A DNA stretch of 64,000 nt from contig NZ_JAIOHK010000031.1 in the NCBI RefSeq assembly GCF_019913785.1, forward strand, positions 1 to 64,000, read 5' to 3'. Position 1 is the first letter of the stretch, and each line of letters starts with the position of its first letter. The translations under genes and the position numbers were made by a program. Below are positions 1 to 64,000 of the stretch, piece by piece. This DNA is from Altibacter sp. GTDB lineage: Bacteria; Bacteroidota; Bacteroidia; Flavobacteriales; Flavobacteriaceae. The notes beneath the pieces were generated by a model that was not told the DNA's origin, searched no databases, and saw nothing but the letters and a program-made list of their open reading frames with translations.

Positions 1-197
1 TATATACGATTAACCGAAAAGCTCTACCTCAAAAAAATCTCAAGAATTCTTATCTTAGTTTAGTTTCAATATAGATCACAAACGTTTCCATTTGTAATCC
101 ATACGCTGTCAATTTCAATATTCCAATGAACTTATTTCGTATTCTTTTCTCACCTTCACGAATCATGTTTTATAGTCACTCATCGTTTTAGCGGGTG

Positions 198-226
198 CAA
201 ATATACAACCTTTTTTTAACCTGCAA
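198..226 (-). promoter_or_regulatory. Bacteroidota-type promoter, minus strand, outward
   Basis: Read on the minus strand there is TTG, 18 bases, then TATATTTG, which fits the Bacteroidota sigma pattern TTG-N19-TAnnTTTG. It points left out of the window, so the gene it serves lies before base 1. It is the downstream member of a tandem pair with the promoter at 313-342. Confidence 0.5.
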
Positions 227-312
227 TAGTTTTTAAAAATTATTTCAAGAAAAATTTCAGATCGTTTTATTTACTGCTTTTTCAAAACCTTATTTGTCCT
301 CCAAAGCGGCTG

Positions 313-342
313 CAAAGATACGCTGGTTTTCCACTTCCACAA
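313..342 (-). promoter_or_regulatory. Bacteroidota-type promoter, minus strand, outward
   Basis: The minus strand reads TTG, exactly 19 bases, then TATCTTTG, a full match to the Bacteroidota consensus. No coding frame follows on the minus strand inside the window, so it presumably drives a gene to the left with a leader of over 300 bases, or a small RNA. Confidence 0.6.
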
Positions 343-464
343 GCTAAATCAATTCTTTTTTTGAAGTTATTTTCCTTCATTATACTAAGTCTTTGAAATG
401 CTCATACTTAACAATAAAAATAATGCTGTCATCTATTATACCTTTATATATATACTATTTTTTT

Positions 465-545
465 GCGCTAGGGATTGAGCGCATTTTGTATGAGCTCTCC
501 CAATGCTAAATTGGGAAGCGAGAAGCGAAAGCCCGCCGTCCAGTG
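465..545 (+). ncRNA. candidate Flavo-1-like structured RNA
   Basis: The stretch opens with GCGCTAGGGATTGAGCGCAT and closes with GAAGCGAAAGCCCGCC, with a hairpin (CCCAAT, loop, ATTGGG) between. This opening and closing pair matches, from memory, a noncoding element common between flavobacterial genes and described as the Flavo-1 RNA motif; that family name is recall, not a search result. It lies upstream of the thrS promoter, so it is not part of the thrS leader. No coding frame fits. Strand is assigned by that resemblance. Confidence 0.45.
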
Positions 546-595
546 CTGCCGTCCAAAATACCAATAAACTTGATGAATGTTACTGCAGCATTGGA
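539..595. other. long inverted repeat beside the RNA element
   Basis: An 11-base arm TCCAGTGCTGC at 539-549 pairs with GCAGCATTGGA at 585-595 (one G-T pair), leaving a 35-base loop. No T-run follows, so it does not look like a simple terminator. It abuts or extends the structured element at 465-545. Otherwise bases 1-641 show no coding signal: AT-rich DNA, two outward promoters and this structured block. Confidence 0.5.
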
Positions 596-641
596 GGGAG
601 CGCCCCTATTCAAAAAAGAAATATAATCCCCGCCTTCCATA

Positions 642-672
642 TTGTAAAACGCAGAAAGTCGTAGTATCTTTG
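642..672 (+). promoter_or_regulatory. thrS promoter
   Basis: TTG at 642-644, 20 bases, then TATCTTTG at 665-672, forty bases before the thrS ATG. This is a full Bacteroidota-type promoter and probably drives thrS-infC-rpmI-rplT. Confidence 0.75.
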
Positions 673-711
673 CACCTGCTTGCCGGAAATGGCAGTTCTA
701 AAAAATAATCT

Positions 712-2658
712 ATGATCTCGATTAGCTTACCAGATGGAAGTGTAAAGCAATTTGATGCCGGAGTCACACCTATGGATGTGGCAAAAAGCATTAGTGAAGG
801 CTTCGCAAGAAACGTGATTTCGGCTTCGTATAATTCGGAAACGGTGGAAACTTCAACGCCATTAACAACCGATGGCAGTCTGGTGTTGTATACCTGGAAT
901 AACGATGAGGGTAAAAAGGCGTTCTGGCATTCTTCTGCACATATCTTGGCACAGGCATTGGAGGAATTATTCCCGGGTATCAAATTAACCATTGGCCCGG
1001 CTATAGAAAATGGCTTTTATTACGATGTAGATTTTGGTGCTGAAATGATTTCTGAAAAAGACCTGCCAGCCATTGAAAAAAAGATGCTGGAAATTGCCCG
1101 AGGGAAATTCGAATTTTCCATGCGGGAGGCAACCAAAGCCGAAGCACTTGAGTACTATAAAAAGCAAGGAAACGAATACAAGGTTGAGCTTATTGAGAAT
1201 CTGGAAGATGGCACTATCACCTTTTGTGATCACGCTACTTTTACCGATCTCTGCCGGGGTGGACACATTCCGCATACCGGTATCGTCAAGGCAGTTAAAC
1301 TAATGAGTATTGCCGGAGCCTACTGGCGTGGTGATGAAAACAACAAACAGCTTACGCGTATTTATGGGATTAGTTTTCCGAAGCAAAAAGACTTGACCGA
1401 ATACCTGGAATTATTAGAAGAAGCCAAAAAAAGAGACCACAGAAAGTTGGGGAAAGAGTTAGAATTGTTTACCTTCTCTGCAAAAGTAGGACAGGGATTG
1501 CCATTATGGCTACCTAAAGGAGCTGCTTTACGGGAGCGACTTGAGTCTTTTCTGAAAAAAGCGCAAAAGAAAGCGGGTTACGAAATGGTCGTTTCACCGC
1601 ATATTGGTCAGAAGGAATTATATGTTACCTCGGGACATTTTGCCAAGTATGGGGAGGACAGTTTTCAGACTATAAAAACTCCGAACGAAGGTGAAGAGTT
1701 CATGTTAAAACCCATGAATTGTCCGCACCACTGTGAGATATACAAGAGTAAACCATGGTCGTATAAAGATTTGCCGAAACGATTTGCCGAATTTGGCACT
1801 GTTTATCGATACGAACAAAGTGGCGAATTACATGGGCTAACCCGAGTACGTGGCTTTACGCAGGACGATGCGCATTTGTTTTGTACGCCGGAGCAATTGG
1901 ATCAAGAGTTTATGAACGTGATCGATCTGGTTTTATATGTTTTTGGATCCTTAGGATTTGAAAACTTTACAGCGCAGGTCTCTTTGAGAGATCCCGAGAA
2001 ACCGGAAAAATATATTGGCAGTCTTGACAATTGGGAAAAGGCCGAAAATGCCATTATTAATGCAGCCAACGCCAAAGGCTTGAATTATACCATAGTTCCG
2101 GGTGAAGCAGCATTTTACGGTCCAAAATTGGACTTCATGGTAAAGGATGCACTGGGTAGAAGCTGGCAACTGGGTACCATACAGGTGGATTATAACCTTC
2201 CTGAGCGTTTTGAACTGGAATATAAAGGTAGTGATAACGAGATGCACCGTCCTATTATGATTCATCGGGCACCCTTCGGAAGTATGGAACGCTTTATTGC
2301 CATTTTACTGGAACATACCGGTGGTAATTTCCCCTTATGGTTAATGCCCGAACAGGTAGCTATCTTGTCATTGAGTGAAAAATATGAAAAATACGCTCAA
2401 AAAGTTTTAGATTTGCTTGAAAATGACGAAATTCGCGCCCTTGTAGACAATAGAAACGAGACTATTGGGAAGAAAATACGGGAGGCAGAAATGAACAAAC
2501 TACCGTATATGTTGATTGTAGGAGAACAGGAAGAAAAAGACGGAACGGTTTCGGTAAGGAAGCACAGTGAAGGAGATTTGGGTAGTATGACGGTGGAGGC
2601 CTTTTCGGAAATGATAAAAGAAGAAATAAAAAAGAACACTATAGAGTTCAACGTTTAA
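712..2658 (+). CDS. thrS: threonine--tRNA ligase
   Basis: Charges tRNA-Thr with threonine in the cytoplasm. At 648 residues it has the full class IIc layout: an N-terminal TGS domain (about 1-60), the editing domain with HSSAH and a later zinc-type cluster, the catalytic core with the zinc-binding [11 protein letters not shown] region, motif 2 ([13 protein letters not shown]) and motif 3 ([21 protein letters not shown]), and a C-terminal anticodon-binding domain (about 550-648). The ATG sits forty bases after a clear promoter. It heads the thrS-infC-rpmI-rplT block, an arrangement widely conserved in bacteria. Confidence 0.97.
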
Positions 2659-2674
2659 TTAAATATTTTTAGCC

Positions 2675-3229
2675 ATAGCAATACGAAGAAAAAGAAGTCG
2701 AGGCCCTGCGAGGGTGATTAAAGAAGATCAGCACAATATTAATAGAAAGATACGTGCAGAAGAAGTACGTCTTGTTGGAGATAATGTAGAAATTGGAGTA
2801 TATCCTCTTAAAAGAGCATTAGAAATCGCCGATGAGCAAGAACTGGATCTTGTAGAAATCTCTCCCAATGCGAACCCTCCGGTTTGTAAGGTTATGGATT
2901 ATAAAAAATTCGTCTACGAGCAAAAGAAGCGCGAAAAGGCGATGAAATCTAAAGCGACCAAGGTGATCATAAAGGAAATTAGGTTTGGTCCTAATACCGA
3001 TGATCACGACTATGAATTTAAAAAGAAACACGCCGAGAAATTTTTGAAAGATGGTGCCAAATTAAAGGCATACGTTTTCTTTAAAGGGCGTTCTATAATT
3101 TATAAAGACCAGGGCGAAATTTTATTGTTAAAATTAGCTCAGGAATTGGAAGACTACGGAAAGGTAGAACAAATGCCAAAATTAGAAGGAAAGCGAATGA
3201 TTATGTTCATCGCACCTAAGAAAAAATAA
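2675..3229 (+). CDS. infC: translation initiation factor IF-3, non-ATG start
   Basis: Binds the 30S subunit, prevents premature 50S joining and proofreads start codons. The N domain ([18 protein letters not shown]), linker and C domain (ending [17 protein letters not shown]) are complete. The ORF track begins at a GTG (2714), but the frame is open back to a TAA at 2660-2662, and the upstream codons read [17 protein letters not shown], a basic IF-3-like head. There is no ATG/GTG/TTG there, so I place the start at ATA 2675, by analogy with the AUU start of other infC genes through which IF-3 limits its own synthesis. GTG 2714 is the fallback. Confidence 0.93.
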
Positions 3230-3317
3230 TGCTTCGACTACGCTCAGCAAGCTAGAGCAATATGTGTTGAAGAGAAAGATAATAAGAAAGCGAAGTAATA
3301 AATAAAAAGTAGGAAAC

Positions 3318-3515
3318 ATGCCGAAACAAAAAACAAAATCCAGTGCCAAGAAGCGTTTTAAGCTAACGGGAACGGGTAAAATCAAAAGAAAGCATGCGTT
3401 TAAAAGTCACATCTTAACAAAGAAGTCTAAAAAACGTAAGCTTGCATTGACTCATGATACTTTGGTACATGCAGCCGATGAGAGTAATGTTAAACAAATG
3501 CTTCGATTGAAGTAA
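3318..3515 (+). CDS. rpmI: 50S ribosomal protein L35
   Basis: Small basic ribosomal protein of the large subunit, 65 residues, the usual length. The sequence is recognisable by [18 protein letters not shown] at the start and the [13 protein letters not shown] stretch. It lies between infC (88 bases upstream) and rplT in the conserved infC-rpmI-rplT order and should be co-transcribed with them. Confidence 0.97.
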
Positions 3516-3590
3516 GGGTTTAACCGGTTAAAACAAATTAATAACCCTGGAGTATGGCAAAATCTTTAAATAACTACGAAAGTAGCCTGA
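3516..3590 (+). promoter_or_regulatory. structured rpmI-rplT intergenic leader
   Basis: The 123-base gap before rplT contains a perfect palindrome TTTAACCGGTTAAA (3519-3532) and a GNRA-capped hairpin CTAC-GAAA-GTAG (3574-3585). L20 is known in other phyla to repress its own operon by binding an mRNA structure that mimics its 23S site; whether this leader does the same is inference from position and structure only. Confidence 0.35.
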
Positions 3591-3638
3591 GATTTTAAAA
3601 GTGTTGAAAGACCGCCTGCTACAAAAAACAAGTAAATT

Positions 3639-3983
3639 ATGCCAAGATCAGTAAATTCAGTTGCTTCAAGAGCCAGAAGAAAAAAGGTGATGAAGCAGGC
3701 CAAAGGTTACTTTGGAAGACGTAAAAATGTATGGACCGTTGCTAAGAACGCAGTGGAAAAAGCAATGTCGTATTCGTACAGAGACCGTCGCACAAAAAAG
3801 AGAAACTTTAGATCCTTATGGATTACCCGTATCAATGCGGGTGCACGCCAGCATGGAATGTCTTATTCTCAGTTTATGGGGAAACTAAAGGCTAATGATA
3901 TCGAATTGAACCGTAAGGTCCTTGCCGATTTAGCCATGAACCACCCGGAAGCTTTTGAAGCTATCGTAAACAAAGTAAAATAA
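3639..3983 (+). CDS. rplT: 50S ribosomal protein L20
   Basis: Early-assembly 23S-binding protein of the large subunit, 114 residues, normal length. The family start [16 protein letters not shown] and the internal [10 protein letters not shown] and [14 protein letters not shown] motifs are present. Last gene of the thrS-infC-rpmI-rplT block, closed by a strong terminator 28 bases downstream. Confidence 0.98.
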
Positions 3984-4010
3984 GATAATACTAACAAATT
4001 ATTTCGCTTA

Positions 4011-4041
4011 AAAACCCGCTCAAATCGAGCGGGTTTTTTTT
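4011..4041 (+). terminator. rho-independent terminator after rplT
   Basis: A 9-bp stem AACCCGCTC / GAGCGGGTT with a 5-base loop is followed by a run of eight T. It closes the thrS-rplT unit. Confidence 0.9.
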
Positions 4042-4115
4042 ATGCACACCAGTCAAGACATTGGTACAACGATACTATACGACAAAGTTTGTGTATCTTA
4101 GTTAAAATCTTTACG

Positions 4116-5066
4116 ATGAAACCTACCATCGTTTATATAGCTTGTTTTGTGTTTCTCCTTGGAAGTCCGCTACTGGCCCAAAAAGGAACAGGAAAGATGT
4201 ATCGCATCGATCGGTACGAATCCATATACCTTCCCTTGGGTAAAATATCCTTTGCCGATACCATTATTCAATTTCGCTTAGGTGATCCAGGTCCGTTGGA
4301 AAAATATACCGATAGTCAGCAATGCCTACATGAACCTAATTATACCTATTATAAAAACCCCGACTTTTTGTCCTTGGGTTGTGGCGGAACCGTTACGGTT
4401 GGTTTTACCGATAATGGTTTTATGAACCTTCCCGGTAAAGATATTTATATTTTTGAAGTAGGACCATCGCGCGAAGCGGCCAAAGTAGAAATATCACAAG
4501 ACGGAATCGAATGGATATACGGCGGAAAGATATCCGGTGGAAAATCAAGCATCGACCTGAGCGATGCAAATGTTCCTGCTGAAGTTGTATATTATTATTT
4601 ACGTGTGACCGACCTGAAAGAGGTATGTAAAAGCAAGAGTGCGGGAGCCGATATCGATGCTATCGGCGCTATTAACAGTGTGATAAAACTAACCATCAAT
4701 GCCGACGTGCTTTTCGATGTGGCCGAATTCAAACTGAAAGAATCGGCTTTTAAAACGTTGGACTCGCTCAGTAAGACCATTCAACAAGTGGATAAAGCGA
4801 CTATTTTGATAGAAGGTCATACCGATGATGATGGCTCTGATGAATATAATTTAAATCTTTCGGAAAGCAGGTGTTACAGTGTGGTAGACAGAATCCGCGC
4901 TTTGTTGGGTTATGAAGCGCTATATGATTATGAAATCAAACCCTATGGTGAAAGTAGGCCCAGAGTTCCAAATGACACTCCGGAAAACAAACAAATTAAT
5001 CGGCGGGTTGAAATTACTGTATTGCCTCCAAAAGATTATTTTGAAGGATTACAAAAAAAGAATTAG
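4116..5066 (+). CDS. OmpA-family outer-membrane protein
   Basis: Probably an exported peptidoglycan-anchoring protein. The N-terminus MKPTIVYIACFVFLLGSPLLAQ is a signal peptide; I start at ATG 4116 because the track's TTG (4089) would bury it. The middle (about 30-200) is a beta-rich domain of unknown role with GKDIYIFEVG and a GADIDAIGA loop. The C-terminal 100 residues are an OmpA peptidoglycan-binding domain with ILIEGHTDDDG and LNLSESRCYSVVDRI. The stop overlaps the stop of the convergent gene. No partner identifies the function of the middle domain. Confidence 0.85.
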   Translation: MKPTIVYIACFVFLLGSPLLAQKGTGKMYRIDRYESIYLPLGKISFADTIIQFRLGDPGPLEKYTDSQQCLHEPNYTYYKNPDFLSLGCGGTVTVGFTDNGFMNLPGKDIYIFEVGPSREAAKVEISQDGIEWIYGGKISGGKSSIDLSDANVPAEVVYYYLRVTDLKEVCKSKSAGADIDAIGAINSVIKLTINADVLFDVAEFKLKESAFKTLDSLSKTIQQVDKATILIEGHTDDDGSDEYNLNLSESRCYSVVDRIRALLGYEALYDYEIKPYGESRPRVPNDTPENKQINRRVEITVLPPKDYFEGLQKKN

Positions 5067-6322
5067 GTCTTTTGCTTTTTTTTCTTCGCAGCGGGGAATA
5101 ACACATTGTTTAATATAAGTCGGTAGCCGGGAGAAGTGGGGTGTAAGGCCAATTCGGTTTTGGCATCTCCTACTCTGTGCTGATAGTCTTCGGGGTCATG
5201 CCCTCCGTAAAACGTAAAGAATCCCTTCCCCTTAATTCCGTGGATATATCGAGCTTCCCCATTCGATTTATTTTCACCCATGACCAATACGTTCGATTTT
5301 ACCTGATCGCGATCATACGAAGTAGTTTGCCCCATAAATCCTTTAACGAGCGCTGTGTGATTTTGTACCAACATACAAGGAATGGGATCCCATTTGGCCG
5401 AATAATCCATCAACGAAAAATAATCAGTTTCCTTTGGAATACGCCGCTTGGTTGTCATGTCTATGGATGAAAATTCGTACTCCATCGGATTTCTTTCCAA
5501 AATAAAATTCTTAAAAGCAAAAGTTCGACTATAGTCAATTTTACTCTGGTAGCCTGGTTCACTTGGATCACCGTCGAACATGGGTTCGCAAATATCAACT
5601 CCTTCTGCTGCGAGGGCTATATCAAAACTATCGGTAGCACTACACATCGCAAACATAAATCCTCCGCCTATTACATAATCCCGTATTTTAAGGGCTACAT
5701 CTCTTTTTGCTTCGGAAACTTTTGCGTAGCCCATTTTTGAAGCAAGTGCTTCGGCATTCTTCTTCTCTTCAATATACCAAGGCGCAAAGCGGTATGCCCG
5801 ATAGAATTTTCCGTATTGTCCCGTAAAATCTTCATGGTGTAAGTGCAGCCAATCGTATAGTAATAATTGGTCTTCCATTACTTCTTCATCATAGACTATA
5901 TCATAAGGGATTTCGGCATAGGTAAGTACCATGGTAACGGCATCGTCCCAGGGTTGATTCCCTTTTGGAGAATACACAGCAATTCTAGGTGCTTTTTCCA
6001 ATGAAACCGCCTCCATATTTTGCGAAGGGCTACTAATTTCAGCTAGAATTTGTGCTGTTTTTGCATCGGAAAGGACTTCGAAGGAGACTCCGCGAATTTG
6101 GCATTCCTTACGAATATCTTCAGCATCGGGTAAAAGAAACGATCCACCCCTATAATTTAGCAACCACTGTACCTTTACCTGTCGCTCTAGCGTCCAATAG
6201 GTGATGCCATAGGCCTTTAAATGTTCTTTCTGACCTTCGGCATCCATAGGGATTAAAATATAGGAAGCGGAGGCTTGCATAGAGAAACACAGGACAAAAA
6301 CAAGTAATATGATTTTATTCAT
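5063..6322 (-). CDS. conserved exported protein with amidotransferase-like core
   Basis: A 419-residue protein with a signal peptide (MNKIILLVFVLCFSMQASAS). Relatives in flavobacteria are often labelled asparagine synthetase B, but I see neither the N-terminal nucleophile Cys2 of the glutaminase domain nor an ATP-pyrophosphatase motif. What is visible is YILIPMDAEGQKEHLKAYG early on, HLHHEDFTGQYGKF (about 160-173) and GGGFMFAMCSATDS (about 219-232), which resembles the nucleophile elbow of class I glutamine-amidotransferase-like folds. Function unknown; acting on an envelope substrate is plausible because it is exported. Its stop overlaps the OmpA gene's stop. Confidence 0.7.
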   Translation of the reverse strand: MNKIILLVFVLCFSMQASASYILIPMDAEGQKEHLKAYGITYWTLERQVKVQWLLNYRGGSFLLPDAEDIRKECQIRGVSFEVLSDAKTAQILAEISSPSQNMEAVSLEKAPRIAVYSPKGNQPWDDAVTMVLTYAEIPYDIVYDEEVMEDQLLLYDWLHLHHEDFTGQYGKFYRAYRFAPWYIEEKKNAEALASKMGYAKVSEAKRDVALKIRDYVIGGGFMFAMCSATDSFDIALAAEGVDICEPMFDGDPSEPGYQSKIDYSRTFAFKNFILERNPMEYEFSSIDMTTKRRIPKETDYFSLMDYSAKWDPIPCMLVQNHTALVKGFMGQTTSYDRDQVKSNVLVMGENKSNGEARYIHGIKGKGFFTFYGGHDPEDYQHRVGDAKTELALHPTSPGYRLILNNVLFPAAKKKKQKT

Positions 6323-6342
6323 TTTATAAATATAACTATTTC

Positions 6343-6368
6343 AAAAAGATTCCTGCCGTTGCAGGAAT
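6343..6368 (-). terminator. terminator after dnaB
   Basis: On the minus strand ATTCCTGC-AACG-GCAGGAAT is followed by CTTTTT. It lies 63 bases past the dnaB stop and ahead of the start of the next minus-strand gene. Confidence 0.75.
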
Positions 6369-6430
6369 ACTATAACGGCAAATTTTAAGCCACATTTGAA
6401 TTGTATTTTTTTTAACGGAAACTTGTGTTT

Positions 6431-7987
6431 TTAGAAGGGTACATCGTCATCACCATCGGCAGATGATAAATCATCGTTCATAGTACTACCGAAGGCTTCC
6501 CCCGGAGAGGGTAAATGACTTGTCTTAAAGGTATCATCATTAGCTGCATCGTTCATACGTGAGTGGATCTCGGTTGGGAAATCGAAGGTTTCTAGGTTTT
6601 CAAATCTTCCTAAATGGCCCACAAATTTCAACTTTATTTCGTCCAATCCACCATTACGGTGTTTGGCAACAATAAATTCGGCTTGACCCGCAGTAGGTGT
6701 TCGCTCTTCATCATCCCATTCATCAATCTTATAATATTCGGGACGGTAAATAAACGAAACTATATCGGCATCCTGCTCGATGGCGCCCGATTCCCGAAGG
6801 TCGGACAATAAGGGGCGTTTGCTGCCACCACGAGTTTCTACCGCACGGGATAACTGCGACAAAGCGATCACAGGGACATTCAACTCCTTTGCCAAGGCTT
6901 TTAAGTTTCGTGAAATAGTCGATATTTCTTGCTCACGGTTACCACCTTTCTGACTACTACCCGCCGTCATTAATTGGAGGTAATCGATCATAATGAGTTT
7001 GATTCCGTGTTGCGATGACAATCTACGTGCTTTCGCTCGAAGATCGAAAATAGATAATGAGGGTGTATCATCAATAAAAAGCGGAGCCTTTTCCAAGCCC
7101 TTCACTTTTACATTGAGCTGTTCCCATTCGTGTTTCTCTAGGTTTCCGGTACGCAGCTTTTCTGAATTTAAACCGGTTTCCGAAGAAATCAAACGCGTGA
7201 TTAATTGTACAGAAGACATTTCTAAGGAGAAGAATGCCACCGGAATATTATGTTCAACCGCAATATTACGTGCCATTGAGAGCGTTAATGCCGTTTTACC
7301 CATACCGGGACGAGCCGCAATAATAATCAAATCACTCGGCTGCCATCCTGAAGTTAATTTATCGACTTTGGTAAATCCTGATGGAATTCCAGAAAGACCT
7401 TCTTTATTGGCAATTTCTTCAATTCGCTTTTTGGCTTGAATTACTAAACTTTGTGCTGTTTCGGAAGAGCGCTTAATATTTCCTTGAGTAATATCGTATA
7501 ATTTCGATTCGGCATTGTCGAGCAGGTCAAAAACGTCGGTAGTTTCATCGTAGGAGTCTTCAATAATTTCATTTGAAATCTTAATTAGACTTCGTTGAAT
7601 GTATTTTTGAAGAATGATACGGGCGTGGAATTCAATATGTGCCGAAGAAGACACTTTTTGAGTTAATTGAACCAGGTAATATTCGCCTCCAACCCTATCG
7701 AGCTTTAGCTCCTTCTTTAATTGGGAAGAAACAGTTAATAAGTCGACCGGTTCGCTATTTTCGAATAAGGTATGTATGGCTTCAAAAATATGTTGGTGGG
7801 CTTCTTTGTAGAAGACTTCGGCGTGAAGAATATCGATAACCTCATCTACCCCTTTTTTATCAATCATCATTGCCCCTAACACAACTTCTTCTAAATCAGT
7901 AGCTTGCGGGGGTAATTTTCCCTTTTCAAGCGAAATCACTTGGGAAGTGCGCGCAGAATATGAAGTGTGAGGTTTCAATTTTTCCAT
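6431..7987 (-). CDS. dnaB: replicative DNA helicase DnaB
   Basis: Hexameric 5'-3' helicase that unwinds DNA at the fork and recruits primase. The 518 residues hold the N-terminal DnaB domain (about 25-130, PPQATDLEEVVLGAMM) and the RecA-like C-terminal motor: Walker A ARPGMGKTALT, IDYLQLM, the QLSRAVE segment and LSDLRESGAIEQDAD. No intein interrupts the motor. The acidic tail ending GDDDVPF is typical of the phylum and resembles an SSB-type tail. It is a single-gene unit with its own terminator. Confidence 0.97.
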   Translation of the reverse strand: MEKLKPHTSYSARTSQVISLEKGKLPPQATDLEEVVLGAMMIDKKGVDEVIDILHAEVFYKEAHQHIFEAIHTLFENSEPVDLLTVSSQLKKELKLDRVGGEYYLVQLTQKVSSSAHIEFHARIILQKYIQRSLIKISNEIIEDSYDETTDVFDLLDNAESKLYDITQGNIKRSSETAQSLVIQAKKRIEEIANKEGLSGIPSGFTKVDKLTSGWQPSDLIIIAARPGMGKTALTLSMARNIAVEHNIPVAFFSLEMSSVQLITRLISSETGLNSEKLRTGNLEKHEWEQLNVKVKGLEKAPLFIDDTPSLSIFDLRAKARRLSSQHGIKLIMIDYLQLMTAGSSQKGGNREQEISTISRNLKALAKELNVPVIALSQLSRAVETRGGSKRPLLSDLRESGAIEQDADIVSFIYRPEYYKIDEWDDEERTPTAGQAEFIVAKHRNGGLDEIKLKFVGHLGRFENLETFDFPTEIHSRMNDAANDDTFKTSHLPSPGEAFGSTMNDDLSSADGDDDVPF

Positions 7988-8101
7988 TAGGCGAATGTAA
8001 AGAAAATGTTATGAGGAGCGACACTAAATAATAATTCGATGTTCACCGGTCATTAACATTTGAGCTGTTGACAACTTAATATTTTTGTTAATAAGGTACA
8101 A

Positions 8102-8131
8102 AAAAATCTGAAGCGAACACCTCAGATTTTT
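8102..8131 (-). terminator. terminator after accA
   Basis: A 10-bp inverted repeat AAAAATCTGA / TCAGATTTTT with a 10-base loop, giving a T-run on the minus strand, 22 bases past the accA stop. The symmetric flanks mean it could also stop plus-strand transcription. Confidence 0.75.
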
Positions 8132-8153
8132 GAAAGGGTTGGTATTGCTGAAA

Positions 8154-9107
8154 TTAGGATTTATAAACACCCATTTTCGAATATTTATCCATGCGTTTAT
8201 CGACCAAATCTTTTGGTGATAAGTCTTTTAATTCGGCATATACTTTAGCGATCGCTTTAGCGACCGTGATATAGGTTTTTTCTCTATCACTGTGTGCACC
8301 TCCAAGGGGTTCTTTAACGATCTCATCAATTAATGTCAGCTTTTTCATATCGGTAGCGGTAAGTTTTAACGCTTCTGCTGCTTGCTCTTTAAATTCCCAG
8401 CTTCTCCAAAGAATAGAAGAACAACTTTCCGGAGAAATCACCGAATACCACGTATTCTCTAACATCAATACGCGATCTCCTACTCCTATTCCCAAGGCAC
8501 CTCCACTGGCACCTTCTCCAATGATTACAACAATAATAGGGACTTTCAAGCGGGTCATTTCCAAAATGTTTCGGGCAATCGCCTCCCCTTGTCCGCGTTC
8601 TTCAGCTTCTAAGCCAGGAAAAGCACCCGGAGTATCGATCAGGGTAACAACAGGAACTCCAAATTTTTCGGCCGATTTCATAAGGCGAAGCGCTTTGCGA
8701 TATCCTTCGGGATTTGCCATTCCAAAATTTCGGTATTGACGTGTCTTTGTATTGTACCCTTTTTGTTGTCCAATAAACATATAACTTTGATCACCAATTT
8801 TTCCGAGGCCACCAACCATAGCTTTATCATCCTTAAAATTTCGGTCTCCGTGTAGCTCTAAAAAGGAATCCCCACAGATGGCCTTGATATAGTCCATGGT
8901 ATAGGGACGGTTGGGATGACGAGACAGCTGAACGCGCTGCCAAGGACTCAAATTCTTATAAATATCCTTTTTGGTTTCGGCGAGCTTTTTTTCAATCTGC
9001 TTACAGGTGTTTGATACATCTACATCACTCTCTTCTCCAATCTGGCAGGCTTTTTCGTATTGCTCCTGAAGTTCTTTAATAGGTAATTCAAAATCAAGAT
9101 ATTCCAT
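8154..9107 (-). CDS. accA: acetyl-CoA carboxylase carboxyltransferase subunit alpha
   Basis: With AccD it transfers the carboxyl group from biotin to acetyl-CoA to form malonyl-CoA, the first committed step of fatty-acid synthesis. At 317 residues it is the standard length, with an N-terminal helix ([20 protein letters not shown]) and the crotonase-like core: [33 protein letters not shown] and [10 protein letters not shown]. It has its own -7 box (9143-9150) and terminator, so it is probably a separate unit from the EamA gene upstream. Confidence 0.97.
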
Positions 9108-9142
9108 AGGGATCTCTTTGAAAGTTTTTTTGGTCTAGCTCA

Positions 9143-9150
9143 CAAAGATA
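9143..9150 (-). promoter_or_regulatory. accA -7 box
   Basis: The minus strand carries TATCTTTG 36 bases before the accA start. No clear TTG is present at -33, so this is a half-supported promoter. Confidence 0.5.
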
Positions 9151-9161
9151 AAACTTTGTTT

Positions 9162-10064
9162 TTAGGTATTGGTAAATCGTCTTTTTTTTCTTTCTAACTT
9201 CAGCTTGATAAAACCATTAACAATTACGGTAATCACAATAATTGCAGCACCATAATAGAATTGTAGACTCATATTTTCCTTTTCACCCAAGATTAGCAGC
9301 GCCAGAATAATTCCGTACACCGGTTCCATATTGATGGAAAGCATTACAGTGTAAGGGCTTATCCACTTCATGACATGTACCGAGGCGATAAAGGCATAGG
9401 CTGTACAGACGGATGCAAGTAATAGTAGAAAGATCCAATCGTTTGATGAGAGGATAAAAAATTCGGACGTATAGCTACCACTTAGGGCCAGATATATTGT
9501 AATACATAGCATTCCGAAGAACAATTCGTATAAAGAAATAGCTGAGGCTTGATATTTTACAGCAAACCTTCCATTTATCACTGAAAACAGGGCGCCTAAA
9601 AATGAGGAAGTCAATGCCAATATAATGCCCCATACATATTCGGTTTCCACATTAAATATGATGTAAAGGCCCAAGACGACTAGGAGTCCGAAGAACACTT
9701 CGTACCCAATTATCTTTCTTCGATACAGTAGAGGCTCCAATAAAGAAGTGAAAAAAGCCCCCGTGGACATAATAGCCAATGTGACCGACACATTGGAAGC
9801 CTTGATTGCTCCAAAGAAGGCCAACCAATGTAGCGCTATAATCAGGCCTGCGAGAAAAAACCCGGCCAGCGTTCTATACGAGAACCGCAGGTTAATTTTA
9901 GTCAGCCTTATATAGATATAAATAAATACAACCGCCAGCAGCATCCTATACCACACCAGGGGAATTGCATCTATGGATATAAGTGCTCCCAGAACAGCGG
10001 TAAAGCCCCAAATAAAAATTATGAAGTGTAAATGAAGGTAATTTAAAAGCTTATCGTTTCGCAT
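9162..10064 (-). CDS. EamA/DMT-family permease
   Basis: An integral membrane transporter of the drug/metabolite superfamily, 300 residues with about ten predicted hydrophobic helices arranged as two five-helix EamA repeats (second repeat from about 150, ILALTSSFLGALFSVINGRFA). GEKENMSLQFYYGAAIIVITVIV near the end is typical. Substrate cannot be read from sequence. Its start overlaps the end of lptG by 14 bases, so the two are translationally linked and probably co-transcribed with tgt. Confidence 0.85.
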   Translation of the reverse strand: MRNDKLLNYLHLHFIIFIWGFTAVLGALISIDAIPLVWYRMLLAVVFIYIYIRLTKINLRFSYRTLAGFFLAGLIIALHWLAFFGAIKASNVSVTLAIMSTGAFFTSLLEPLLYRRKIIGYEVFFGLLVVLGLYIIFNVETEYVWGIILALTSSFLGALFSVINGRFAVKYQASAISLYELFFGMLCITIYLALSGSYTSEFFILSSNDWIFLLLLASVCTAYAFIASVHVMKWISPYTVMLSINMEPVYGIILALLILGEKENMSLQFYYGAAIIVITVIVNGFIKLKLERKKRRFTNT

Positions 10065-11130
10065 TTCGAAGCAAGTATATGGCTAGTATACCAAAGATAA
10101 TGTTTGGAAACCAAGTAGCAACAAAAGGTGAAAAACTACTTTGTTCGGCCATAGTACCAAAGATTTTATCGAAGAAGATAAAAACCATACCAATTCCAAT
10201 CCCGATAGCTAGATTCACTCCCATCCCACCACGGCGTTTCATAGAAGAAACAGCCACAGCAATAATAGTTAAGATATAAGCCGAAACTGGTAAGCTCCAA
10301 CGTTTATATCTCACTACTTCGTAACGGTTGATATAGGTAGAACCTCTCGCCTTCTCACGAGCAATAAAATCATTGAGTTCGGTAAAGTTCAAGGTTTCTG
10401 CAATGTATTCCACCGGAGTTAGATCTTCCAATTCGAAGCTGAAGGTTGTGTCGAGTTTTGCCTCATTTTGCAGGATATCTTCGTGTTCTCCAATAATTCG
10501 TTTGTTGTAGTTGAACAAGGTGTACGTGCTATCTTTCTCGTTATATTTAATACGCTTCGCATCGATTTTATACCTCATTTTGTTGTCTTCAAAATGCTCG
10601 AGCGTGAAGTTATTTCCCGACTTTTCGTGTACATTAAAGTAACTTACATAGATATAGTCATTGTCATTGATCTGTCTGTACACATTGTTCTGTTGCCTAT
10701 CTTTTTTGTTATTCTTCAGATATTTAAAAGTAAACTCATTAAAGCCTTTACTAGCCATGGGTGCGAGATACATGCCCAAAATTAAGGCGCCTATGCACAC
10801 GATGGTTGCCCCTATCATATAGGGCCGAAGAAATCTATAGTAGGAGACCCCACTACTTAAAAAAGCAATGACTTCGGTGTTATTTGCAAGTTTCGAAGTG
10901 AACCAGATGACTGATAGAAATAAAAAAAGGGGAAACAGCAGGTTGGCAAAATAGATGGTAAAGTCTAAATAGTATAAGGCTACTTCAAAAAAAGGAACTT
11001 CATTTGCCAATATCTTATCGATCTTTTCGGCCAAGTTCACTGTAATCCCAATAGGTATAAAAAGTAAAAGCAGCAGCAGAAATGTCCCTAAATACTTTCG
11101 TAAAATATATCTATCGAGTATACTGAGCAT
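10051..11130 (-). CDS. lptG: LptF/LptG family permease
   Basis: A YjgP/YjgQ-type membrane subunit of the Lpt exporter that extracts lipopolysaccharide from the inner membrane. The protein is 359 residues from MLSILDRYILRKYLGTF, with three N-terminal helices, a large periplasmic beta region (about 140-250) and three C-terminal helices (SLPVSAYILTIIAVAVSS onward). The track's start 18 codons earlier lies inside tgt and lacks family similarity. It starts 4 bases after the tgt stop. LptG rather than LptF is a guess based on the tgt-lptG neighbourhood common in this phylum. Confidence 0.85.
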   Translation of the reverse strand: MLSILDRYILRKYLGTFLLLLLLFIPIGITVNLAEKIDKILANEVPFFEVALYYLDFTIYFANLLFPLFLFLSVIWFTSKLANNTEVIAFLSSGVSYYRFLRPYMIGATIVCIGALILGMYLAPMASKGFNEFTFKYLKNNKKDRQQNNVYRQINDNDYIYVSYFNVHEKSGNNFTLEHFEDNKMRYKIDAKRIKYNEKDSTYTLFNYNKRIIGEHEDILQNEAKLDTTFSFELEDLTPVEYIAETLNFTELNDFIAREKARGSTYINRYEVVRYKRWSLPVSAYILTIIAVAVSSMKRRGGMGVNLAIGIGIGMVFIFFDKIFGTMAEQSSFSPFVATWFPNIIFGILAIYLLRNAKR

Positions 11131-11134
11131 ACAA

Positions 11135-12265
11135 TTACAGGCGTTTATCCATTTGTTCGACCATGGTTTTCTTCCAGGAGGCAAAGTCTCCTGCTAAGAT
11201 ATGTTTTCTGGCTTCACGAACCAACCACAAGTAAAACCCTAGGTTGTGGATGGTCGCAATCTGCCGGCCTAGCATTTCATTCACAGTAAATAGATGACGT
11301 ACGTATGCTTTGCTATAGGCTGAGTCTACCCATGTGATGTTCATTTCATCCAAGGCAGAAAAATCTGCCTCCCATTTCTTATTTTTAATATTTATAGTCC
11401 CGTGTGCTGTAAACAACATTCCATTCCTGCCATTTCTGGTGGGCATAACACAGTCAAACATATCTATTCCCAAGGCAATGTTTTCCAAAATATTGATCGG
11501 GGTTCCCACACCCATAAGATAACGCGGTTTATCCTCCGGAAGTATTTCGGTAACCACCGCGGTCATTTCGTACATTTCTTCTGCCGGCTCCCCAACCGAA
11601 AGGCCGCCAATAGCATTTCCTTCGGCTCCTACCGAAGCAATATATTCGGCAGACTGTTTTCGAAGGTCCTTATACGTACTTCCTTGTACAATTGGAAAAA
11701 AAGATTGTGAATAATCATATTTGTACGGCGTTTTCTCTAAATGTGTGATACAACGATCCAACCAACGGTGTGTCATATGCATAGATCGTTTGGCGTAGTT
11801 ATAGTCACAGGGATACGGTGTACACTCGTCGAATGCCATAATAATATCGGCCCCAATGCTACGCTGTATTTCCATCACATTTTCGGGGGTAAACACGTGG
11901 TAGCTGCCATCGATATGCGACTTAAATTTAACGCCTTCCTCCTTTATTTTTCTATTGGCTGAAAGGGAATACACTTGATATCCGCCACTATCGGTAAGCA
12001 AGGGCCTGTCCCAATTCATGAACTTATGGAGACCTCCCGCCTTTTCCAGAATGTCGATTTGGGGCCTGAGATAAAGGTGATATGTATTTCCCAAAATAAT
12101 ATCGGGGTTGATGTCTTGGGTCAATTCACGTTGATGTACCCCTTTTACCGTGCCCACGGTGCCCACTGGCATAAAAATAGGGGTTTCGACCGCCCCGTGA
12201 TCTAATGTAATTGTTCCTGCGCGGGCGCTGCTGTTGACGTCTTTACCTTCTAACTTGAATTGCAT
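11135..12265 (-). CDS. tgt: tRNA-guanine transglycosylase
   Basis: Exchanges guanine-34 of GUN-anticodon tRNAs for a queuine precursor. The 376 residues include PIFMPVGTVGTVKG, the substrate-pocket LTDSGGYQVYSL with the catalytic-fold Asp, IMAFDECTPYPCDY, GGLSVGEPAEEMYEM and CVMPTRNGRNG. The family's zinc-site CxCxxC before YSRAYLRHL is absent: the equivalent stretch reads LDEMNITWVDSAYSKAYVRHL. It heads a tgt-lptG-EamA operon with 4-base and overlapping junctions and has a -7 box upstream. Confidence 0.95.
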   Translation of the reverse strand: MQFKLEGKDVNSSARAGTITLDHGAVETPIFMPVGTVGTVKGVHQRELTQDINPDIILGNTYHLYLRPQIDILEKAGGLHKFMNWDRPLLTDSGGYQVYSLSANRKIKEEGVKFKSHIDGSYHVFTPENVMEIQRSIGADIIMAFDECTPYPCDYNYAKRSMHMTHRWLDRCITHLEKTPYKYDYSQSFFPIVQGSTYKDLRKQSAEYIASVGAEGNAIGGLSVGEPAEEMYEMTAVVTEILPEDKPRYLMGVGTPINILENIALGIDMFDCVMPTRNGRNGMLFTAHGTINIKNKKWEADFSALDEMNITWVDSAYSKAYVRHLFTVNEMLGRQIATIHNLGFYLWLVREARKHILAGDFASWKKTMVEQMDKRL

Positions 12266-12286
12266 TCACTTCTTTTTCTGAAAGGG

Positions 12287-12294
12287 CAAAGATA
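12287..12294 (-). promoter_or_regulatory. tgt -7 box
   Basis: The minus strand reads TATCTTTG 22 bases before the tgt start codon. No convincing -33 TTG is present. Confidence 0.5.
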
Positions 12295-12387
12295 AGTTTA
12301 TAATTCTGAATGCCGCATTCTGATTTTAGAATTGAAACGCATGTTAACTAATATCCGCAATTCGTTAATAACTGCTGAAATTTCAAC

Positions 12388-12418
12388 TTGTACCACCCTT
12401 TTAATTGACTTACTTTTG
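12388..12418 (+). promoter_or_regulatory. promoter of the split transketolase
   Basis: TTG at 12388-12390, 20 bases, TACTTTTG at 12411-12418. It lies after the track's proposed start (12405), which rules that start out and fixes ATG 12441. Confidence 0.7.
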
Positions 12419-12440
12419 CCACATAAATTTACATTTCGAC

Positions 12441-13286
12441 ATGCCAAATACATCCAAGCTTAACGATTTAATAATCCAAGTTCGCAGAGATATTCTAAGA
12501 CAAGTACATAAAGTGAATTCGGGTCATCCGGGAGGTTCCTTGGGCTGCACCGAATTTTTTGTTGCCTTGTTTCAAGTCCTTATGGACCGAAAAGAAGGAT
12601 TTCATATGGACGGCATTGGAGAAGATATCTTCTTTTTATCGAACGGCCATATTTCACCTGTCTTTTATAGTGTTTTAGCACGTTCGGGTTATTTCCCTGT
12701 TGACGAATTAAACACCTTCAGATTGCTGAATTCACGTTTACAAGGGCATCCCACCACGCACGAGGGCTTGCCGGGTATACGCATCGCATCGGGTTCGCTG
12801 GGACAAGGGATTTCGGTATCCATTGGTGCCGCCGAAGCAAAAAAATTAAACAATGACAAGCATCTGGTGTATACACTCTGTGGTGATGGAGAATTGCAGG
12901 AAGGTCAGAACTGGGAGGCCATAATGTACGCAGCCGGTAATAAGGTTGACAACCTCATTGTAACTGTTGATCTCAACGGACAACAGATCGATGGGTCTAC
13001 CGATACAGTGCTCCCACTGGGAAATGTACGAGCAAAATTTGAAGCATTCGGCTGGGAAGTACTCGATATTGAAAAAGGCAATGATCTGGAGGCCATCGTA
13101 AGCGGTATGCAGGCGGCAAAGGCAAAATCGGGTCACGGAAAGCCGGTATGTGTATTACTTCATACCATAATGGGGAACGGTGTAGATTTTATGATGCACA
13201 CACATGCATGGCATGGCAAAGCTCCTAACGACGAACAATTAGCGATTGGATTAGCTCAAAATCCTGAAACAATTGGCGATTATTAA
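12441..13286 (+). CDS. transketolase, N-terminal (TPP-binding) subunit
   Basis: With the next gene it forms a two-chain transketolase that moves two-carbon units in the pentose phosphate pathway. This 281-residue chain carries the thiamine-diphosphate pyrophosphate domain: SGHPGGSLGCTEFFVALF, LSNGHISPVFYSVLARSG, the GDGELQEGQNWEA motif with its metal-binding partner, and HTHAWHGKAPNDEQ. I use ATG 12441 (MPNTSKLNDL) because a promoter overlaps the earlier track start. It is 17 bases upstream of the C-terminal subunit gene. Confidence 0.94.
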   Translation: MPNTSKLNDLIIQVRRDILRQVHKVNSGHPGGSLGCTEFFVALFQVLMDRKEGFHMDGIGEDIFFLSNGHISPVFYSVLARSGYFPVDELNTFRLLNSRLQGHPTTHEGLPGIRIASGSLGQGISVSIGAAEAKKLNNDKHLVYTLCGDGELQEGQNWEAIMYAAGNKVDNLIVTVDLNGQQIDGSTDTVLPLGNVRAKFEAFGWEVLDIEKGNDLEAIVSGMQAAKAKSGHGKPVCVLLHTIMGNGVDFMMHTHAWHGKAPNDEQLAIGLAQNPETIGDY

Positions 13287-13303
13287 TTTCTGAAAAAAAT
13301 AGC

Positions 13304-14257
13304 ATGAAAAAATATACAGATAGTGGTAAAAAGGATACGCGATCGGGATTTGGAGCGGGTCTTACTGAATTAGGTAAAACCAACGATCAGGTGGTGGCCC
13401 TTTGTGCAGACCTGACCGGCTCTTTAAAAATGGACGACTTTAAAGCCAACCATCCGGAACGCTTTTTTCAAGTGGGTATCGCCGAAGCCAATATGATGGG
13501 AATAGCTGCAGGAATGACGATTGGTGGAAAAATTCCTTTTACTGGAACCTTTGCTAATTTTTCTACCGGAAGGGTTTATGATCAGATTCGCCAAAGTATT
13601 GCCTATAGTCACAAGAATGTAAAAATATGTGCTTCGCATGCCGGACTCACCCTAGGTGAGGATGGAGCCACACATCAAATTCTTGAAGATATTGGCCTAA
13701 TGAAAATGCTGCCCGGCATGACAGTGATCAATACCTGTGATTACAATCAGACCAAGGCAGCAACCATCGCTATTGCAAAACACAAAGGTCCGGTATATCT
13801 CCGCTTCGGGAGACCAAAAGTTGCCAACTTCACGCCCGAAGATCAATCCTTCGAAATTGGAAAAGCCGTTCATTTACAAGAGGGAACTGATGTAACCCTA
13901 ATCGCCACCGGGCATTTGGTTTGGGAGGCATTGCAGGCTGCTGAAACACTTCAGAAGCAGGGAATCTCTGCCGATGTTCTAAACATTCATACCATAAAAC
14001 CGTTAGACAATAAAGCGATTCTATCAAGCGTTAGTAAAACAGGATGCGTTGTCACCGCCGAAGAACACAATTATTTAGGCGGCCTTGGTGAAAGTGTATC
14101 CAGAGTTTTAGCCGAAAATACCCCGAGTCCACAAGAATTTATAGCTACACAAGACACCTTTGGCGAGTCCGGTACACCCGAACAGCTAATGGAAAAGTAT
14201 GGTTTAAATGCCGAAGCAATCGTGAAAGCGGCACTAAAAGTGATTGCACGCAAGTAA
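13304..14257 (+). CDS. transketolase, C-terminal (pyrimidine-binding) subunit
   Basis: The second chain of the split transketolase, 317 residues. It contains the pyrimidine-binding domain (FFQVGIAEANMMGIAAGMTIGG, with the glutamate that activates TPP) and the C-terminal transketolase domain (VTLIATGHLVWEALQAAETL onward). Relatives include 1-deoxyxylulose-5-phosphate synthase, but the separate partner gene and lengths favour transketolase. Followed by a strong bidirectional terminator. Confidence 0.94.
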   Translation: MKKYTDSGKKDTRSGFGAGLTELGKTNDQVVALCADLTGSLKMDDFKANHPERFFQVGIAEANMMGIAAGMTIGGKIPFTGTFANFSTGRVYDQIRQSIAYSHKNVKICASHAGLTLGEDGATHQILEDIGLMKMLPGMTVINTCDYNQTKAATIAIAKHKGPVYLRFGRPKVANFTPEDQSFEIGKAVHLQEGTDVTLIATGHLVWEALQAAETLQKQGISADVLNIHTIKPLDNKAILSSVSKTGCVVTAEEHNYLGGLGESVSRVLAENTPSPQEFIATQDTFGESGTPEQLMEKYGLNAEAIVKAALKVIARK

Positions 14258-14293
14258 ATCTTTTTTTGCCATTGCCTCCGGTAAATCCAAATC

Positions 14294-14325
14294 AAAAAAA
14301 AGCCTCGCAGTTGCGAGGCTTTTTT
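14294..14325. terminator. bidirectional terminator
   Basis: AAAAAAGCCTCGCA / TGCGAGGCTTTTTT forms a near-perfect stem with A-runs and T-runs on both flanks, between the convergent transketolase and FKBP genes. It should stop transcription from both sides. Confidence 0.9.
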
Positions 14326-14345
14326 ATTTCAATTTAGTAAAGCGA

Positions 14346-15344
14346 TTATATATTTTCATCTAAATAATCTGGTATACCATCGTTATTGGCATCCGTAAAA
14401 GTCACGGTGGTTATCGTAATTTTTCCGGTTGAATCATCGACTTCTCTTTTTACTTCTACTTCATCTTCGCCCAAAATTGGCTCAGGCTCTCCCTCATCTA
14501 TAGTATACACAGTGACAACGATTTCATCTTTGGTAAGTCGTCCATCATTGTCGTCATCTACATCGGCAAAATTCGGATTTAAATCATTATCGGTATCATC
14601 GTCCTCTTCAAGTCCGTTCCCATTAATGTCTTCATATATCGAAGGAACACCATCGCCGTCTTGATCCCCTTGTTCGGCCTTGTAAAGTCGGAACGTAAAT
14701 ATTAATTGTGCATAAACGCCTATGCCGCTTCCAGGAGGAGGGCTTGAAAAGTATCCCAATCCCGAGGGAATAAATACGGCTCCTGCTCCATAATCTTCAA
14801 AGTCTACCGTTCCATCGGCATTGATTATTGGATCTCCAACTGCGGTTTTAAATTCAATCAGTGCATCCTGTAAACCATCAATAATTCCGGTTAGGTCAAA
14901 TCGAACAGGTTCAACAGAGCCGTCAAACAGCACATTATCTAACTGCCTTCCCTCATAGGACATGGTCCCAATATCCGGAAACTGAATTTGCTTTCCTCCA
15001 CCTTGTTTCGCTATTAAATAGTACAACGTATAGGTAACATCATCGTCTACTCTGTCTTGAACCGTTTTAGTTAAAACTTGATCTATTAATGGAGTCTTAT
15101 TCGCATTGTCACCAATAAGGCTATCGAATCGAATAATATAATCGAAATCGGCCGATGGGTTTTCAAATTCTTCATAATTATAAAAATGGGTTTCCAAAAA
15201 GGCTTCAATACTGGCGGTAGCATCTATTGACTCTTCTCCCCGGTCCCTGGGCGGAATTCGTTCTACGCCATCATCTTTCTTACACGAATAGACAACTATT
15301 GCTAACAAAAATACCAAGGGCAATAAAAAATATGCTTTCTTCAT
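14346..15344 (-). CDS. FKBP-type peptidyl-prolyl isomerase lipoprotein with calcium-loop tail
   Basis: A 332-residue lipoprotein (signal peptide ending VVYSC, lipobox cysteine at about 21). The middle (about 90-230) fits an FKBP-like fold ([42 protein letters not shown]), as in GldI-related flavobacterial lipoproteins. The tail (about 233-332) is rich in DxDxDG loops ([35 protein letters not shown]) of the thrombospondin type-3 kind, probably binding calcium. A role in folding exported proteins is inferred from location; catalytic residues were not verified. Confidence 0.75.
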
Positions 15345-15381
15345 TCTAAATTTTTTGATGGCGCAAGATACAATTTTCCGC

Positions 15382-15389
15382 TATTTTTG
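15382..15389 (+). promoter_or_regulatory. -7 box of the S4 gene
   Basis: TATTTTTG lies 34 bases before the ATG of the S4 gene. The nearest TTG is 24 bases upstream, slightly too far, so support is partial. Confidence 0.4.
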
Positions 15390-15423
15390 CTTTAAAGATT
15401 AACGTACTTTTAATGTTATTGGT

Positions 15424-15798
15424 ATGAGAATAGATAAATACTTGTGGTGTATACGTTATTATAAAACCCGAAGTATTGCTACACAGGCATGCAAGAAAGG
15501 TGCAGTGCGTGTAAACAATGAAATTGTGAAGCCCTCCAGAGATGTCTATCCGGGAGATGCCATAGGTGTGCGTAGAGATCAGATTAATTATTCGCTCGAA
15601 GTCTTAGACCTTCCTGAAAGCAGATTAGGAGCCAAGTTGGTAGATATCTACCGAAAAGATACCACTCCAAAAGAAGCCTTTGAAAAATTGGATTTATTGA
15701 ATTATTCTAAGGACTACTACCGCAAAAAAGGAATTGGTCGTCCTACCAAAAAGGACCGACGGGATCTGGAAGATTTTACAGACACTACAGATTCGTAA
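15424..15798 (+). CDS. S4-domain RNA-binding protein, Hsp15 type
   Basis: A 124-residue protein with an S4 RNA-binding domain at residues 1-65 (MRIDKYLWCIRYYKTRSIATQACKKGAVRVNN) and a basic C-terminal tail (KKGIGRPTKKDRRDLEDF). This matches the Hsp15/YrfH family, which binds free 50S subunits carrying nascent chains and helps recycle stalled ribosomes. Probably a single gene with its own -7 box. Confidence 0.9.
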   Translation: MRIDKYLWCIRYYKTRSIATQACKKGAVRVNNEIVKPSRDVYPGDAIGVRRDQINYSLEVLDLPESRLGAKLVDIYRKDTTPKEAFEKLDLLNYSKDYYRKKGIGRPTKKDRRDLEDFTDTTDS

Positions 15799-15814
15799 AA
15801 GCAACGGTATTTAC

Positions 15815-15822
15815 TATCTTTG
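15815..15822 (+). promoter_or_regulatory. -7 box of the phosphoribosyltransferase gene
   Basis: TATCTTTG lies 14 bases before the ATG at 15837. No TTG is seen at the expected -33 position. Confidence 0.5.
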
Positions 15823-15836
15823 AAAAAACTTTCTTT

Positions 15837-16340
15837 ATGACACAGACAAGCACTGTAATTTTAGACAAAAAGCAAATTGATCACAAGATCAAACGAATTG
15901 CCTATCAGGTCTATGAAACCAATGTCAATGAAAAAGAAGTTATTATTGCCGGAATTAGGGAAAATGGTTACTTGTTTGCCAAAAAATTGAAAGAAGCGGT
16001 CGAACATATTTCTCCTATCACAGTGCGCCTATGTGAAGTGATTATCGATAAAAAAAAACCTACCAATCCGATTATAACTTCTTTAAGACCGGAGGAATAT
16101 CAAAATAAGTCACTGTTACTTGTGGACGATGTTTTGCATTCAGGCACCACGTTAATTTATGGAGTAAAACATTTTTTAGAAGTTCCATTAAAGCAATTTA
16201 AAACGGCAGTGTTGGTAGATCGAAATCACAAGAAATATCCTGTAAAAGCAGATTTTAAAGGTATTTCGCTGTCTACTTCCCTAAATGAGAATGTTTCGGT
16301 CATTTTTGAAAAGCATAAGGATCGCGCCGTTTTAGAATAA
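15837..16340 (+). CDS. PyrR-like phosphoribosyltransferase
   Basis: A 167-residue type I phosphoribosyltransferase. The PRPP-binding loop LLLVDDVLHSGTTL is clear, and IIAGIRENGYLFAKKLKEA matches the upstream loop region. Overall shape is closest to PyrR-type uracil phosphoribosyltransferase/attenuators, but there is no pyr gene nearby, so regulatory function is not supported. It may act in base salvage. Its 3' end overlaps aroK by 9 bases in convergent orientation. Confidence 0.8.
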   Translation: MTQTSTVILDKKQIDHKIKRIAYQVYETNVNEKEVIIAGIRENGYLFAKKLKEAVEHISPITVRLCEVIIDKKKPTNPIITSLRPEEYQNKSLLLVDDVLHSGTTLIYGVKHFLEVPLKQFKTAVLVDRNHKKYPVKADFKGISLSTSLNENVSVIFEKHKDRAVLE

Positions 16341-16865
16341 TTTTACCACTATTTTTTCTATAATTTCTGAGACCGAGGCATGGTCTGTGTGAATGACGTA
16401 AGTCGCTTGATTGTAAAAGTGAGCCCGCTCGAATAGGTGTTTTCTAACAAAGTCTTTCATTTCATTTTCTGTTTCCAAATGACTAAGTAACGGCCGTTTT
16501 AATTTTTCATCAAAAAGTCGATGGGTAAGCGTATCCAATGAAGCCTTCAGGTAAACAATGATCACATGATCCTGTTTTAACAAAAATGCTAGGGTATCGC
16601 CATAACAAGGTGTCCCTCCACCGGTAGCGATTACGAGTTTTTCATCCGAATTGACAAGTTGCTTAATGAGTGTGTTTTCTTTTTTTCTGAAATATATCTC
16701 GCCCTTTGTTTGAAATAATTCCGGAATGCTACAACCTTCTCTTTTTTCTATTTCTGTATCCAGGTCTACAAAAGTGAATTGAATTGCTGAAGCTAATTCT
16801 ACTCCAACAGAAGATTTTCCACTTCCCATATATCCAAATAACACTATTTTCAAGCCAGTTTCCAT
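16332..16865 (-). CDS. aroK: shikimate kinase
   Basis: Phosphorylates shikimate at the 3-hydroxyl in the route to aromatic amino acids. The 177 residues show the P-loop GYMGSGKSSVG, the shikimate-binding DLDTEIEKREGCSIPELF, ATGGGTPCY, and the lid arginine region KRPLLSH. It normally lies near such PRT/S4 genes in this phylum. It is transcribed against the phosphoribosyltransferase gene with a 9-base tail overlap. Confidence 0.95.
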   Translation of the reverse strand: METGLKIVLFGYMGSGKSSVGVELASAIQFTFVDLDTEIEKREGCSIPELFQTKGEIYFRKKENTLIKQLVNSDEKLVIATGGGTPCYGDTLAFLLKQDHVIIVYLKASLDTLTHRLFDEKLKRPLLSHLETENEMKDFVRKHLFERAHFYNQATYVIHTDHASVSEIIEKIVVKLF

Positions 16866-16935
16866 TGTACAAATATCTAAAAATACTGATACTTAGCAGG
16901 ATTCTTTTTTTTTTACAATTAAATTATAAATTGGT

Positions 16936-16966
16936 TTGAAAAATAAATTTAATGATAGTATATTTG
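16936..16966 (+). promoter_or_regulatory. tRNA-Lys promoter
   Basis: TTG at 16936-16938, 20 bases, TATATTTG at 16959-16966, eighteen bases before the mature tRNA 5' end. Confidence 0.7.
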
Positions 16967-16983
16967 CACCCGCATTCAAGGAA

Positions 16984-17059
16984 GACCTGGTAGCTCAGTT
17001 GGTAGAGCACCTCCCTTTTAAGGAGGTGGTCCTGGGTTCGAGCCCCAGCCAGGTCACCA
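16984..17059 (+). tRNA. tRNA-Lys(TTT)
   Basis: A full cloverleaf: acceptor GACCTGG / CCAGGTC, D arm with AGCTCAGTTGGTAGAGC, anticodon stem CCTCC / GGAGG with loop CTTTTAA (anticodon TTT), and T arm CTGGG-TTCGAGC-CCCAG. Discriminator A is at 17056 and the CCA is encoded (17057-17059). It has its own promoter and terminator. Confidence 0.97.
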
Positions 17060-17093
17060 AAAAAAGTTAAACCCTTGGTTTAGCTTTTTTTTT
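17060..17093 (+). terminator. terminator after tRNA-Lys
   Basis: AGTTAAACC-CTT-GGTTTAGCT stem followed by nine T. It separates tRNA-Lys from tRNA-Leu. Confidence 0.8.
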
Positions 17094-17141
17094 GGCTTTA
17101 TAATAGCTTATAAAAGCAGGTAAAGTAAGGTCAACACACCT

Positions 17142-17224
17142 ACCCGGGTGCTGGAATTGGTAGACAGGCATGGTTGAGGGCCATGTGTCCTTTGGGCGTG
17201 TGGGTTCAAGTCCCATTCCGGGTA
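17142..17224 (+). tRNA. tRNA-Leu(GAG)
   Basis: A class II tRNA with a long variable arm. Acceptor ACCCGGG pairs with TCCGGGT (one G-T), the D arm contains AATTGGTAGACAGG, anticodon stem CATGG / CCATG has loop TTGAGGG (anticodon GAG, codons CTT/CTC), and the T arm is GTGGG-TTCAAGT-CCCAT. Discriminator A at 17224; unlike the upstream tRNA-Lys, CCA is not encoded. Confidence 0.95.
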
Positions 17225-17231
17225 CTTACAA

Positions 17232-17259
17232 AGTCATCTATTCACGGATGGCTTTTTTT
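17232..17259 (+). terminator. terminator after tRNA-Leu
   Basis: AGTCATC / GATGGCT (one G-T pair) with an 8-base loop followed by a T-run, immediately after tRNA-Leu. Its 3' arm lies inside the first copy of the 50-bp repeat. Confidence 0.7.
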
Positions 17260-17292
17260 GTACGCTTAAGTAAGCCCAAAGCGGGCGTGGCG
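17243..17292 (+). repeat. 50-bp direct repeat, copy 1
   Basis: A 50-base segment beginning CACGGATGGC and ending GGGCGTGGCG is repeated exactly at 17384-17433, 91 bases further on. It begins in the terminator loop of tRNA-Leu. It does not include any part of the tRNA, so it is not an obvious attachment-site duplication. Confidence 0.9.
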
Positions 17293-17298
17293 AGCGGA

Positions 17299-17328
17299 CA
17301 AAAGGCGTAAATTTTAGCACGCCTTTTG
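17299..17328. other. 10-bp inverted repeat between the direct repeats
   Basis: CAAAAGGCGT pairs perfectly with ACGCCTTTTG across a 10-base loop. No T-run follows. Apart from this hairpin and the repeats, bases 17225-17532 contain nothing recognisable as a gene. Confidence 0.6.
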
Positions 17329-17383
17329 GCAGGGAGCCGTCTCTAAAAAACTGTCACAGCAAGGGATACAAGCTAATCATCAA

Positions 17384-17433
17384 CACGGATGGCTTTTTTT
17401 GTACGCTTAAGTAAGCCCAAAGCGGGCGTGGCG
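17384..17433 (+). repeat. 50-bp direct repeat, copy 2
   Basis: An exact second copy of 17243-17292. Its upstream flank (AGCTAATCATC) only partly rebuilds the terminator stem seen before copy 1. It ends 100 bases before the MerR gene. Confidence 0.9.
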
Positions 17434-17532
17434 TGCAAATGGATAATTCTGTTGAGTATTTTCAACTTCTTCTTCAACAGTTTAGCTCTTATTACATTTT
17501 TTTTAGTACTTTCCCCTCTATTTTGAACGCAA

Positions 17533-18444
17533 ATGTCTGTAAAAACGCAGTTTAGTATAAAGGATCTGGAAAACCTCAGCAATGTCAAAGCACATACCAT
17601 TCGTATTTGGGAAAAAAGATACAATCTACTGACTCCGAGTAGGACCGACACCAATATTAGAACGTACAATTTAGAGAATCTAAAAAAGCTACTTAACGTT
17701 ACTTTTCTTTATAACAATGGTTTTAAGATCTCTAAAATTGCACAATTAAGCAACCTTCAACTTCAGGAACTTATTCAAAAAGAAGCCGTTGAGAGAGAAG
17801 GCGAAATTGCACAAAAAGTCTTTAAAATGGCTATGTTCGATTTTGATTATTTACGCTTTAACACAACTTTTCATCAACTTGCTGAAACCAAATCGTTTAG
17901 AGAGATTTTCTTTGATGTGTTCTTGCCCTTACTTTCTGATATTGGTTTACTATGGCAATCGGGCAGCATCGATCCGGCACACGAACGGTTTATTTCTGAA
18001 TTGATCAAACAAAAGGTGATCCTTCAAATAGAAACGGCCCAACAAGAATTTCAGCAAAAAAATGATAGGATATTCGCCCTGTACTTGCCCTATCAGGAAA
18101 TTCACGAAATAGGTTTGTTGTATTGTAATTTCGAAATCCTTTCAGCCGGATTTAAAACGATCTACTTAGGAAACAACATTCCAATGGACAGTCTGCATTA
18201 TGTGCTTAAACACCATGAAAATGTAACCTTCCTGTCCTACTTTACAGTAGAACCACAATTGCAATCGCTCCAGGACTATTTGCACACCTTCGATACTGAG
18301 GTTTGTGGACACAAAAGCTGCTCGCTGTGGGCCATGGGAAACAAGACCAGAGAAATGGAATCAATCAAGTTGCCAAAATGTGTTCGGCTAATCCCAAATC
18401 TGAATACGCTTATCGATGCCCTAGAAACACTAAAATTTTCCTAA
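17533..18444 (+). CDS. MerR-family regulator with B12-binding-like domain (CarH/LitR type)
   Basis: A 303-residue transcription regulator. Residues 1-75 form a MerR winged helix (VKAHTIRIWEKRYNLLTPSRTDTNIRTY). Residues 90-300 resemble the helical cap and cobalamin domain of CarH/LitR photoreceptors: W141 is followed ten residues later by E151, but the next position is R152, not the His of the W-x9-EH motif; the lower-ligand motif is kept as EIHEIG (H191). It sits directly upstream of crtI-crtB-crtZ-crtY, as regulators of light-induced carotenoid genes do in Myxococcus and Thermus. Light or B12 sensing here is inference. Confidence 0.85.
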   Translation: MSVKTQFSIKDLENLSNVKAHTIRIWEKRYNLLTPSRTDTNIRTYNLENLKKLLNVTFLYNNGFKISKIAQLSNLQLQELIQKEAVEREGEIAQKVFKMAMFDFDYLRFNTTFHQLAETKSFREIFFDVFLPLLSDIGLLWQSGSIDPAHERFISELIKQKVILQIETAQQEFQQKNDRIFALYLPYQEIHEIGLLYCNFEILSAGFKTIYLGNNIPMDSLHYVLKHHENVTFLSYFTVEPQLQSLQDYLHTFDTEVCGHKSCSLWAMGNKTREMESIKLPKCVRLIPNLNTLIDALETLKFS

Positions 18445-18457
18445 AATACAGTACTCT

Positions 18458-18489
18458 TTGCATTTTTGTTTAAATATATTCTATATTTG
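18458..18489 (+). promoter_or_regulatory. crtI promoter
   Basis: TTG at 18458-18460, 21 bases, TATATTTG at 18482-18489, thirteen bases before the crtI ATG. The carotenoid operon therefore has its own promoter, separate from the MerR gene. Confidence 0.65.
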
Positions 18490-18497
18490 TTAAACAA
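18466..18497. promoter_or_regulatory. inverted repeat over the crtI promoter, candidate MerR operator
   Basis: TTGTTTAA at 18466-18473 and its exact complement TTAAACAA at 18490-18497 flank the -7 box. The spacing and position are right for a dimeric repressor that blocks RNA polymerase; assignment to the adjacent MerR protein is inference. Confidence 0.5.
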
Positions 18498-18502
18498 TTT
18501 AA

Positions 18503-19969
18503 ATGAAAAATATCTCCATCATAGGATCCGGATTTTCTTCCCTTGCTGCTGCCTGCTATCTCGCGCAGGCAGGGCATAAGGTGACCGTATTCGAAAAAAA
18601 CAACACTGTGGGTGGTCGTGCACGCCAATTAACACGCGATGGGTTTACTTTTGATATTGGTCCCTCCTGGTATTGGATGCCCGATGTTTTTGAACGTTTT
18701 TTTTCAGATTTCAATAAAAAAACAACCCATTATTACAAACTCACCAAGTTGAATCCGGCCTATACCGTTTTTTTCGGGAAGGATGAAACAATCACAATAG
18801 AAGACACGCTCGAAAAAATTTGTATCGCGTTTGAAAAAGAAGAATCCGGAAGCTCCATAAAGCTACGGAAATTTATGTCAGAAGCTTTGGACAATTATCA
18901 AATAGCCATCAAGGACCTTGTGTACCGCCCCGGAGTCTCACCTCTTGAATTGATCACTCCCCTAACCGTTAAAAAGATAGGGCAATTCTTTAGTACCGTC
19001 AGTAAGGAAGTCCGAAAAGAGTTCAAAAATCCAAAATTGATTTCTATTCTTGAATTCCCTGTACTTTTTTTAGGAGCAAAGCCATCTAAGACTCCTGCGT
19101 TCTACAGTTTTATGAATTATGCCGACTTCGGCTTAGGCACATTTTATCCGGAAAATGGCATGTATAGTGTCATTCAAGCCATGCAAGCCCTAGCAGAAGA
19201 ACTGGGTGTTACGATTAAAACCAATCAAAAGGTCGAAAAGATTGTAGTGGAAGATAGAAACGCGGTAGGTCTAGTTATAAATGGAGATAGTTTGGCTTCA
19301 GATATAGTCGTGAGTGGCGCCGATTATCATCATACCGAATCCTTATTGGAGCCAAAATACCGGCAGTATTCAGAAGCTTATTGGAGCAGGAGAACCTTCG
19401 CTCCTTCTGCATTGCTCTTTTATGTAGGGTTCAGTAAAAAATTAAAAAATGTATCACATCACAGCCTGTTTTTTGATGTAGATTTTGAAGCGCATGCCAG
19501 AGATATTTACGATGCGCCTCAATGGCCGGAGGCTCCCTTATTCTACGCAAGCTTTCCGTCAATAACCGATACACATTGTGCCCCGGCCGATAACGAAGCT
19601 GGAATTTTTCTTATTCCCTTGGCTCCCGGACTAACAGACATCCAGGAAATACGAGAAGAATATTTCGAGAAAATTATGTCTAGATTCGAAAATATCACCA
19701 ACCAAGAAGTAAATAATTACGTTATATTTAAGGAGTCTTTTTGTATAAATGACTTTATAGCCGACTATAATTCATATAAGGGAAACGCATATGGATTGGC
19801 AAACACACTAATGCAAACTGCTTTTTTACGCCCCAAGTTAAAAAGTAAAAAAGTACGTAATATGTTTTTTACCGGTCAGTTGAGCGTTCCCGGCCCAGGC
19901 GTACCACCTTCGCTCATATCGGGAAAGTTGGTAGCCGGATTAATACAAAAAGAAATAACAACATCGTGA
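18503..19969 (+). CDS. crtI: phytoene desaturase
   Basis: FAD-dependent desaturase that converts phytoene to lycopene. The 488 residues begin with the dinucleotide fold IGSGFSSLAAACYLAQAGHKVTVFEK followed by VGGRARQ, contain FDIGPSWYWMPDVFERFF, and end with the family signature FFTGQLSVPGPGVPPSLISGKL. First gene of the carotenoid operon; its stop overlaps the crtB start (GTGA). Confidence 0.95.
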   Translation: MKNISIIGSGFSSLAAACYLAQAGHKVTVFEKNNTVGGRARQLTRDGFTFDIGPSWYWMPDVFERFFSDFNKKTTHYYKLTKLNPAYTVFFGKDETITIEDTLEKICIAFEKEESGSSIKLRKFMSEALDNYQIAIKDLVYRPGVSPLELITPLTVKKIGQFFSTVSKEVRKEFKNPKLISILEFPVLFLGAKPSKTPAFYSFMNYADFGLGTFYPENGMYSVIQAMQALAEELGVTIKTNQKVEKIVVEDRNAVGLVINGDSLASDIVVSGADYHHTESLLEPKYRQYSEAYWSRRTFAPSALLFYVGFSKKLKNVSHHSLFFDVDFEAHARDIYDAPQWPEAPLFYASFPSITDTHCAPADNEAGIFLIPLAPGLTDIQEIREEYFEKIMSRFENITNQEVNNYVIFKESFCINDFIADYNSYKGNAYGLANTLMQTAFLRPKLKSKKVRNMFFTGQLSVPGPGVPPSLISGKLVAGLIQKEITTS

Positions 19970-20808
19970 AAGCATTATTCGACATCGTATCTCAAACTTG
20001 TAGTAAGAAGGTGACGCACACCTACAGTACATCCTTTTCGATGGCTACCAAAATGTTGGCACCATCGATCCGGCAGGATATTTACAATATTTATGGATTC
20101 GTGCGTTTGGCAGATGAAATTGTGGATTCGTTTCATGATTATGACAAAGAAACGCTCTTTAATCGTTTTGAAAACGATCTTCAATTGGCGCTTTCAGAAA
20201 GGATAAGCCTGAATCCTATTTTAAATTCATTTCAACATACAGTACATACGTACGAAATAGGAGATGAATTGATCAACGCCTTTATGCGAAGCATGCGTTT
20301 CGATCTTACTAAAAATGAATACCACACCGATGCAGAATACAACGAGTATATTTACGGCTCGGCAAATGTAGTAGGACTTATGTGCCTCAAAGTATTTGTA
20401 AAAGGCGATCTCAATAAATATGAACAATTAAAGGAAGCGGCCATGCATTTGGGGTCTGCTTTTCAGAAAGTAAACTTTTTACGAGACCTCAAAGAAGACT
20501 TCGAAGGACTAAGCAGAACCTATTTCCCCAACACAAATTTGGCTGCCCTAGATGAAGCGTCCAAAGAAGCTATCATCCAGGATATAGAAACCGATTTTAA
20601 AATTGGGTACCAAGGTATCTTACAGTTACCCGCTGAAGCAAAGTTGGGAGTATATATGGCCTATCGTTATTACCGGCGGTTACTTAGAAAATTACATCGC
20701 ACACCGGCCATCGATATTAAAAACACCCGGATTAGAGTACCTAACTACGAAAAGGTGGGTCTCTTAACCCGAAGTTATGTAAAATATCAGTTGAATTTGG
20801 TGAAATAA
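19966..20808 (+). CDS. crtB: phytoene synthase
   Basis: Condenses two geranylgeranyl diphosphates to phytoene. At 280 residues it has both Asp-rich metal motifs: DEIVDSFHDYD and NFLRDLKEDFEG. It starts at a GTG that overlaps the crtI stop, which implies translational coupling. Together with crtI, crtZ and the lycopene cyclase it gives a complete path from GGPP to zeaxanthin; no GGPP synthase is in the window. Confidence 0.95.
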   Translation: MKALFDIVSQTCSKKVTHTYSTSFSMATKMLAPSIRQDIYNIYGFVRLADEIVDSFHDYDKETLFNRFENDLQLALSERISLNPILNSFQHTVHTYEIGDELINAFMRSMRFDLTKNEYHTDAEYNEYIYGSANVVGLMCLKVFVKGDLNKYEQLKEAAMHLGSAFQKVNFLRDLKEDFEGLSRTYFPNTNLAALDEASKEAIIQDIETDFKIGYQGILQLPAEAKLGVYMAYRYYRRLLRKLHRTPAIDIKNTRIRVPNYEKVGLLTRSYVKYQLNLVK

Positions 20809-20842
20809 TAGTGCTCTAAAAAATTTGATTTAAGAAAACAGT

Positions 20843-21292
20843 ATGACTACTTTTTTTTGGATATTAATCTTTTTAACCACCTACTGCGTGATGGAGTTTA
20901 TGGCGTGGTTTAGTCATAAATATATCATGCACGGATTTTTATGGAAATTACACAAGGACCACCATCATAAAGGGCACAGCAGTTGGTGGGAACGCAATGA
21001 CCTGTTTTTTGTCTTTTATGCTGCCGTAAGTATTGGCTGTTTTATAGGATGGAATTACTATGGATTCTGGGCGGGATTGCCCATTGGTTTAGGTATTTTT
21101 GCGTACGGAAGCACCTATTTTATAGTACACGATATTTTTATCCACCAGCGGTTTAAGTTTTTTAGAAATGCAAACAATTGGTATGCAAGGGGAATAAGAC
21201 GTGCACACAAAATGCATCACAAGCATCTCGGAAAAGAAAATGGTGAGTGCTTTGGAATGCTGTTTCCTCCTTTAAAATATTTCAAAAAATAA
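20843..21292 (+). CDS. crtZ: beta-carotene hydroxylase
   Basis: A di-iron membrane hydroxylase that adds 3- and 3'-hydroxyls to beta-carotene to give zeaxanthin. The 149 residues carry the histidine clusters of the fatty-acid-hydroxylase fold (HKYIMHG, HKDHHHKGH, HDIFIHQR, RAHKMHHKH) and four hydrophobic segments. It lies between crtB and the cyclase gene, 3 bases before the latter. Confidence 0.95.
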   Translation: MTTFFWILIFLTTYCVMEFMAWFSHKYIMHGFLWKLHKDHHHKGHSSWWERNDLFFVFYAAVSIGCFIGWNYYGFWAGLPIGLGIFAYGSTYFIVHDIFIHQRFKFFRNANNWYARGIRRAHKMHHKHLGKENGECFGMLFPPLKYFKK

Positions 21293-21295
21293 TTC

Positions 21296-21994
21296 ATGAA
21301 ATATCTATATCTGTATATAAATATAGGTTCGATTATAATCCCTTTTCTTTTTAGTTTTCATCCAAAACTTAGGTTCTATAAAAAATGGAGGTCACTGTTT
21401 CCGGCGATTGCCATTATGATGGTGATCTTTATCGCATGGGATGTTATATTCACGCAGCAAGGTATTTGGGGGTTTAATGAAGATTATATTTCGGGAATCT
21501 ACGTATTCAACTTGCCATTGGAAGAATGGCTTTTCTTTATTTGTATTCCCTACGCCTGTATTTTTACACATGAGTCTCTGCAACAAATATTTCCAAACTT
21601 TTTATTTTCTGAAAAGAGTACAAATATAATCTACATAACGCTCCTTACCACGCTGATACTAGTATTATGGTATGTATACGATCGTTGGTATACGCTTGTT
21701 AATTTCGCGTATGCCATTATTTTATTGGGAATTGTTTACAACATAAATAGGAAATTATTGCAAGTATTTATTCCAACTTTTTTAATCATACTGCTGCCCT
21801 TTTTTATTGTAAATGGCATCCTTACCGGAAGTGGTTTAGAAGTTCCTGTTGTTTGGTACAACAATGCCGAAAATCTTGGCATACGATTGGGCACCATTCC
21901 AATTGAAGATGCCATCTATGCCTTTAGTATGTTACTCACCGTTTTAGTATTGACCGAATACTTTGAGAAGAAAAAGCAATCACTGAAGCAGTAG
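21296..21994 (+). CDS. lycopene beta-cyclase, CrtYcd type
   Basis: Forms the beta-ionone rings of beta-carotene. The 232-residue polytopic protein contains two copies of the short cyclase domain, each with a PxEE-type motif (NLPLEEWLFFICIPYAC in the first, IPIEDAIYAFSMLLTVLVLTEYF in the second), i.e. the two halves (CrtYc and CrtYd) are fused, as is usual in Bacteroidota. Its tail overlaps the convergent TlpA-like gene by 15 bases. Confidence 0.92.
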   Translation: MKYLYLYINIGSIIIPFLFSFHPKLRFYKKWRSLFPAIAIMMVIFIAWDVIFTQQGIWGFNEDYISGIYVFNLPLEEWLFFICIPYACIFTHESLQQIFPNFLFSEKSTNIIYITLLTTLILVLWYVYDRWYTLVNFAYAIILLGIVYNINRKLLQVFIPTFLIILLPFFIVNGILTGSGLEVPVVWYNNAENLGIRLGTIPIEDAIYAFSMLLTVLVLTEYFEKKKQSLKQ

Positions 21995-22540
21995 GTTATC
22001 TATCGTCTTCAAGACTTTTTCACTAGACCAATTGGCCACACCGGTTTTTTTAATAACAATTTCCCCCTCTTTAGAAATTAAATAGGTAGTAGGAAGTGTT
22101 TGTGTTTGCAACTCCTTTGGAGGCCAGTGGGACGATATGTATACCGGAAAAGTATATCCCGTATTCTGAAGAAATTTTTTGGCCACCACCGCTTCTTCCG
22201 ATGTGACGAAGTAGAAATCAACGCGATCTCCATACCTTTCATACAAGGTTTGAAGCGACGGCATTTCAGCTACGCATGGCGGACACCAGCTAGCCCAATA
22301 ATTGACAAGCACCACCCTTCCTTCAGATTGAGAAAAAGCTACCTTGTTTCCCTCCAAAGATGCCAACTCCCATGTGTAATTAGCAATAGTCTCTCTTTCA
22401 TCCTTATCAATTTCGGAAGGAGCCATAGAAATAAAGCGCTGTAAGAACACTTGTACGGGTACTCTGATTTGAGGAATCAAAACAACCAGTAGTATCACAA
22501 CAAATACAATATCAATCCAATTCTTTTTTAGAAAATTCAT
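21980..22540 (-). CDS. TlpA-type membrane-anchored thioredoxin
   Basis: A 186-residue protein with one N-terminal membrane segment (IDIVFVVILLVVLIPQI) and a periplasmic thioredoxin fold with the redox motif WASWCPPC and the cis-proline region QTLPTTYLI. It belongs to the TlpA/ResA group that reduces or exchanges disulfides in envelope proteins, for example apocytochromes. The partner here is unknown. No operon neighbour. Confidence 0.88.
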   Translation of the reverse strand: MNFLKKNWIDIVFVVILLVVLIPQIRVPVQVFLQRFISMAPSEIDKDERETIANYTWELASLEGNKVAFSQSEGRVVLVNYWASWCPPCVAEMPSLQTLYERYGDRVDFYFVTSEEAVVAKKFLQNTGYTFPVYISSHWPPKELQTQTLPTTYLISKEGEIVIKKTGVANWSSEKVLKTIDNLLLQ

Positions 22541-22760
22541 CTATTTATTGAATTTGAAAATAGCCTTGAAAAGATATGAAATCTCTGCCCAACTCTGCGG
22601 TAAATTCATTTTAGAATTCAACAATAGTATTGAAAGCACTTAACAAAATAATAAGTCAAAATTTAAAAAAATGTGTCTTTCGTCGATATAATTTGTTTTT
22701 TGTAGTATTATTCTTACTTTTATCCCACTCCCCAAATTTATATACGTAAATCTATGTATT

Positions 22761-23429
22761 ATGAATTTGAAATTTTGTTACCTACTTATGCTCCTATCAA
22801 CTACCATCTATTCACAAGTTGGAGTTGGGACCACCGCACCTACGTCAACTCTCGACATCAATGGTAATCTAAAAATAAGATCCGTTACAGAGGAAACCAC
22901 TTTAAGCAATATTAAAGACTCTATTCTTGTTGTTAGCAGTAGTTATGTAAAATCCATTCCTGCTACTTCCGTGATTGACGTCGCTCTTCCTACAACCGTA
23001 AAAGGATCATTTTCAAGCGCCGGTCTTATCAATTTATCGTTGTTAAGTGGGACACAAATAATTCCTTTTGACAGTGAGGATTTTGATACAAATAATGAAT
23101 ACAATACCACCACCTATACCTATACAGCAAAACAAGATGGAATCTACCAAATTGATGTTCAGATTGAAGCAAATAGCACGATTGGAATAGCCACAAACTT
23201 TGGGGTAATGATTCTTAAAAATGGAACTACCATTAGCAGAAACAGTTTCGCCAATATTGGCGTATTAGGGGTCAATGTAACACCACCCGTGCGACAGAAC
23301 AGTACCCTTGTAGCACTTACCGTAGGTGATACCATTCAGTTTCAGATAGAGGGTAGTATTGCTCTTGGATCGGTGGATCTCTTGGGATCCTTTGAGGATA
23401 GTTCGTTCAGTATCTATCAGATTCGATAA
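22761..23429 (+). CDS. exported protein with C1q/TNF-like domain
   Basis: A 222-residue protein with a signal peptide (MNLKFCYLLMLLSTTIYSQ) and the flavobacterial GVGTTAPTSTLDINGNLKIR opening that usually precedes trimeric surface fibres. The C-terminal part (about 75-222) has the beta pattern of a C1q-like domain (YTYTAKQDGIYQIDVQIEAN, TLVALTVGDTIQFQI, SSFSIYQI). A surface or extracellular role is inferred. No T9SS tail is seen. The 220 bases before it contain only AT-rich DNA. Confidence 0.65.
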   Translation: MNLKFCYLLMLLSTTIYSQVGVGTTAPTSTLDINGNLKIRSVTEETTLSNIKDSILVVSSSYVKSIPATSVIDVALPTTVKGSFSSAGLINLSLLSGTQIIPFDSEDFDTNNEYNTTTYTYTAKQDGIYQIDVQIEANSTIGIATNFGVMILKNGTTISRNSFANIGVLGVNVTPPVRQNSTLVALTVGDTIQFQIEGSIALGSVDLLGSFEDSSFSIYQIR

Positions 23430-23455
23430 CTGCGCGATTCAAATTTTAAATGGCA

Positions 23456-23487
23456 AAACCTTTCGGAGAATTCCGGAAGGTTTTTAA
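23456..23487 (+). terminator. terminator after the C1q-like gene
   Basis: AAACCTTTCGGA / TCCGGAAGGTTT (one G-T pair) followed by a T-run, 27 bases past the stop. Confidence 0.8.
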
Positions 23488-23552
23488 TTTTTAATACAAT
23501 TCTTTACGTCATTTATTTGGTTAATTTTGTAAGACAACTAAATTAGAAACCC

Positions 23553-24914
23553 ATGAGCTCAAGACGAGATTTTGTAAAGAAAACTGCAATTCTAGGAACC
23601 GGTATAGCCTTATCGCCACAACTTACCTTCGGCTCAGGTTTTAACACTTCAAAGGAAAAATTAAATATAGGACTAATAGGTGTTGGTCTAAGGGGGACAA
23701 ACCACTTAAACAATGTTCTACTTCGCGATGACGTAAACGTAGTGGCTATATGTGATATCGATGAACGCAGAAACACCATAGCCCTCGAAATGATATCGAA
23801 GGCCGATCAAAAAAAACCAAAGGTATTTAGCAGTAATGAATATGCGTACAAAGACCTCTTAGCACTAGCCGAAGTCGATGCTGTGATCATTTCTACACCC
23901 TGGCTTTGGCACGCCCGTATGGCCAAGGATGCCATGGTTGCAGGAAAATACACCGGATTGGAAGTTTCGGCCGCTAATACCATGGAAGAGTGTTGGGACT
24001 TGGTGAATCTTCACGAACAGACCGGTTCTCATCTAATGATCCTCGAAAATGTTTGCTATCGAAGAGATATTATGGCGGTGCTCAATATGGTGCGCCAAAA
24101 TATGTTTGGAGAATTGCTACATTTCAGATGTGGCTACCAACACGATCTGCGCTTTGTAAAATTTAATGATGGTAAAACGGCCTACGGTCTTGGCGTAGAG
24201 TTTGGTGAAAAAGGAATCTCCGAATCGGCCTGGAGGACACAGCATTCCCTACTTCGAAATGCCGATGTCTATCCTACACACGGAGTGGGACCCATCGCTG
24301 TTATGTGTGATATCAACAGAGGTAACCGTTTTGTCTCTATGACCTCCATGGCGACCAAAGGAGTTGGTTTACACAACTATATTGTAAAGCACGGCGGGAA
24401 GGACCATCCCAATGCCAAACTAAAGTTTAAACAAGGTGATATCATCACTTCGATGATCGAAACGGCCAAGGGTGAGACCATCATCGTCACACACGATTGC
24501 AACTCCCCTCGCCCCTATTCACTAGGCTTCCGAGTACAAGGAAGTGAAGGCATCTGGGAAGTGGATGGAAACCGAATTTATATAGAAGATAAAACCTCGA
24601 AACCCCATCAATGGGACGAAGCCACCGAATGGCTGACAAAATACGACCATCCGCTTTGGCAGAAATATGGCAAAAAGGCCATGGGTGCCGGACATGGAGG
24701 AATGGATTTCTTCGTAATTCACGCCTTTGTGGAATCGGCCAAGCAGAATATTGCGCCACCCCTAGACGTGTACGACGCAGCAGCCTGGAGTGCCATAACA
24801 CCTTTATCCGAAGCATCCATAGCCAACAATGGAGAACCACAGGATTTTCCCGATTTTACACGTGGAAATTGGGTAAAACGCAAGCCTTATAACTGGATCA
24901 AAGACAGCTATTAG
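23553..24914 (+). CDS. Gfo/Idh/MocA protein, GH109 type (alpha-N-acetylgalactosaminidase-like)
   Basis: A 453-residue protein with a Tat-type leader (SSRRDFVKKTAILGTG), an NAD-binding Rossmann fold (NIGLIGVGLRGTNHLNNVLL) and the Gfo/Idh/MocA C-terminal domain. Its length and the segments ENVCYRRDIMAVLNMVRQ and HGVGPIAVMCDINRG resemble glycoside hydrolase family 109, which cleaves alpha-GalNAc by an NAD-dependent redox mechanism. The substrate is not proven from sequence. First gene of a tight operon with a GHMP kinase (3-base gap) and a nucleotidyltransferase. Confidence 0.82.
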   Translation: MSSRRDFVKKTAILGTGIALSPQLTFGSGFNTSKEKLNIGLIGVGLRGTNHLNNVLLRDDVNVVAICDIDERRNTIALEMISKADQKKPKVFSSNEYAYKDLLALAEVDAVIISTPWLWHARMAKDAMVAGKYTGLEVSAANTMEECWDLVNLHEQTGSHLMILENVCYRRDIMAVLNMVRQNMFGELLHFRCGYQHDLRFVKFNDGKTAYGLGVEFGEKGISESAWRTQHSLLRNADVYPTHGVGPIAVMCDINRGNRFVSMTSMATKGVGLHNYIVKHGGKDHPNAKLKFKQGDIITSMIETAKGETIIVTHDCNSPRPYSLGFRVQGSEGIWEVDGNRIYIEDKTSKPHQWDEATEWLTKYDHPLWQKYGKKAMGAGHGGMDFFVIHAFVESAKQNIAPPLDVYDAAAWSAITPLSEASIANNGEPQDFPDFTRGNWVKRKPYNWIKDSY

Positions 24915-24917
24915 ATT

Positions 24918-26018
24918 TTGACCCCTTCTGAAAAAAAAGTGATTGCTATTACCGCTCCCGCAAGAATTTGTCTTTTTGGCGACCATCAGGATTATCTAGG
25001 GCTTCCAGTCATTGCCGGTGCAATTGACAAGCAGATTACACTAACCGCAGCACCAAATTTAAAAGATGAGATAGAAATTTCGATGCCCGATATTGATGCC
25101 TATAGAATTATTCCAATTTCTGAAACTTTTGAAAACCTAGCGCCCAGAGATTATTTTGCTTCGGGTATTCGTGTTGTACAGCGCTACGGATGTGTACCTT
25201 CCCATGGATACCACATAACTATTACCGGAAACGTACCTATAAATTCAGGCGTTTCCAGTTCGTCCGCCATGGTGGTTGCCTGGATTCATTTTTTGCTGAA
25301 GGCTTTTGGAAGCGACCAAACTTTTTCTCCGGCTTTCATCGCCAAACTGGCACATGAAGCCGAAGTCCTTGAACACAACGAACCCGGGGGTAAGATGGAT
25401 CAGTACAGCATCAGTCTTGGCAATATTATCTATATGGAAACAGGGGTTTCCTTTACACACAAAACAATTGGACATTCGATGGAAGGACTTATTTTGGCCG
25501 ATTCCGGTGTTAAAAAGGAAACCTTGCAGGTCCTTTCCGAAGCAAAGAACAACGCTTTAGCTGCGATTGATCTGGTGCGTCAAAATGTACCCGACTTTCA
25601 GTTAGAAAAAATAAAACCGGAAGAAGTGCTCGCCTATAATGCGTTTATACCAAATCACTTACAGCCGTACTTTTACGCCGCAGTACAGAATCATGCCATC
25701 ACTCAAAATGCCTTGATCGAATTTGAAGAAGAAACCATCGATTTAAAAAAAATAGGGCAACTTATGTCGCAACACCATGACATTCTAAAAGATATTTTAC
25801 ACATTACGGTGCCCAAGATCGATGCCATGATCGATGCGGCTTTGAAGGCCGGCGCTTACGGAGCTAAGATTGTAGGTTCAGGTGGAGGCGGCAGTATCAT
25901 TGTTTTGGCGGCTCCTGAAAACATAAGCCCTATCTGCAATGCCATTCTAAAAACCGGTGCCAAAGCAGCCTATCCGGTTAGGGTTTCTGAAGGCACTCAA
26001 TTTAAGGACCATGACTGA
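24918..26018 (+). CDS. GHMP-family sugar kinase (galactokinase-like)
   Basis: A 366-residue kinase of the galactokinase/mevalonate kinase superfamily. It shows an N-terminal substrate motif (GDHQDYLGLPVIAGAIDK), the phosphate loop PINSGVSSSSAMV, the catalytic region EPGGKMDQYS and the C-terminal KIVGSGGGGSIIVL. It probably phosphorylates a hexose, perhaps at C1. The start is TTG, three bases after the upstream stop; no ATG is available before the conserved region. It overlaps the following gene by 8 bases. Confidence 0.8.
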   Translation: MTPSEKKVIAITAPARICLFGDHQDYLGLPVIAGAIDKQITLTAAPNLKDEIEISMPDIDAYRIIPISETFENLAPRDYFASGIRVVQRYGCVPSHGYHITITGNVPINSGVSSSSAMVVAWIHFLLKAFGSDQTFSPAFIAKLAHEAEVLEHNEPGGKMDQYSISLGNIIYMETGVSFTHKTIGHSMEGLILADSGVKKETLQVLSEAKNNALAAIDLVRQNVPDFQLEKIKPEEVLAYNAFIPNHLQPYFYAAVQNHAITQNALIEFEEETIDLKKIGQLMSQHHDILKDILHITVPKIDAMIDAALKAGAYGAKIVGSGGGGSIIVLAAPENISPICNAILKTGAKAAYPVRVSEGTQFKDHD

Positions 26019-26841
26019 AACACTAATCATACTAGCGGCAGGGGCTTCTTCGAGAATGAAGCAATCACTCAGCGATGCCTCTCTTGGGAATATAAAAAGT
26101 AAGGCATTAATCTCACTGGGGAAAGACAACCAACCCCTGTTAGATTATTTGTTGCTGAATGCACAAAAAGCCGGATACAGCACCATTTATTTGGTCGTTG
26201 GGGAAGCCGCCGAGGCGTTTAAAAAATACTACGAAAACAACTCATATTTTTCTGAATTGACCATCCGCTTTGCTACGCAACATATTCCGAATGAGCGATC
26301 AAAACCCTTCGGCACGGCTGATGCGGTCTTGCAAACACTGGAGCAATTTCCGGAATTACAGCGACAAACTTTTTCGGTTTGTAATGCAGATAATTTGTAT
26401 TCTTCCGAAGCGCTTGAGGCAGTTCGAAGAACGGACAGCCCTCAGGCCTTTATTAGCTATGATCGCAACGGATTGCAATTTTCTACTGAGCGAATTTCGG
26501 CATTTGCCTTGGTAATTTTAGATCCCGGAAGTTATCTGACACATATTGTTGAGAAACCAAATCCTTCAGAATTAGAACCGTACCGACAGCTAGATGGCAG
26601 CTTTCGGGTGAGCATGAATTTGTGGAAGTTGGATGGTGCAAAAATATATCCCTTTTTGAAGAATTGCCCCGTACATCGGGAACGGAATGAAAAAGAATTG
26701 CCAACTGCCATTTTAAATATGATTCGTGATTATCCGAAATCAGTCTTGGCGATTCCTTTTAACGAACATGTCCCCGACCTTACTTCAATAGAAGACATCG
26801 CAGTTTTAAAAAAATACATAGACGATCACTTTTCTTCATAA
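26011..26841 (+). CDS. sugar-phosphate nucleotidyltransferase
   Basis: A 276-residue protein with the nucleotidyltransferase signature LILAAGASSRMKQ near the start, and FSVCNADNLYSSEAL as the metal-binding loop. It would join a sugar-1-phosphate to a nucleotide. I start at ATG 26011 rather than the track's start 18 codons earlier, because the motif lies 5 residues inside and the gene then overlaps the kinase by 8 bases. Kinase plus nucleotidyltransferase suggest a sugar salvage route to a nucleotide sugar. Confidence 0.8.
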   Translation: MTETLIILAAGASSRMKQSLSDASLGNIKSKALISLGKDNQPLLDYLLLNAQKAGYSTIYLVVGEAAEAFKKYYENNSYFSELTIRFATQHIPNERSKPFGTADAVLQTLEQFPELQRQTFSVCNADNLYSSEALEAVRRTDSPQAFISYDRNGLQFSTERISAFALVILDPGSYLTHIVEKPNPSELEPYRQLDGSFRVSMNLWKLDGAKIYPFLKNCPVHRERNEKELPTAILNMIRDYPKSVLAIPFNEHVPDLTSIEDIAVLKKYIDDHFSS

Positions 26842-26870
26842 AAAAACCCCTGTGAAAACAGAGGCTTTTG
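26841..26870. terminator. bidirectional terminator
   Basis: CCCCTGT-GAAA-ACAGAGG stem (one wobble) with A-run and T-run flanks, between the convergent nucleotidyltransferase and aconitase genes. Confidence 0.75.
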
Positions 26871-26888
26871 TCTCGATGCGATTTCAGG

Positions 26889-29153
26889 TTACGCATTTTC
26901 CTTTTTAATCAGATTCAAGGCGGAACCTTCTCTATACCATTCAATTTGAGATAAATTATAGGTATGATTTGCCATAATGGTATCCTTACTTCCGTCCTTA
27001 TGCACCACTTCTATAGTCAATGGCTTATTCGGTGCAAAAAATGCAATATCCACAAAGTTAAAGGTATCGTCTTCCTGAATCTTGTCGTAGTCGGCCTCAT
27101 TGGCAAAGGTGAGTCCGAGCATCCCTTGTTTCTTTAAATTGGTCTCATGGATACGTGCAAACGATTTTGCCAAAACAGCAGCCACTCCTAAGAAGCGCGG
27201 TTGCATGGCGGCATGCTCTCTGGAAGATCCTTCCCCATAGTTATGATCACCCACAACAATGGTTTTAATTCCCTTGGCCTTGTATTCACGTTGCACATCG
27301 GGAACACCGCCGTATTCACCCGTCAACTGATTCTTCACAAAATTTGTTTTCTTATTATAGGCATTAACGGCCCCAATAAGTGTGTTGTTGGCAATATTGT
27401 CCAAATGACCTCTAAAACGCAACCAGGGTCCGGCCATAGAGATGTGATCTGTGGTACATTTGCCGAAGGCCTTTATAAGTAATTTCACTCCTTGCAATTC
27501 GGCATCTTTGATGGGAACAAAAGGCGCTAATAACTGTAACCGCTCCGACGTGGTACTTACCTTCACTTGGATACCGCTTCCGTCGGCTACAGGTGCTAGA
27601 TAACCGGCATCTTCAACTTCGAAACCTTTTGGAGGTAGTTCGATTCCACGAGGTTCCTCCAGCTTCACTTCCTGTCCGTCTTCGTTTAACAATGTATCGT
27701 TCATAGGGTCGAAATCCAATCGCCCAGAAATTGCAATAGCTGCCACCATTTCGGGCGAACCTACAAAGGCATGGGTGTTAGGGTTTCCATCGGCACGTTT
27801 GGAAAAGTTTCGGTTAAAGGAATGCACAATGGTATTCTTTTCATCTCCCTTTCTATCACTTCTGTCCCACTGTCCTATACAAGGTCCGCAGGCGTTGGTA
27901 AAGATGGTCGCACCTAAATTTTCGAATACGTCCAACAAACCGTCACGCTCGGCTGTAAAGCGAATCTGTTCAGATCCCGGGTTAATACCGAAATCACTTT
28001 TCGGCTTTAGTTTCTTATCAATGGCCTGTTGCGCAATAGACGCGGCACGTGTTAGATCTTCATACGAAGAATTGGTACAGGATCCTATCAATCCCCAATC
28101 CACTTTTAAAGGCCAATCGTTTTTACGGGCCTTCTCGCCTAATTGCCCTACCGGAGTTGCAAGATCGGGCGTAAAAGGTCCGTTTAAATGTGGTCGTAAT
28201 TCGGAAAGGTTGATCTCGATCACCTGATCGAAATAGGTTTCAGGATTTGCATATACTTCGTCATCACCGGTCAAGTATTTTCTAATTTTATTGGCTTCAT
28301 CGGCAATTTCGGCTCTATCGGTAGCGCGTAAAAAACGTTCCATCGCATCGTCGTATCCGAAGGTGGAAGTGGTCGCTCCTATTTCGGCACCCATATTACA
28401 AATCGTTCCTTTTCCGGTACACGACAAGTTTTTTGCTCCTGGGCCAAAATATTCGACGATAGCTCCGGTTCCCCCTTTCACGGTTAGTATCCCTGCTACC
28501 TTGAGTATAACATCCTTGGAGGCCGTCCAGCCGCTTAATTCTCCTGTCAATTTAACCCCAATGAGCTTCGGGAATTTCAATTCCCACGCCATACCAGCCA
28601 TTACATCTACAGCATCTGCACCTCCAACTCCAATCGCTACCATTCCGAGACCACCGGCATTTACCGTATGCGAATCGGTTCCTATCATCATGCCCCCCGG
28701 AAAGGCGTAATTCTCCAACACTACTTGGTGGATAATTCCTGCTCCCGGTTTCCAGAAACCAATTCCGTATTTGTTGGACACTGATTCCAGAAAATCGAAG
28801 ACTTCATTGCTCGTTTCATTGGCGCGCTTTAGATCGGCAGTGGCCCCTTGCTTCGCCTGGATTAGGTGATCACAATGTACAGTGGTGGGTACGGCTACCT
28901 TATCTTTTCCGGCCTGCATAAATTGCAGCAAGGCCATTTGAGCCGTCGCATCCTGACAGGCAATTCGATCAGGGGCAAAATCTACATAGTCCTTCCCTCG
29001 TGTAAATGCCTTGGTTGGCATTCCATCCCAAAGGTGATTATACAGTATTTTTTCTGAAAGCGTAAGTGGTCTCCCAACAATTTCGCGTGCCTTATCTACT
29101 CGCTCGGCCATTTGGGCGTAGACCTTTTTTATCATGTCAATATCGAATGCCAT
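26889..29153 (-). CDS. acn: aconitate hydratase
   Basis: Interconverts citrate and isocitrate in the TCA cycle. The 754-residue protein is of the mitochondrial-like type, with the 4Fe-4S ligand segments ([12 protein letters not shown] and [13 protein letters not shown]), [21 protein letters not shown] and the C-terminal swivel domain with [19 protein letters not shown]. Upstream, the minus strand offers TTG, 18 bases, TACTTTCG, a slightly imperfect promoter. Confidence 0.96.
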
Positions 29154-29182
29154 AGTTGAATTTTTATGTTTTTAAGGTTCAG

Positions 29183-29211
29183 CGAAAGTACAAAATTTTA
29201 GATTAATTCAA
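29183..29211 (-). promoter_or_regulatory. probable acn promoter
   Basis: On the minus strand TTG, 18 bases, then TACTTTCG (one mismatch to TAnnTTTG), thirty bases before the acn ATG. Confidence 0.4.
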
Positions 29212-29325
29212 AAATGTTTAATAAATATCCGTAATCACTGATTATATTTTATTAAATATCAATTTTTATTGCATTTTTTTAATGATTATTTAATTTTTGA
29301 TATGCTAAATTATGAAATTCTGAAT

Positions 29326-30468
29326 TTAGCTTCTTCCCAATAATCGCTTCATTTTGGGTGAATCGCGCAAATCGGTTAGGGGTTTCTCAAAGTAGACATA
29401 CAAAAGGTAGGATAGTAGGATGGTAATACCCCAATACAAGAACGTATAGGCCCATAAGGACAGTCCGCGCAATTCTTCAGAAGGAAAGATCGCTTTTAAC
29501 GAATGTAAAATAATGGTATAGTGTAATAAATACAATGAATAAGATATAAGACTGATGGTCGTGATAAACTTTACAAGCGGCTTGAAAGTCATTTCCAAAG
29601 TATCTAAATACGGGATAAGGCATGCAATTGCAATTGAATTCAGCGGTAAATAAAAGATAATCATAAAGGCGGGAGCTTCTCCTACTGTTAAACCTAAGGG
29701 AACTCTGAATATATGGAGTACGAAGATACATACAAGCCCCACCAGTAGTATATGTCGCTTATGATCGATAAGCCAAGCATGGTATTTATCATACAAATAG
29801 CGTAGCAAAAAGCCATAATACACCACGTCCAACCGGTAGATTAAAACCTTTCTAATGGACTCGTTCCAGTCCACAATATCGGTTAAGGTATCATTATAGT
29901 AGAAATGTATTTTTGTAAGTATAAAACAAAGAATGATAAAAAGGGTCACATACAAAAAGAAGGCCTCTCTGTTTTTCTTCGGAAATAATTTAATCAGCCC
30001 ATACAGCAGGAACGGCCCAAGTATATATGAGAATTGTTCTACTGCCAAACTCCACGATACTCTGTAGAAAGGCAAAGAGGTGTCTGTTACATTCTGAAGA
30101 TATAAAAAATACTTGTACAGCTTTTGCGGTAATTCTCCATATATACTGTACCACACAACAACATTCACTATGAGTAAAAGATAGTAATTTGGAAAGGTGC
30201 GAAACCAACGTCGGAAAAGAAATGTTTTAATTGACGAAAATGAAAAATCGGGCTTTTGGATTTCCCGAAGGATGATCTTCCCAATTAAAAATCCACTTAT
30301 TATAAAAAAGACCTCAACCCCTATGGTTCCACTTAGCCGCATCGCATAATCGACCACTTTTGGATAGTGATCACTAATCCATCTTGTATGTGCAAACAAT
30401 ACCAATAAAATAGCAATGGTTCGGGCTAGATCAAGACCAACGTTGCGCTTTTTATTGCTAATGTTCAT
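29326..30468 (-). CDS. acyltransferase 3 family membrane protein (OafA-like)
   Basis: A 380-residue integral membrane protein with about ten hydrophobic helices. Characteristic acyltransferase-3 segments are GLDLARTIAILLVLFAHTRW near the start (with the conserved His), GVEVFFIISGFLIGKI and FRRWFRTFPNYYL. Such proteins O-acylate surface polysaccharides or lipids. The acceptor is not identifiable. It follows moxR by 37 bases on the same strand and may be the last gene of that operon. Confidence 0.85.
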   Translation of the reverse strand: MNISNKKRNVGLDLARTIAILLVLFAHTRWISDHYPKVVDYAMRLSGTIGVEVFFIISGFLIGKIILREIQKPDFSFSSIKTFLFRRWFRTFPNYYLLLIVNVVVWYSIYGELPQKLYKYFLYLQNVTDTSLPFYRVSWSLAVEQFSYILGPFLLYGLIKLFPKKNREAFFLYVTLFIILCFILTKIHFYYNDTLTDIVDWNESIRKVLIYRLDVVYYGFLLRYLYDKYHAWLIDHKRHILLVGLVCIFVLHIFRVPLGLTVGEAPAFMIIFYLPLNSIAIACLIPYLDTLEMTFKPLVKFITTISLISYSLYLLHYTIILHSLKAIFPSEELRGLSLWAYTFLYWGITILLSYLLYVYFEKPLTDLRDSPKMKRLLGRS

Positions 30469-30505
30469 ATACTGAAACTAGTTTACAGCAGATGAAGTTA
30501 CTAAA

Positions 30506-31459
30506 TTAATACAAGCTTTGGATAATTTCTTCGATGGTCAAGCCTTCGGCTTCGGCCTTGTAGTTTTTAATGAGTCGGTGGCGAAGAATCCCAATGGCTA
30601 CTTTTTGAACATCGGCAATATCTGGTGAAAATTTGCCGTGCAATGCTGCATGCGCTTTTGCCCCTAAGATAAGGTTCTGCGAAGCCCGCGGACCAGCGCC
30701 CCAATCGATATAATTTTTAACCATTTCGGGTGCGGCCTGACTCTTAGGTCTGGTTTTACCTACCAGGGTCACAGCGTATTCTACCACATTATCGGCTACC
30801 GGTATCCTTCGGATTAGTTGTTGGAATCTGATAATTTCTTCAGAAGAAAATAATGGATTTACAGTCGCCGTCTCCCCTGAAGTAGTTGTTTTAACCACTT
30901 CAACCTCTTCCGAAAAAGAAGGGTAATCCAAATTCACGGCAAACATGAATCTATCTAGTTGTGCTTCGGGCAAGGGGTAAGTTCCCTCCTGTTCAATAGG
31001 GTTTTGGGTAGCCAATACAAAGTAAGGAAGGTCCAGTTTATAGTGATTCCCCGCAATGGTCACCGCGCGTTCCTGCATGGCTTCCAATAAGGCGGCCTGT
31101 GTTTTAGGGGGCGTACGGTTTATCTCATCGGCCAAGATAATATTGGCGAATATGGGCCCTTTAATAAATTTGAAATGTCTGTTCTCATCCAGAATCTCAG
31201 ATCCTAGGATATCACTGGGCATGAGGTCGGGAGTAAATTGAATTCGTTTAAACTTGAGCCCCAGTGCCTCAGCCACCGTATTGACCAAGAGCGTTTTTGC
31301 CAATCCGGGAACCCCAATTAGAAGAGCATGTCCGCCCGAAAAAATTGAAAGCAATACCTGTTCGACTACGTCGTCCTGACCAACAATTACCTTTTTAATT
31401 TCCTGCCGTAGGGCATTGTATTTTTCGACTAGTTGTTCGACTGCTGCTACGTCTGACAT
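30506..31459 (-). CDS. MoxR-family AAA+ ATPase
   Basis: A 317-residue AAA+ ATPase with Walker A GVPGLAKT, Walker B IILADEINRTPPKTQAALLEAMQE and sensor ATQNPIEQEGTYPLPEAQLDRFMF. MoxR proteins work as chaperone-like remodellers, usually with DUF58 and von Willebrand A-domain partners. None follows here; instead it sits 14 bases after a SurA-like chaperone gene, so it is probably co-expressed with the periplasmic folding genes. Confidence 0.92.
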   Translation of the reverse strand: MSDVAAVEQLVEKYNALRQEIKKVIVGQDDVVEQVLLSIFSGGHALLIGVPGLAKTLLVNTVAEALGLKFKRIQFTPDLMPSDILGSEILDENRHFKFIKGPIFANIILADEINRTPPKTQAALLEAMQERAVTIAGNHYKLDLPYFVLATQNPIEQEGTYPLPEAQLDRFMFAVNLDYPSFSEEVEVVKTTTSGETATVNPLFSSEEIIRFQQLIRRIPVADNVVEYAVTLVGKTRPKSQAAPEMVKNYIDWGAGPRASQNLILGAKAHAALHGKFSPDIADVQKVAIGILRHRLIKNYKAEAEGLTIEEIIQSLY

Positions 31460-31473
31460 AGGGTATGAATTTA

Positions 31474-32943
31474 TTATTTTTTAAGCCAATTGCTAGAAAA
31501 CTCGCAATCCTGATAATCTTCGTTTACGTTGATGTAGGTATCTTTAATTTTCTTATCCTGCCAGATCCCAATGGCCTTAATTTGTTTTTCCTTTAATGCC
31601 AGTTCTTTAATTTTTTCATAGTCCTTCACATAGTCGGATGGATGCTCTTCCAATCGGTTGGTCACGGTTAAGATCTTAAAACTGCTTTTTCCCGTATAGT
31701 CCCTGTCTGTATAAATTTTTGTGACTTCCCCTGGCTTTAAATTGTATACCTGGCCACTAAGCGTAGGATCCATTTTGGTAAGATCGAATTTGGTATCTCC
31801 GGTAACGGGGTTCACCAACTGTCCTCCATTGTTACGGGTTTCTATATCATCGGAATTCATTTTGGCAGCTTCGGAAAACGTAATTTCACCACTTACAATC
31901 TTTTCGCGAAGCTTTTCCACTTTAGTCCGAGCTGCATCAATTGATTCTTGGGAAACTTCAGGAAAAATAATCACGTGACGCACATCAATCTCCTGACCTC
32001 TAATTTTTTCGACGTACACGATATGCCATCCAAATTCGGTTTCGAAAGGTTCGCTCACTTCTCCTTCTAACAATGAAAATGCCTGGTCTTTAAACTCTTT
32101 GGCAAAGGGTGAATTTCGGCGAATGCCTGCTATCAATCCTCCTTTTGCTGCGCTCCCGTCTTTCGAATACAAAACGGCCTTGGTCGCAAAGCTGGCCCCA
32201 TTTTCTACCACATCGGCCCGCATTTGGCTGAGTCGATCGATTACTTTTTTCTTTGCTTCTTCGGTCACTTCGGGTTCAATAACAATTTGCGCCACTTCCA
32301 CCTCGGCACTAAATACAGGACGGTCGTCTTCGGGGATAGAGTAAAAGAACTCGCGCACCTCTTCGGGGGTAACCTCTACATTTTCAACAACTTTACGCTG
32401 CATCTCACTGGCGAGTCGGAGCGTTTTATTCACATCAAATAAATCCTTCCGAAGTTCATCTATATTGTCTTTTCTATAGTAACTAGCTACTTTTTCTTCA
32501 CTGCCCAACTCACTTATCATATACTGAAGCTGTTGCTCGATCTGTGAATTAATTTCGGCATCCGGCACCAAGATACTATCTATCTTGGCCTGATGTGCGT
32601 ACAGTTTATCCTCCAACAACTTTCCGAATAATTGACACCGCGTAATACCGTCGGTTGAAATGCCCTGGGCATCCAATTCTAAATAACTCTTATCGATATC
32701 GCTATCCAATATTACATAGTCCCCCACTACAGCGCTCACCCCTTCCGCTTTATAACGCTTAAATGGCAATATCGTGTCTTTCTGAACCACACTGTCCATT
32801 TCGGCTTCATTGCCTTTGGCAACACCCGTACTGTCAACAACAACTACCTCTTGCGATAAACCGACTAAGTGAGTAGCAATACATAAAAGGAAAAGGAAAC
32901 TAGTGCGGTGTATAGGTTTCAAACTTCTTATTTTTAATAGCAT
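31474..32943 (-). CDS. SurA-like periplasmic peptidyl-prolyl isomerase
   Basis: A 489-residue exported chaperone (signal segment about 10-30, SFLFLLCIATHLVGLSQ). It has a SurA-type N domain (about 65-190, SAVVGDYVILDSDIDKSYLEL) and two parvulin domains (about 205-310, ending FETEFGWHIVYVEKIRGQ; and 320-430, beginning DVRHVIIFPEVSQES). It should assist outer-membrane protein folding. Its start overlaps the preceding gene's end by 44 bases, which argues for translational coupling. Confidence 0.9.
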   Translation of the reverse strand: MLLKIRSLKPIHRTSFLFLLCIATHLVGLSQEVVVVDSTGVAKGNEAEMDSVVQKDTILPFKRYKAEGVSAVVGDYVILDSDIDKSYLELDAQGISTDGITRCQLFGKLLEDKLYAHQAKIDSILVPDAEINSQIEQQLQYMISELGSEEKVASYYRKDNIDELRKDLFDVNKTLRLASEMQRKVVENVEVTPEEVREFFYSIPEDDRPVFSAEVEVAQIVIEPEVTEEAKKKVIDRLSQMRADVVENGASFATKAVLYSKDGSAAKGGLIAGIRRNSPFAKEFKDQAFSLLEGEVSEPFETEFGWHIVYVEKIRGQEIDVRHVIIFPEVSQESIDAARTKVEKLREKIVSGEITFSEAAKMNSDDIETRNNGGQLVNPVTGDTKFDLTKMDPTLSGQVYNLKPGEVTKIYTDRDYTGKSSFKILTVTNRLEEHPSDYVKDYEKIKELALKEKQIKAIGIWQDKKIKDTYINVNEDYQDCEFSSNWLKK

Positions 32944-33754
32944 CTTTTGTAATATCTTTTTCTAGTTTTTTTATAAGTTCCAGCTTTCTTTTGTTCAGAA
33001 TAATCTGTTTTATAGTAGGTTCTATATGCGAAAGCGGGGCAATATCGTTTGGTTTAAGGATATCTTCAATTTTCACCAAATATACTCCTAATGAATCTTG
33101 TAATTGTGTAAAATTAGATTTTTTTAACACTTGGTCACTGTTGTCTTTTAATACAGTTAAGGTGCTTACCAGCGCCTCTCTTTTTACCCAAATGGAATCG
33201 TTGAAATTGAATTCTTTAAACTGAATACTAAGGGTGCTTAATTCGGTTTTGTCCTTATCGTTAAAGCGATCTAACAGTTGCCTAGCTTTCGCAATATTCG
33301 AATAGTTTGGATCCACCCATATGTAACGCACCTTTACCAGATCATCTCTCAATTTAAAATTCTCCTTGTTTAAATCGTAGAAATCTTGCAATTCACGAAC
33401 AGAAACAGTGCTATCCAATTGCTTGGAAACAATGACTCCTTTATAGGCTTCGGTATACAGATCGTCCTTGTATTCCTTTACCAATTTATCGTAGGCGGCT
33501 AATTTTTCCTCCGAAAGATTTATTCTCGCCTGATCAATAAGTAATTGCTGAGTCGCCCAACGATTTATAAAATTGTTGATAATCAGAGTGCTGTCCTCTT
33601 TGGTGGTGTTTTCAGAAATGAGCGATTTTATATCATCCTCATACAAATAACTGTCATTGACCCTGGCAATTGGAGTCTTCTCCGGATCCTGTTTAAAATA
33701 CTCACAGGAGCATAAGAATAGCAGACAGCTAATGTATGTGAGTACATACCGCAT
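32900..33754 (-). CDS. SurA_N-like lipoprotein without a clear parvulin domain
   Basis: A 284-residue lipoprotein (lipobox LFLCSC, cysteine at about 17). Residues 25-150 resemble the SurA/PpiD helical chaperone domain (ARVNDSYLYEDDIKSLI, WATQQLLIDQARINLSEE). The rest is the right length for one parvulin domain but lacks the usual GGdlG and fGyHII motifs, so it may be a chaperone without isomerase activity. It starts within the stop of the upstream gene (TAATG), in the middle of a three-chaperone operon. Confidence 0.75.
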   Translation of the reverse strand: MRYVLTYISCLLFLCSCEYFKQDPEKTPIARVNDSYLYEDDIKSLISENTTKEDSTLIINNFINRWATQQLLIDQARINLSEEKLAAYDKLVKEYKDDLYTEAYKGVIVSKQLDSTVSVRELQDFYDLNKENFKLRDDLVKVRYIWVDPNYSNIAKARQLLDRFNDKDKTELSTLSIQFKEFNFNDSIWVKREALVSTLTVLKDNSDQVLKKSNFTQLQDSLGVYLVKIEDILKPNDIAPLSHIEPTIKQIILNKRKLELIKKLEKDITKDAIKNKKFETYTPH

Positions 33755-35715
33755 TAGGAATTCAATTCTTTAATTACTTTTTTCAAAACTTTTTTGTGCA
33801 CTTCTACCTGATGTTTATTACGCAAATCCTGTATCCAGTTTTCTTCCAGATAATTTTGGTAGTTGCTTAGTACCTTACCTCGCACTTCGTCCAGTGTTTT
33901 CAAGCTTGGTGGAATCACTTCCCGTACTTGAACAATGACAAAGGAGTCTCCTACCGTATGCATTTTTGAAACGCCGCTAACTGCCTGAAATTCTTCCGGC
34001 AATTCCTTGCTGTCAATTTCAAACACACCATTCGAGATAATAACGTTTACCTTGTCTGAATTATTTAATTGTTTCTTGATCTCTTCTTCGGTCTTGCCCT
34101 GCTTTAATAATTCGGACACCTGATTTGCCATACTTGCATCGGTGGTCGAGACGATCATGGCATCCACTCGTTTTTTCCAGGTGTATTGATCCTTTATTGA
34201 ATTGTAATAGGTCTGTAATCCTATGGAGTCGTTCTTGGCCTTATTCCAAATATTTTTATTCATCACATCGAAAATGAGTAAGCCATCACGATACTCGCTA
34301 ATGATGGCCGCATAGTCTTCGTTCTCAAATTCCAATCGATCTCGATAGTATTTTTTTAGCTCCAAAGTTTCAAACTCATCGAACATTCCTGCAATCAAAC
34401 CTTCCTTGGTTTTATACACTTGAGATTTACGTTGACGGTCACTTATATAAGCCGCAAAATCACTAAATTTAAGAGTGCGATCCCCTATTTTAAAAAGGGT
34501 CTTGTCTTTTGAAGGCGTTAAGGTGTCATAGACCCATTTTCTCTGAAGTACTTCATCACTTAAAAAAGCTTGAAAAAATGACTTGTAGGCTTCGTTTACC
34601 TGATATCCGTATTTTTCTTTAATCTTCTTATTTACCTTACTCGTCATTACCTTAGAGCGAGTGGCATCCTGAACTCGTTTCAGCAACATGTCCTTTTGCG
34701 CCTCATAGGTTGGCTCACTATGAAGCTCATCTAAGCGAATAATATGCCAGCCAAAACTGGTTTTTATCGGTTTGGATAACTCTCCCGGCTTTGTCAGTTG
34801 GTACGCTGCCTCTTCAAACTCGGTAGAACGCAAGTCTCCCTTACGGAATTTGCCCAATTTTCCGCCAACCTTACCCGAATTTTTATCGTCCGAATATTGT
34901 TGCGCCAAGTTTTCAAACGACTCCCCCTGTTGAATCAGTGCATATATTTCCTTAATGCGTTCTTCAGGATTAAAGGTGCGGGTGTCGTCTTCTTTATCGG
35001 AAATCATAATGTGTGAAACCGAAATCTCGGGAGCTCGCATTCTGCGATCGTTCACTTTGATGATATGGTAGCCGAATTGAGTTCTAACAATTTCTGAAAT
35101 TTCACCCACCGGCGTATTGTACGCCATGGTTTCGAAGGGATATACCAATGCAAAAACCGAAAAATACCCCAATTCCCCGGCATGTTCCTTGGCGGTGGGT
35201 TCCTCGGAAGTTTCCTTAGCAAGCTTCGTAAAGTCCTCTCCTTTTAGCGCTCTATCACGAATGACCTTAATTTTATTATACGCCTTCAGGGTGTCCTGAG
35301 GCAAATCATCGTAGGTAGACAACACCAAAATATGCGAAGCATCTATCTCTTCCAAGCCTCTTTGGTAAGCTTCCAGAGCTAAATCTTCGGCTACTTTGTC
35401 TTCGTATAGGTAATTTCGGGACAACTGTTCCTGATATTGTGAAAACTCCTTTTTGTAATTTGCATCTTGATGGAGATTCTGCGCATAGGCCTCGGCAATT
35501 TTCAATTTATAGTCTATGAAAAGTTGTAAATAACTCTCCACATTCTTTTGAGACTCATCTTGCACCAAATTGAGGTTCTTTTTGTACACTCGTTTAAACT
35601 CCGATGCATATACAGGAGTATCATTTACCGTTAGTAAAACATCTTTTTTCTTTTGTGCAACCGCAGCAAACGAAATGGTAAATAACAATAGAAGGGACGC
35701 TATTTTCTTATACAT
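33754..35715 (-). CDS. SurA/PpiD-like exported peptidyl-prolyl isomerase
   Basis: A 653-residue exported protein (signal peptide MYKKIASLLLLFTISFAAVA). After an N-terminal chaperone region (25-120) there are two consecutive parvulin domains (about 122-225, containing GELGYFSVFALVYPFE and FGYHIIKVNDR; and 232-335, containing GGKLGKFRKGD and FGWHIIRLDE), then a 300-residue helical C-terminal region of unknown role. It heads the operon behind a strong promoter and overlaps the next gene by one base. Confidence 0.9.
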   Translation of the reverse strand: MYKKIASLLLLFTISFAAVAQKKKDVLLTVNDTPVYASEFKRVYKKNLNLVQDESQKNVESYLQLFIDYKLKIAEAYAQNLHQDANYKKEFSQYQEQLSRNYLYEDKVAEDLALEAYQRGLEEIDASHILVLSTYDDLPQDTLKAYNKIKVIRDRALKGEDFTKLAKETSEEPTAKEHAGELGYFSVFALVYPFETMAYNTPVGEISEIVRTQFGYHIIKVNDRRMRAPEISVSHIMISDKEDDTRTFNPEERIKEIYALIQQGESFENLAQQYSDDKNSGKVGGKLGKFRKGDLRSTEFEEAAYQLTKPGELSKPIKTSFGWHIIRLDELHSEPTYEAQKDMLLKRVQDATRSKVMTSKVNKKIKEKYGYQVNEAYKSFFQAFLSDEVLQRKWVYDTLTPSKDKTLFKIGDRTLKFSDFAAYISDRQRKSQVYKTKEGLIAGMFDEFETLELKKYYRDRLEFENEDYAAIISEYRDGLLIFDVMNKNIWNKAKNDSIGLQTYYNSIKDQYTWKKRVDAMIVSTTDASMANQVSELLKQGKTEEEIKKQLNNSDKVNVIISNGVFEIDSKELPEEFQAVSGVSKMHTVGDSFVIVQVREVIPPSLKTLDEVRGKVLSNYQNYLEENWIQDLRNKHQVEVHKKVLKKVIKELNS

Positions 35716-35747
35716 TTTTGAATTTGTTTTTTTTTAAAGGATTCTGG

Positions 35748-35777
35748 CAAAAATAACAAAAACCAATCGTTAAACAA
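35748..35777 (-). promoter_or_regulatory. promoter of the chaperone operon
   Basis: The minus strand reads TTG, exactly 19 bases, TATTTTTG, 33 bases before the start of the 653-residue chaperone gene. Confidence 0.7.
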
Positions 35778-35964
35778 GTGTGTTGCGTTAAGGTTTTTAG
35801 CTGCTCTATAGTGTGTAATTTGGCTTCGGAAATACTCCAGAAAAATGTACCTTGCATATATAAAAGAATTTAATTCTGAAATGAGCCATTACAAAAAGAT
35901 GGCGGTCACCAATATATTCCATGGCGAATCACAGCTGATGGTTTTATATATTCAAAAAGAACTG

Positions 35965-36423
35965 ATGAAATATACCTGCGAAATGAGCATAAACCTGCCT
36001 CGCGAAGAAGTTATCAAAAAATTGGACAATCCAGAAAACATGAAACACTGGCAACGCGGACTGGTAGGTTATGAATTTTTAAGTGGCACTCCTGGAAGTG
36101 AGGGAGCCAAAATGAAGCTCGAATACAAGATGGGAAAACGTGAAATGGTACTAACAGAGACCATTATTAAAAATAAATTCCCGGAAGAATTTCACGCCAC
36201 CTATGACACCAAAGGAGTCCACAATATTCAATACAATTATTTTCACCCTACCGAAAATAATACCACCAAATGGGTTTCGGAAGCCGAATTCCACTTTAAG
36301 GGGCTTGGGATGAAATTGATGTCGTGGCTTATGCCTTCTGCCTTTAAAAAGCAATCGATGACGTATTTAAAGGACTTTAAAAATTTTGCTGAAAATGGAA
36401 CTTCTGTATTAGATAGTAAATGA
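35965..36423 (+). CDS. SRPBCC-family (START-like) protein
   Basis: A 152-residue cytoplasmic protein of the SRPBCC lipid/hydrophobe-binding fold: MKYTCEMSINLPREEVIKKLDNPENMKHWQRG at the start, a central beta sheet and a C-terminal helix MTYLKDFKNFAENG. I use ATG 35965; the track's 40 extra N-terminal residues do not look like the family. Ligand unknown. It overlaps the next gene by 4 bases (ATGA). Confidence 0.7.
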   Translation: MKYTCEMSINLPREEVIKKLDNPENMKHWQRGLVGYEFLSGTPGSEGAKMKLEYKMGKREMVLTETIIKNKFPEEFHATYDTKGVHNIQYNYFHPTENNTTKWVSEAEFHFKGLGMKLMSWLMPSAFKKQSMTYLKDFKNFAENGTSVLDSK

Positions 36424-36662
36424 AAGAACGCGTAAAACTAATTTGGGATTTTCGCGGACCGAATGCCTTTCCCATTGCACAGCATCACGCCAAGCATTTG
36501 GGAGAATTCGCCCAGGCCGAGGGTTTGCAACATTCGATTACGGGCAGCGAACAACTTGCCGAAATGTACGCTATCGCTTTTCTGGTCGTAGAAAAAGTAC
36601 ATATGCATGCCTTGAGAGAAAAATTAAAACCCAATAGAGGACAATTATATACCGAGAAATGA
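36420..36662 (+). CDS. small conserved protein of unknown function
   Basis: An 80-residue protein with no signal peptide or membrane segment. It has LIWDFRGPNAFPIAQHHAKHL near the start and several His residues (positions about 22, 23, 26, 38, 61 and 63), which could bind metal. ATGA overlaps on both sides tie it to the SRPBCC and DinB genes, strong evidence that this short frame is real. I do not recognise a named family. Confidence 0.7.
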   Translation: MKERVKLIWDFRGPNAFPIAQHHAKHLGEFAQAEGLQHSITGSEQLAEMYAIAFLVVEKVHMHALREKLKPNRGQLYTEK

Positions 36663-37102
36663 AAGACTTCTTTATTGAAAAATTTCAATATAATTTCGAC
36701 AGCAATCAGCGTATGATTAACTGTATGGAAGCCAACTCAAAGGCCTATACCCAAAGAGCACAAGATTTAATAGGCCATACCTTCAATGCACATCATATAT
36801 GGAACTGTCGTATTTTAGGGCAAACACCCAAACAAACAGTTTGGGAGGTGTTTCAACTTAAAGATTTACACCAAATGAATACGGCTACCAATAATCAAAG
36901 CATGGATATTCTTTCCTCCTTTGAGCTTACAAAGATAACCGAGTATACAAATACCCGCGGACAATCCTACTCAAATAGGGTTGATGATATCCTCTATCAT
37001 ATAATTAATCATAGCACCTATCATCGCGGACAGCTTATGACCGAACTAAAGCAACATGGCGTCATTCCTATTAGCACCGATTATATATTTTTTAAGCGGT
37101 AA
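36659..37102 (+). CDS. DinB-family protein
   Basis: A 147-residue protein of the DinB/YfiT four-helix fold. The family metal triad is visible as AHHIWNCRILG (about 44-54) and the later HIINHSTYHRGQL (about 113-125). Such enzymes include thiol transferases and metal-dependent hydrolases. Substrate unknown. Last gene of the coupled SRPBCC-unknown-DinB trio. Confidence 0.8.
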   Translation: MKDFFIEKFQYNFDSNQRMINCMEANSKAYTQRAQDLIGHTFNAHHIWNCRILGQTPKQTVWEVFQLKDLHQMNTATNNQSMDILSSFELTKITEYTNTRGQSYSNRVDDILYHIINHSTYHRGQLMTELKQHGVIPISTDYIFFKR

Positions 37103-37196
37103 TTTCTGTTCAAAAATGCTAACATCTTGTTATATAGTGAACTAATTTTGATATTTTTTTGTAGTATTGCAGCCCAATAAAACAACAAGAGAACTC

Positions 37197-37709
37197 ATGA
37201 GAATTTTAGCGATTTTATTTTTATTTATTTCTTTTTCAGCATTTTCACAAACAAAGGTAGGTACGGTAGATGTGGATTTTATTCTGTCTAAAATGCCCGA
37301 AATACCCTCGGTTCAAAAACAGGTAGAAGATTATGGAAAAGAACTAGATGCAGATTTCAAGAAGAATTTGGAAGCTTACGACGCACTGGTAAAGGCGTAT
37401 ACCGAAGGAGAGGCCGGACTTACTATTGCCCAGAAAAAGACCAAGCAAGAAGAAATTATTGCTGCTGAAAACGATTTAAACAAAATTCAACAAAACGGGT
37501 CAAAACTGATGAACATCAAACGAGATGAATTGTTGCGCCCGTTGTATCAAAAAATAGGGGTTTCCTTAGAGAAAATTGCCAAAGCCGAAGGATATACACA
37601 GGTGCTTCAGTTGGACAATTCGGTTGTATATGCCGATAATACCTACGACCTTACCCTAACGATATTAAAAGATTTGGGAATTACCATAGAAGAAGAGACA
37701 AAACAGTAA
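37197..37709 (+). CDS. OmpH/Skp-like periplasmic chaperone
   Basis: A 170-residue exported protein: signal peptide MRILAILFLFISFSAFSQ, then TKVGTVDVDFILSKMPE and a long helical coiled-coil middle (about 40-120), the Skp/OmpH pattern. It probably holds unfolded outer-membrane proteins in the periplasm. I start at ATG 37197 because the track's TTG would put ten residues before the signal peptide. Confidence 0.88.
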   Translation: MRILAILFLFISFSAFSQTKVGTVDVDFILSKMPEIPSVQKQVEDYGKELDADFKKNLEAYDALVKAYTEGEAGLTIAQKKTKQEEIIAAENDLNKIQQNGSKLMNIKRDELLRPLYQKIGVSLEKIAKAEGYTQVLQLDNSVVYADNTYDLTLTILKDLGITIEEETKQ

Positions 37710-37744
37710 TTCTTTGTTAAAAAAAAGCCAGATAGGAGCGCCAA

Positions 37745-39217
37745 TTATCTCGAATAATTTGGTGCTTCTTTGGTTATGGTCACATCGTGTGGATGACTCT
37801 CATGAATACCGGAAGCGGTAATCTTAATGAATTTTCCGGTCTCTTTTAAGGTATGGATATCCTTGGCTCCGCAATAGCCCATTCCGGCACGTAAACCACC
37901 GATAAACTGTGTCATGCTTTCTACGAGGTCTCCCTTATAAGGAACACGACCCACAATCCCTTCAGGAACCAACTTTTTAATGTCGTCTTCCACATCTTGG
38001 AAATAACGATCCTTTGACCCTTGTTTCATGGCCTCAACCGATCCCATTCCTCTATACGACTTAAATTTACGTCCTTCATAAATAATGGTCTCTCCGGGTG
38101 ATTCTTTGGTACCGGCTAAAAGAGAACCCAGCATCACACAATCGGCTCCAGCTGCAATGGCCTTTGGAATATCTCCTGTATACCGTATACCGCCATCGGC
38201 AATTACCGGCACTCCACTCCCTTTAATCGCTGCGGCGACTTCAAGTACCGCAGAAAATTGTGGAAACCCAACTCCGGCAACAACACGGGTGGTACAAATA
38301 GATCCGGGACCAATCCCCACTTTTACCGCATCGGCTCCCGCTTTTACGAGATATTTTGCCGCTTCGGCCGTGGCTATATTTCCTACGATCACATCTAATT
38401 TTGGGAATTTCTTTTTCACTTCTTTGAGTACGCTCACTACTCCTTTGGTATGACCATGCGCTGTATCGATAATCACGGCATCCACCTGTGCATTTACTAG
38501 AGCTTCGGCTCGCGCGACAGCATCACCGGTAACTCCCAAAGCCGCAGCCACTCGTAACCTACCGAATTCATCCTTATTGGCTATAGGCTTTTGCGTGATT
38601 TTTGTAATATCTCGAAACGTAATCAAGCCTAAAAGCATTCCTTCTTCATTTACAACAGGAAGCTTTTCAATCTTATTCTTCTGAAGAATGATCTCTGCTT
38701 CTTTCAATGAGGTTCCCTGGGCAACTGTGACCAGATTTTTTTCGGTCATAACTTCACTCAAGGGCCGACTGAAATTCTTTTCGAAACGAAGGTCTCTATT
38801 GGTGACAATACCTATTAACTTTCCTTTGCCATCGGTAATTGGAATACCGCCGATGCTATATTCACGCATGGTGCTTTGCGCATCGCCAACCGTAGCTGTT
38901 TTTGGCAAGGTAACCGGATCTTGAATCATACCGCTTTCGGCGCGTTTTACCTTACGCACCTCGGCAGCCTGATTTTCGATGCTCATGTTCTTGTGCAATA
39001 CTCCAATGCCGCCTTCGCGTGCCATTGCAATGGCCATAGCGCTTTCGGTCACCGTATCCATTGCCGCTGAAGCAATAGGAACATTGAGCCAAATATTTCG
39101 GCTAAACTGAGTTTTGATAGAAACTTCGCGTGGTAATACTTCAGAATAGGCAGGCACTAAAAGTACGTCGTCGTAAGTAAGGCCTTCTCCAAGAATTTTG
39201 TCGATGTGTGCAGTCAT
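37745..39217 (-). CDS. guaB: inosine-5'-monophosphate dehydrogenase
   Basis: Oxidises IMP to XMP, the committed step of GMP synthesis. The 490 residues from [25 protein letters not shown] hold the TIM barrel, a tandem CBS insert (about 95-215, [12 protein letters not shown] and LITFRDITK), and the active-site loop [18 protein letters not shown] with the catalytic Cys. The track's nine extra residues are not family-like. A -7 box is 55 bases upstream. Confidence 0.97.
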
Positions 39218-39271
39218 TGCAATTAAAATTAACTTCCGAAGCACCGAAAGTGGTTACTGTTTAATTGCGTG

Positions 39272-39279
39272 CAAATGTA
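39272..39279 (-). promoter_or_regulatory. guaB -7 box
   Basis: The minus strand reads TACATTTG 55 bases before the guaB start. There is no good TTG at -33. The start at 39217 is consistent with it. Confidence 0.45.
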
Positions 39280-39298
39280 CAACTATTAAATGAGACCT

Positions 39299-39742
39299 TT
39301 ATAAGTTTCTTTTGGTAAAACCTTTCGGAATAAATAGTTTTTCTGAATCGTAAAAACTAATATAGACCAAAATAGGTTGTTTCAAATTGCCGTATACCAC
39401 CTCGTATACATCGACCAAGGCCACGCCGTCAAAGCCATTTTCACTGTCGTATTCACAACAACTCCCTCTCCTGTGAAATGTAACCACTTCCCCCCTGGGT
39501 CCGGCCAATGATGATAAATACCTTCGCTGATTTTCGGCACTGCGTCCGCCTACCATCACCGGATATTCACCAGATAGACCATAAGCCTCGTTCTCAGCAT
39601 ATTCGGTGACATCAAAAAAGGGTTCGTAATGATCAGAGGTTTCGGTGGCGTTGGTACTACTGCTTAAAATGACCGGGCTTTTTTTTGCACCACAAGAAGT
39701 TAACAGGAGCCCAAGTACTAGTGTAGATATTAGTTTTTTCAC
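39299..39742 (-). CDS. lipoprotein of unknown function
   Basis: A 147-residue lipoprotein starting at GTG 39742 (VKKLISTLVLGLLLTSCG, lipobox LTSC). The track's longer version is ruled out because a -7 box (39757-39764) lies 15 bases before this GTG. The mature part has YGLSGEYPVMVGGRSAENQRRYL, RRGSCCEYDSENGFDG with a CC pair, and an all-beta feel. No known family recognised. It follows the four-helix membrane gene by 25 bases. Confidence 0.75.
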   Translation of the reverse strand: MKKLISTLVLGLLLTSCGAKKSPVILSSSTNATETSDHYEPFFDVTEYAENEAYGLSGEYPVMVGGRSAENQRRYLSSLAGPRGEVVTFHRRGSCCEYDSENGFDGVALVDVYEVVYGNLKQPILVYISFYDSEKLFIPKGFTKRNL

Positions 39743-39756
39743 GGGATGGCTTTTCC

Positions 39757-39764
39757 CAAAGTTA
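39757..39764 (-). promoter_or_regulatory. -7 box of the unknown lipoprotein gene
   Basis: The minus strand reads TAACTTTG 15 bases before GTG 39742; the nearest TTG is 24 bases further upstream, a bit wide. It decides the start codon of the lipoprotein. Confidence 0.45.
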
Positions 39765-39767
39765 GGG

Positions 39768-40262
39768 TTATTTCTTCTTTCGAAAAAACAATTGTTGTAA
39801 AACAGCCCCGGCTCCAATAAAATAAACAGCCGTCATCAAAATCCCCGATATCACAACAACATATTTCATCCACAGCATCCCCTTCCACATCAAATAAATA
39901 CCACCAAAGGTTAAAACAATCGAAAAGAAAGGTTCGATCATTAAAAAGGATTTCAGTTTTTGAGGTAAAGAAGTAATGGCCAGTAATCCCCCTAAAAAAA
40001 AGAAGATAAAGGAAACTGAGAGCACATGCGTATGTAATATGGTGAGCATCTCACGATCTCCTTTTTCAAATTTCATCACTTGTACATCCTCCATATCCTC
40101 ATTCCCCAGATAGTTTTCTACAAGTCCGTCGGGGGTAGCCGATTCTGTTTGACGCACAAATAAAAGTCCGGTAATGTATCCTATTGTTAGTACAATAACA
40201 AAGGCGGCAATAAACAGTTTTATATGCTTCGGAAAACTATGGATGAGGCCATGCAATTGCAT
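39768..40262 (-). CDS. four-helix membrane protein of unknown function
   Basis: A 164-residue inner-membrane protein with helices at about 16-36, 77-98, 106-126 and 135-155. Histidines cluster at the N-terminus (LHGLIHSFPKH) and in helix 2 (ILHTHVLSVSF), positions that could bind haem or metal. A conserved loop of about 40 residues follows helix 1 (DGLVENYLGNEDMEDVQVMKF). Its ATG overlaps the stop of the flavin-protein gene by one base, so the two are coupled. An electron-transfer role is inference. Confidence 0.75.
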   Translation of the reverse strand: MQLHGLIHSFPKHIKLFIAAFVIVLTIGYITGLLFVRQTESATPDGLVENYLGNEDMEDVQVMKFEKGDREMLTILHTHVLSVSFIFFFLGGLLAITSLPQKLKSFLMIEPFFSIVLTFGGIYLMWKGMLWMKYVVVISGILMTAVYFIGAGAVLQQLFFRKKK

Positions 40263-40792
40263 TATAAGACGTTTTGTTGTTGCAGTATGGCAACACTTTG
40301 AAGCAAATCATTCATCGCCTTGGTCATGGATCGAACAGAGATCGTTGCGCCACTGATGGGTATGATATCCTGATTGTATTTCAGTTCCTTCGAACGCGTT
40401 GTAACACCTTCAAATTGTTGTAACCATCGTCTGCTACTAATCTCACCTCCGTATTCCTCACGGTAGACCAATACTTTACTTTTGGTGATGATAAGGTCTT
40501 TGTCGAACAATACCAAATAATCGAAGGTGGCAGTTTTACTGGGTGCATTCCCAATATAGGCATAGCCCAAAAAAGTTCCTTTGGAGGTAATCTTGATGAG
40601 ATTTCCATCGCTAAATTCAGATAGTGTTTTAGCATTTAATTCTTTCGAAATAAGAATTGTTTCTTTTTCAAAATGATCGGTGCCGTAAAACGCAGCAATT
40701 ACTTTATCCGCCTTTTTTACAATGTTGGAGGGAATTGTAAAGGCCGAAGCTAAAACTCCGATTACTAAAAGGATACTAATTTTGCGAATCAT
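40262..40792 (-). CDS. exported FMN-binding-domain protein
   Basis: A 176-residue exported protein (signal MIRKISILLVIGVLASAFTIP). The C-terminal part fits the FMN_bind domain, with the covalent flavinylation motif in QDIIPISGATISVRSM (SGAT, the threonine that ApbE modifies in NqrC/RnfG). It is thus predicted to carry covalently bound FMN outside the cytoplasm. No ApbE, Rnf or Nqr gene is near. Second gene of a porin-FMN-membrane protein operon. Confidence 0.85.
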   Translation of the reverse strand: MIRKISILLVIGVLASAFTIPSNIVKKADKVIAAFYGTDHFEKETILISKELNAKTLSEFSDGNLIKITSKGTFLGYAYIGNAPSKTATFDYLVLFDKDLIITKSKVLVYREEYGGEISSRRWLQQFEGVTTRSKELKYNQDIIPISGATISVRSMTKAMNDLLQSVAILQQQNVL

Positions 40793-40841
40793 ATTGCAAA
40801 GGTATTTATTTGGGTTGGTTCTTCATGAAAAAATACCCAAA

Positions 40842-40872
40842 ACCTCTTGCGATTCCACAAGAGGTCTTGTGG
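40842..40872 (-). terminator. hairpins between porin and FMN-protein genes
   Basis: On the minus strand ACCTCTTG / CAAGAGGT (arms 40858-40865 and 40842-40849) is followed by TTTT, a weak terminator. A perfect palindrome CCACAAGA-CC-TCTTGTGG (40855-40872) shares its first arm, so only one of the two can form. This may set the ratio of porin to flavin protein. Confidence 0.5.
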
Positions 40873-40893
40873 CTAACTAACACTTATGGTTTC

Positions 40894-42069
40894 TTAAAAC
40901 CATACTCCTATTCCAAAATTGAGTTGGTCATCGACATTACCGCCTTCAACTTTGTTATCTTTAAATTGATAATCTCCTTTTATTACAACGCCAGGTGCTA
41001 TATGATAGCTCAGGCCGGTGGTGATGTCGGTTCTGTTATAGGCATCATTGGCTACTAGATTGCCATCGGTATTGGCATGGGTATCGTAATTCTCATAACG
41101 CGCGAAGGCGAATAATTTTTGCTTTGCTGAAAGCGGTAAGATATTATAGGCAACTTCCCCGTAATACCCCATTAGCGCGCTTCCCAAATCTTTTCCGGTC
41201 AATGCGTTGTACGCCTCTGTGTCATTCAAGGCAGCATAGATAAACTCGGCTCTTGCTGTAAATTTCTTAAAGGCATAACGCGCATCGAAACCTACCATGG
41301 AGATCCCGATTACGGCGCCGTCTAATGCCTCTATCTCATCTTCTGCCTGTGTCTTACCAAAATACCCCGCCAATCCGAAGCGAAAACCCGGAATTCCGTA
41401 ATAGTCAACCTTGGTAGAAAGCGTAGGTGTATCAACTGTAGATTGAATCCCTTTTTGACGTCCCCCACGTAGCCCACTAGAACCACTTAATTTTCCAACA
41501 GCACCACCTTCGCCGTCGGAAACGGTCGATTTAAAACCATTGAAGATATAGGCTTGATATCCCAAAGAAAGGTCGGGAAACCGTCCGGTAACCCCTACCC
41601 CAATTTCTCTCCATGTAGTAGGAACGATACTATTTGCGACCGCAGGTCGCTCTGTACCGTTAAAAGTGGTTGGTTCGTGGTATTCATTGATAATCCCCAT
41701 AGGCACCAACATCAACCCTCCTCGAAGGCTCACATTATCACTTACAGCATAATTTACAAAGGCTTGTTCTACGAACACCTCTTCTACATGTTCAATTTCA
41801 ATTTCTGAAACAAACTGAGTTCGTTCATTGAATTTATACCCTAAAAGCAGCACTAAGCGTTGTACGTCTAACTCGCCGTTATCTCCTTCGGGTTGGTTGT
41901 AAGTAATTTCGCCATAGGCACCTATGGTCACTGCATTACCGGTACTATTAGAAAGAATTTTTTGAGCTGAATTTTGTTGTTGTGAACTTGAAGAAATGGA
42001 GTCCTTGGCTGTCTGTGCAAAGGAAAAAGTTGCAAATAACAAGGCAGAAATAATTGATAGTTTTTTCAT
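40894..42069 (-). CDS. outer-membrane porin (phosphate-selective porin O/P-like)
   Basis: A 391-residue beta-barrel protein with a signal peptide (MKKLSIISALLFATFSFAQ) and alternating amphipathic strands ending in the barrel signature NFGIGVWF with a terminal Phe. GYKFNERTQFVSEIEIEHVE and RGGLMLVPMGIINEYHEP are typical of the OprO/P-like group in this phylum. Ion or substrate unknown. It heads the operon with the FMN protein and the four-helix protein behind a strong promoter. Confidence 0.85.
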   Translation of the reverse strand: MKKLSIISALLFATFSFAQTAKDSISSSSQQQNSAQKILSNSTGNAVTIGAYGEITYNQPEGDNGELDVQRLVLLLGYKFNERTQFVSEIEIEHVEEVFVEQAFVNYAVSDNVSLRGGLMLVPMGIINEYHEPTTFNGTERPAVANSIVPTTWREIGVGVTGRFPDLSLGYQAYIFNGFKSTVSDGEGGAVGKLSGSSGLRGGRQKGIQSTVDTPTLSTKVDYYGIPGFRFGLAGYFGKTQAEDEIEALDGAVIGISMVGFDARYAFKKFTARAEFIYAALNDTEAYNALTGKDLGSALMGYYGEVAYNILPLSAKQKLFAFARYENYDTHANTDGNLVANDAYNRTDITTGLSYHIAPGVVIKGDYQFKDNKVEGGNVDDQLNFGIGVWF

Positions 42070-42114
42070 GTATTTTTATTTAGACTGAATATAAATAGTT
42101 GATTAATTCGGCGT

Positions 42115-42145
42115 CAAAAGTAATACTGAAAACAGATTCTGACAA
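42115..42145 (-). promoter_or_regulatory. porin operon promoter
   Basis: The minus strand reads TTG, 20 bases, TACTTTTG, 46 bases before the porin start. Confidence 0.7.
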
Positions 42146-42198
42146 GTTTATTTAGAACAATTTCAAATAAAATTAATATCTTTCTGAAGCACAATTAT

Positions 42199-42254
42199 TT
42201 AGAAGACATATTTAGCTGTCCTTTATATTGAAGTCGAGGTACCGTGTCCCATTT
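42199..42254. repeat. divergent copy of the haem-binding gene's 3' tail (left)
   Basis: The first 38 bases match 44221-44258 exactly and the next 18 match imperfectly. Read on the minus strand it encodes WDTVPRLQYKGQLNMSSK-stop, against WATVARLQYKGQLNMSSN-stop in the intact gene. It is a relic of a second haem-binding gene or of a duplication that placed the intervening segment. Confidence 0.85.
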
Positions 42255-42255
42255 G

Positions 42256-42666
42256 ATGGGACATGTACTAAATTTGTGGCATACTCACTTTGGGAGTCCA
42301 TAAATGAATGAAGGAGGGTTTGCTGAATATGTAAATGGCTCAAACGGTCATACTTGTGGAGATTATATTAATGATACTCCTGCAGCTCCTGGATTATATA
42401 TTGGGCCATATGGATTTAATGTAGATGAAGATTGTAATTATGATCCACAATATTTTCCTGTAAATCCACCATTAGATCCACTTGGAATGGAATATAATCC
42501 TGACACCTACAACTATATGAGTTTTTCAAATTTCTCTTGTATGGGTAATTTTACATATGGACAATCCAAATTAATGAAAGGAGCAATATTATTCTTACCT
42601 CATTTTAGTACTATAAAATTAACTGATTTTAATTATAAATCATTAGATAGATTATTCAGTGGATAG
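42256..42666 (+). pseudogene. 5'-truncated M43 (pappalysin-type) metalloprotease
   Basis: The remnant begins inside the zinc motif (MGHVLNLWHTHFGS, expected HExGHxLxLxHT), lacks the first His-Glu, has an in-frame TAA at 42301-42303 and then continues NEGGFAEYVNGSN, CGDYINDTPAAPG and the Met-turn region NYMSFSNFSCMGNFTYGQ. These are the M43 hallmarks. It has no signal peptide or start, and its 5' end is fused to the left copy of the haem-gene tail. The track ORF 42304-42666 is the part after the stop. Confidence 0.8.
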
Positions 42667-42774
42667 TTGCGGTCGTACATATACCTCTTTACAGTACTGA
42701 TCCAATTTAATAGAAAAAATGTATAACTTTAGCATACAGTGTTTTTAGCGTTGTATGTTATTAAAAGTAAGATT

Positions 42775-44220
42775 ATGAAACAAATTATACTTATTTTTTG
42801 TTTTTTGTTTCTGAAATATGGTTTCGCCCAATACACTCAAATTCCCGATACTAATTTTGAGCAGGCTTTGATTGATTTAGGGATAGATAATGATGGGTTG
42901 AACGGACAGTTTTTAACGGCTAACGCCATTGGGATTACTACTCTAAACGTAGATGAAAAGAACATTTCCGATCTAACAGGAATTGAAGCTTTCATAGATT
43001 TGGAACAACTTTTTGCAGCTAGCAATAATTTAGAGAGTATAGATTTGTCATTAGTGCCTATTGACTTATTCACGCTAGATTTATTCAATAACAATTTATC
43101 AGAAATCGATTTAAGTTATGTTCCTCAAATAGTCAACTTATATCTTGGGAGTAATAATTTTACTAGTATCGACGCTTCAAATTTGTCCAATCTATTTATT
43201 TTTCATCTTTCTAATCAAAATATTACCAATTTGAATTTAACAAATTGTACAAATTTATTCTCTTTGGGATGTGTTGAAACATCACTCCAATATATAGACC
43301 TTACAACGTGTAGTAATTTGGCTTATCTTACGGCACATAGTTCTCAACTAACTTCTCTGGATTTATCAGGCAATCAAGAAATAGAAGAAATTCATTGCTA
43401 TAATAATCCTTTAACCAGTATCAATCTTCCAAATAATCCAAATTTGGAATATTTGGGAATTGGCGACACATTGCTTACTTCTTTGGATTTAACAAATTGT
43501 CCTGGATTGATTGATCTAAGGTATGCAAATATGTTATTTACTCAGCTGGATCTTAGTAATAATGGTAATCTGGAGGTATTATTGGGACCAAATTCACAGC
43601 TTACATCTTTAGATACGTCGCAAAACCCTAGTTTAAGAAATATATGGTTGGCAAACAATAACATTGGCGGATCGTTGAATTTTAATAATAATCCCCTATT
43701 AGTGGACGCCATATTGGATCGAAATGTATTTGAAGAAGCTGATTTTTCACAAAACCCATTGCTTGAACATGTAGCAATTGATGATAATCCGAATTTACAG
43801 TTTGTAAATATGCAAAATGGGTTTAACGAAGATTTAATTGTTTTTGTAGCAATTGATTGTCCGGCCTTAAGCTGTGTAGTTGTTGATGATCCTTTGGCGG
43901 CTAATGATAATATGTATGTAGACCCTCATACCACGCTTGTTGGGAATATAGAAGATTGTGACAATCTCTCAATAGGTGAGAATGAACTCCAAAACCTTTT
44001 TAGCATCTACCCAAATCCTGTGAAAGATGTACTTACTATTAAAAGTGATTCATCTCATGAAATAACTTTTCTTACTATCTTTAATTTGTTAGGAGAAATG
44101 ATTCTTTCTAAAACTGAGAACTTCAATCAAATTGACCTCTCATCTTTAAGAAGCGGCGTTTACTTTCTAAAAGTGAATACTGATGCAGGGATTATTACTA
44201 TGAAATTGGTAAAAAATTAG
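42775..44220 (+). CDS. leucine-rich-repeat protein with T9SS type A sorting domain
   Basis: A 481-residue secreted protein. Signal peptide MKQIILIFCFLFLKYGFAQ, an N-terminal YTQIPDTNFEQALIDLGIDNDGLNGQFLT cap, about fifteen irregular leucine-rich repeats (LTSLDLSGNQEIEEIHCYNN, LTSLDLTNCPGLIDL), and a C-terminal type IX sorting domain (FSIYPNPVKDVLTIKSD ... GVYFLKVNTDAGIITMKLVKN). It should be exported and attached to the surface, with adhesion or binding as a guess. DNA is visibly more AT-rich than its neighbours. The stop overlaps the convergent haem-binding gene's stop. Confidence 0.9.
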   Translation: MKQIILIFCFLFLKYGFAQYTQIPDTNFEQALIDLGIDNDGLNGQFLTANAIGITTLNVDEKNISDLTGIEAFIDLEQLFAASNNLESIDLSLVPIDLFTLDLFNNNLSEIDLSYVPQIVNLYLGSNNFTSIDASNLSNLFIFHLSNQNITNLNLTNCTNLFSLGCVETSLQYIDLTTCSNLAYLTAHSSQLTSLDLSGNQEIEEIHCYNNPLTSINLPNNPNLEYLGIGDTLLTSLDLTNCPGLIDLRYANMLFTQLDLSNNGNLEVLLGPNSQLTSLDTSQNPSLRNIWLANNNIGGSLNFNNNPLLVDAILDRNVFEEADFSQNPLLEHVAIDDNPNLQFVNMQNGFNEDLIVFVAIDCPALSCVVVDDPLAANDNMYVDPHTTLVGNIEDCDNLSIGENELQNLFSIYPNPVKDVLTIKSDSSHEITFLTIFNLLGEMILSKTENFNQIDLSSLRSGVYFLKVNTDAGIITMKLVKN

Positions 44221-44693
44221 TTAGAAGACATATTTAGCTGTCCTTTATATTGAAGTCGGGCAACCGTGGCCCATTGTAGGAGCAGCACCTTATCATCCTC
44301 GGCTAGATCTCCGTGAATCCAGGTATACGAATCCAATGGCATGTTTCCTTTCTTAACCTCTTCGATTAATTCTTCTAATTTATGGTCCTTCTTTTTAATC
44401 GAATAACTCTCCCATTTAGACACATTAAATTTGCCGCCCGCGTGTTTGATATGATCGGCCAACCAATATGAAAAGGGTGCAATTTCAGCATACCAAGGAT
44501 ATTGGGTTTGATCACTGTGACAATCATAACAATTCTCCTTTAATATGGAGGCCACATGTACCGAAGGCTTTGTTTCATTTTCAAAGGCCATGACTGTTTC
44601 ATAGCCCGCGTTGTTCTTTTCGGGTCGGATGAACTGCATTACCACTAGTGCTAAAAGACCCAGTAGTAATATAAATTTGATTATTTTTTTCAT
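44217..44693 (-). CDS. haem-binding domain protein (cytochrome c-like)
   Basis: A 158-residue protein with an N-terminal membrane anchor (IIKFILLLGLLALVVMQF) and a c-type haem motif CYDCHSD (about 54-60), followed by YPWYAEIAPFSYWLADHI, the signature of the short haem-binding domain family common in Bacteroidota. Role in envelope electron transfer is presumed. It lies 3 bases after the 5'-nucleotidase stop in the same direction. A second, partial copy of its 3' tail lies 2 kb away. Confidence 0.88.
   Translation of the reverse strand: MKKIIKFILLLGLLALVVMQFIRPEKNNAGYETVMAFENETKPSVHVASILKENCYDCHSDQTQYPWYAEIAPFSYWLADHIKHAGGKFNVSKWESYSIKKKDHKLEELIEEVKKGNMPLDSYTWIHGDLAEDDKVLLLQWATVARLQYKGQLNMSSN
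44221..44276. repeat. 3' tail of the haem-binding gene, right copy
   Basis: This is the coding tail of the intact haem-binding gene, matched by 42199-42254 in the same orientation. Together the two copies bracket the protease pseudogene and the LRR gene. Confidence 0.85.
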
Positions 44694-44696
44694 AGG

Positions 44697-46238
44697 TTAC
44701 TTTTTTAGGGATTTCAGATATAAAATTACCGCTTTTCTAATATCATACGCCGCTTCTTCTTTGGTAGGCTCATATACTTTTAAGATTCCTTCATTCTCCT
44801 GTGTTAAAAATGGGATATCGTATCCCTTCAGTAAAAAATCACTAAATGCCACGGTGTAGGTTTGTGATGCATCAATTGGAATTCCATCAATTAACCAACG
44901 ACCTCGCGATCCTTCCCTAATATTAAATCGTTGCAAATAAGCCCCTGTTCCACTGCTTGCCTTTCCAAAATCCAATACTCTTATCAATAAGTCACCGGTA
45001 ATATCGGCATGTACCACCGTACCTCCAAAAGGGAGTACTCGAAAGATATCGAGACTCGTGACTTCACCTTCCAACATATCATCCAAACGAATGGACCCGC
45101 CGTTTACTACGGCAGCAACTACATTTTTATCAAATGAAAGTGCCATGGCGTGGGTAATGATATCGCCAAGATTGGTTTGTATTCCTCTGTTCGCACTATC
45201 AGTTCCATCCAAAGGCGGATCTGCATAATAAATCACCTCATTGGGATCGGAAATCACCTCTTCAATCTTGCTTGCCAAAATCGAATTCCATCGTTTCACA
45301 ATGGCATCGATCTCAGGCTGAGAAGCAATTCGCTCGTCAATAGGCATTAGGTGAGAATCTATCGCCAACTCCTTTGTAAGCGTATTATATGTAAGGGTAT
45401 GAATATAAATAGTCTTCGCATTGGCATCGGCTTTTGCAATCACACCTTGCTCCGTAGGGATCAACATACTGTTGTGTTCATGCCCCCCCATGATGAGTTG
45501 AAGACCGGGTAATCGCTTTGCCAACTCCTTGTCTTCCGATACTTTAATATGAGTTAGCCCTATGACCACATCGGTGTTCAATTCCAGCAGATTGTAAGCT
45601 CTGGTGGCCTCAATATATATATCCCCATAGTGCACAAAATCCTGAGGATTTGAGGGTAAGGTAACACTAAAAAAACCGAGGTTTATCTGGGTTCCATCTG
45701 CATCTTCCAGAGATATGGTATACGTATCGGGTATATAAATATGTCCCTTATTATTCTGAATTGTAAACGGCACGATATCTTCTTCCACAACCCGCCTCAC
45801 ATTGGCCGAAGTCCATGGAAACTTCGATTCGTCCAATCTTTTTTGAAGCGCCTCTTCCCCAATATCAAATTCGTGATTCCCGAAAGTGACCAAGTCAAAA
45901 TTCATGGCGTTCATCACCTCGATCATTTGACGTCCTGCTATTCGCTCTCCTTGATATTTTATAGTACCCAATAAGGACGGATTTAAAAAATCACCTGCCA
46001 TAAAAAGCAGGGTGTTCGGATTCTCTTTTGCAATAGAATCTCGCACATGAGCCACCCGTGCCATCCCGCCATATTTACCACCACTTAAGGGGGCTATTTC
46101 ATAAACATCGTTTAATTGAATTAGTTTAAGCGTGATAATACCATCCTCCTTGTTGGGGTTTTCTACAACAGCTTGTTTGGGTTTACAACCTGTTATAAAA
46201 AGGACAATTAGCAATGTAAGTTGAAGTATTCGTTTCAT
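44697..46238 (-). CDS. 5'-nucleotidase-family lipoprotein
   Basis: A 513-residue lipoprotein from MKRILQLTLLIVLFITGC (lipobox ITGC); the track's 17 earlier residues overlap the upstream gene and are dropped. The metallophosphatase domain shows the metal-binding blocks IQLNDVYEIAP, MAGDFLNPS, FGNHEFDIG and MGGHEHN. The C-terminal substrate domain begins near IDAIVKRWN and contains NGGSIRLDD. It probably hydrolyses nucleotides or related phosphate esters in the periplasm. Coupled to mvaB (1 base apart). Confidence 0.9.
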   Translation of the reverse strand: MKRILQLTLLIVLFITGCKPKQAVVENPNKEDGIITLKLIQLNDVYEIAPLSGGKYGGMARVAHVRDSIAKENPNTLLFMAGDFLNPSLLGTIKYQGERIAGRQMIEVMNAMNFDLVTFGNHEFDIGEEALQKRLDESKFPWTSANVRRVVEEDIVPFTIQNNKGHIYIPDTYTISLEDADGTQINLGFFSVTLPSNPQDFVHYGDIYIEATRAYNLLELNTDVVIGLTHIKVSEDKELAKRLPGLQLIMGGHEHNSMLIPTEQGVIAKADANAKTIYIHTLTYNTLTKELAIDSHLMPIDERIASQPEIDAIVKRWNSILASKIEEVISDPNEVIYYADPPLDGTDSANRGIQTNLGDIITHAMALSFDKNVVAAVVNGGSIRLDDMLEGEVTSLDIFRVLPFGGTVVHADITGDLLIRVLDFGKASSGTGAYLQRFNIREGSRGRWLIDGIPIDASQTYTVAFSDFLLKGYDIPFLTQENEGILKVYEPTKEEAAYDIRKAVILYLKSLKK

Positions 46239-46239
46239 A

Positions 46240-47103
46240 TTAATGGTATTTGGTAAATATTTTTGTAGCCTCATTATGGGCACTTTCAAATGACATGGAG
46301 TTGATATTACTTGCTACTTTCTCGGCAGTAAAATAACTCAGCATTTTTTCGGTGGGCATGTTCCCCGTGAGTTCATCCTTTGCCATGGGACATCCTCCAA
46401 ATCCTTGAATAGCGCCATCAAACCTTCTGCAACCCGCCTTGAAGGCTGCATCTATTTTTTCATGCCAGGCAGTTGGGGTTGTATGTAAATGTGCCCCAAA
46501 TTCGATATGTGGATACTTCGGAATTAAATTCGAAAATAAATACGTAATTATTTCGGGTGTTGAAGTGCCAACCGTATCACTTAATGACAGGATCTTAACA
46601 CCCATGTCCGAAAGCGTTTCGGTCCATTCGCCCACAATATTGACATTCCAAGGGTCGCCATAGGGATTCCCGAATCCCATGGACAAATAAGCCACCACCT
46701 CTTTACTATTTTTTTCAGCTAGGTGTAAAATCTCATGAAGCACCTCTATTGACTGTGCAATCGTTTTATGAGTATTTCGCATCTGAAAGTTTTCAGAAAT
46801 TGAAAAAGGATATCCCAAATAATGAATTTCGGGGTGTACAACCGCCTCCTCTGTTCCTCGTACATTTGCCACAATGGCCAATAATTTACTTTCGGTGGCA
46901 GACAAATCCAACTGAGACAACACTTTTGCTGTATCCTGCATTTGTGGAATGGCCTTGGGAGACACAAAGCTACCAAAGTCAATCGTGTCAAAACCACAGC
47001 GCAATAGTGCCTGTATGTATTGTACTTTTTCTCCGGTAGGAATCCAATCCTTAATGCCTTGCATGGCATCTCTGGGACATTCTATCAGTTTTACTTTTTG
47101 CAT
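46240..47103 (-). CDS. mvaB: hydroxymethylglutaryl-CoA lyase
   Basis: Cleaves HMG-CoA to acetyl-CoA and acetoacetate, the last step of leucine breakdown. The 287-residue HMGL-like TIM barrel shows IECPRDAMQGIKDWIPT near the start, HLHTTPTAWHEKIDAAFKAGC (metal HxH) and the FGGCPMAKDELTGN loop with the active-site Cys. It pairs functionally with the leucine dehydrogenase elsewhere in the window, though not as an operon. Confidence 0.92.
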   Translation of the reverse strand: MQKVKLIECPRDAMQGIKDWIPTGEKVQYIQALLRCGFDTIDFGSFVSPKAIPQMQDTAKVLSQLDLSATESKLLAIVANVRGTEEAVVHPEIHYLGYPFSISENFQMRNTHKTIAQSIEVLHEILHLAEKNSKEVVAYLSMGFGNPYGDPWNVNIVGEWTETLSDMGVKILSLSDTVGTSTPEIITYLFSNLIPKYPHIEFGAHLHTTPTAWHEKIDAAFKAGCRRFDGAIQGFGGCPMAKDELTGNMPTEKMLSYFTAEKVASNINSMSFESAHNEATKIFTKYH

Positions 47104-47212
47104 TAGCGTAAAGATAGTATTTCTCTGTTTACTTCTGAAAGCTTTTTAAGGCTTCTAAATCGCTCTTTTTATCCATAGATCCCCAAACATTGCGTACGGT
47201 ATAGTGCCGCCT

Positions 47213-47827
47213 TTAGGGAATTAAGATATACACGGCGATGCCCACAAAGACCAAAATCTGAAGCCATTTTAAAACAACACCCACCGATTTACGGGTCTTC
47301 AAATAATTAGAAATACTGCCCGCCAACAAGGCAATGGAACTGAAGGTTATAAAAGAAACCACCATGAATGTCCCACCGAGAATATAAAATTGAAGTATCG
47401 TATTTCCATTGGGATCCCATAAAAAAGCAGGGAAAAAAGCGAGAAAAAAGATGAGTACCTTCGGATTTACCAAATTCATGATCACACCGATTTTGTACAA
47501 TTCCCAATATGTTTTTTTATGGGTATTGCCCCCTATTGAAATCGTGGCGTCGCTTCTAAAAACGCTATAAGCCAGATATAATAAATACAAGGCCCCCAGT
47601 ACTTTTAAGGCGTAAAACAAGCCGTCTGAAGCGGCAATTAACGCAGACAGTCCGAAAGCCAAGAGCGTGGTGTGCACAATACAACCGCTTATCAATCCTG
47701 CGGTAGTGGCAATCCCACTTCTACTCCCGTTTGCTAAGGATTGGGTAAGGACATAAATATTATCGGGGCCGGGAGATAGCGCCAATGCCAAAGTTGCTGC
47801 CATGAATAAGTAAAGACTTTCGAGCAT
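47213..47827 (-). CDS. LysE-family amino-acid exporter
   Basis: A 204-residue, six-helix membrane protein of the LysE/RhtB group. The signature is ALALSPGPDNIYVLTQSLANGSRSGI near the start. It should export an amino acid or derivative. Its start lies 2 bases after the pyrD stop, so the two share a transcript. The reading frame stays open for 25 more codons after one TAA (see findings). Confidence 0.88.
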   Translation of the reverse strand: MLESLYLFMAATLALALSPGPDNIYVLTQSLANGSRSGIATTAGLISGCIVHTTLLAFGLSALIAASDGLFYALKVLGALYLLYLAYSVFRSDATISIGGNTHKKTYWELYKIGVIMNLVNPKVLIFFLAFFPAFLWDPNGNTILQFYILGGTFMVVSFITFSSIALLAGSISNYLKTRKSVGVVLKWLQILVFVGIAVYILIP

Positions 47828-47829
47828 TC

Positions 47830-48858
47830 TTATTCCTTTTTCAACAGTGCCTTATTAATATTTTTTATAAGTTTCGGGCCTTCATAAATAAACCCTGTGT
47901 ATAATTGTACCAAACTCGCTCCTGCGTGCAATTTTTCCAAAGCATCCTCAGGACTGTGAATGCCACCTACCCCAATAATAGGAAAGGCATGGTTACTTTT
48001 TTCAGAAAGAAACCCAATTATTTCGGTGGCGCGATTTGTTAACGGTTTACCGCTTAGCCCCCCCATTTCATCTCTATTTTCAGAAACAAGGCCGTCTCGA
48101 GTGATGGTGGTATTAGTAGCTATTACACCGTCAATTTTTGTTTCTGAAACAATTTCTATAATATCTAGTAATTGCTCATTGGTCAAATCGGGAGCAATTT
48201 TTAAAAGAATGGGCTTCCTTTTTAATTTCTCGGCGTTTTTATTCTGAAGTGTTTGTAGCAATTTGGTAAGTGGTTCCTTATCCTGAAGCGCTCGCAGGTT
48301 GGGAGTATTGGGGGAACTCACATTAACCACAAAATAGTCCACATGGTCAAATAGCGCTTCAAAGCAGATGAGATAGTCGTTCACCGCGGCTTCGTTGGGC
48401 GTAGCTTTGTTCTTGCCAATATTGCCCCCTATAAGCACATGCCCTCTTCCTTTTGTATTTTTTTTCAAACGTGCAACGGCTTCAACAACGCCGCCGTTAT
48501 TAAAACCCATACGGTTTATCAAAGCCGAATCCTCCTTCAGCCGAAACAATCTTTTTTTGGGATTCCCGGCCTGTGGCTTCGGCGTCAACGTTCCTATTTC
48601 AATAAACCCGAAGCCAAAATTGGATAATTCCTTGAACAATTTCGCATCCTTGTCGAAACCTGCGGCAAGACCTACCGGATTTGGAAATTTAAGTCCGAAA
48701 AGTTCGCGTTCCAGTTTTGGATTGTTAACTTTATACAGTTTTCTGAAAAGTCCCCCAAAACCAATTTTATGTAAAAAACGAAGCATCGAAAATGTGAAGT
48801 AATGGATCTTTTCCGGGTCGAAAAGGTATAGGATAGGTCTAATTATTACTTTGTACAT
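47830..48858 (-). CDS. pyrD: dihydroorotate dehydrogenase (quinone)
   Basis: Oxidises dihydroorotate to orotate in pyrimidine synthesis, passing electrons to quinone. The 342-residue class 2 enzyme has the N-terminal membrane-associating helices ([21 protein letters not shown]), [27 protein letters not shown] with the catalytic Ser region, NTTITRDGL and [16 protein letters not shown]. It has a -7 box upstream. Confidence 0.96.
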
Positions 48859-48877
48859 ATGCTTCTGAAATCTTTTG

Positions 48878-48885
48878 CAAAAATA
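48878..48885 (-). promoter_or_regulatory. pyrD -7 box
   Basis: The minus strand reads TATTTTTG 20 bases before the pyrD ATG, in the 88-base gap between the divergent pyrD and pepT genes. No -33 TTG at the right place. Confidence 0.4.
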
Positions 48886-48946
48886 GTATTAAACTGTGTA
48901 ATTGTTATTTTGAATATGTTTTAATTTGTACCGAAATTGATTTATT

Positions 48947-50185
48947 ATGATCGAAAAACAACACCTTATAGACCGATTTGTACGCTACGTAACCGTGGAT
49001 ACCGAGAGCGATCCCGAAAGTGACACTACGCCAAGCAGTGCAAAACAATGGGATCTGGCCAATGCTTTGGTCGAAGAGTTGAAGCAAATTGGGATGCAGG
49101 AAGTCACTATTGATGAGAACGCATACATCATGGCCACCTTACCCAGTAATATAGCAGATGAAGTTCCTGTAATTGGTTTTATTTCACACTTCGACACTAC
49201 CCCCGACTTTACGGGTGCCAATGTAAAGCCGCAGATTATAGAAAATTACGACGGCAAGGACATTGTCTTAAATGAAGCCGAAGACATCGTACTATCACCC
49301 GATCTTTTTGAAGATCTATTACTCTATAAAGGTAAGACCTTAATTACCACCGATGGCACTACTTTATTGGGAGCCGATGATAAGGCAGGGATCGCCGAAA
49401 TTATTTCGGCTATGGAGTACCTTATCAATCATCCGGAAATAAAACACGGAAAAATTAGAGTAGGCTTTACGCCCGATGAAGAAATTGGCCGCGGGGCGCA
49501 TAAATTCGATGTGAAAAAATTTGGTGCCGATTGGGCTTATACCATGGATGGTAGCCAGATTGGCGAATTGGAATATGAAAATTTCAATGCGGCCGGAGCC
49601 GTTGTAACCATTAAAGGCAAGATCGTGCATCCGGGATATGCCAAGGGCAAGATGATCAATAGTATGTATATCGCGACCGAATTTATTAACTCCTTACCCC
49701 GATTGGAAACCCCGGAACATACCGAAGGTCGCCAAGGTTTCTTTCATCTCTACAGCCTTAACGGAGGTGTTGACAATACCAAATTGCAATATATTATTAG
49801 AGATCACGATAAAGGTCATTTTGAGGCGCGTAAAAAAATGATACTACAATTGGCTGAAGAACTAAACGAACAATATGAAAAGGAGATCATCACGGTTGAA
49901 ATAAAGGACCAGTATTATAATATGCGCGAAAAGATTGAACCCGTGATGCATATTGTTGATATAGCTGAAAAAGCGATGAAAATGGCCGGAATAGAACCTA
50001 TCATTAAACCCATTAGAGGAGGAACTGATGGTTCTCAATTGAGTTTTATGGGCTTACCCTGCCCAAATATTTTTGCCGGGGGCCATAATTTTCACGGTCG
50101 CTACGAATATGTCCCGGTAGAAAGTATGCAAAAAGCCATCGAAGTAATTGTAAATATTGCACAATTAGTTGCTTTAAAAAAATAG
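48947..50185 (+). CDS. pepT: peptidase T (tripeptide aminopeptidase)
   Basis: Cytosolic di-zinc M20 aminopeptidase releasing N-terminal residues from tripeptides. The 412 residues include [18 protein letters not shown] (first zinc His), [27 protein letters not shown] (Glu-Glu pair), [16 protein letters not shown] and [22 protein letters not shown]. The flanking terminator shows a single-gene unit. Confidence 0.96.
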
Positions 50186-50207
50186 CGTTTTGCTAAAAGT
50201 ATTTGTA

Positions 50208-50243
50208 TAAAAAAAGCCTTCAGATATTCTGAAGGCTTTTTTA
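50208..50243. terminator. bidirectional terminator
   Basis: AAAAAAGCCTTCAGA-TAT-TCTGAAGGCTTTTTT between the convergent pepT and yajC genes, with A- and T-runs on both flanks. Confidence 0.9.
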
Positions 50244-50261
50244 TGCTGTTTAAAAATACAA

Positions 50262-50552
50262 CTATTTTTTGGCAGGAGCGTTTGCCTTATTTGTCATTTC
50301 CATAGAAAGAGCAGAACGTTCAAATTTCACCTTTCCGGCTCCCGTTTCTATTATACAGGTGCCATCGTCATTGATTTCCAATAACTTTCCGTGTAATCCA
50401 CTTTTGGTTACTATTTTATCTCCTTTGCTAAGTCCCTTGTCAAAGTTCTTTTCCTGCTTCATTTTTTTTCGTTGTGGTAATACAATGAAAAATATAATAA
50501 AGACCGCAAAGAGCAAAAGGGGTCCTAAAAATTGTTGCATATCTCCACCCAT
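50262..50552 (-). CDS. yajC: preprotein translocase subunit YajC
   Basis: A 96-residue accessory subunit of the Sec translocon: one N-terminal membrane helix (LLLFAVFIIFFIVLPQRKKMKQE) and the family's cytoplasmic domain (GLSKGDKIVTKSGLHGKLLEI). Last gene of nusB-DUF1573-yajC, a gene order common in Bacteroidota. Two bases after the DUF1573 gene. Confidence 0.95.
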   Translation of the reverse strand: MGGDMQQFLGPLLLFAVFIIFFIVLPQRKKMKQEKNFDKGLSKGDKIVTKSGLHGKLLEINDDGTCIIETGAGKVKFERSALSMEMTNKANAPAKK

Positions 50553-50554
50553 CC

Positions 50555-51040
50555 TTATTGGGTTTTAATAACGTTTGCCTGTCCTCCGGCTGCGCCTTCA
50601 GGTGCATTTACAAACGCCTTTATTTTAATAGTTTCAGTTCCAGCAGCAGTATTGGCAGTAATAGTAACTGTCTTACTCACTTGATTCTTCCCACTACCGT
50701 TAAATTTCACCAACATTTCTCCTTTTTCACCGGGAGCAACTGGCGCTTTAGTGTATTCAGGTACAGTACATCCACAGCTACTTTTTGCATCCACAATTAC
50801 TAGAGGTGCATTTCCTGTATTTGTAAACTTAAAGATATGCTCTACAGGAGTTCCTTGTGCGATAGCTCCAAAGTCATGTTCAACCTCATCAAAAGTCATG
50901 ACAGGAACCTCTCCTGCCTTAGCATTTGTTTCTGCAGCAGCAGCAACATTTTCCTCATTTACTTTGTCAGCAGCGTTTTCTTTACATGAAGTAAAAGCGA
51001 AAACAGATAAGACTGCTACAATTAAAATTGATTTTTTCAT
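50555..51040 (-). CDS. DUF1573 lipoprotein
   Basis: A 161-residue lipoprotein (signal ending AFTSC) with one DUF1573 immunoglobulin-like domain: FDEVEHDFGAIAQGTPVEHIFKFTNTGNAPLVI, then AKSSCGCTVPEYTKAPVAPGEKG, the Cys-x-Cys signature. Function unknown; the domain resembles ASH/MSP-type beta folds. Between nusB and yajC in a tight operon. Confidence 0.92.
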   Translation of the reverse strand: MKKSILIVAVLSVFAFTSCKENAADKVNEENVAAAAETNAKAGEVPVMTFDEVEHDFGAIAQGTPVEHIFKFTNTGNAPLVIVDAKSSCGCTVPEYTKAPVAPGEKGEMLVKFNGSGKNQVSKTVTITANTAAGTETIKIKAFVNAPEGAAGGQANVIKTQ

Positions 51041-51093
51041 AGAATTAAAAATTTTAGGTTTTAAGCGTGGCTAAAATACTTATTTTTTTGGTT

Positions 51094-52038
51094 TTATGTA
51101 AGGCCTCGCCCGATTTTCTTTATTTTATTAGCTTCGGAAAAATCCTTCACCAATTTATCGAGTATTCCATTAATAAACAGGCTGCTTTTAGGGGTAGAGT
51201 ATTCTTTCGAAATCTCCAGATATTCGTTTATAGTTGCCCGCACAGGGATGGAAGGAAAATTTAAAAACTCCGAAATACCCATCTTTAAAATAATCATATC
51301 TATTTCGGCGATCCTTTCGGTATCCCAATTAGGTGTTTTTCCTTCTATTTCCTTACTCAATTTTTCATTATTCAGAATTACTTTTCGGAATAATTGAAGT
51401 GCATAGTCGCGATCCTCTTCATTTTTGTACAATTCAGGAATTAACGTAGCACCACTATTCTTCTTGCTAATCTTCGAAAGCACTTTAATCAGTACCGTAT
51501 TCACGATAGGAAAATCATCTATCCATGTCAACCGCCTGTCTTCTAAATATTCATACAGCTTGTCGTTGGGAGCAATTACCTCTTTATACAATCGGATTAC
51601 AAAATTTTTATCATCGGCAAAAGTAGTATCCACGTTGCCTAAATATGTAACATACCAATCTTGTTCGAGTAAAGATTTAAATATAATACGCACGTATTCG
51701 TCATCGTCCTTCCAGTAATTCAGCTTTTTATTTTTAATAGCTTGTGCTAAGAATGGGTTTTTTGAAATAAGTTCCAGAAGTTGATTATCTACAAAGGCGC
51801 GACTGGGATTTTTTTCTGTGGCTGTCGCCAAATGTTTTTGCTGCGAAATCTCCATGTAGACTGCGGCATGTTCCTTCAGTGCGACCAATAACTGAAGCAT
51901 TAGCAAATACAGGTCGAGCATTTGGTCTATGCTATACCATAAGAATTTTTCCTGCTTATCAAGGTCTTGATGGTCGCTCTGATTAAAGGCGTAAATAGAC
52001 TGTAACACTTTTACCCTAATATGTCTTCTTGTAAGCAT
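51094..52038 (-). CDS. nusB: transcription antitermination factor NusB, long form
   Basis: Binds boxA RNA with NusE to promote antitermination on rRNA operons. I start at MLTRRHIRVKVLQSIYAF (52038), 10 codons inside the track ORF. The NusB domain proper is the last 140 residues (RDYALQLFRKVILNNEKLSKEI, AEIDMIILKMGISEFLNFPSIPVRATINEYLEISKEYSTPKSSLFINGILD). About 170 residues of extra helical sequence precede it, giving 314 residues against about 140 in E. coli; this extension is usual in the phylum. Confidence 0.94.
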   Translation of the reverse strand: MLTRRHIRVKVLQSIYAFNQSDHQDLDKQEKFLWYSIDQMLDLYLLMLQLLVALKEHAAVYMEISQQKHLATATEKNPSRAFVDNQLLELISKNPFLAQAIKNKKLNYWKDDDEYVRIIFKSLLEQDWYVTYLGNVDTTFADDKNFVIRLYKEVIAPNDKLYEYLEDRRLTWIDDFPIVNTVLIKVLSKISKKNSGATLIPELYKNEEDRDYALQLFRKVILNNEKLSKEIEGKTPNWDTERIAEIDMIILKMGISEFLNFPSIPVRATINEYLEISKEYSTPKSSLFINGILDKLVKDFSEANKIKKIGRGLT

Positions 52039-52057
52039 AATTGTATAAAGAACATTT

Positions 52058-52090
52058 GAAAAAAACAACGCACAAGTAAAACCTTGTGCG
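52058..52090 (-). terminator. terminator downstream of leucine dehydrogenase, overlapping nusB 5' end
   Basis: Minus strand: CGCACAAG-GTTTTA-CTTGTGCG, then TTG and seven T. A good intrinsic terminator for the leucine dehydrogenase transcript. It lies between the nusB -7 box and the nusB start codon, so transcripts from the nusB promoter must start at its edge or inside it. Confidence 0.75.
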
Positions 52091-52093
52091 CTG

Positions 52094-52101
52094 CAAAGAT
52101 A
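52094..52101 (-). promoter_or_regulatory. nusB -7 box
   Basis: The minus strand reads TATCTTTG, ending 4 bases before the first arm of the terminator stem. No TTG is seen at -33. Confidence 0.5.
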
Positions 52102-52118
52102 CTATTTAAATGTAAAAA

Positions 52119-53216
52119 CTATTGGTTATTTTTTTTTGCATCAATTCGTGATTGTGCAATATCCAATGCTGCTTGGTGGGTAGTTACTCCATTGGTTTCG
52201 GCATTGGTAAGAATTTCTAAGGTAGTGTTATAGATATTCTCAGTCTTACGTATTATCTCTTTACGACCGTAATTCTCCAATTCGGCATAAACATTAATAA
52301 TTCCACCCGCATTGATCAAGAAATCCGGTGCATATACAATACCTCGATCCCGAAGCATCAGACCGTGTTTCTTCTCGTCTGCCAGTTGGTTGTTTGCCGC
52401 ACCGGCGATGATTTTAGCCTGTATTTGATTAATGGTAGTATCGTTTATTGTAGCCCCTAAAGCACAAGGCGCATAGATATCCATTTTTTCAGCATACAAA
52501 TTACTCCCGCCATAGATTTCAACACTGTACTTATCGCGAATTTCTTCCAATCGCTTCTGATTGATGTCTGCGATATAAACCTTCGCTCCTTCATTGGTCA
52601 GGTTTTCAACTAAGGCTTCACCAACGTTTCCAATGCCTTCAACATAGATTACTTTGTCCTCGAGTAAATCGCTTCCGAAGGTGTATTTGGCGGCCGCCTT
52701 CATTCCCATAAATACGCCATAAGCCGTGATAGGAGATGGGTTTCCGGCGCCACCGTTTGCTTCAGAAATTCCGGTTACATAGGGAGTTACCGTTCTCACT
52801 AGGTCCATGTCGGAAGTTTCCATTCCCACATCTTCAGCAGTGATGTACTTTCCGCTTAACGAATGTACAAACTCACCAAATTTTTTCATTAATTCCGGCG
52901 TTTTCTCCGTTTTGGCATCGCCAATAATTACTGCTTTTCCACCTCCAAGATTCAATCCGGTGATTGCCGATTTAAAGGTCATACCACGTGAAAGTCTTAA
53001 AACATCGTTCAGGGCATCCCATTCACTTTGATATTTCCACATTCTGGTGCCTCCTAAAGCAGGTCCCAAAACCGTATTGTGGATTCCAATTATTGCTTTT
53101 AATCCTGTATCTTTGTCGTTGCAAAAAACAACTTGTTCGTGATTATCGAAGGACAACTGCCCAAATACCGGGTCTATTTTGTGAAGTTCATTTGATTTTA
53201 CTACTTCCGTCACCAT
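52119..53216 (-). CDS. leucine (branched-chain) dehydrogenase
   Basis: NAD-dependent oxidative deamination of leucine, valine or isoleucine. The 365-residue Glu/Leu/Phe/Val dehydrogenase has ALGGTRMWKY, ITGLNLGGGKAVIIGD with the catalytic Lys, TAEDVGMET, and the Rossmann segment VIYVEGIGNVGEALVENL. The length and LGGTRM motif suit leucine rather than glutamate dehydrogenase. It has a strong promoter and a terminator. Confidence 0.92.
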   Translation of the reverse strand: MVTEVVKSNELHKIDPVFGQLSFDNHEQVVFCNDKDTGLKAIIGIHNTVLGPALGGTRMWKYQSEWDALNDVLRLSRGMTFKSAITGLNLGGGKAVIIGDAKTEKTPELMKKFGEFVHSLSGKYITAEDVGMETSDMDLVRTVTPYVTGISEANGGAGNPSPITAYGVFMGMKAAAKYTFGSDLLEDKVIYVEGIGNVGEALVENLTNEGAKVYIADINQKRLEEIRDKYSVEIYGGSNLYAEKMDIYAPCALGATINDTTINQIQAKIIAGAANNQLADEKKHGLMLRDRGIVYAPDFLINAGGIINVYAELENYGRKEIIRKTENIYNTTLEILTNAETNGVTTHQAALDIAQSRIDAKKNNQ

Positions 53217-53256
53217 GCTTTTTTTATATTTTTATACATCCCTTAAAAAGGACGTG

Positions 53257-53287
53257 CAAAAGTAGTTGAATACTAACAATATCACAA
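53257..53287 (-). promoter_or_regulatory. leucine dehydrogenase promoter
   Basis: The minus strand reads TTG, 20 bases, TACTTTTG, 41 bases before the start codon. Confidence 0.7.
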
Positions 53288-53335
53288 ATAAATTGTTGTT
53301 AAAATAAGGATATGTTAATAAATTATATCTTCTAA

Positions 53336-55093
53336 ATGAAAGAGCTCCAACACCTTAACCGTTATTTCCTTAAATACCGCGGGCGGCTGCTTTTGGGACT
53401 CTTCATCACCATCATTGCAAGGATTTTCGCCCTACTCACTCCAAAATTCATAGGAGATTCTGTCGACGTTATCGAAAAATACATAAGTGGATCTATCACC
53501 GATCTCGCATTGGTTAAAGCCGAGCTACTAAACAACATACTTCTCATATTAGGTACCACATTACTGGCGGCGTTCTTTACCTTTTTAATGCGACAAACGT
53601 TTATTGTAGTTTCACGGTATATAGAATACGATCTTAAGAATGAGATCTTTCAACAATACGAAAGGCTGTCGTTGAGTTTTTATAAGCAAAATCGCACCGG
53701 TGACCTTATGAATCGAATTAGTGAAGATGTTTCTAAGGTTCGTATGTATGTTGGACCGGCCATAATGTACAGCACCACGACCATCACCCTCTTTGTAGTC
53801 GTAATCAGTTATATGTTCTATAAAGCTCCATTGCTCACTTTATACGCTATTGCACCCTTACCCATACTGTCCATTGCTGTGTATAGATTAAGTGTTGCTA
53901 TTCATAAGCGTAGCACGATTGTACAACAATACCTCTCTAAACTTACTACCTATACCCAAGAGAGTTTTAGTGGTATTTCGGTGATTAAAGCCTATGGTAT
54001 CGAACCACGCACCAACGATGGTTTTGTCAGCCTTTCGGAAGCGAGTAAGGAAAAAAACATCGATCTGGTAAAAGTACAGGCTCTTTTTTTTCCATTGATG
54101 GTGCTCTTAATTGGAGTAAGTAACGTACTGGTGATTTATATAGGAGGAAAGCAGTTTATCAGTGGACAAATCGACGACCTCGGAACAGTAGTCGAATTCT
54201 TGATTTATGTGAATATGCTTACGTGGCCTGTGGCCGTGGTCGGTTGGGTGACTTCTATGGTGCAGCAGGCGGAAGCTTCGCAAAAGCGCATCAATGAATT
54301 TTTAAAAGAAAAACCCGCGATCACGAATACAGTTGCAGAAGCCACTCCAATTTCGGGTAAAATCGAGTTTAAAAACCTTTCTTACACCTATCCAGACACT
54401 AATATTACAGCCTTAAAGAATGTTTCTTTCAGCGTGAACCCGGGAGAGACGTTGGCTATTATTGGTAATACAGGATCCGGTAAATCGACTATACTCGAAT
54501 TGATTGGCAGATTGTACGATGTAGAAGAGGGGCAATTATGTATTGATCAAAAGCCTATTACGCAAGTCAACCTCAACTCACTCCGCAGTAGTATTGGATA
54601 CGTTCCTCAAGATGCATTCTTGTTTAGCGATTCCATACGTAATAATATAAAATTCGGGAAGGCGGACGCTTCGGAAGAAGAAGTAATCGAAGCCGCCACC
54701 AACGCAGCGGTACACCAAAACATTCTGGGTTTCAACAAAGGGTACGATACTATTTTAGGAGAACGCGGAATTACGCTAAGTGGCGGGCAGAAACAACGGG
54801 TCTCCATTGCACGGGCCATCATCAAGGATCCTAAAATATTGTTGTTTGACGACTGCCTTTCGGCCGTTGATACCGAAACCGAAGAAGAAATCCTACAAAG
54901 CCTAAACAAAATCTCCAAAAATAAAACTACTATTATCGTGAGTCACAGGGTCTCATCTGCTAAGAATGCCAGTAAAATCATTGTATTGGACGAAGGGAGC
55001 ATCATTCAACAAGGGACTCATAATGAGCTGGTAAACACAGAAGGTTACTACAAAGAGCTATATGCAAAACAGCTCTTGGAAAAAGAAATGTAA
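53336..55093 (+). CDS. MsbA-like ABC exporter (fused membrane and ATPase domains)
   Basis: A 585-residue half-transporter that would act as a homodimer. Six membrane helices occupy about 15-310. The ATPase domain (about 335-580) has Walker A GNTGSGKST, Q-loop VPQDAFLF, signature LSGGQKQRVSIARA, Walker B ILLFDDCLSAVDTE and the switch His in IIVSHRVSS. It belongs to the lipid/multidrug exporter class; substrate not determinable. The aspartate-for-glutamate at the Walker B catalytic position (LLFDDC) is noted. Confidence 0.92.
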   Translation: MKELQHLNRYFLKYRGRLLLGLFITIIARIFALLTPKFIGDSVDVIEKYISGSITDLALVKAELLNNILLILGTTLLAAFFTFLMRQTFIVVSRYIEYDLKNEIFQQYERLSLSFYKQNRTGDLMNRISEDVSKVRMYVGPAIMYSTTTITLFVVVISYMFYKAPLLTLYAIAPLPILSIAVYRLSVAIHKRSTIVQQYLSKLTTYTQESFSGISVIKAYGIEPRTNDGFVSLSEASKEKNIDLVKVQALFFPLMVLLIGVSNVLVIYIGGKQFISGQIDDLGTVVEFLIYVNMLTWPVAVVGWVTSMVQQAEASQKRINEFLKEKPAITNTVAEATPISGKIEFKNLSYTYPDTNITALKNVSFSVNPGETLAIIGNTGSGKSTILELIGRLYDVEEGQLCIDQKPITQVNLNSLRSSIGYVPQDAFLFSDSIRNNIKFGKADASEEEVIEAATNAAVHQNILGFNKGYDTILGERGITLSGGQKQRVSIARAIIKDPKILLFDDCLSAVDTETEEEILQSLNKISKNKTTIIVSHRVSSAKNASKIIVLDEGSIIQQGTHNELVNTEGYYKELYAKQLLEKEM

Positions 55094-55158
55094 GGTTTAC
55101 TTTGGCATATTTATATTTTTTTTAGATTTTTGGCTGAACCTAAACAAAATTGAAAACT

Positions 55159-55557
55159 ATGAGTGATCAGTACATGATGGAGAAAGAAGAAATATTCTCA
55201 AAGGTAATGCGTGCCGGAAGACGCACCTATTTTTTCGATGTGAGATCCACAAAAGCAGGAGATTATTACTTGACAATTACGGAAAGTAAAAAATTCACCA
55301 ACGACGACGGTTCTTACCATTACAAAAAACATAAGATCTATTTGTACAAGGAAGATTTTTCTGAATTTCAGGAGAACATAAATGAAATGATTCAATACAT
55401 AATCGATGAAAAGGGTCAAGAAGTGATTAGTGAACGCCACCAAAGCGATTTCAAAAAGGAAGAGCAACCGGAGACAAACACAAGTCCAAAAGTAGACGAA
55501 GAGACAGGCGAACCTTCTGCCTCCAACTTCACCGATGTTGAATTCGACGACATATAG
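55159..55557 (+). CDS. PUR-domain (DUF3276) nucleic-acid-binding protein
   Basis: A 132-residue protein from ATG 55159 with one PUR-alpha-like repeat (about 7-90: EIFSKVMRAGRRTYFFDVRSTKAGDYYLTITESKK, YHYKKHKIYLYKEDFSEF) and an acidic disordered tail ending DVEFDDI. Homologues bind single-stranded DNA or RNA and form dimers. Very common in Bacteroidota; exact role is unclear. Followed by a terminator. Confidence 0.9.
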   Translation: MSDQYMMEKEEIFSKVMRAGRRTYFFDVRSTKAGDYYLTITESKKFTNDDGSYHYKKHKIYLYKEDFSEFQENINEMIQYIIDEKGQEVISERHQSDFKKEEQPETNTSPKVDEETGEPSASNFTDVEFDDI

Positions 55558-55586
55558 GTAGCCGAAATCAAATTCTAAAATTATAT

Positions 55587-55619
55587 AAACCGCTTCAATG
55601 TTTCGAAGCGGTTTTTTTT
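55587..55619 (+). terminator. terminator after the PUR gene
   Basis: AAACCGCTTC / GAAGCGGTTT with an 8-base loop followed by an eight-T run. Confidence 0.85.
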
Positions 55620-55647
55620 ATCTTTAGACTTCAGTTAAAAAATATTT

Positions 55648-58167
55648 ATGAAAAAATTATTCGTTCTTTCCTTAGTTTTCATTTCAGCAATAAGCCTTGC
55701 ACAAGAGTATCAAGTAGATCTGAGCTATTATTTGCCCAACGATGTTTCTTATAACAAAAACATTCCAACACCTAAGAACGTCGTAGGACATGAAGTGGGC
55801 GATTGGCATATAACGCATGACAAGCTTGTTCAATATATGTACGCCCTGGCCAATGCGAGCGATCGTATAACCATTGAAAACCGAGGTGCCACCTTTGAAG
55901 GACGCCCATTGCTACTCCTCACCATTACGTCGCCATCCAATCATGCCAACATTGAAACGATAAAAAAGAACCATGTTGCTTTGACCGAAAGCAATGCAGC
56001 TTCACTGAATACAGCCGCCATGCCCATTGTAGTATACCAAGGGTTTTCAATTCACGGAAACGAACCCAGTGGGTCCAATGCTGCCTTGGCCGTAGCCTAT
56101 TACCTTGCCGCGGCACAAGGTGCAAAAATTGACGAACTGCTGAACAATACCGTAATTTTATTCGATCCCGCTTTCAACCCCGATGGCTTACAGCGTTTCG
56201 CATATTGGGCAAATATCCATAAAGCGAAAAACATCAACCCCGATCCAAACGATCGAGAATATAGCGAAGTCTGGCCGGGTGGGCGTACGAATCATTATTG
56301 GTTCGATATGAATAGGGACTGGCTGCCGGTACAGCTGCCCGAAAGCAGAGGACGCATTACTACTTTTCATGACTGGTATCCCAACATATTGACAGACCAT
56401 CATGAAATGGGCACCAATTCCACCTTTTTCTTTCAGCCTGGAATTCCGTCGAGAACACATCCACTCACCCCTAAAAAAAATCAGACTCTTACGGCTGCTA
56501 TTGGAAAGTACCATGCAAAGGCGTTGGATAAAATAGGTAGTTTCTATTATTCGGAAGAAGATTACGACGATTTCTACTACGGAAAGGGATCTACCTTCCC
56601 GGATATTAATGGAAGTATCGGAATTTTATTTGAACAGGCTTCATCTCGTGGTCATGCGCAGGAAAGTGACAACGGTATACTCACCTTCCCATTCACCATA
56701 CGAAACCAATTTACAACGGCACTCTCCACCTTGGAGGCGGCTGTGGGATTGCGTCAAGAAATATTGGAGTACCAACGCAGTTTCTTTGCAGATTCACGTA
56801 AGGAGGCTTCGGCTGGGGGCGCCATCATTTTTGGAGATGAAAAAGATGCTTCGAAAGTGTATCACTTGGCTGAAATTCTTCAGCGGCACAAGATCAAATT
56901 TCACGAATTGAACTCAGATTTCACTGTCCAAGGGAAAACCTACAAGAAAGGGAACAGTTATGTAATTCCGAAGAATCAAAAACAACACCGATTGATAAAT
57001 GCTATGTTTGAAAAACGGACGCAATTTCAGGATAGTTTGTTTTATGATATAAGTGCCTGGACTTTTCCGCTGGCATTCAATCTGGATTACACAGAAGAGG
57101 CCGGGATGAGTATGGCCGGGATGGAGGTCGCCAATTTAAAAATGAAGCCTGTACAAGCAACGGGAACAAGTAACTATGGCTATTTAATGGAATGGCATGA
57201 TTACTACGCTCCCAAGGCATTATACAAGATCCTTAAAAAAGGACTTCGGGCCAATGTAGCCATGAAGCAACTAGAAATGAACGGAAAGGAATATGACTAC
57301 GGAACCATTTTAATCCCTGTTCAAAACCAAAGTCTCTCTGCATCTGAATTAGCTGCGTTTATAAATAAAGTTGTTTCAGAAACCAATGTGACCATCACGG
57401 GCGTAAGTTCGGGATTAGCAACAGGAATTGATCTGGGTAGTGGTGAGTTTCGTGCTTTGGCACTTCCTAAAGTGGCCATTGTTATAGGCGATGGGATTTC
57501 CTCCTATGATGCAGGAGAGATATGGCATTTGTTCGACCAACGTTTCGATATGCTACTCACAAAGATTGATTCCCGAGATTTTGGACGTACCGACCTGAGT
57601 CGCTATACAGATATTATCCTCACTAATGGTTGGGGCAGCGCACTGGACAAGGGAGATGCCGAAAAGTTAAAAACCTGGATACAAAGCGGCGGCACCTTAA
57701 TCGGCTATAAAAATGCCGGTAAATGGTTTAACGATCACGATCTCCTGAAAATGGAATTTACTTCCAAAAAAGATACGGTACGCAACGTTAATTTTGAAGC
57801 AATTGGCAACCATCGGGGAGCTCAAGTTATTGGAGGTGCCATTTTTGAAACAAGGTTGGATCGCTCCCATCCCATAGCGTTTGGTTATAAGAATACTACA
57901 CTTCCTGTGTTCAGGAATTCCACTCTCTTCTTAAAAGAAGATCCCAATAGTTATAATAATCCAATTCAGTATACCGAAAACCCATTGTTAAGCGGTTATA
58001 TTTCAAAACCCAATCTAGAAAAGTTGAAGAATACTTCTGCGTTTAAAATAGGAAGATCAGGACGTGGTCGGGTTGTGTATTTTACCGATAACCATAATTT
58101 TAGGGCATTCTGGTACGGTACTAACAAATTACTTTTCAACGCAATTTTCTTTGGCGACGAAATGTAG
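55648..58167 (+). CDS. exported M14-family zinc carboxypeptidase
   Basis: An 839-residue exported peptidase (signal MKKLFVLSLVFISAISLA). The M14 catalytic domain (about 50-370) has FSIHGNEPSGSNA (zinc His and Glu), FNPDGLQRF, DHHEMGTNSTFFF and a likely catalytic Glu in GILFEQASSRGHAQES. The remaining 450 residues include a class I amidotransferase-like beta-alpha region (TDIILTNGWGSALDKGDAEKL). Probably degrades peptides in the periplasm or outside. 18 bases upstream of a second metallopeptidase-like gene. Confidence 0.88.
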   Translation: MKKLFVLSLVFISAISLAQEYQVDLSYYLPNDVSYNKNIPTPKNVVGHEVGDWHITHDKLVQYMYALANASDRITIENRGATFEGRPLLLLTITSPSNHANIETIKKNHVALTESNAASLNTAAMPIVVYQGFSIHGNEPSGSNAALAVAYYLAAAQGAKIDELLNNTVILFDPAFNPDGLQRFAYWANIHKAKNINPDPNDREYSEVWPGGRTNHYWFDMNRDWLPVQLPESRGRITTFHDWYPNILTDHHEMGTNSTFFFQPGIPSRTHPLTPKKNQTLTAAIGKYHAKALDKIGSFYYSEEDYDDFYYGKGSTFPDINGSIGILFEQASSRGHAQESDNGILTFPFTIRNQFTTALSTLEAAVGLRQEILEYQRSFFADSRKEASAGGAIIFGDEKDASKVYHLAEILQRHKIKFHELNSDFTVQGKTYKKGNSYVIPKNQKQHRLINAMFEKRTQFQDSLFYDISAWTFPLAFNLDYTEEAGMSMAGMEVANLKMKPVQATGTSNYGYLMEWHDYYAPKALYKILKKGLRANVAMKQLEMNGKEYDYGTILIPVQNQSLSASELAAFINKVVSETNVTITGVSSGLATGIDLGSGEFRALALPKVAIVIGDGISSYDAGEIWHLFDQRFDMLLTKIDSRDFGRTDLSRYTDIILTNGWGSALDKGDAEKLKTWIQSGGTLIGYKNAGKWFNDHDLLKMEFTSKKDTVRNVNFEAIGNHRGAQVIGGAIFETRLDRSHPIAFGYKNTTLPVFRNSTLFLKEDPNSYNNPIQYTENPLLSGYISKPNLEKLKNTSAFKIGRSGRGRVVYFTDNHNFRAFWYGTNKLLFNAIFFGDEM

Positions 58168-58185
58168 CTTTAAAATATTAGATAG

Positions 58186-59964
58186 ATGAAAAAAATTGCA
58201 ATGCTCCTTTTAACAATACTTATATGGTCTTGTAATGAAAAGGTTAAGGAAAAATATACCACCTCTATGGTGTCTGTAGAATTTAATACTATGCTAGATA
58301 ACTATTATGAAGAAGGGTTACAACTAAAACCTATAGAAGCAACCTTTGCCGGTGACAATAGATTTAATGACCAATTTCCAAATGTATTGGCCGATGCACA
58401 TATTGAAAAATTAAAGGCCTTTTACCAGAAGTACAAGGATGCTGTAGCCAAATTTGACGATACCGATCTTTCTGAAACAGAAAAAATGTCCAGGGCAATT
58501 CTCGCTTGGGAATGTACTATCCATCTGGAAGGCTTAGCATTTGAAAGTGATCTAACACCTATAGACCAAATGTGGTCGATCAATTTGATCATGGGTCAGC
58601 TAGCCAGCGGTGCCAGTGCACAACCTTTTAAAACAGTTACAGATTACAACAACTGGTTAAAACGACTCGATGGGTATTTAGTATGGTTAGCTTCGGCCAA
58701 ATTGAAAATGACAGAGGGTATTCAGCAAAACTATGTGCTTCCCAAATCCTTAATCGTAAAAATTCTTCCTCAATTAGAGGCGATGACCGTCGAGAATCTG
58801 GAAGAGAATCTATTTTATTCGCCCATTATGAATTTTCCTGAAAGCTTTTCCGAAGCAGATAAAAAAGCATTGACCGAGGCCTATACTAAAATGATTATTG
58901 AAAAGATCATACCCGCATACCAAGACGTTCATCAATTTATGGCTACAACCTATCTGGAAGCAGGCAGAACTTCCAGTGGCATTGATAGTGTTCCGAATGG
59001 AGCCGAATATTACCGGCATCAGATTAAAAAATATACCACTACCAATATGACAGCCGATGAGATCCATCAATTAGGTTTGGCAGAGGTGGCTAGAATTTCT
59101 TCGGAAATGGAAAAGGTAAAGTCCGATGTAGGTTTTACCGGTGACCTAAGGTCATTCTTCGATTATGTACGAAACAAAAAAGAACTGATGCCTTTTACCG
59201 AACCCGAACAGGTCATTGCCAACTTCAATGCAATTCATGAATTAATGAAACCGCAGATTGAAAAGCTCTTCGACCTAAAACCGAAAACTCCTTTTGAAGT
59301 ACGTCGTACTGAAGCATTCCGAGAAAAATCATCCAGCGCCGAATACAACCAAGGTTCCTTGGATGGGACGAGGCCGGGTATCTTTTATGTACCCATCCCC
59401 GATGCGAGTGCTTATAATACCTACGGAGATGAATCCCTCTTTTTACACGAAGCCATTCCCGGGCATCATTATCAAATTTCATTGACTCAGGAGAGTGAAG
59501 TATTGCCGCAATTCAGAAAAACCTTATGGTATAGTGGCTATGGCGAAGGATGGGCCTTGTACAGTGAATCCTTGGGTAAAGAATTGGGTTTATACACAGA
59601 TCCCTATCAATATTTTGGAATGTTAGGAGCCGAAATGCATCGAGCCATTCGATTAGTTGTGGATACCGGATTGCATTCCAAAGGCTGGACACGTGAACAG
59701 GCCATACAATACTCCTTGGACAACGAAGCCGAATCTGAAGCAAGTATTATATCGGAGATAGAGCGTTATATGGCCAACCCCGGACAGGCACTGTCGTACA
59801 AAATTGGACAGTTGAAAATAAGAGAACTTCGTTCGAAGGCTGAAACCGAACTAGGTGCCAACTTCGATATTCGTCAATTTCACAATCAGGTGTTGGAAAC
59901 AGGCTGTGTTCCCTTAGCCCTGTTGGAGGAAAAGATTAATGCTTGGATTTCAGCAAATAAATAA
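58186..59964 (+). CDS. DUF885 lipoprotein, predicted zinc carboxypeptidase
   Basis: A 592-residue lipoprotein (LTILIWSC). The DUF885 fold is helical with a metallopeptidase-type motif FLHEAIPGHHYQI (HExxxHH variant, about 425-437) and downstream YGEGWALYSESLGKELG with the third ligand Glu. Family members are predicted carboxypeptidase-like zinc enzymes. It is probably co-transcribed with the M14 gene, forming an exported peptide-degrading pair. Confidence 0.88.
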   Translation: MKKIAMLLLTILIWSCNEKVKEKYTTSMVSVEFNTMLDNYYEEGLQLKPIEATFAGDNRFNDQFPNVLADAHIEKLKAFYQKYKDAVAKFDDTDLSETEKMSRAILAWECTIHLEGLAFESDLTPIDQMWSINLIMGQLASGASAQPFKTVTDYNNWLKRLDGYLVWLASAKLKMTEGIQQNYVLPKSLIVKILPQLEAMTVENLEENLFYSPIMNFPESFSEADKKALTEAYTKMIIEKIIPAYQDVHQFMATTYLEAGRTSSGIDSVPNGAEYYRHQIKKYTTTNMTADEIHQLGLAEVARISSEMEKVKSDVGFTGDLRSFFDYVRNKKELMPFTEPEQVIANFNAIHELMKPQIEKLFDLKPKTPFEVRRTEAFREKSSSAEYNQGSLDGTRPGIFYVPIPDASAYNTYGDESLFLHEAIPGHHYQISLTQESEVLPQFRKTLWYSGYGEGWALYSESLGKELGLYTDPYQYFGMLGAEMHRAIRLVVDTGLHSKGWTREQAIQYSLDNEAESEASIISEIERYMANPGQALSYKIGQLKIRELRSKAETELGANFDIRQFHNQVLETGCVPLALLEEKINAWISANK

Positions 59965-60104
59965 ATTTCTGTAAAAAATAACTTTATTCAAAATATGCTA
60001 TTTGTCATATTTTGAAATCTCATTTTGCCCTACATTACCTCAAATTACAATGCGTGGTGTAGCCAGATGCTTGTGTACGCACCGTATTGTTCAATCTTTA
60101 TTTT

Positions 60105-61985
60105 ATGGGAGAACAAAAAGTAAGTAAGGGTATTAAAAAAAAGGACCGTGCTAGGTTTATTGGCCATTTGTTAAACGATATCAAAGCCTTGGAGCAAATG
60201 TTGGATGAAGGTATCATTGAAGATGATATTGTTCGTATTGGTTCAGAACAGGAATTCTGTTTGGTAACAGAAACATGGCGCCCATCCGATAAAAATGAGG
60301 AAATATTAGCTGCCATTGATGATCCTCATTTTACAACCGAATTGGCCCGTTACAATCTAGAAATCAATCTAGACCCTATCGAACTTAAGGACGATTGCTT
60401 TACAGAAGTAGCAACACAGCTCGATTCCTTATTGCAAAAAGCAAAAGAAGTCGCATCAAAATTTAACACAAAAGTAGTATTAACAGGGATATTACCTACG
60501 ATAAGCAATGCCGAGTTGGAGTATCATTATATGACACCTCAGCCAAGGTATTGGGCCCTGAACAATATGCTGAAGGAAGTACGTGGCGACGATTTCCAGT
60601 TACATATAAAGGGGGTGGATGAACTATCTTTAAAACACGATTCGGTGTTGTTTGAGGCTTGTAATACGAGCTTTCAAATGCACTTGCAAATTCCTCCTCA
60701 AGATTTTATTTCGAGTTATAACTGGGCGCAGGCTATATCAGGCCCCATTTTGGGAATCAGCACAAACTCCCCGCTACTGTTAGGCAGAGAATTATGGAAT
60801 GAAACCCGTATTGCCTTGTTTCAACAGAGTATTGACACACGATATTCATCTTACGCTTTAAAAGACCAACAGGCGCGGGTATCCTTTGGTACAGCGTGGG
60901 AATCTGGCTCGATCGCAGAAATATTTAAAAATGATATTGCCCAACACAAGGTAATCCTCTCCAAGGATATTGACCGAAGTTCGGTGGAACAACTGTCAAA
61001 AGGAATTATTCCGAAACTTCCCGCTCTCAATCTACACAACGGTACTATTTACAAATGGAATCGACCCTGCTACGGCGTGGGTGGCGGAAAGCCTCATGTG
61101 CGTATCGAAAACCGCTATATTGCTTCCGGCCCTTCCACCCTCGATGAAATGGCCACCTTTGCATTTTGGGTCGGACTTATGATTGGACGTCCAAAGAAAT
61201 TTGACAATATGGAACTGGTCATGGATTTCCGAGATGCGAAGGCCAATTTTATAAAAGCAGCAAGAACCGGAAAATACTCTGTCCTAAACTGGATGGGAAA
61301 GCATTATTCGGTGAAAGATCTTGTTTTAAAAGAACTGCTTCCCATTGCAAGAAAAGGCCTTATTAAAGCTAGAGTAAATCCCGAAGATATCGCGAAGTAT
61401 TTAGAGATTATAGAAACACGCGCACATGGAATTACAGGCTCGGAATGGCTCATTTCTAATTATCGTACACTGAGACGCTCAATGAAAAAAGATGATGCGC
61501 TTCGGATACTAACTAAAAATAGCTACGAGAATCAAGAGAGAGGGCATGTGGTAAACGATTGGCCAAACATTTTGGAGCACAATCCACAACTCGATTCGGC
61601 ACATTTGGTAGGCCATATAATGTCCACTCAATTATTCACAGTACACGAAAACGATCTCGCGAACTTGGCTACCCATATTATGGAATGGAAAGGAATCCAT
61701 CATGTCCCGGTAGAGAATCAATCGGGAAAACTTTGTGGGTTACTCACTTGGACCCATATGCTTAAATACAAAAAGAAGGAAGATGGTCCGTTACTCGAAA
61801 CAGTGGCTGATATCATGGTGAAAAATATAACAACTATTTCTTCCGGAGATCGAATATCAGATGCAATCCATCTCATGAAAAAAAACGGTTTCGGTTGTCT
61901 ACCTGTTGTAAAAGGTAAAGAACTAATAGGTATAATAACAATAAAAGATGTAATCGCATTTGCCAATGGTAACGCTTCAAAATAG
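60105..61985 (+). CDS. GCS2-type amino-acid ligase fused to two CBS domains
   Basis: A 626-residue fusion from MGEQKVSKGIKK (ATG 60105; the track's TTG is earlier). Residues about 40-400 fit the glutamate-cysteine ligase type 2 fold (IGSEQEFCLV, RYNLEINLDPIEL, NTSFQMHLQIPP, PHVRIENRYIASGPS with the conserved Arg). The last 125 residues hold two CBS repeats (HIMSTQLFTVHENDLANLATHIMEWKGIHHVPV and DIMVKNITTISSGDRISDAIHLM), which usually sense adenosine nucleotides. The linker between (400-500) is unknown. The product is not known; classical glutathione synthesis is unlikely without a gshB partner. Confidence 0.85.
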   Translation: MGEQKVSKGIKKKDRARFIGHLLNDIKALEQMLDEGIIEDDIVRIGSEQEFCLVTETWRPSDKNEEILAAIDDPHFTTELARYNLEINLDPIELKDDCFTEVATQLDSLLQKAKEVASKFNTKVVLTGILPTISNAELEYHYMTPQPRYWALNNMLKEVRGDDFQLHIKGVDELSLKHDSVLFEACNTSFQMHLQIPPQDFISSYNWAQAISGPILGISTNSPLLLGRELWNETRIALFQQSIDTRYSSYALKDQQARVSFGTAWESGSIAEIFKNDIAQHKVILSKDIDRSSVEQLSKGIIPKLPALNLHNGTIYKWNRPCYGVGGGKPHVRIENRYIASGPSTLDEMATFAFWVGLMIGRPKKFDNMELVMDFRDAKANFIKAARTGKYSVLNWMGKHYSVKDLVLKELLPIARKGLIKARVNPEDIAKYLEIIETRAHGITGSEWLISNYRTLRRSMKKDDALRILTKNSYENQERGHVVNDWPNILEHNPQLDSAHLVGHIMSTQLFTVHENDLANLATHIMEWKGIHHVPVENQSGKLCGLLTWTHMLKYKKKEDGPLLETVADIMVKNITTISSGDRISDAIHLMKKNGFGCLPVVKGKELIGIITIKDVIAFANGNASK

Positions 61986-63177
61986 CACGTTAGAAAAGTC
62001 TATAAAAGTTGAACGAGTTATTGGTGCCCTAAAAGGAACAACACCGGGACCAACCACTATTTTTGTCGGAGGCATTCACGGAAATGAGCCGGCCGGAGTT
62101 TTTGCGCTTCACAATGTGCTAGAAAATCTCAAAAAAAAGGATATTCCCGTCAAAGGAAATATTTATGCAATCGCAGGTAATTTATGGGCATTAGAACATG
62201 GGCGACGTTTTCAGAAAGAAGATCTAAATAGATTATGGTCACGGGACAAGGTGCAAAATTTACGAAATGGAGCCATTCAGCATCCCAAAAACCAGGATGT
62301 AAAGGAACAGATCGATATTTACATAACTTGTAAGGAAATATTGGACAACAACAACGGGCCATTTTATTTTTTCGATCTGCATACCACTTCTAGTGAGACC
62401 ATGCCTTTTATCACGGTAAACGACAACCTACTGAATAGAAAGTTTACGAGCCAGTATCCCATTCCAATAGTGTTAGGGATCGAAGAATATCTAGAAGGAC
62501 CACTACTTAGCTATGTGAATGAATTAGGTTATGTGGCATTTGGTTTCGAAGGGGGACAACACGACGACATATCCTCCATCGAAAATCACATGGCATTTGT
62601 TTATTTAAGCCTTGTATTTGCGGGTTGTATTATAAAAGAAGACATCGATTTTGATCATCAGTTTGGTATACTCGCAAAGTACGCTATCTCTACCAATAGT
62701 TTTTTTGAAATATTTGATCATTTTAAACTAAAAAGTAACGATACTTTCAGCATGCATCCCGGGTTTATTAATTTTCAAACCATCCGAAAAGGTCAAGAAT
62801 TAGCCGTATACAACAACACCGAGATTTCAGCACCCCACAACGGAAGAATTTTTATGCCTTTATACCAGCATCAAGGGAGCGATGGTTTTTTTATTATTAG
62901 GAGTATTCCGCTCTTCTTCCTAAAACTTTCTGCCCTCCTTCGAAGAATCCACCTCGATCAGTTCCTCACCTATTTTCCCGGAGTGAACTGGCAAACCAAA
63001 AAAAAACAGGCCCTTGTAGTAAATAGAAAACTTGCATTCTTTTTTACCAAAGATTTTTTTCACTTATTGGGGTACAGAAGCAAAGAAATCGATAAAAACC
63101 ATCTCATCATGAAGAACCGTGAAACGGTCACAAGAAAAAAGGACTATAAGGATACCTTATGGTGGAAGAAAAAATGA
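61966..63177 (+). CDS. succinylglutamate desuccinylase/aspartoacylase-family protein
   Basis: A 403-residue M14-like deacylase. It starts at ATG 61966, overlapping the GCS2-CBS gene by 20 bases (the track's TTG is 6 bases earlier). Zinc-site motifs are GGIHGNEPAGVFALHN and the FDLHTTSSET segment. The protein is longer than typical AstE/AspA (about 330) with an extra C-terminal basic tail (TRKKDYKDTLWWKKK). The overlap implies it acts on the product or substrate of the ligase. Confidence 0.82.
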   Translation: MVTLQNSTLEKSIKVERVIGALKGTTPGPTTIFVGGIHGNEPAGVFALHNVLENLKKKDIPVKGNIYAIAGNLWALEHGRRFQKEDLNRLWSRDKVQNLRNGAIQHPKNQDVKEQIDIYITCKEILDNNNGPFYFFDLHTTSSETMPFITVNDNLLNRKFTSQYPIPIVLGIEEYLEGPLLSYVNELGYVAFGFEGGQHDDISSIENHMAFVYLSLVFAGCIIKEDIDFDHQFGILAKYAISTNSFFEIFDHFKLKSNDTFSMHPGFINFQTIRKGQELAVYNNTEISAPHNGRIFMPLYQHQGSDGFFIIRSIPLFFLKLSALLRRIHLDQFLTYFPGVNWQTKKKQALVVNRKLAFFFTKDFFHLLGYRSKEIDKNHLIMKNRETVTRKKDYKDTLWWKKK

Positions 63178-63207
63178 AAACCACCCCAAGGCCTAACTTC
63201 AAAAGGC

Positions 63208-63215
63208 TATCTTTG
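63208..63215 (+). promoter_or_regulatory. -7 box before the SulP gene
   Basis: TATCTTTG lies 21 bases before the ATG at 63237; no TTG is seen at -33. It suggests the SulP gene can be transcribed apart from the upstream ligase pair. Confidence 0.5.
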
Positions 63216-63236
63216 CCGCTTTTTTAAGCGGAAACC

Positions 63237-64000
63237 ATGTTGCAAAGAACCATTAAGAATTTTACTCAGAATCCGAAGAACGATATCCTATCCGGACTTA
63301 CCGTTGCCTTGGCACTAGTTCCCGAAGCAGTGGCTTTTGCCTTTGTGGCAGGAATTGACCCCTTGGTGGGGCTCTACGGTGCCTTTATGATGGGCATAGT
63401 GACGTCACTCTTTGGAGGGCGTCCCGGAATGATCTCCGGTGCCACGGGAGCTATGGCAGTAGTGATGGTGCACCTTATTCAGAAAGGAAATGAAGTAGGA
63501 GATGCTTTGGCAACACCTGTTGAAAATCTTGGACTACAGTGGTTGTTTATTACCCTTTTGTTTGTTGGTCTCATACAGATTACTGCCGGTGTTTTCCGTC
63601 TGGGAAAATTTGTACGTTTAATTCCACACCCCGTAATGATGGGGTTTGTCAATGGATTGGCCATTGTCATATTTCTATCCCAACTCGGACTTTTTACTGA
63701 AAATATAAACGGAACACAACAATATATGCAGGGCAGTGCTCTTTGGGTCATGCTGGGTCTTGTAGGACTCACTATGGCTATTATGTATGGCCTTCCGAAG
63801 CTTACAAAAAAAATACCAGCAGCCTTAACCGCAATTATTGTCGTGGCTTGTATTACCATATTTGGGGGAATTGATGTGAGTACAGTGGGATCATTCATTA
63901 AAGATGGTGGTGGTGACGGTTTACAAGGTGGCTTACCCACTTTTCAAGACCAAATATTTACCCTAATATATACATTACAAGGACATTGGGAGTTAATTCT
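63237..64000 (+). CDS. SulP-family anion transporter (partial, runs off window)
   Basis: The first 254 codons of a SulP transporter; missing from the ORF track because the frame is open at the window end. It starts [53 protein letters not shown], the SulP N-terminal signature, then [18 protein letters not shown]. SulP proteins carry sulfate, bicarbonate, dicarboxylates or chloride; substrate is not readable here. A C-terminal STAS domain is expected beyond the window. Confidence 0.92.

Follow-up and report, generated by a model that had tools for sequence, protein, structure and literature searches.

Two adjoining genes of Altibacter sp., one resembling a ligase that joins amide bonds and the other a hydrolase that breaks them, raise the question of whether both enzymes act on one compound. 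They lie in a 64,000-nucleotide stretch of DNA (contig NZ_JAIOHK010000031.1, positions 1 to 64,000), hereafter the window. An earlier reading of its letters, the original prediction, had proposed that one enzyme synthesizes a compound and the other degrades it. We compared the two proteins with profile and structure databases, surveyed their relatives and gene neighbours in other genomes, and weighed the functions that could account for the pair.

Two overlapping genes and their domains

Both genes are on the forward strand. The ligase gene (60105–61985; ATG at 60105, stop at 61983–61985) encodes 626 residues, starting with an 'MG' that the alignment shows to be kept in nearly all homologues, and the hydrolase gene (61966–63177; ATG at 61966, stop at 63175–63177) encodes 403 residues. 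Comparison of the two ORFs confirmed the 20-base overlap described originally (61966–61985). Its exact length is not conserved, with intergene gaps of about −83 to +13 bases across 75 pairs when computed from longest-start ORFs; the conserved feature of the pair is tight adjacency, not overlap length. A gene for a SulP-type anion transporter (63237–63998) follows on the same strand, 59 bases downstream, an order also seen in locus L033 but not general. Rfam searches found no RNA element by the pair in the window or in nine related loci, and PADLOC gave no match for the ligase or the hydrolase.

The first gene product had been called a GCS2-type ligase. Its score against the Pfam GCS2 profile (PF04107) is 17.1 bits for the full protein and 18.1 for the ligase part, under the cut-off of 21; 24 of 29 members of the ligase family match that profile at E ≤ 1 (best 1e-10). 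A PDB sequence search with a profile of the ligase part returned no real match, and a fold search was required. The AlphaFold2 model, built on alignments of the window's relatives (pLDDT 89.6, pTM 0.88), was matched by Foldseek over its ligase part to YbdK (1r8g, TMt 0.79), to plant GCL (2gwc, TMt about 0.70) and to yeast GCL, with E values of 1e-11 to 1e-13. Judged by its predicted structure, the ligase has the GCS/YbdK fold; the earlier assignment therefore stands for the fold, while by sequence the protein is only a remote relative of GCS2.

Two motifs, G46-x-E48-x-E50 and R333-I-E335-x-R337, are invariant among the 29 homologues. The former corresponds to the metal-binding G-x-E-x-E strand and lines up with that strand in YbdK, in an alignment of low probability (hhalign probability 6%) that is too weak for mapping substrate residues. 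The ligase thus shares with YbdK and plant GCL a common fold, the G-x-E-x-E metal motif and the RIExR strand, but differs from them in its sub-cut-off Pfam score, its CBS domains and its hydrolase partner or fusion. Its ligase part is also longer, at about 490 residues versus 372 in YbdK.

The CBS domains had been overlooked. They form a C-terminal pair (61617–61964; residues about 505–620) that scores 86.4 bits against the Pfam CBS profile (PF00571; cut-off 24). The second domain carries a conserved GIITxxD motif, in which T612 and D615 are nearly invariant. Foldseek matched the C-terminus of the ligase to CBS proteins, AcuB among them, whose solved structures contain AMP, ADP or ATP, and the CBS pair is a predicted adenine-nucleotide sensor.

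The second gene product was correctly recognized as AstE-like. It passes the Pfam AstE_AspA_cat profile (PF24827; 59.7 bits, cut-off 25), and its AlphaFold2 model (pLDDT 90.7, pTM 0.91) agrees, with Foldseek matches to AstE (1yw6, a succinylglutamate desuccinylase), DoeB (6twm), aspartoacylase and CphZ (8ein, a cyanophycin dipeptide hydrolase). With these proteins it has in common the fold and the HGNE, RxxxxDLNR, HTT and catalytic Glu motifs. It is unlike them in having its own MPLYQ signature and a 90-residue extension, and it fails every NCBIfam equivalog (AstE, AspA and DoeB: 49.6, 39.5 and 12.5 bits versus cut-offs of 305, 180 and 402). The extension, delimited at 62908–63174 by alignment and homologue lengths, occurs at the C-terminus of ligase-linked copies in Flavobacteriaceae and Cyclobacteriaceae, and is absent from the fused and GshB-linked copies described below. 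Seven residues are invariant: H38, E41 and H139 as zinc ligands, E195 as the catalytic residue, and R81, N88 and R89 as predicted carboxylate-binding residues. The protein was aligned with aspartoacylase and AstE over the part from HGNE to H139; by homology with aspartoacylase, N88 and R89 would presumably bind the alpha-carboxylate of the amino acid set free, which would make an N-acyl amino acid the expected substrate.

Linkage and distribution of the pair

Among 150 relatives, the hydrolase subfamily is present in all 36 genomes with a full-length ligase and in 13 of the 114 without (Fisher 4e-24, a statistic that ignores shared ancestry). The original prediction had staked itself on this co-occurrence, and the pair does occur together. 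Among the 150 relatives the hydrolase was in no case present without a ligase, and the hydrolase directly follows the ligase in 30 of 30 fetched relative loci. A scan of genome contigs gave at least 586 stretches encoding relatives; when the best 80 of these and the window were taken for their neighbours, the hydrolase was next door in 75 of 81 loci. Four of the six misses fall at the end of a contig or close to it; the other two, L046 and L074, are genuine exceptions in which other genes follow the ligase.

In seven small genomes of family f6, from several genera, ligase, CBS pair and AstE-like domain form a single ORF of about 800–930 residues, with the domains in the order of the two separate genes. 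This natural fusion is the strongest single evidence for a common function. The genes flanking the pair vary between lineages, and no third gene is constant beside it; because its neighbours change while the pair stays, we conclude that the pair is a stand-alone unit. ScpB-like, RluB-like and PriA-like neighbours in family f38, named by eye, were set aside as a lineage-specific gene order unconnected with function. The neighbour survey that the original prediction had called for therefore supports linkage through adjacency and fusion, mainly in Bacteroidota, and we consider a functional link between ligase and hydrolase nearly certain.

Across the phylum, the ligase was found in 115 of 395 sampled genomes. 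The hydrolase adjoins it in families f38 and f32, the latter a distant family with CBS-free ligases. Family f19 has the hydrolase elsewhere in the genome, away from the ligase, whereas some ten other families, as well as two genomes of family f22, have the ligase alone, with no hydrolase of this subfamily found. Farther away, single-gene relatives of about 490 residues without CBS domains, about 33–35% identical to the ligase, occur in the Actinomycetota Streptomyces (L212), Tsukamurella (L213) and Nonomuraea (L214); the two of these records that are annotated show no AstE-like gene alongside. A more distant single-gene relative is found in the haloarchaeon Natrinema. Searches of viral contigs and phages returned a CBS-domain match only and no ligase relatives. 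Since the ligase occurs alone in more distant lineages, it is probably the older core, to which some lineages added the CBS pair and the hydrolase as accessories; its solitary occurrence in many lineages also means that its basic function can do without a cycle with the hydrolase.

Some genomes of family f38, most of them from a single genus, have two tandem ligase genes before the hydrolase (L168, 9013–12883; sister loci L184 and L186–L192). The two tandem copies differ clearly in sequence.

A second ligase type beside the hydrolase

The 13 hydrolase copies of the ligase-free relatives, together with one extra copy in genome G078, are close paralogues of the ligase-linked hydrolase and are located immediately downstream of a GshB-like ATP-grasp gene. 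In these 14 loci the GshB-like gene itself follows a MATCAP/QEGLA gene (611–628 residues). The GshB-linked hydrolases form one clade (support 99/83) in a tree whose root is unsure, and they share the subfamily signature MPLYQ..G..G with the ligase-linked hydrolases. Positions 172, 173 and 181 differ consistently in the GshB-linked clade and are for that reason candidates for substrate choice.

In the window's family the ligase pair was counted in 26 genomes, the GshB-type set in 14 and the two together in only one (one-sided p 0.046, again with relatedness ignored by the statistic). Most simply, two unrelated ligases would supply one kind of hydrolase with substrate. More tentatively, and at a probability well short of even, a single hydrolase subfamily may serve both a CBS-gated GCS2-like ligase and a GshB-like ATP-grasp ligase accompanied by a MATCAP peptidase, with both ligases making the same amide; this would amount to a nucleotide-gated make-and-break cycle of Bacteroidota, sometimes carried by one bifunctional protein.

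Fourteen genomes of the window's family (L217–L230) carry the MATCAP–GshB-like–AstE genes as an operon, in which the MATCAP protein (about 616 residues) has an extra N-terminal part of about 260 residues without a Pfam match. Loci L231–L234 have MATCAP and GshB genes without a hydrolase. As originally noted, there is no glutathione synthetase near the pair: GshB-type genes are absent from the window's contig and present on other contigs of the genome. That genome also holds other ligase–hydrolase sets. On contig C66, GshB-like ATP-grasp, FGase-like and MATCAP/QEGLA genes form one operon (L125, 5880–8904). Contig C69 has an amidoligase cluster (L112, 6947–11875) with, in a row, an RLAN-type ATP-grasp gene, a GCS2 gene, an N-formylglutamate amidohydrolase-like (FGase) gene and, by eye, a GNAT-nitrilase-fusion lookalike; its GCS2 gene is more typical than the window ligase and adjoins the ATP-grasp and FGase genes. 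A fourth set, on contig C15, has a DoeB-like AstE after two RimK-type ligases (L126, 7453–10700).

A proposed make-and-break pair for one compound, and the alternatives

We favour the reading of ligase and hydrolase as a self-contained metabolic module that performs opposing reactions on one compound, with a probability of about one half. The ligase would activate a carboxylate with ATP and couple it to an amino group, borne by a second amino acid or by an amine, the gamma-carboxyl of glutamate being the usual donor in its family. The CBS pair would bind AMP, ADP or ATP and probably set ligase activity by energy state. The zinc hydrolase would cleave an N-acyl amino acid, in all likelihood the one made by the ligase, and the two enzymes together would control the amount of a single small amide or dipeptide-like compound. 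For an adenine-nucleotide-sensing ligase and a zinc hydrolase, the best reading of this substrate is one N-acyl, possibly gamma-glutamyl, amino acid. Computation supplies the elements behind this proposal: the two folds, catalytic motifs that are intact, a linkage that is constant within the order, the natural fusion and a hydrolase subfamily common to a second ligase type. From these we infer a single transcript and a shared substrate, handled in opposing directions under nucleotide control. Of the original proposal, then, the functional link is borne out by co-occurrence, adjacency and fusion; that the pair makes and degrades a single compound is the most economical interpretation of that link, and the ligase without hydrolase in many deeper lineages speaks against it.

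Adjacency and fusion would fit equally well if the two enzymes acted in sequence, the ligase adding an aminoacyl group (e.g., gamma-glutamyl) to an intermediate and the hydrolase later taking off that group or a different acyl group, in the manner of EgtA and EgtC on the route to ergothioneine. Weak EgtA sequence matches in 15 of 29 ligases point the same way, and in one genome EgtD and EgtB genes (L168, 13018–15304) lie immediately upstream of the ligase–ligase–hydrolase genes. However, other genomes of that genus carry the tandem set with no EgtB or EgtD alongside, EgtD (PF10017) was not found in the window's genome, and a pathway of this kind is at odds with the lack of a constant third gene next to the pair. 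We therefore consider a sequential pathway rather unlikely overall, and a link to ergothioneine specifically, given a single adjacency unrepeated in sister genomes and the absence of EgtD from the window's genome, was rejected as unlikely.

Ordinary thiol synthesis, in which the ligase would make gamma-glutamylcysteine that is used as such or passed to a GshB homologue elsewhere, with the hydrolase recycling it, includes the case that the original prediction had named against itself. The nearest solved folds are indeed gamma-glutamylcysteine ligases and YbdK, a PF04262-type gshA was not found, and a gene elsewhere in the window's genome passes the NCBIfam glutathione synthetase cut-offs. This gshB-like gene nevertheless sits in its own FGase/MATCAP operon, and contig C69 carries another and better GCS2 gene. 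The distribution does not fit plain glutathione synthesis: the GshB family (NF009110) has no member in 16 of the 36 relatives with the ligase, all seven fused cases among them; conversely, 38 of 58 GshB-bearing genomes lack the ligase. Overall, we consider thiol synthesis improbable. Regulated turnover of an osmolyte or nitrogen-storage dipeptide, with the CBS pair sensing ionic strength or energy charge, is in our estimate very unlikely. The named matches belong largely to genera that we take to be marine, and by Foldseek the hydrolase is related to DoeB, an enzyme of ectoine breakdown, and to CphZ, which acts on a cyanophycin dipeptide, but f32 ligases have no CBS pair and no transporter or stress gene is constantly linked.

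An amide ligase beside an amide hydrolase is already known as a kind of system, of which the CBS-bearing pair with its fusion is a variant. Glutathionylspermidine synthetase/amidase combines an ATP-dependent amide ligase with the matching amidase in one protein; the likeness to the window pair is in logic only, as both domains have unrelated folds. Iyer et al., in 2009, reportedly predicted amidoligase–peptidase gene clusters in which a non-ribosomal amide ligase lies beside a hydrolase of unrelated fold, the same general idea of a ligase next to a hydrolase. Literature searches for GCS2 with CBS or AstE, which did not cover Iyer et al. 2009, where an earlier mention is possible, agree with the original statement that no function has been assigned to the pair; a chytrid gene-transfer paper that gives both gene names separately is unrelated to it.

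The occurrence of one hydrolase with either ligase constrains the possible chemistry: a common product would have to be one that each of the two ligases can make. The widespread pair with its natural fusion offers a testable route to a so far uncharacterized metabolite of common marine bacteria, since one protein should both make and break it.
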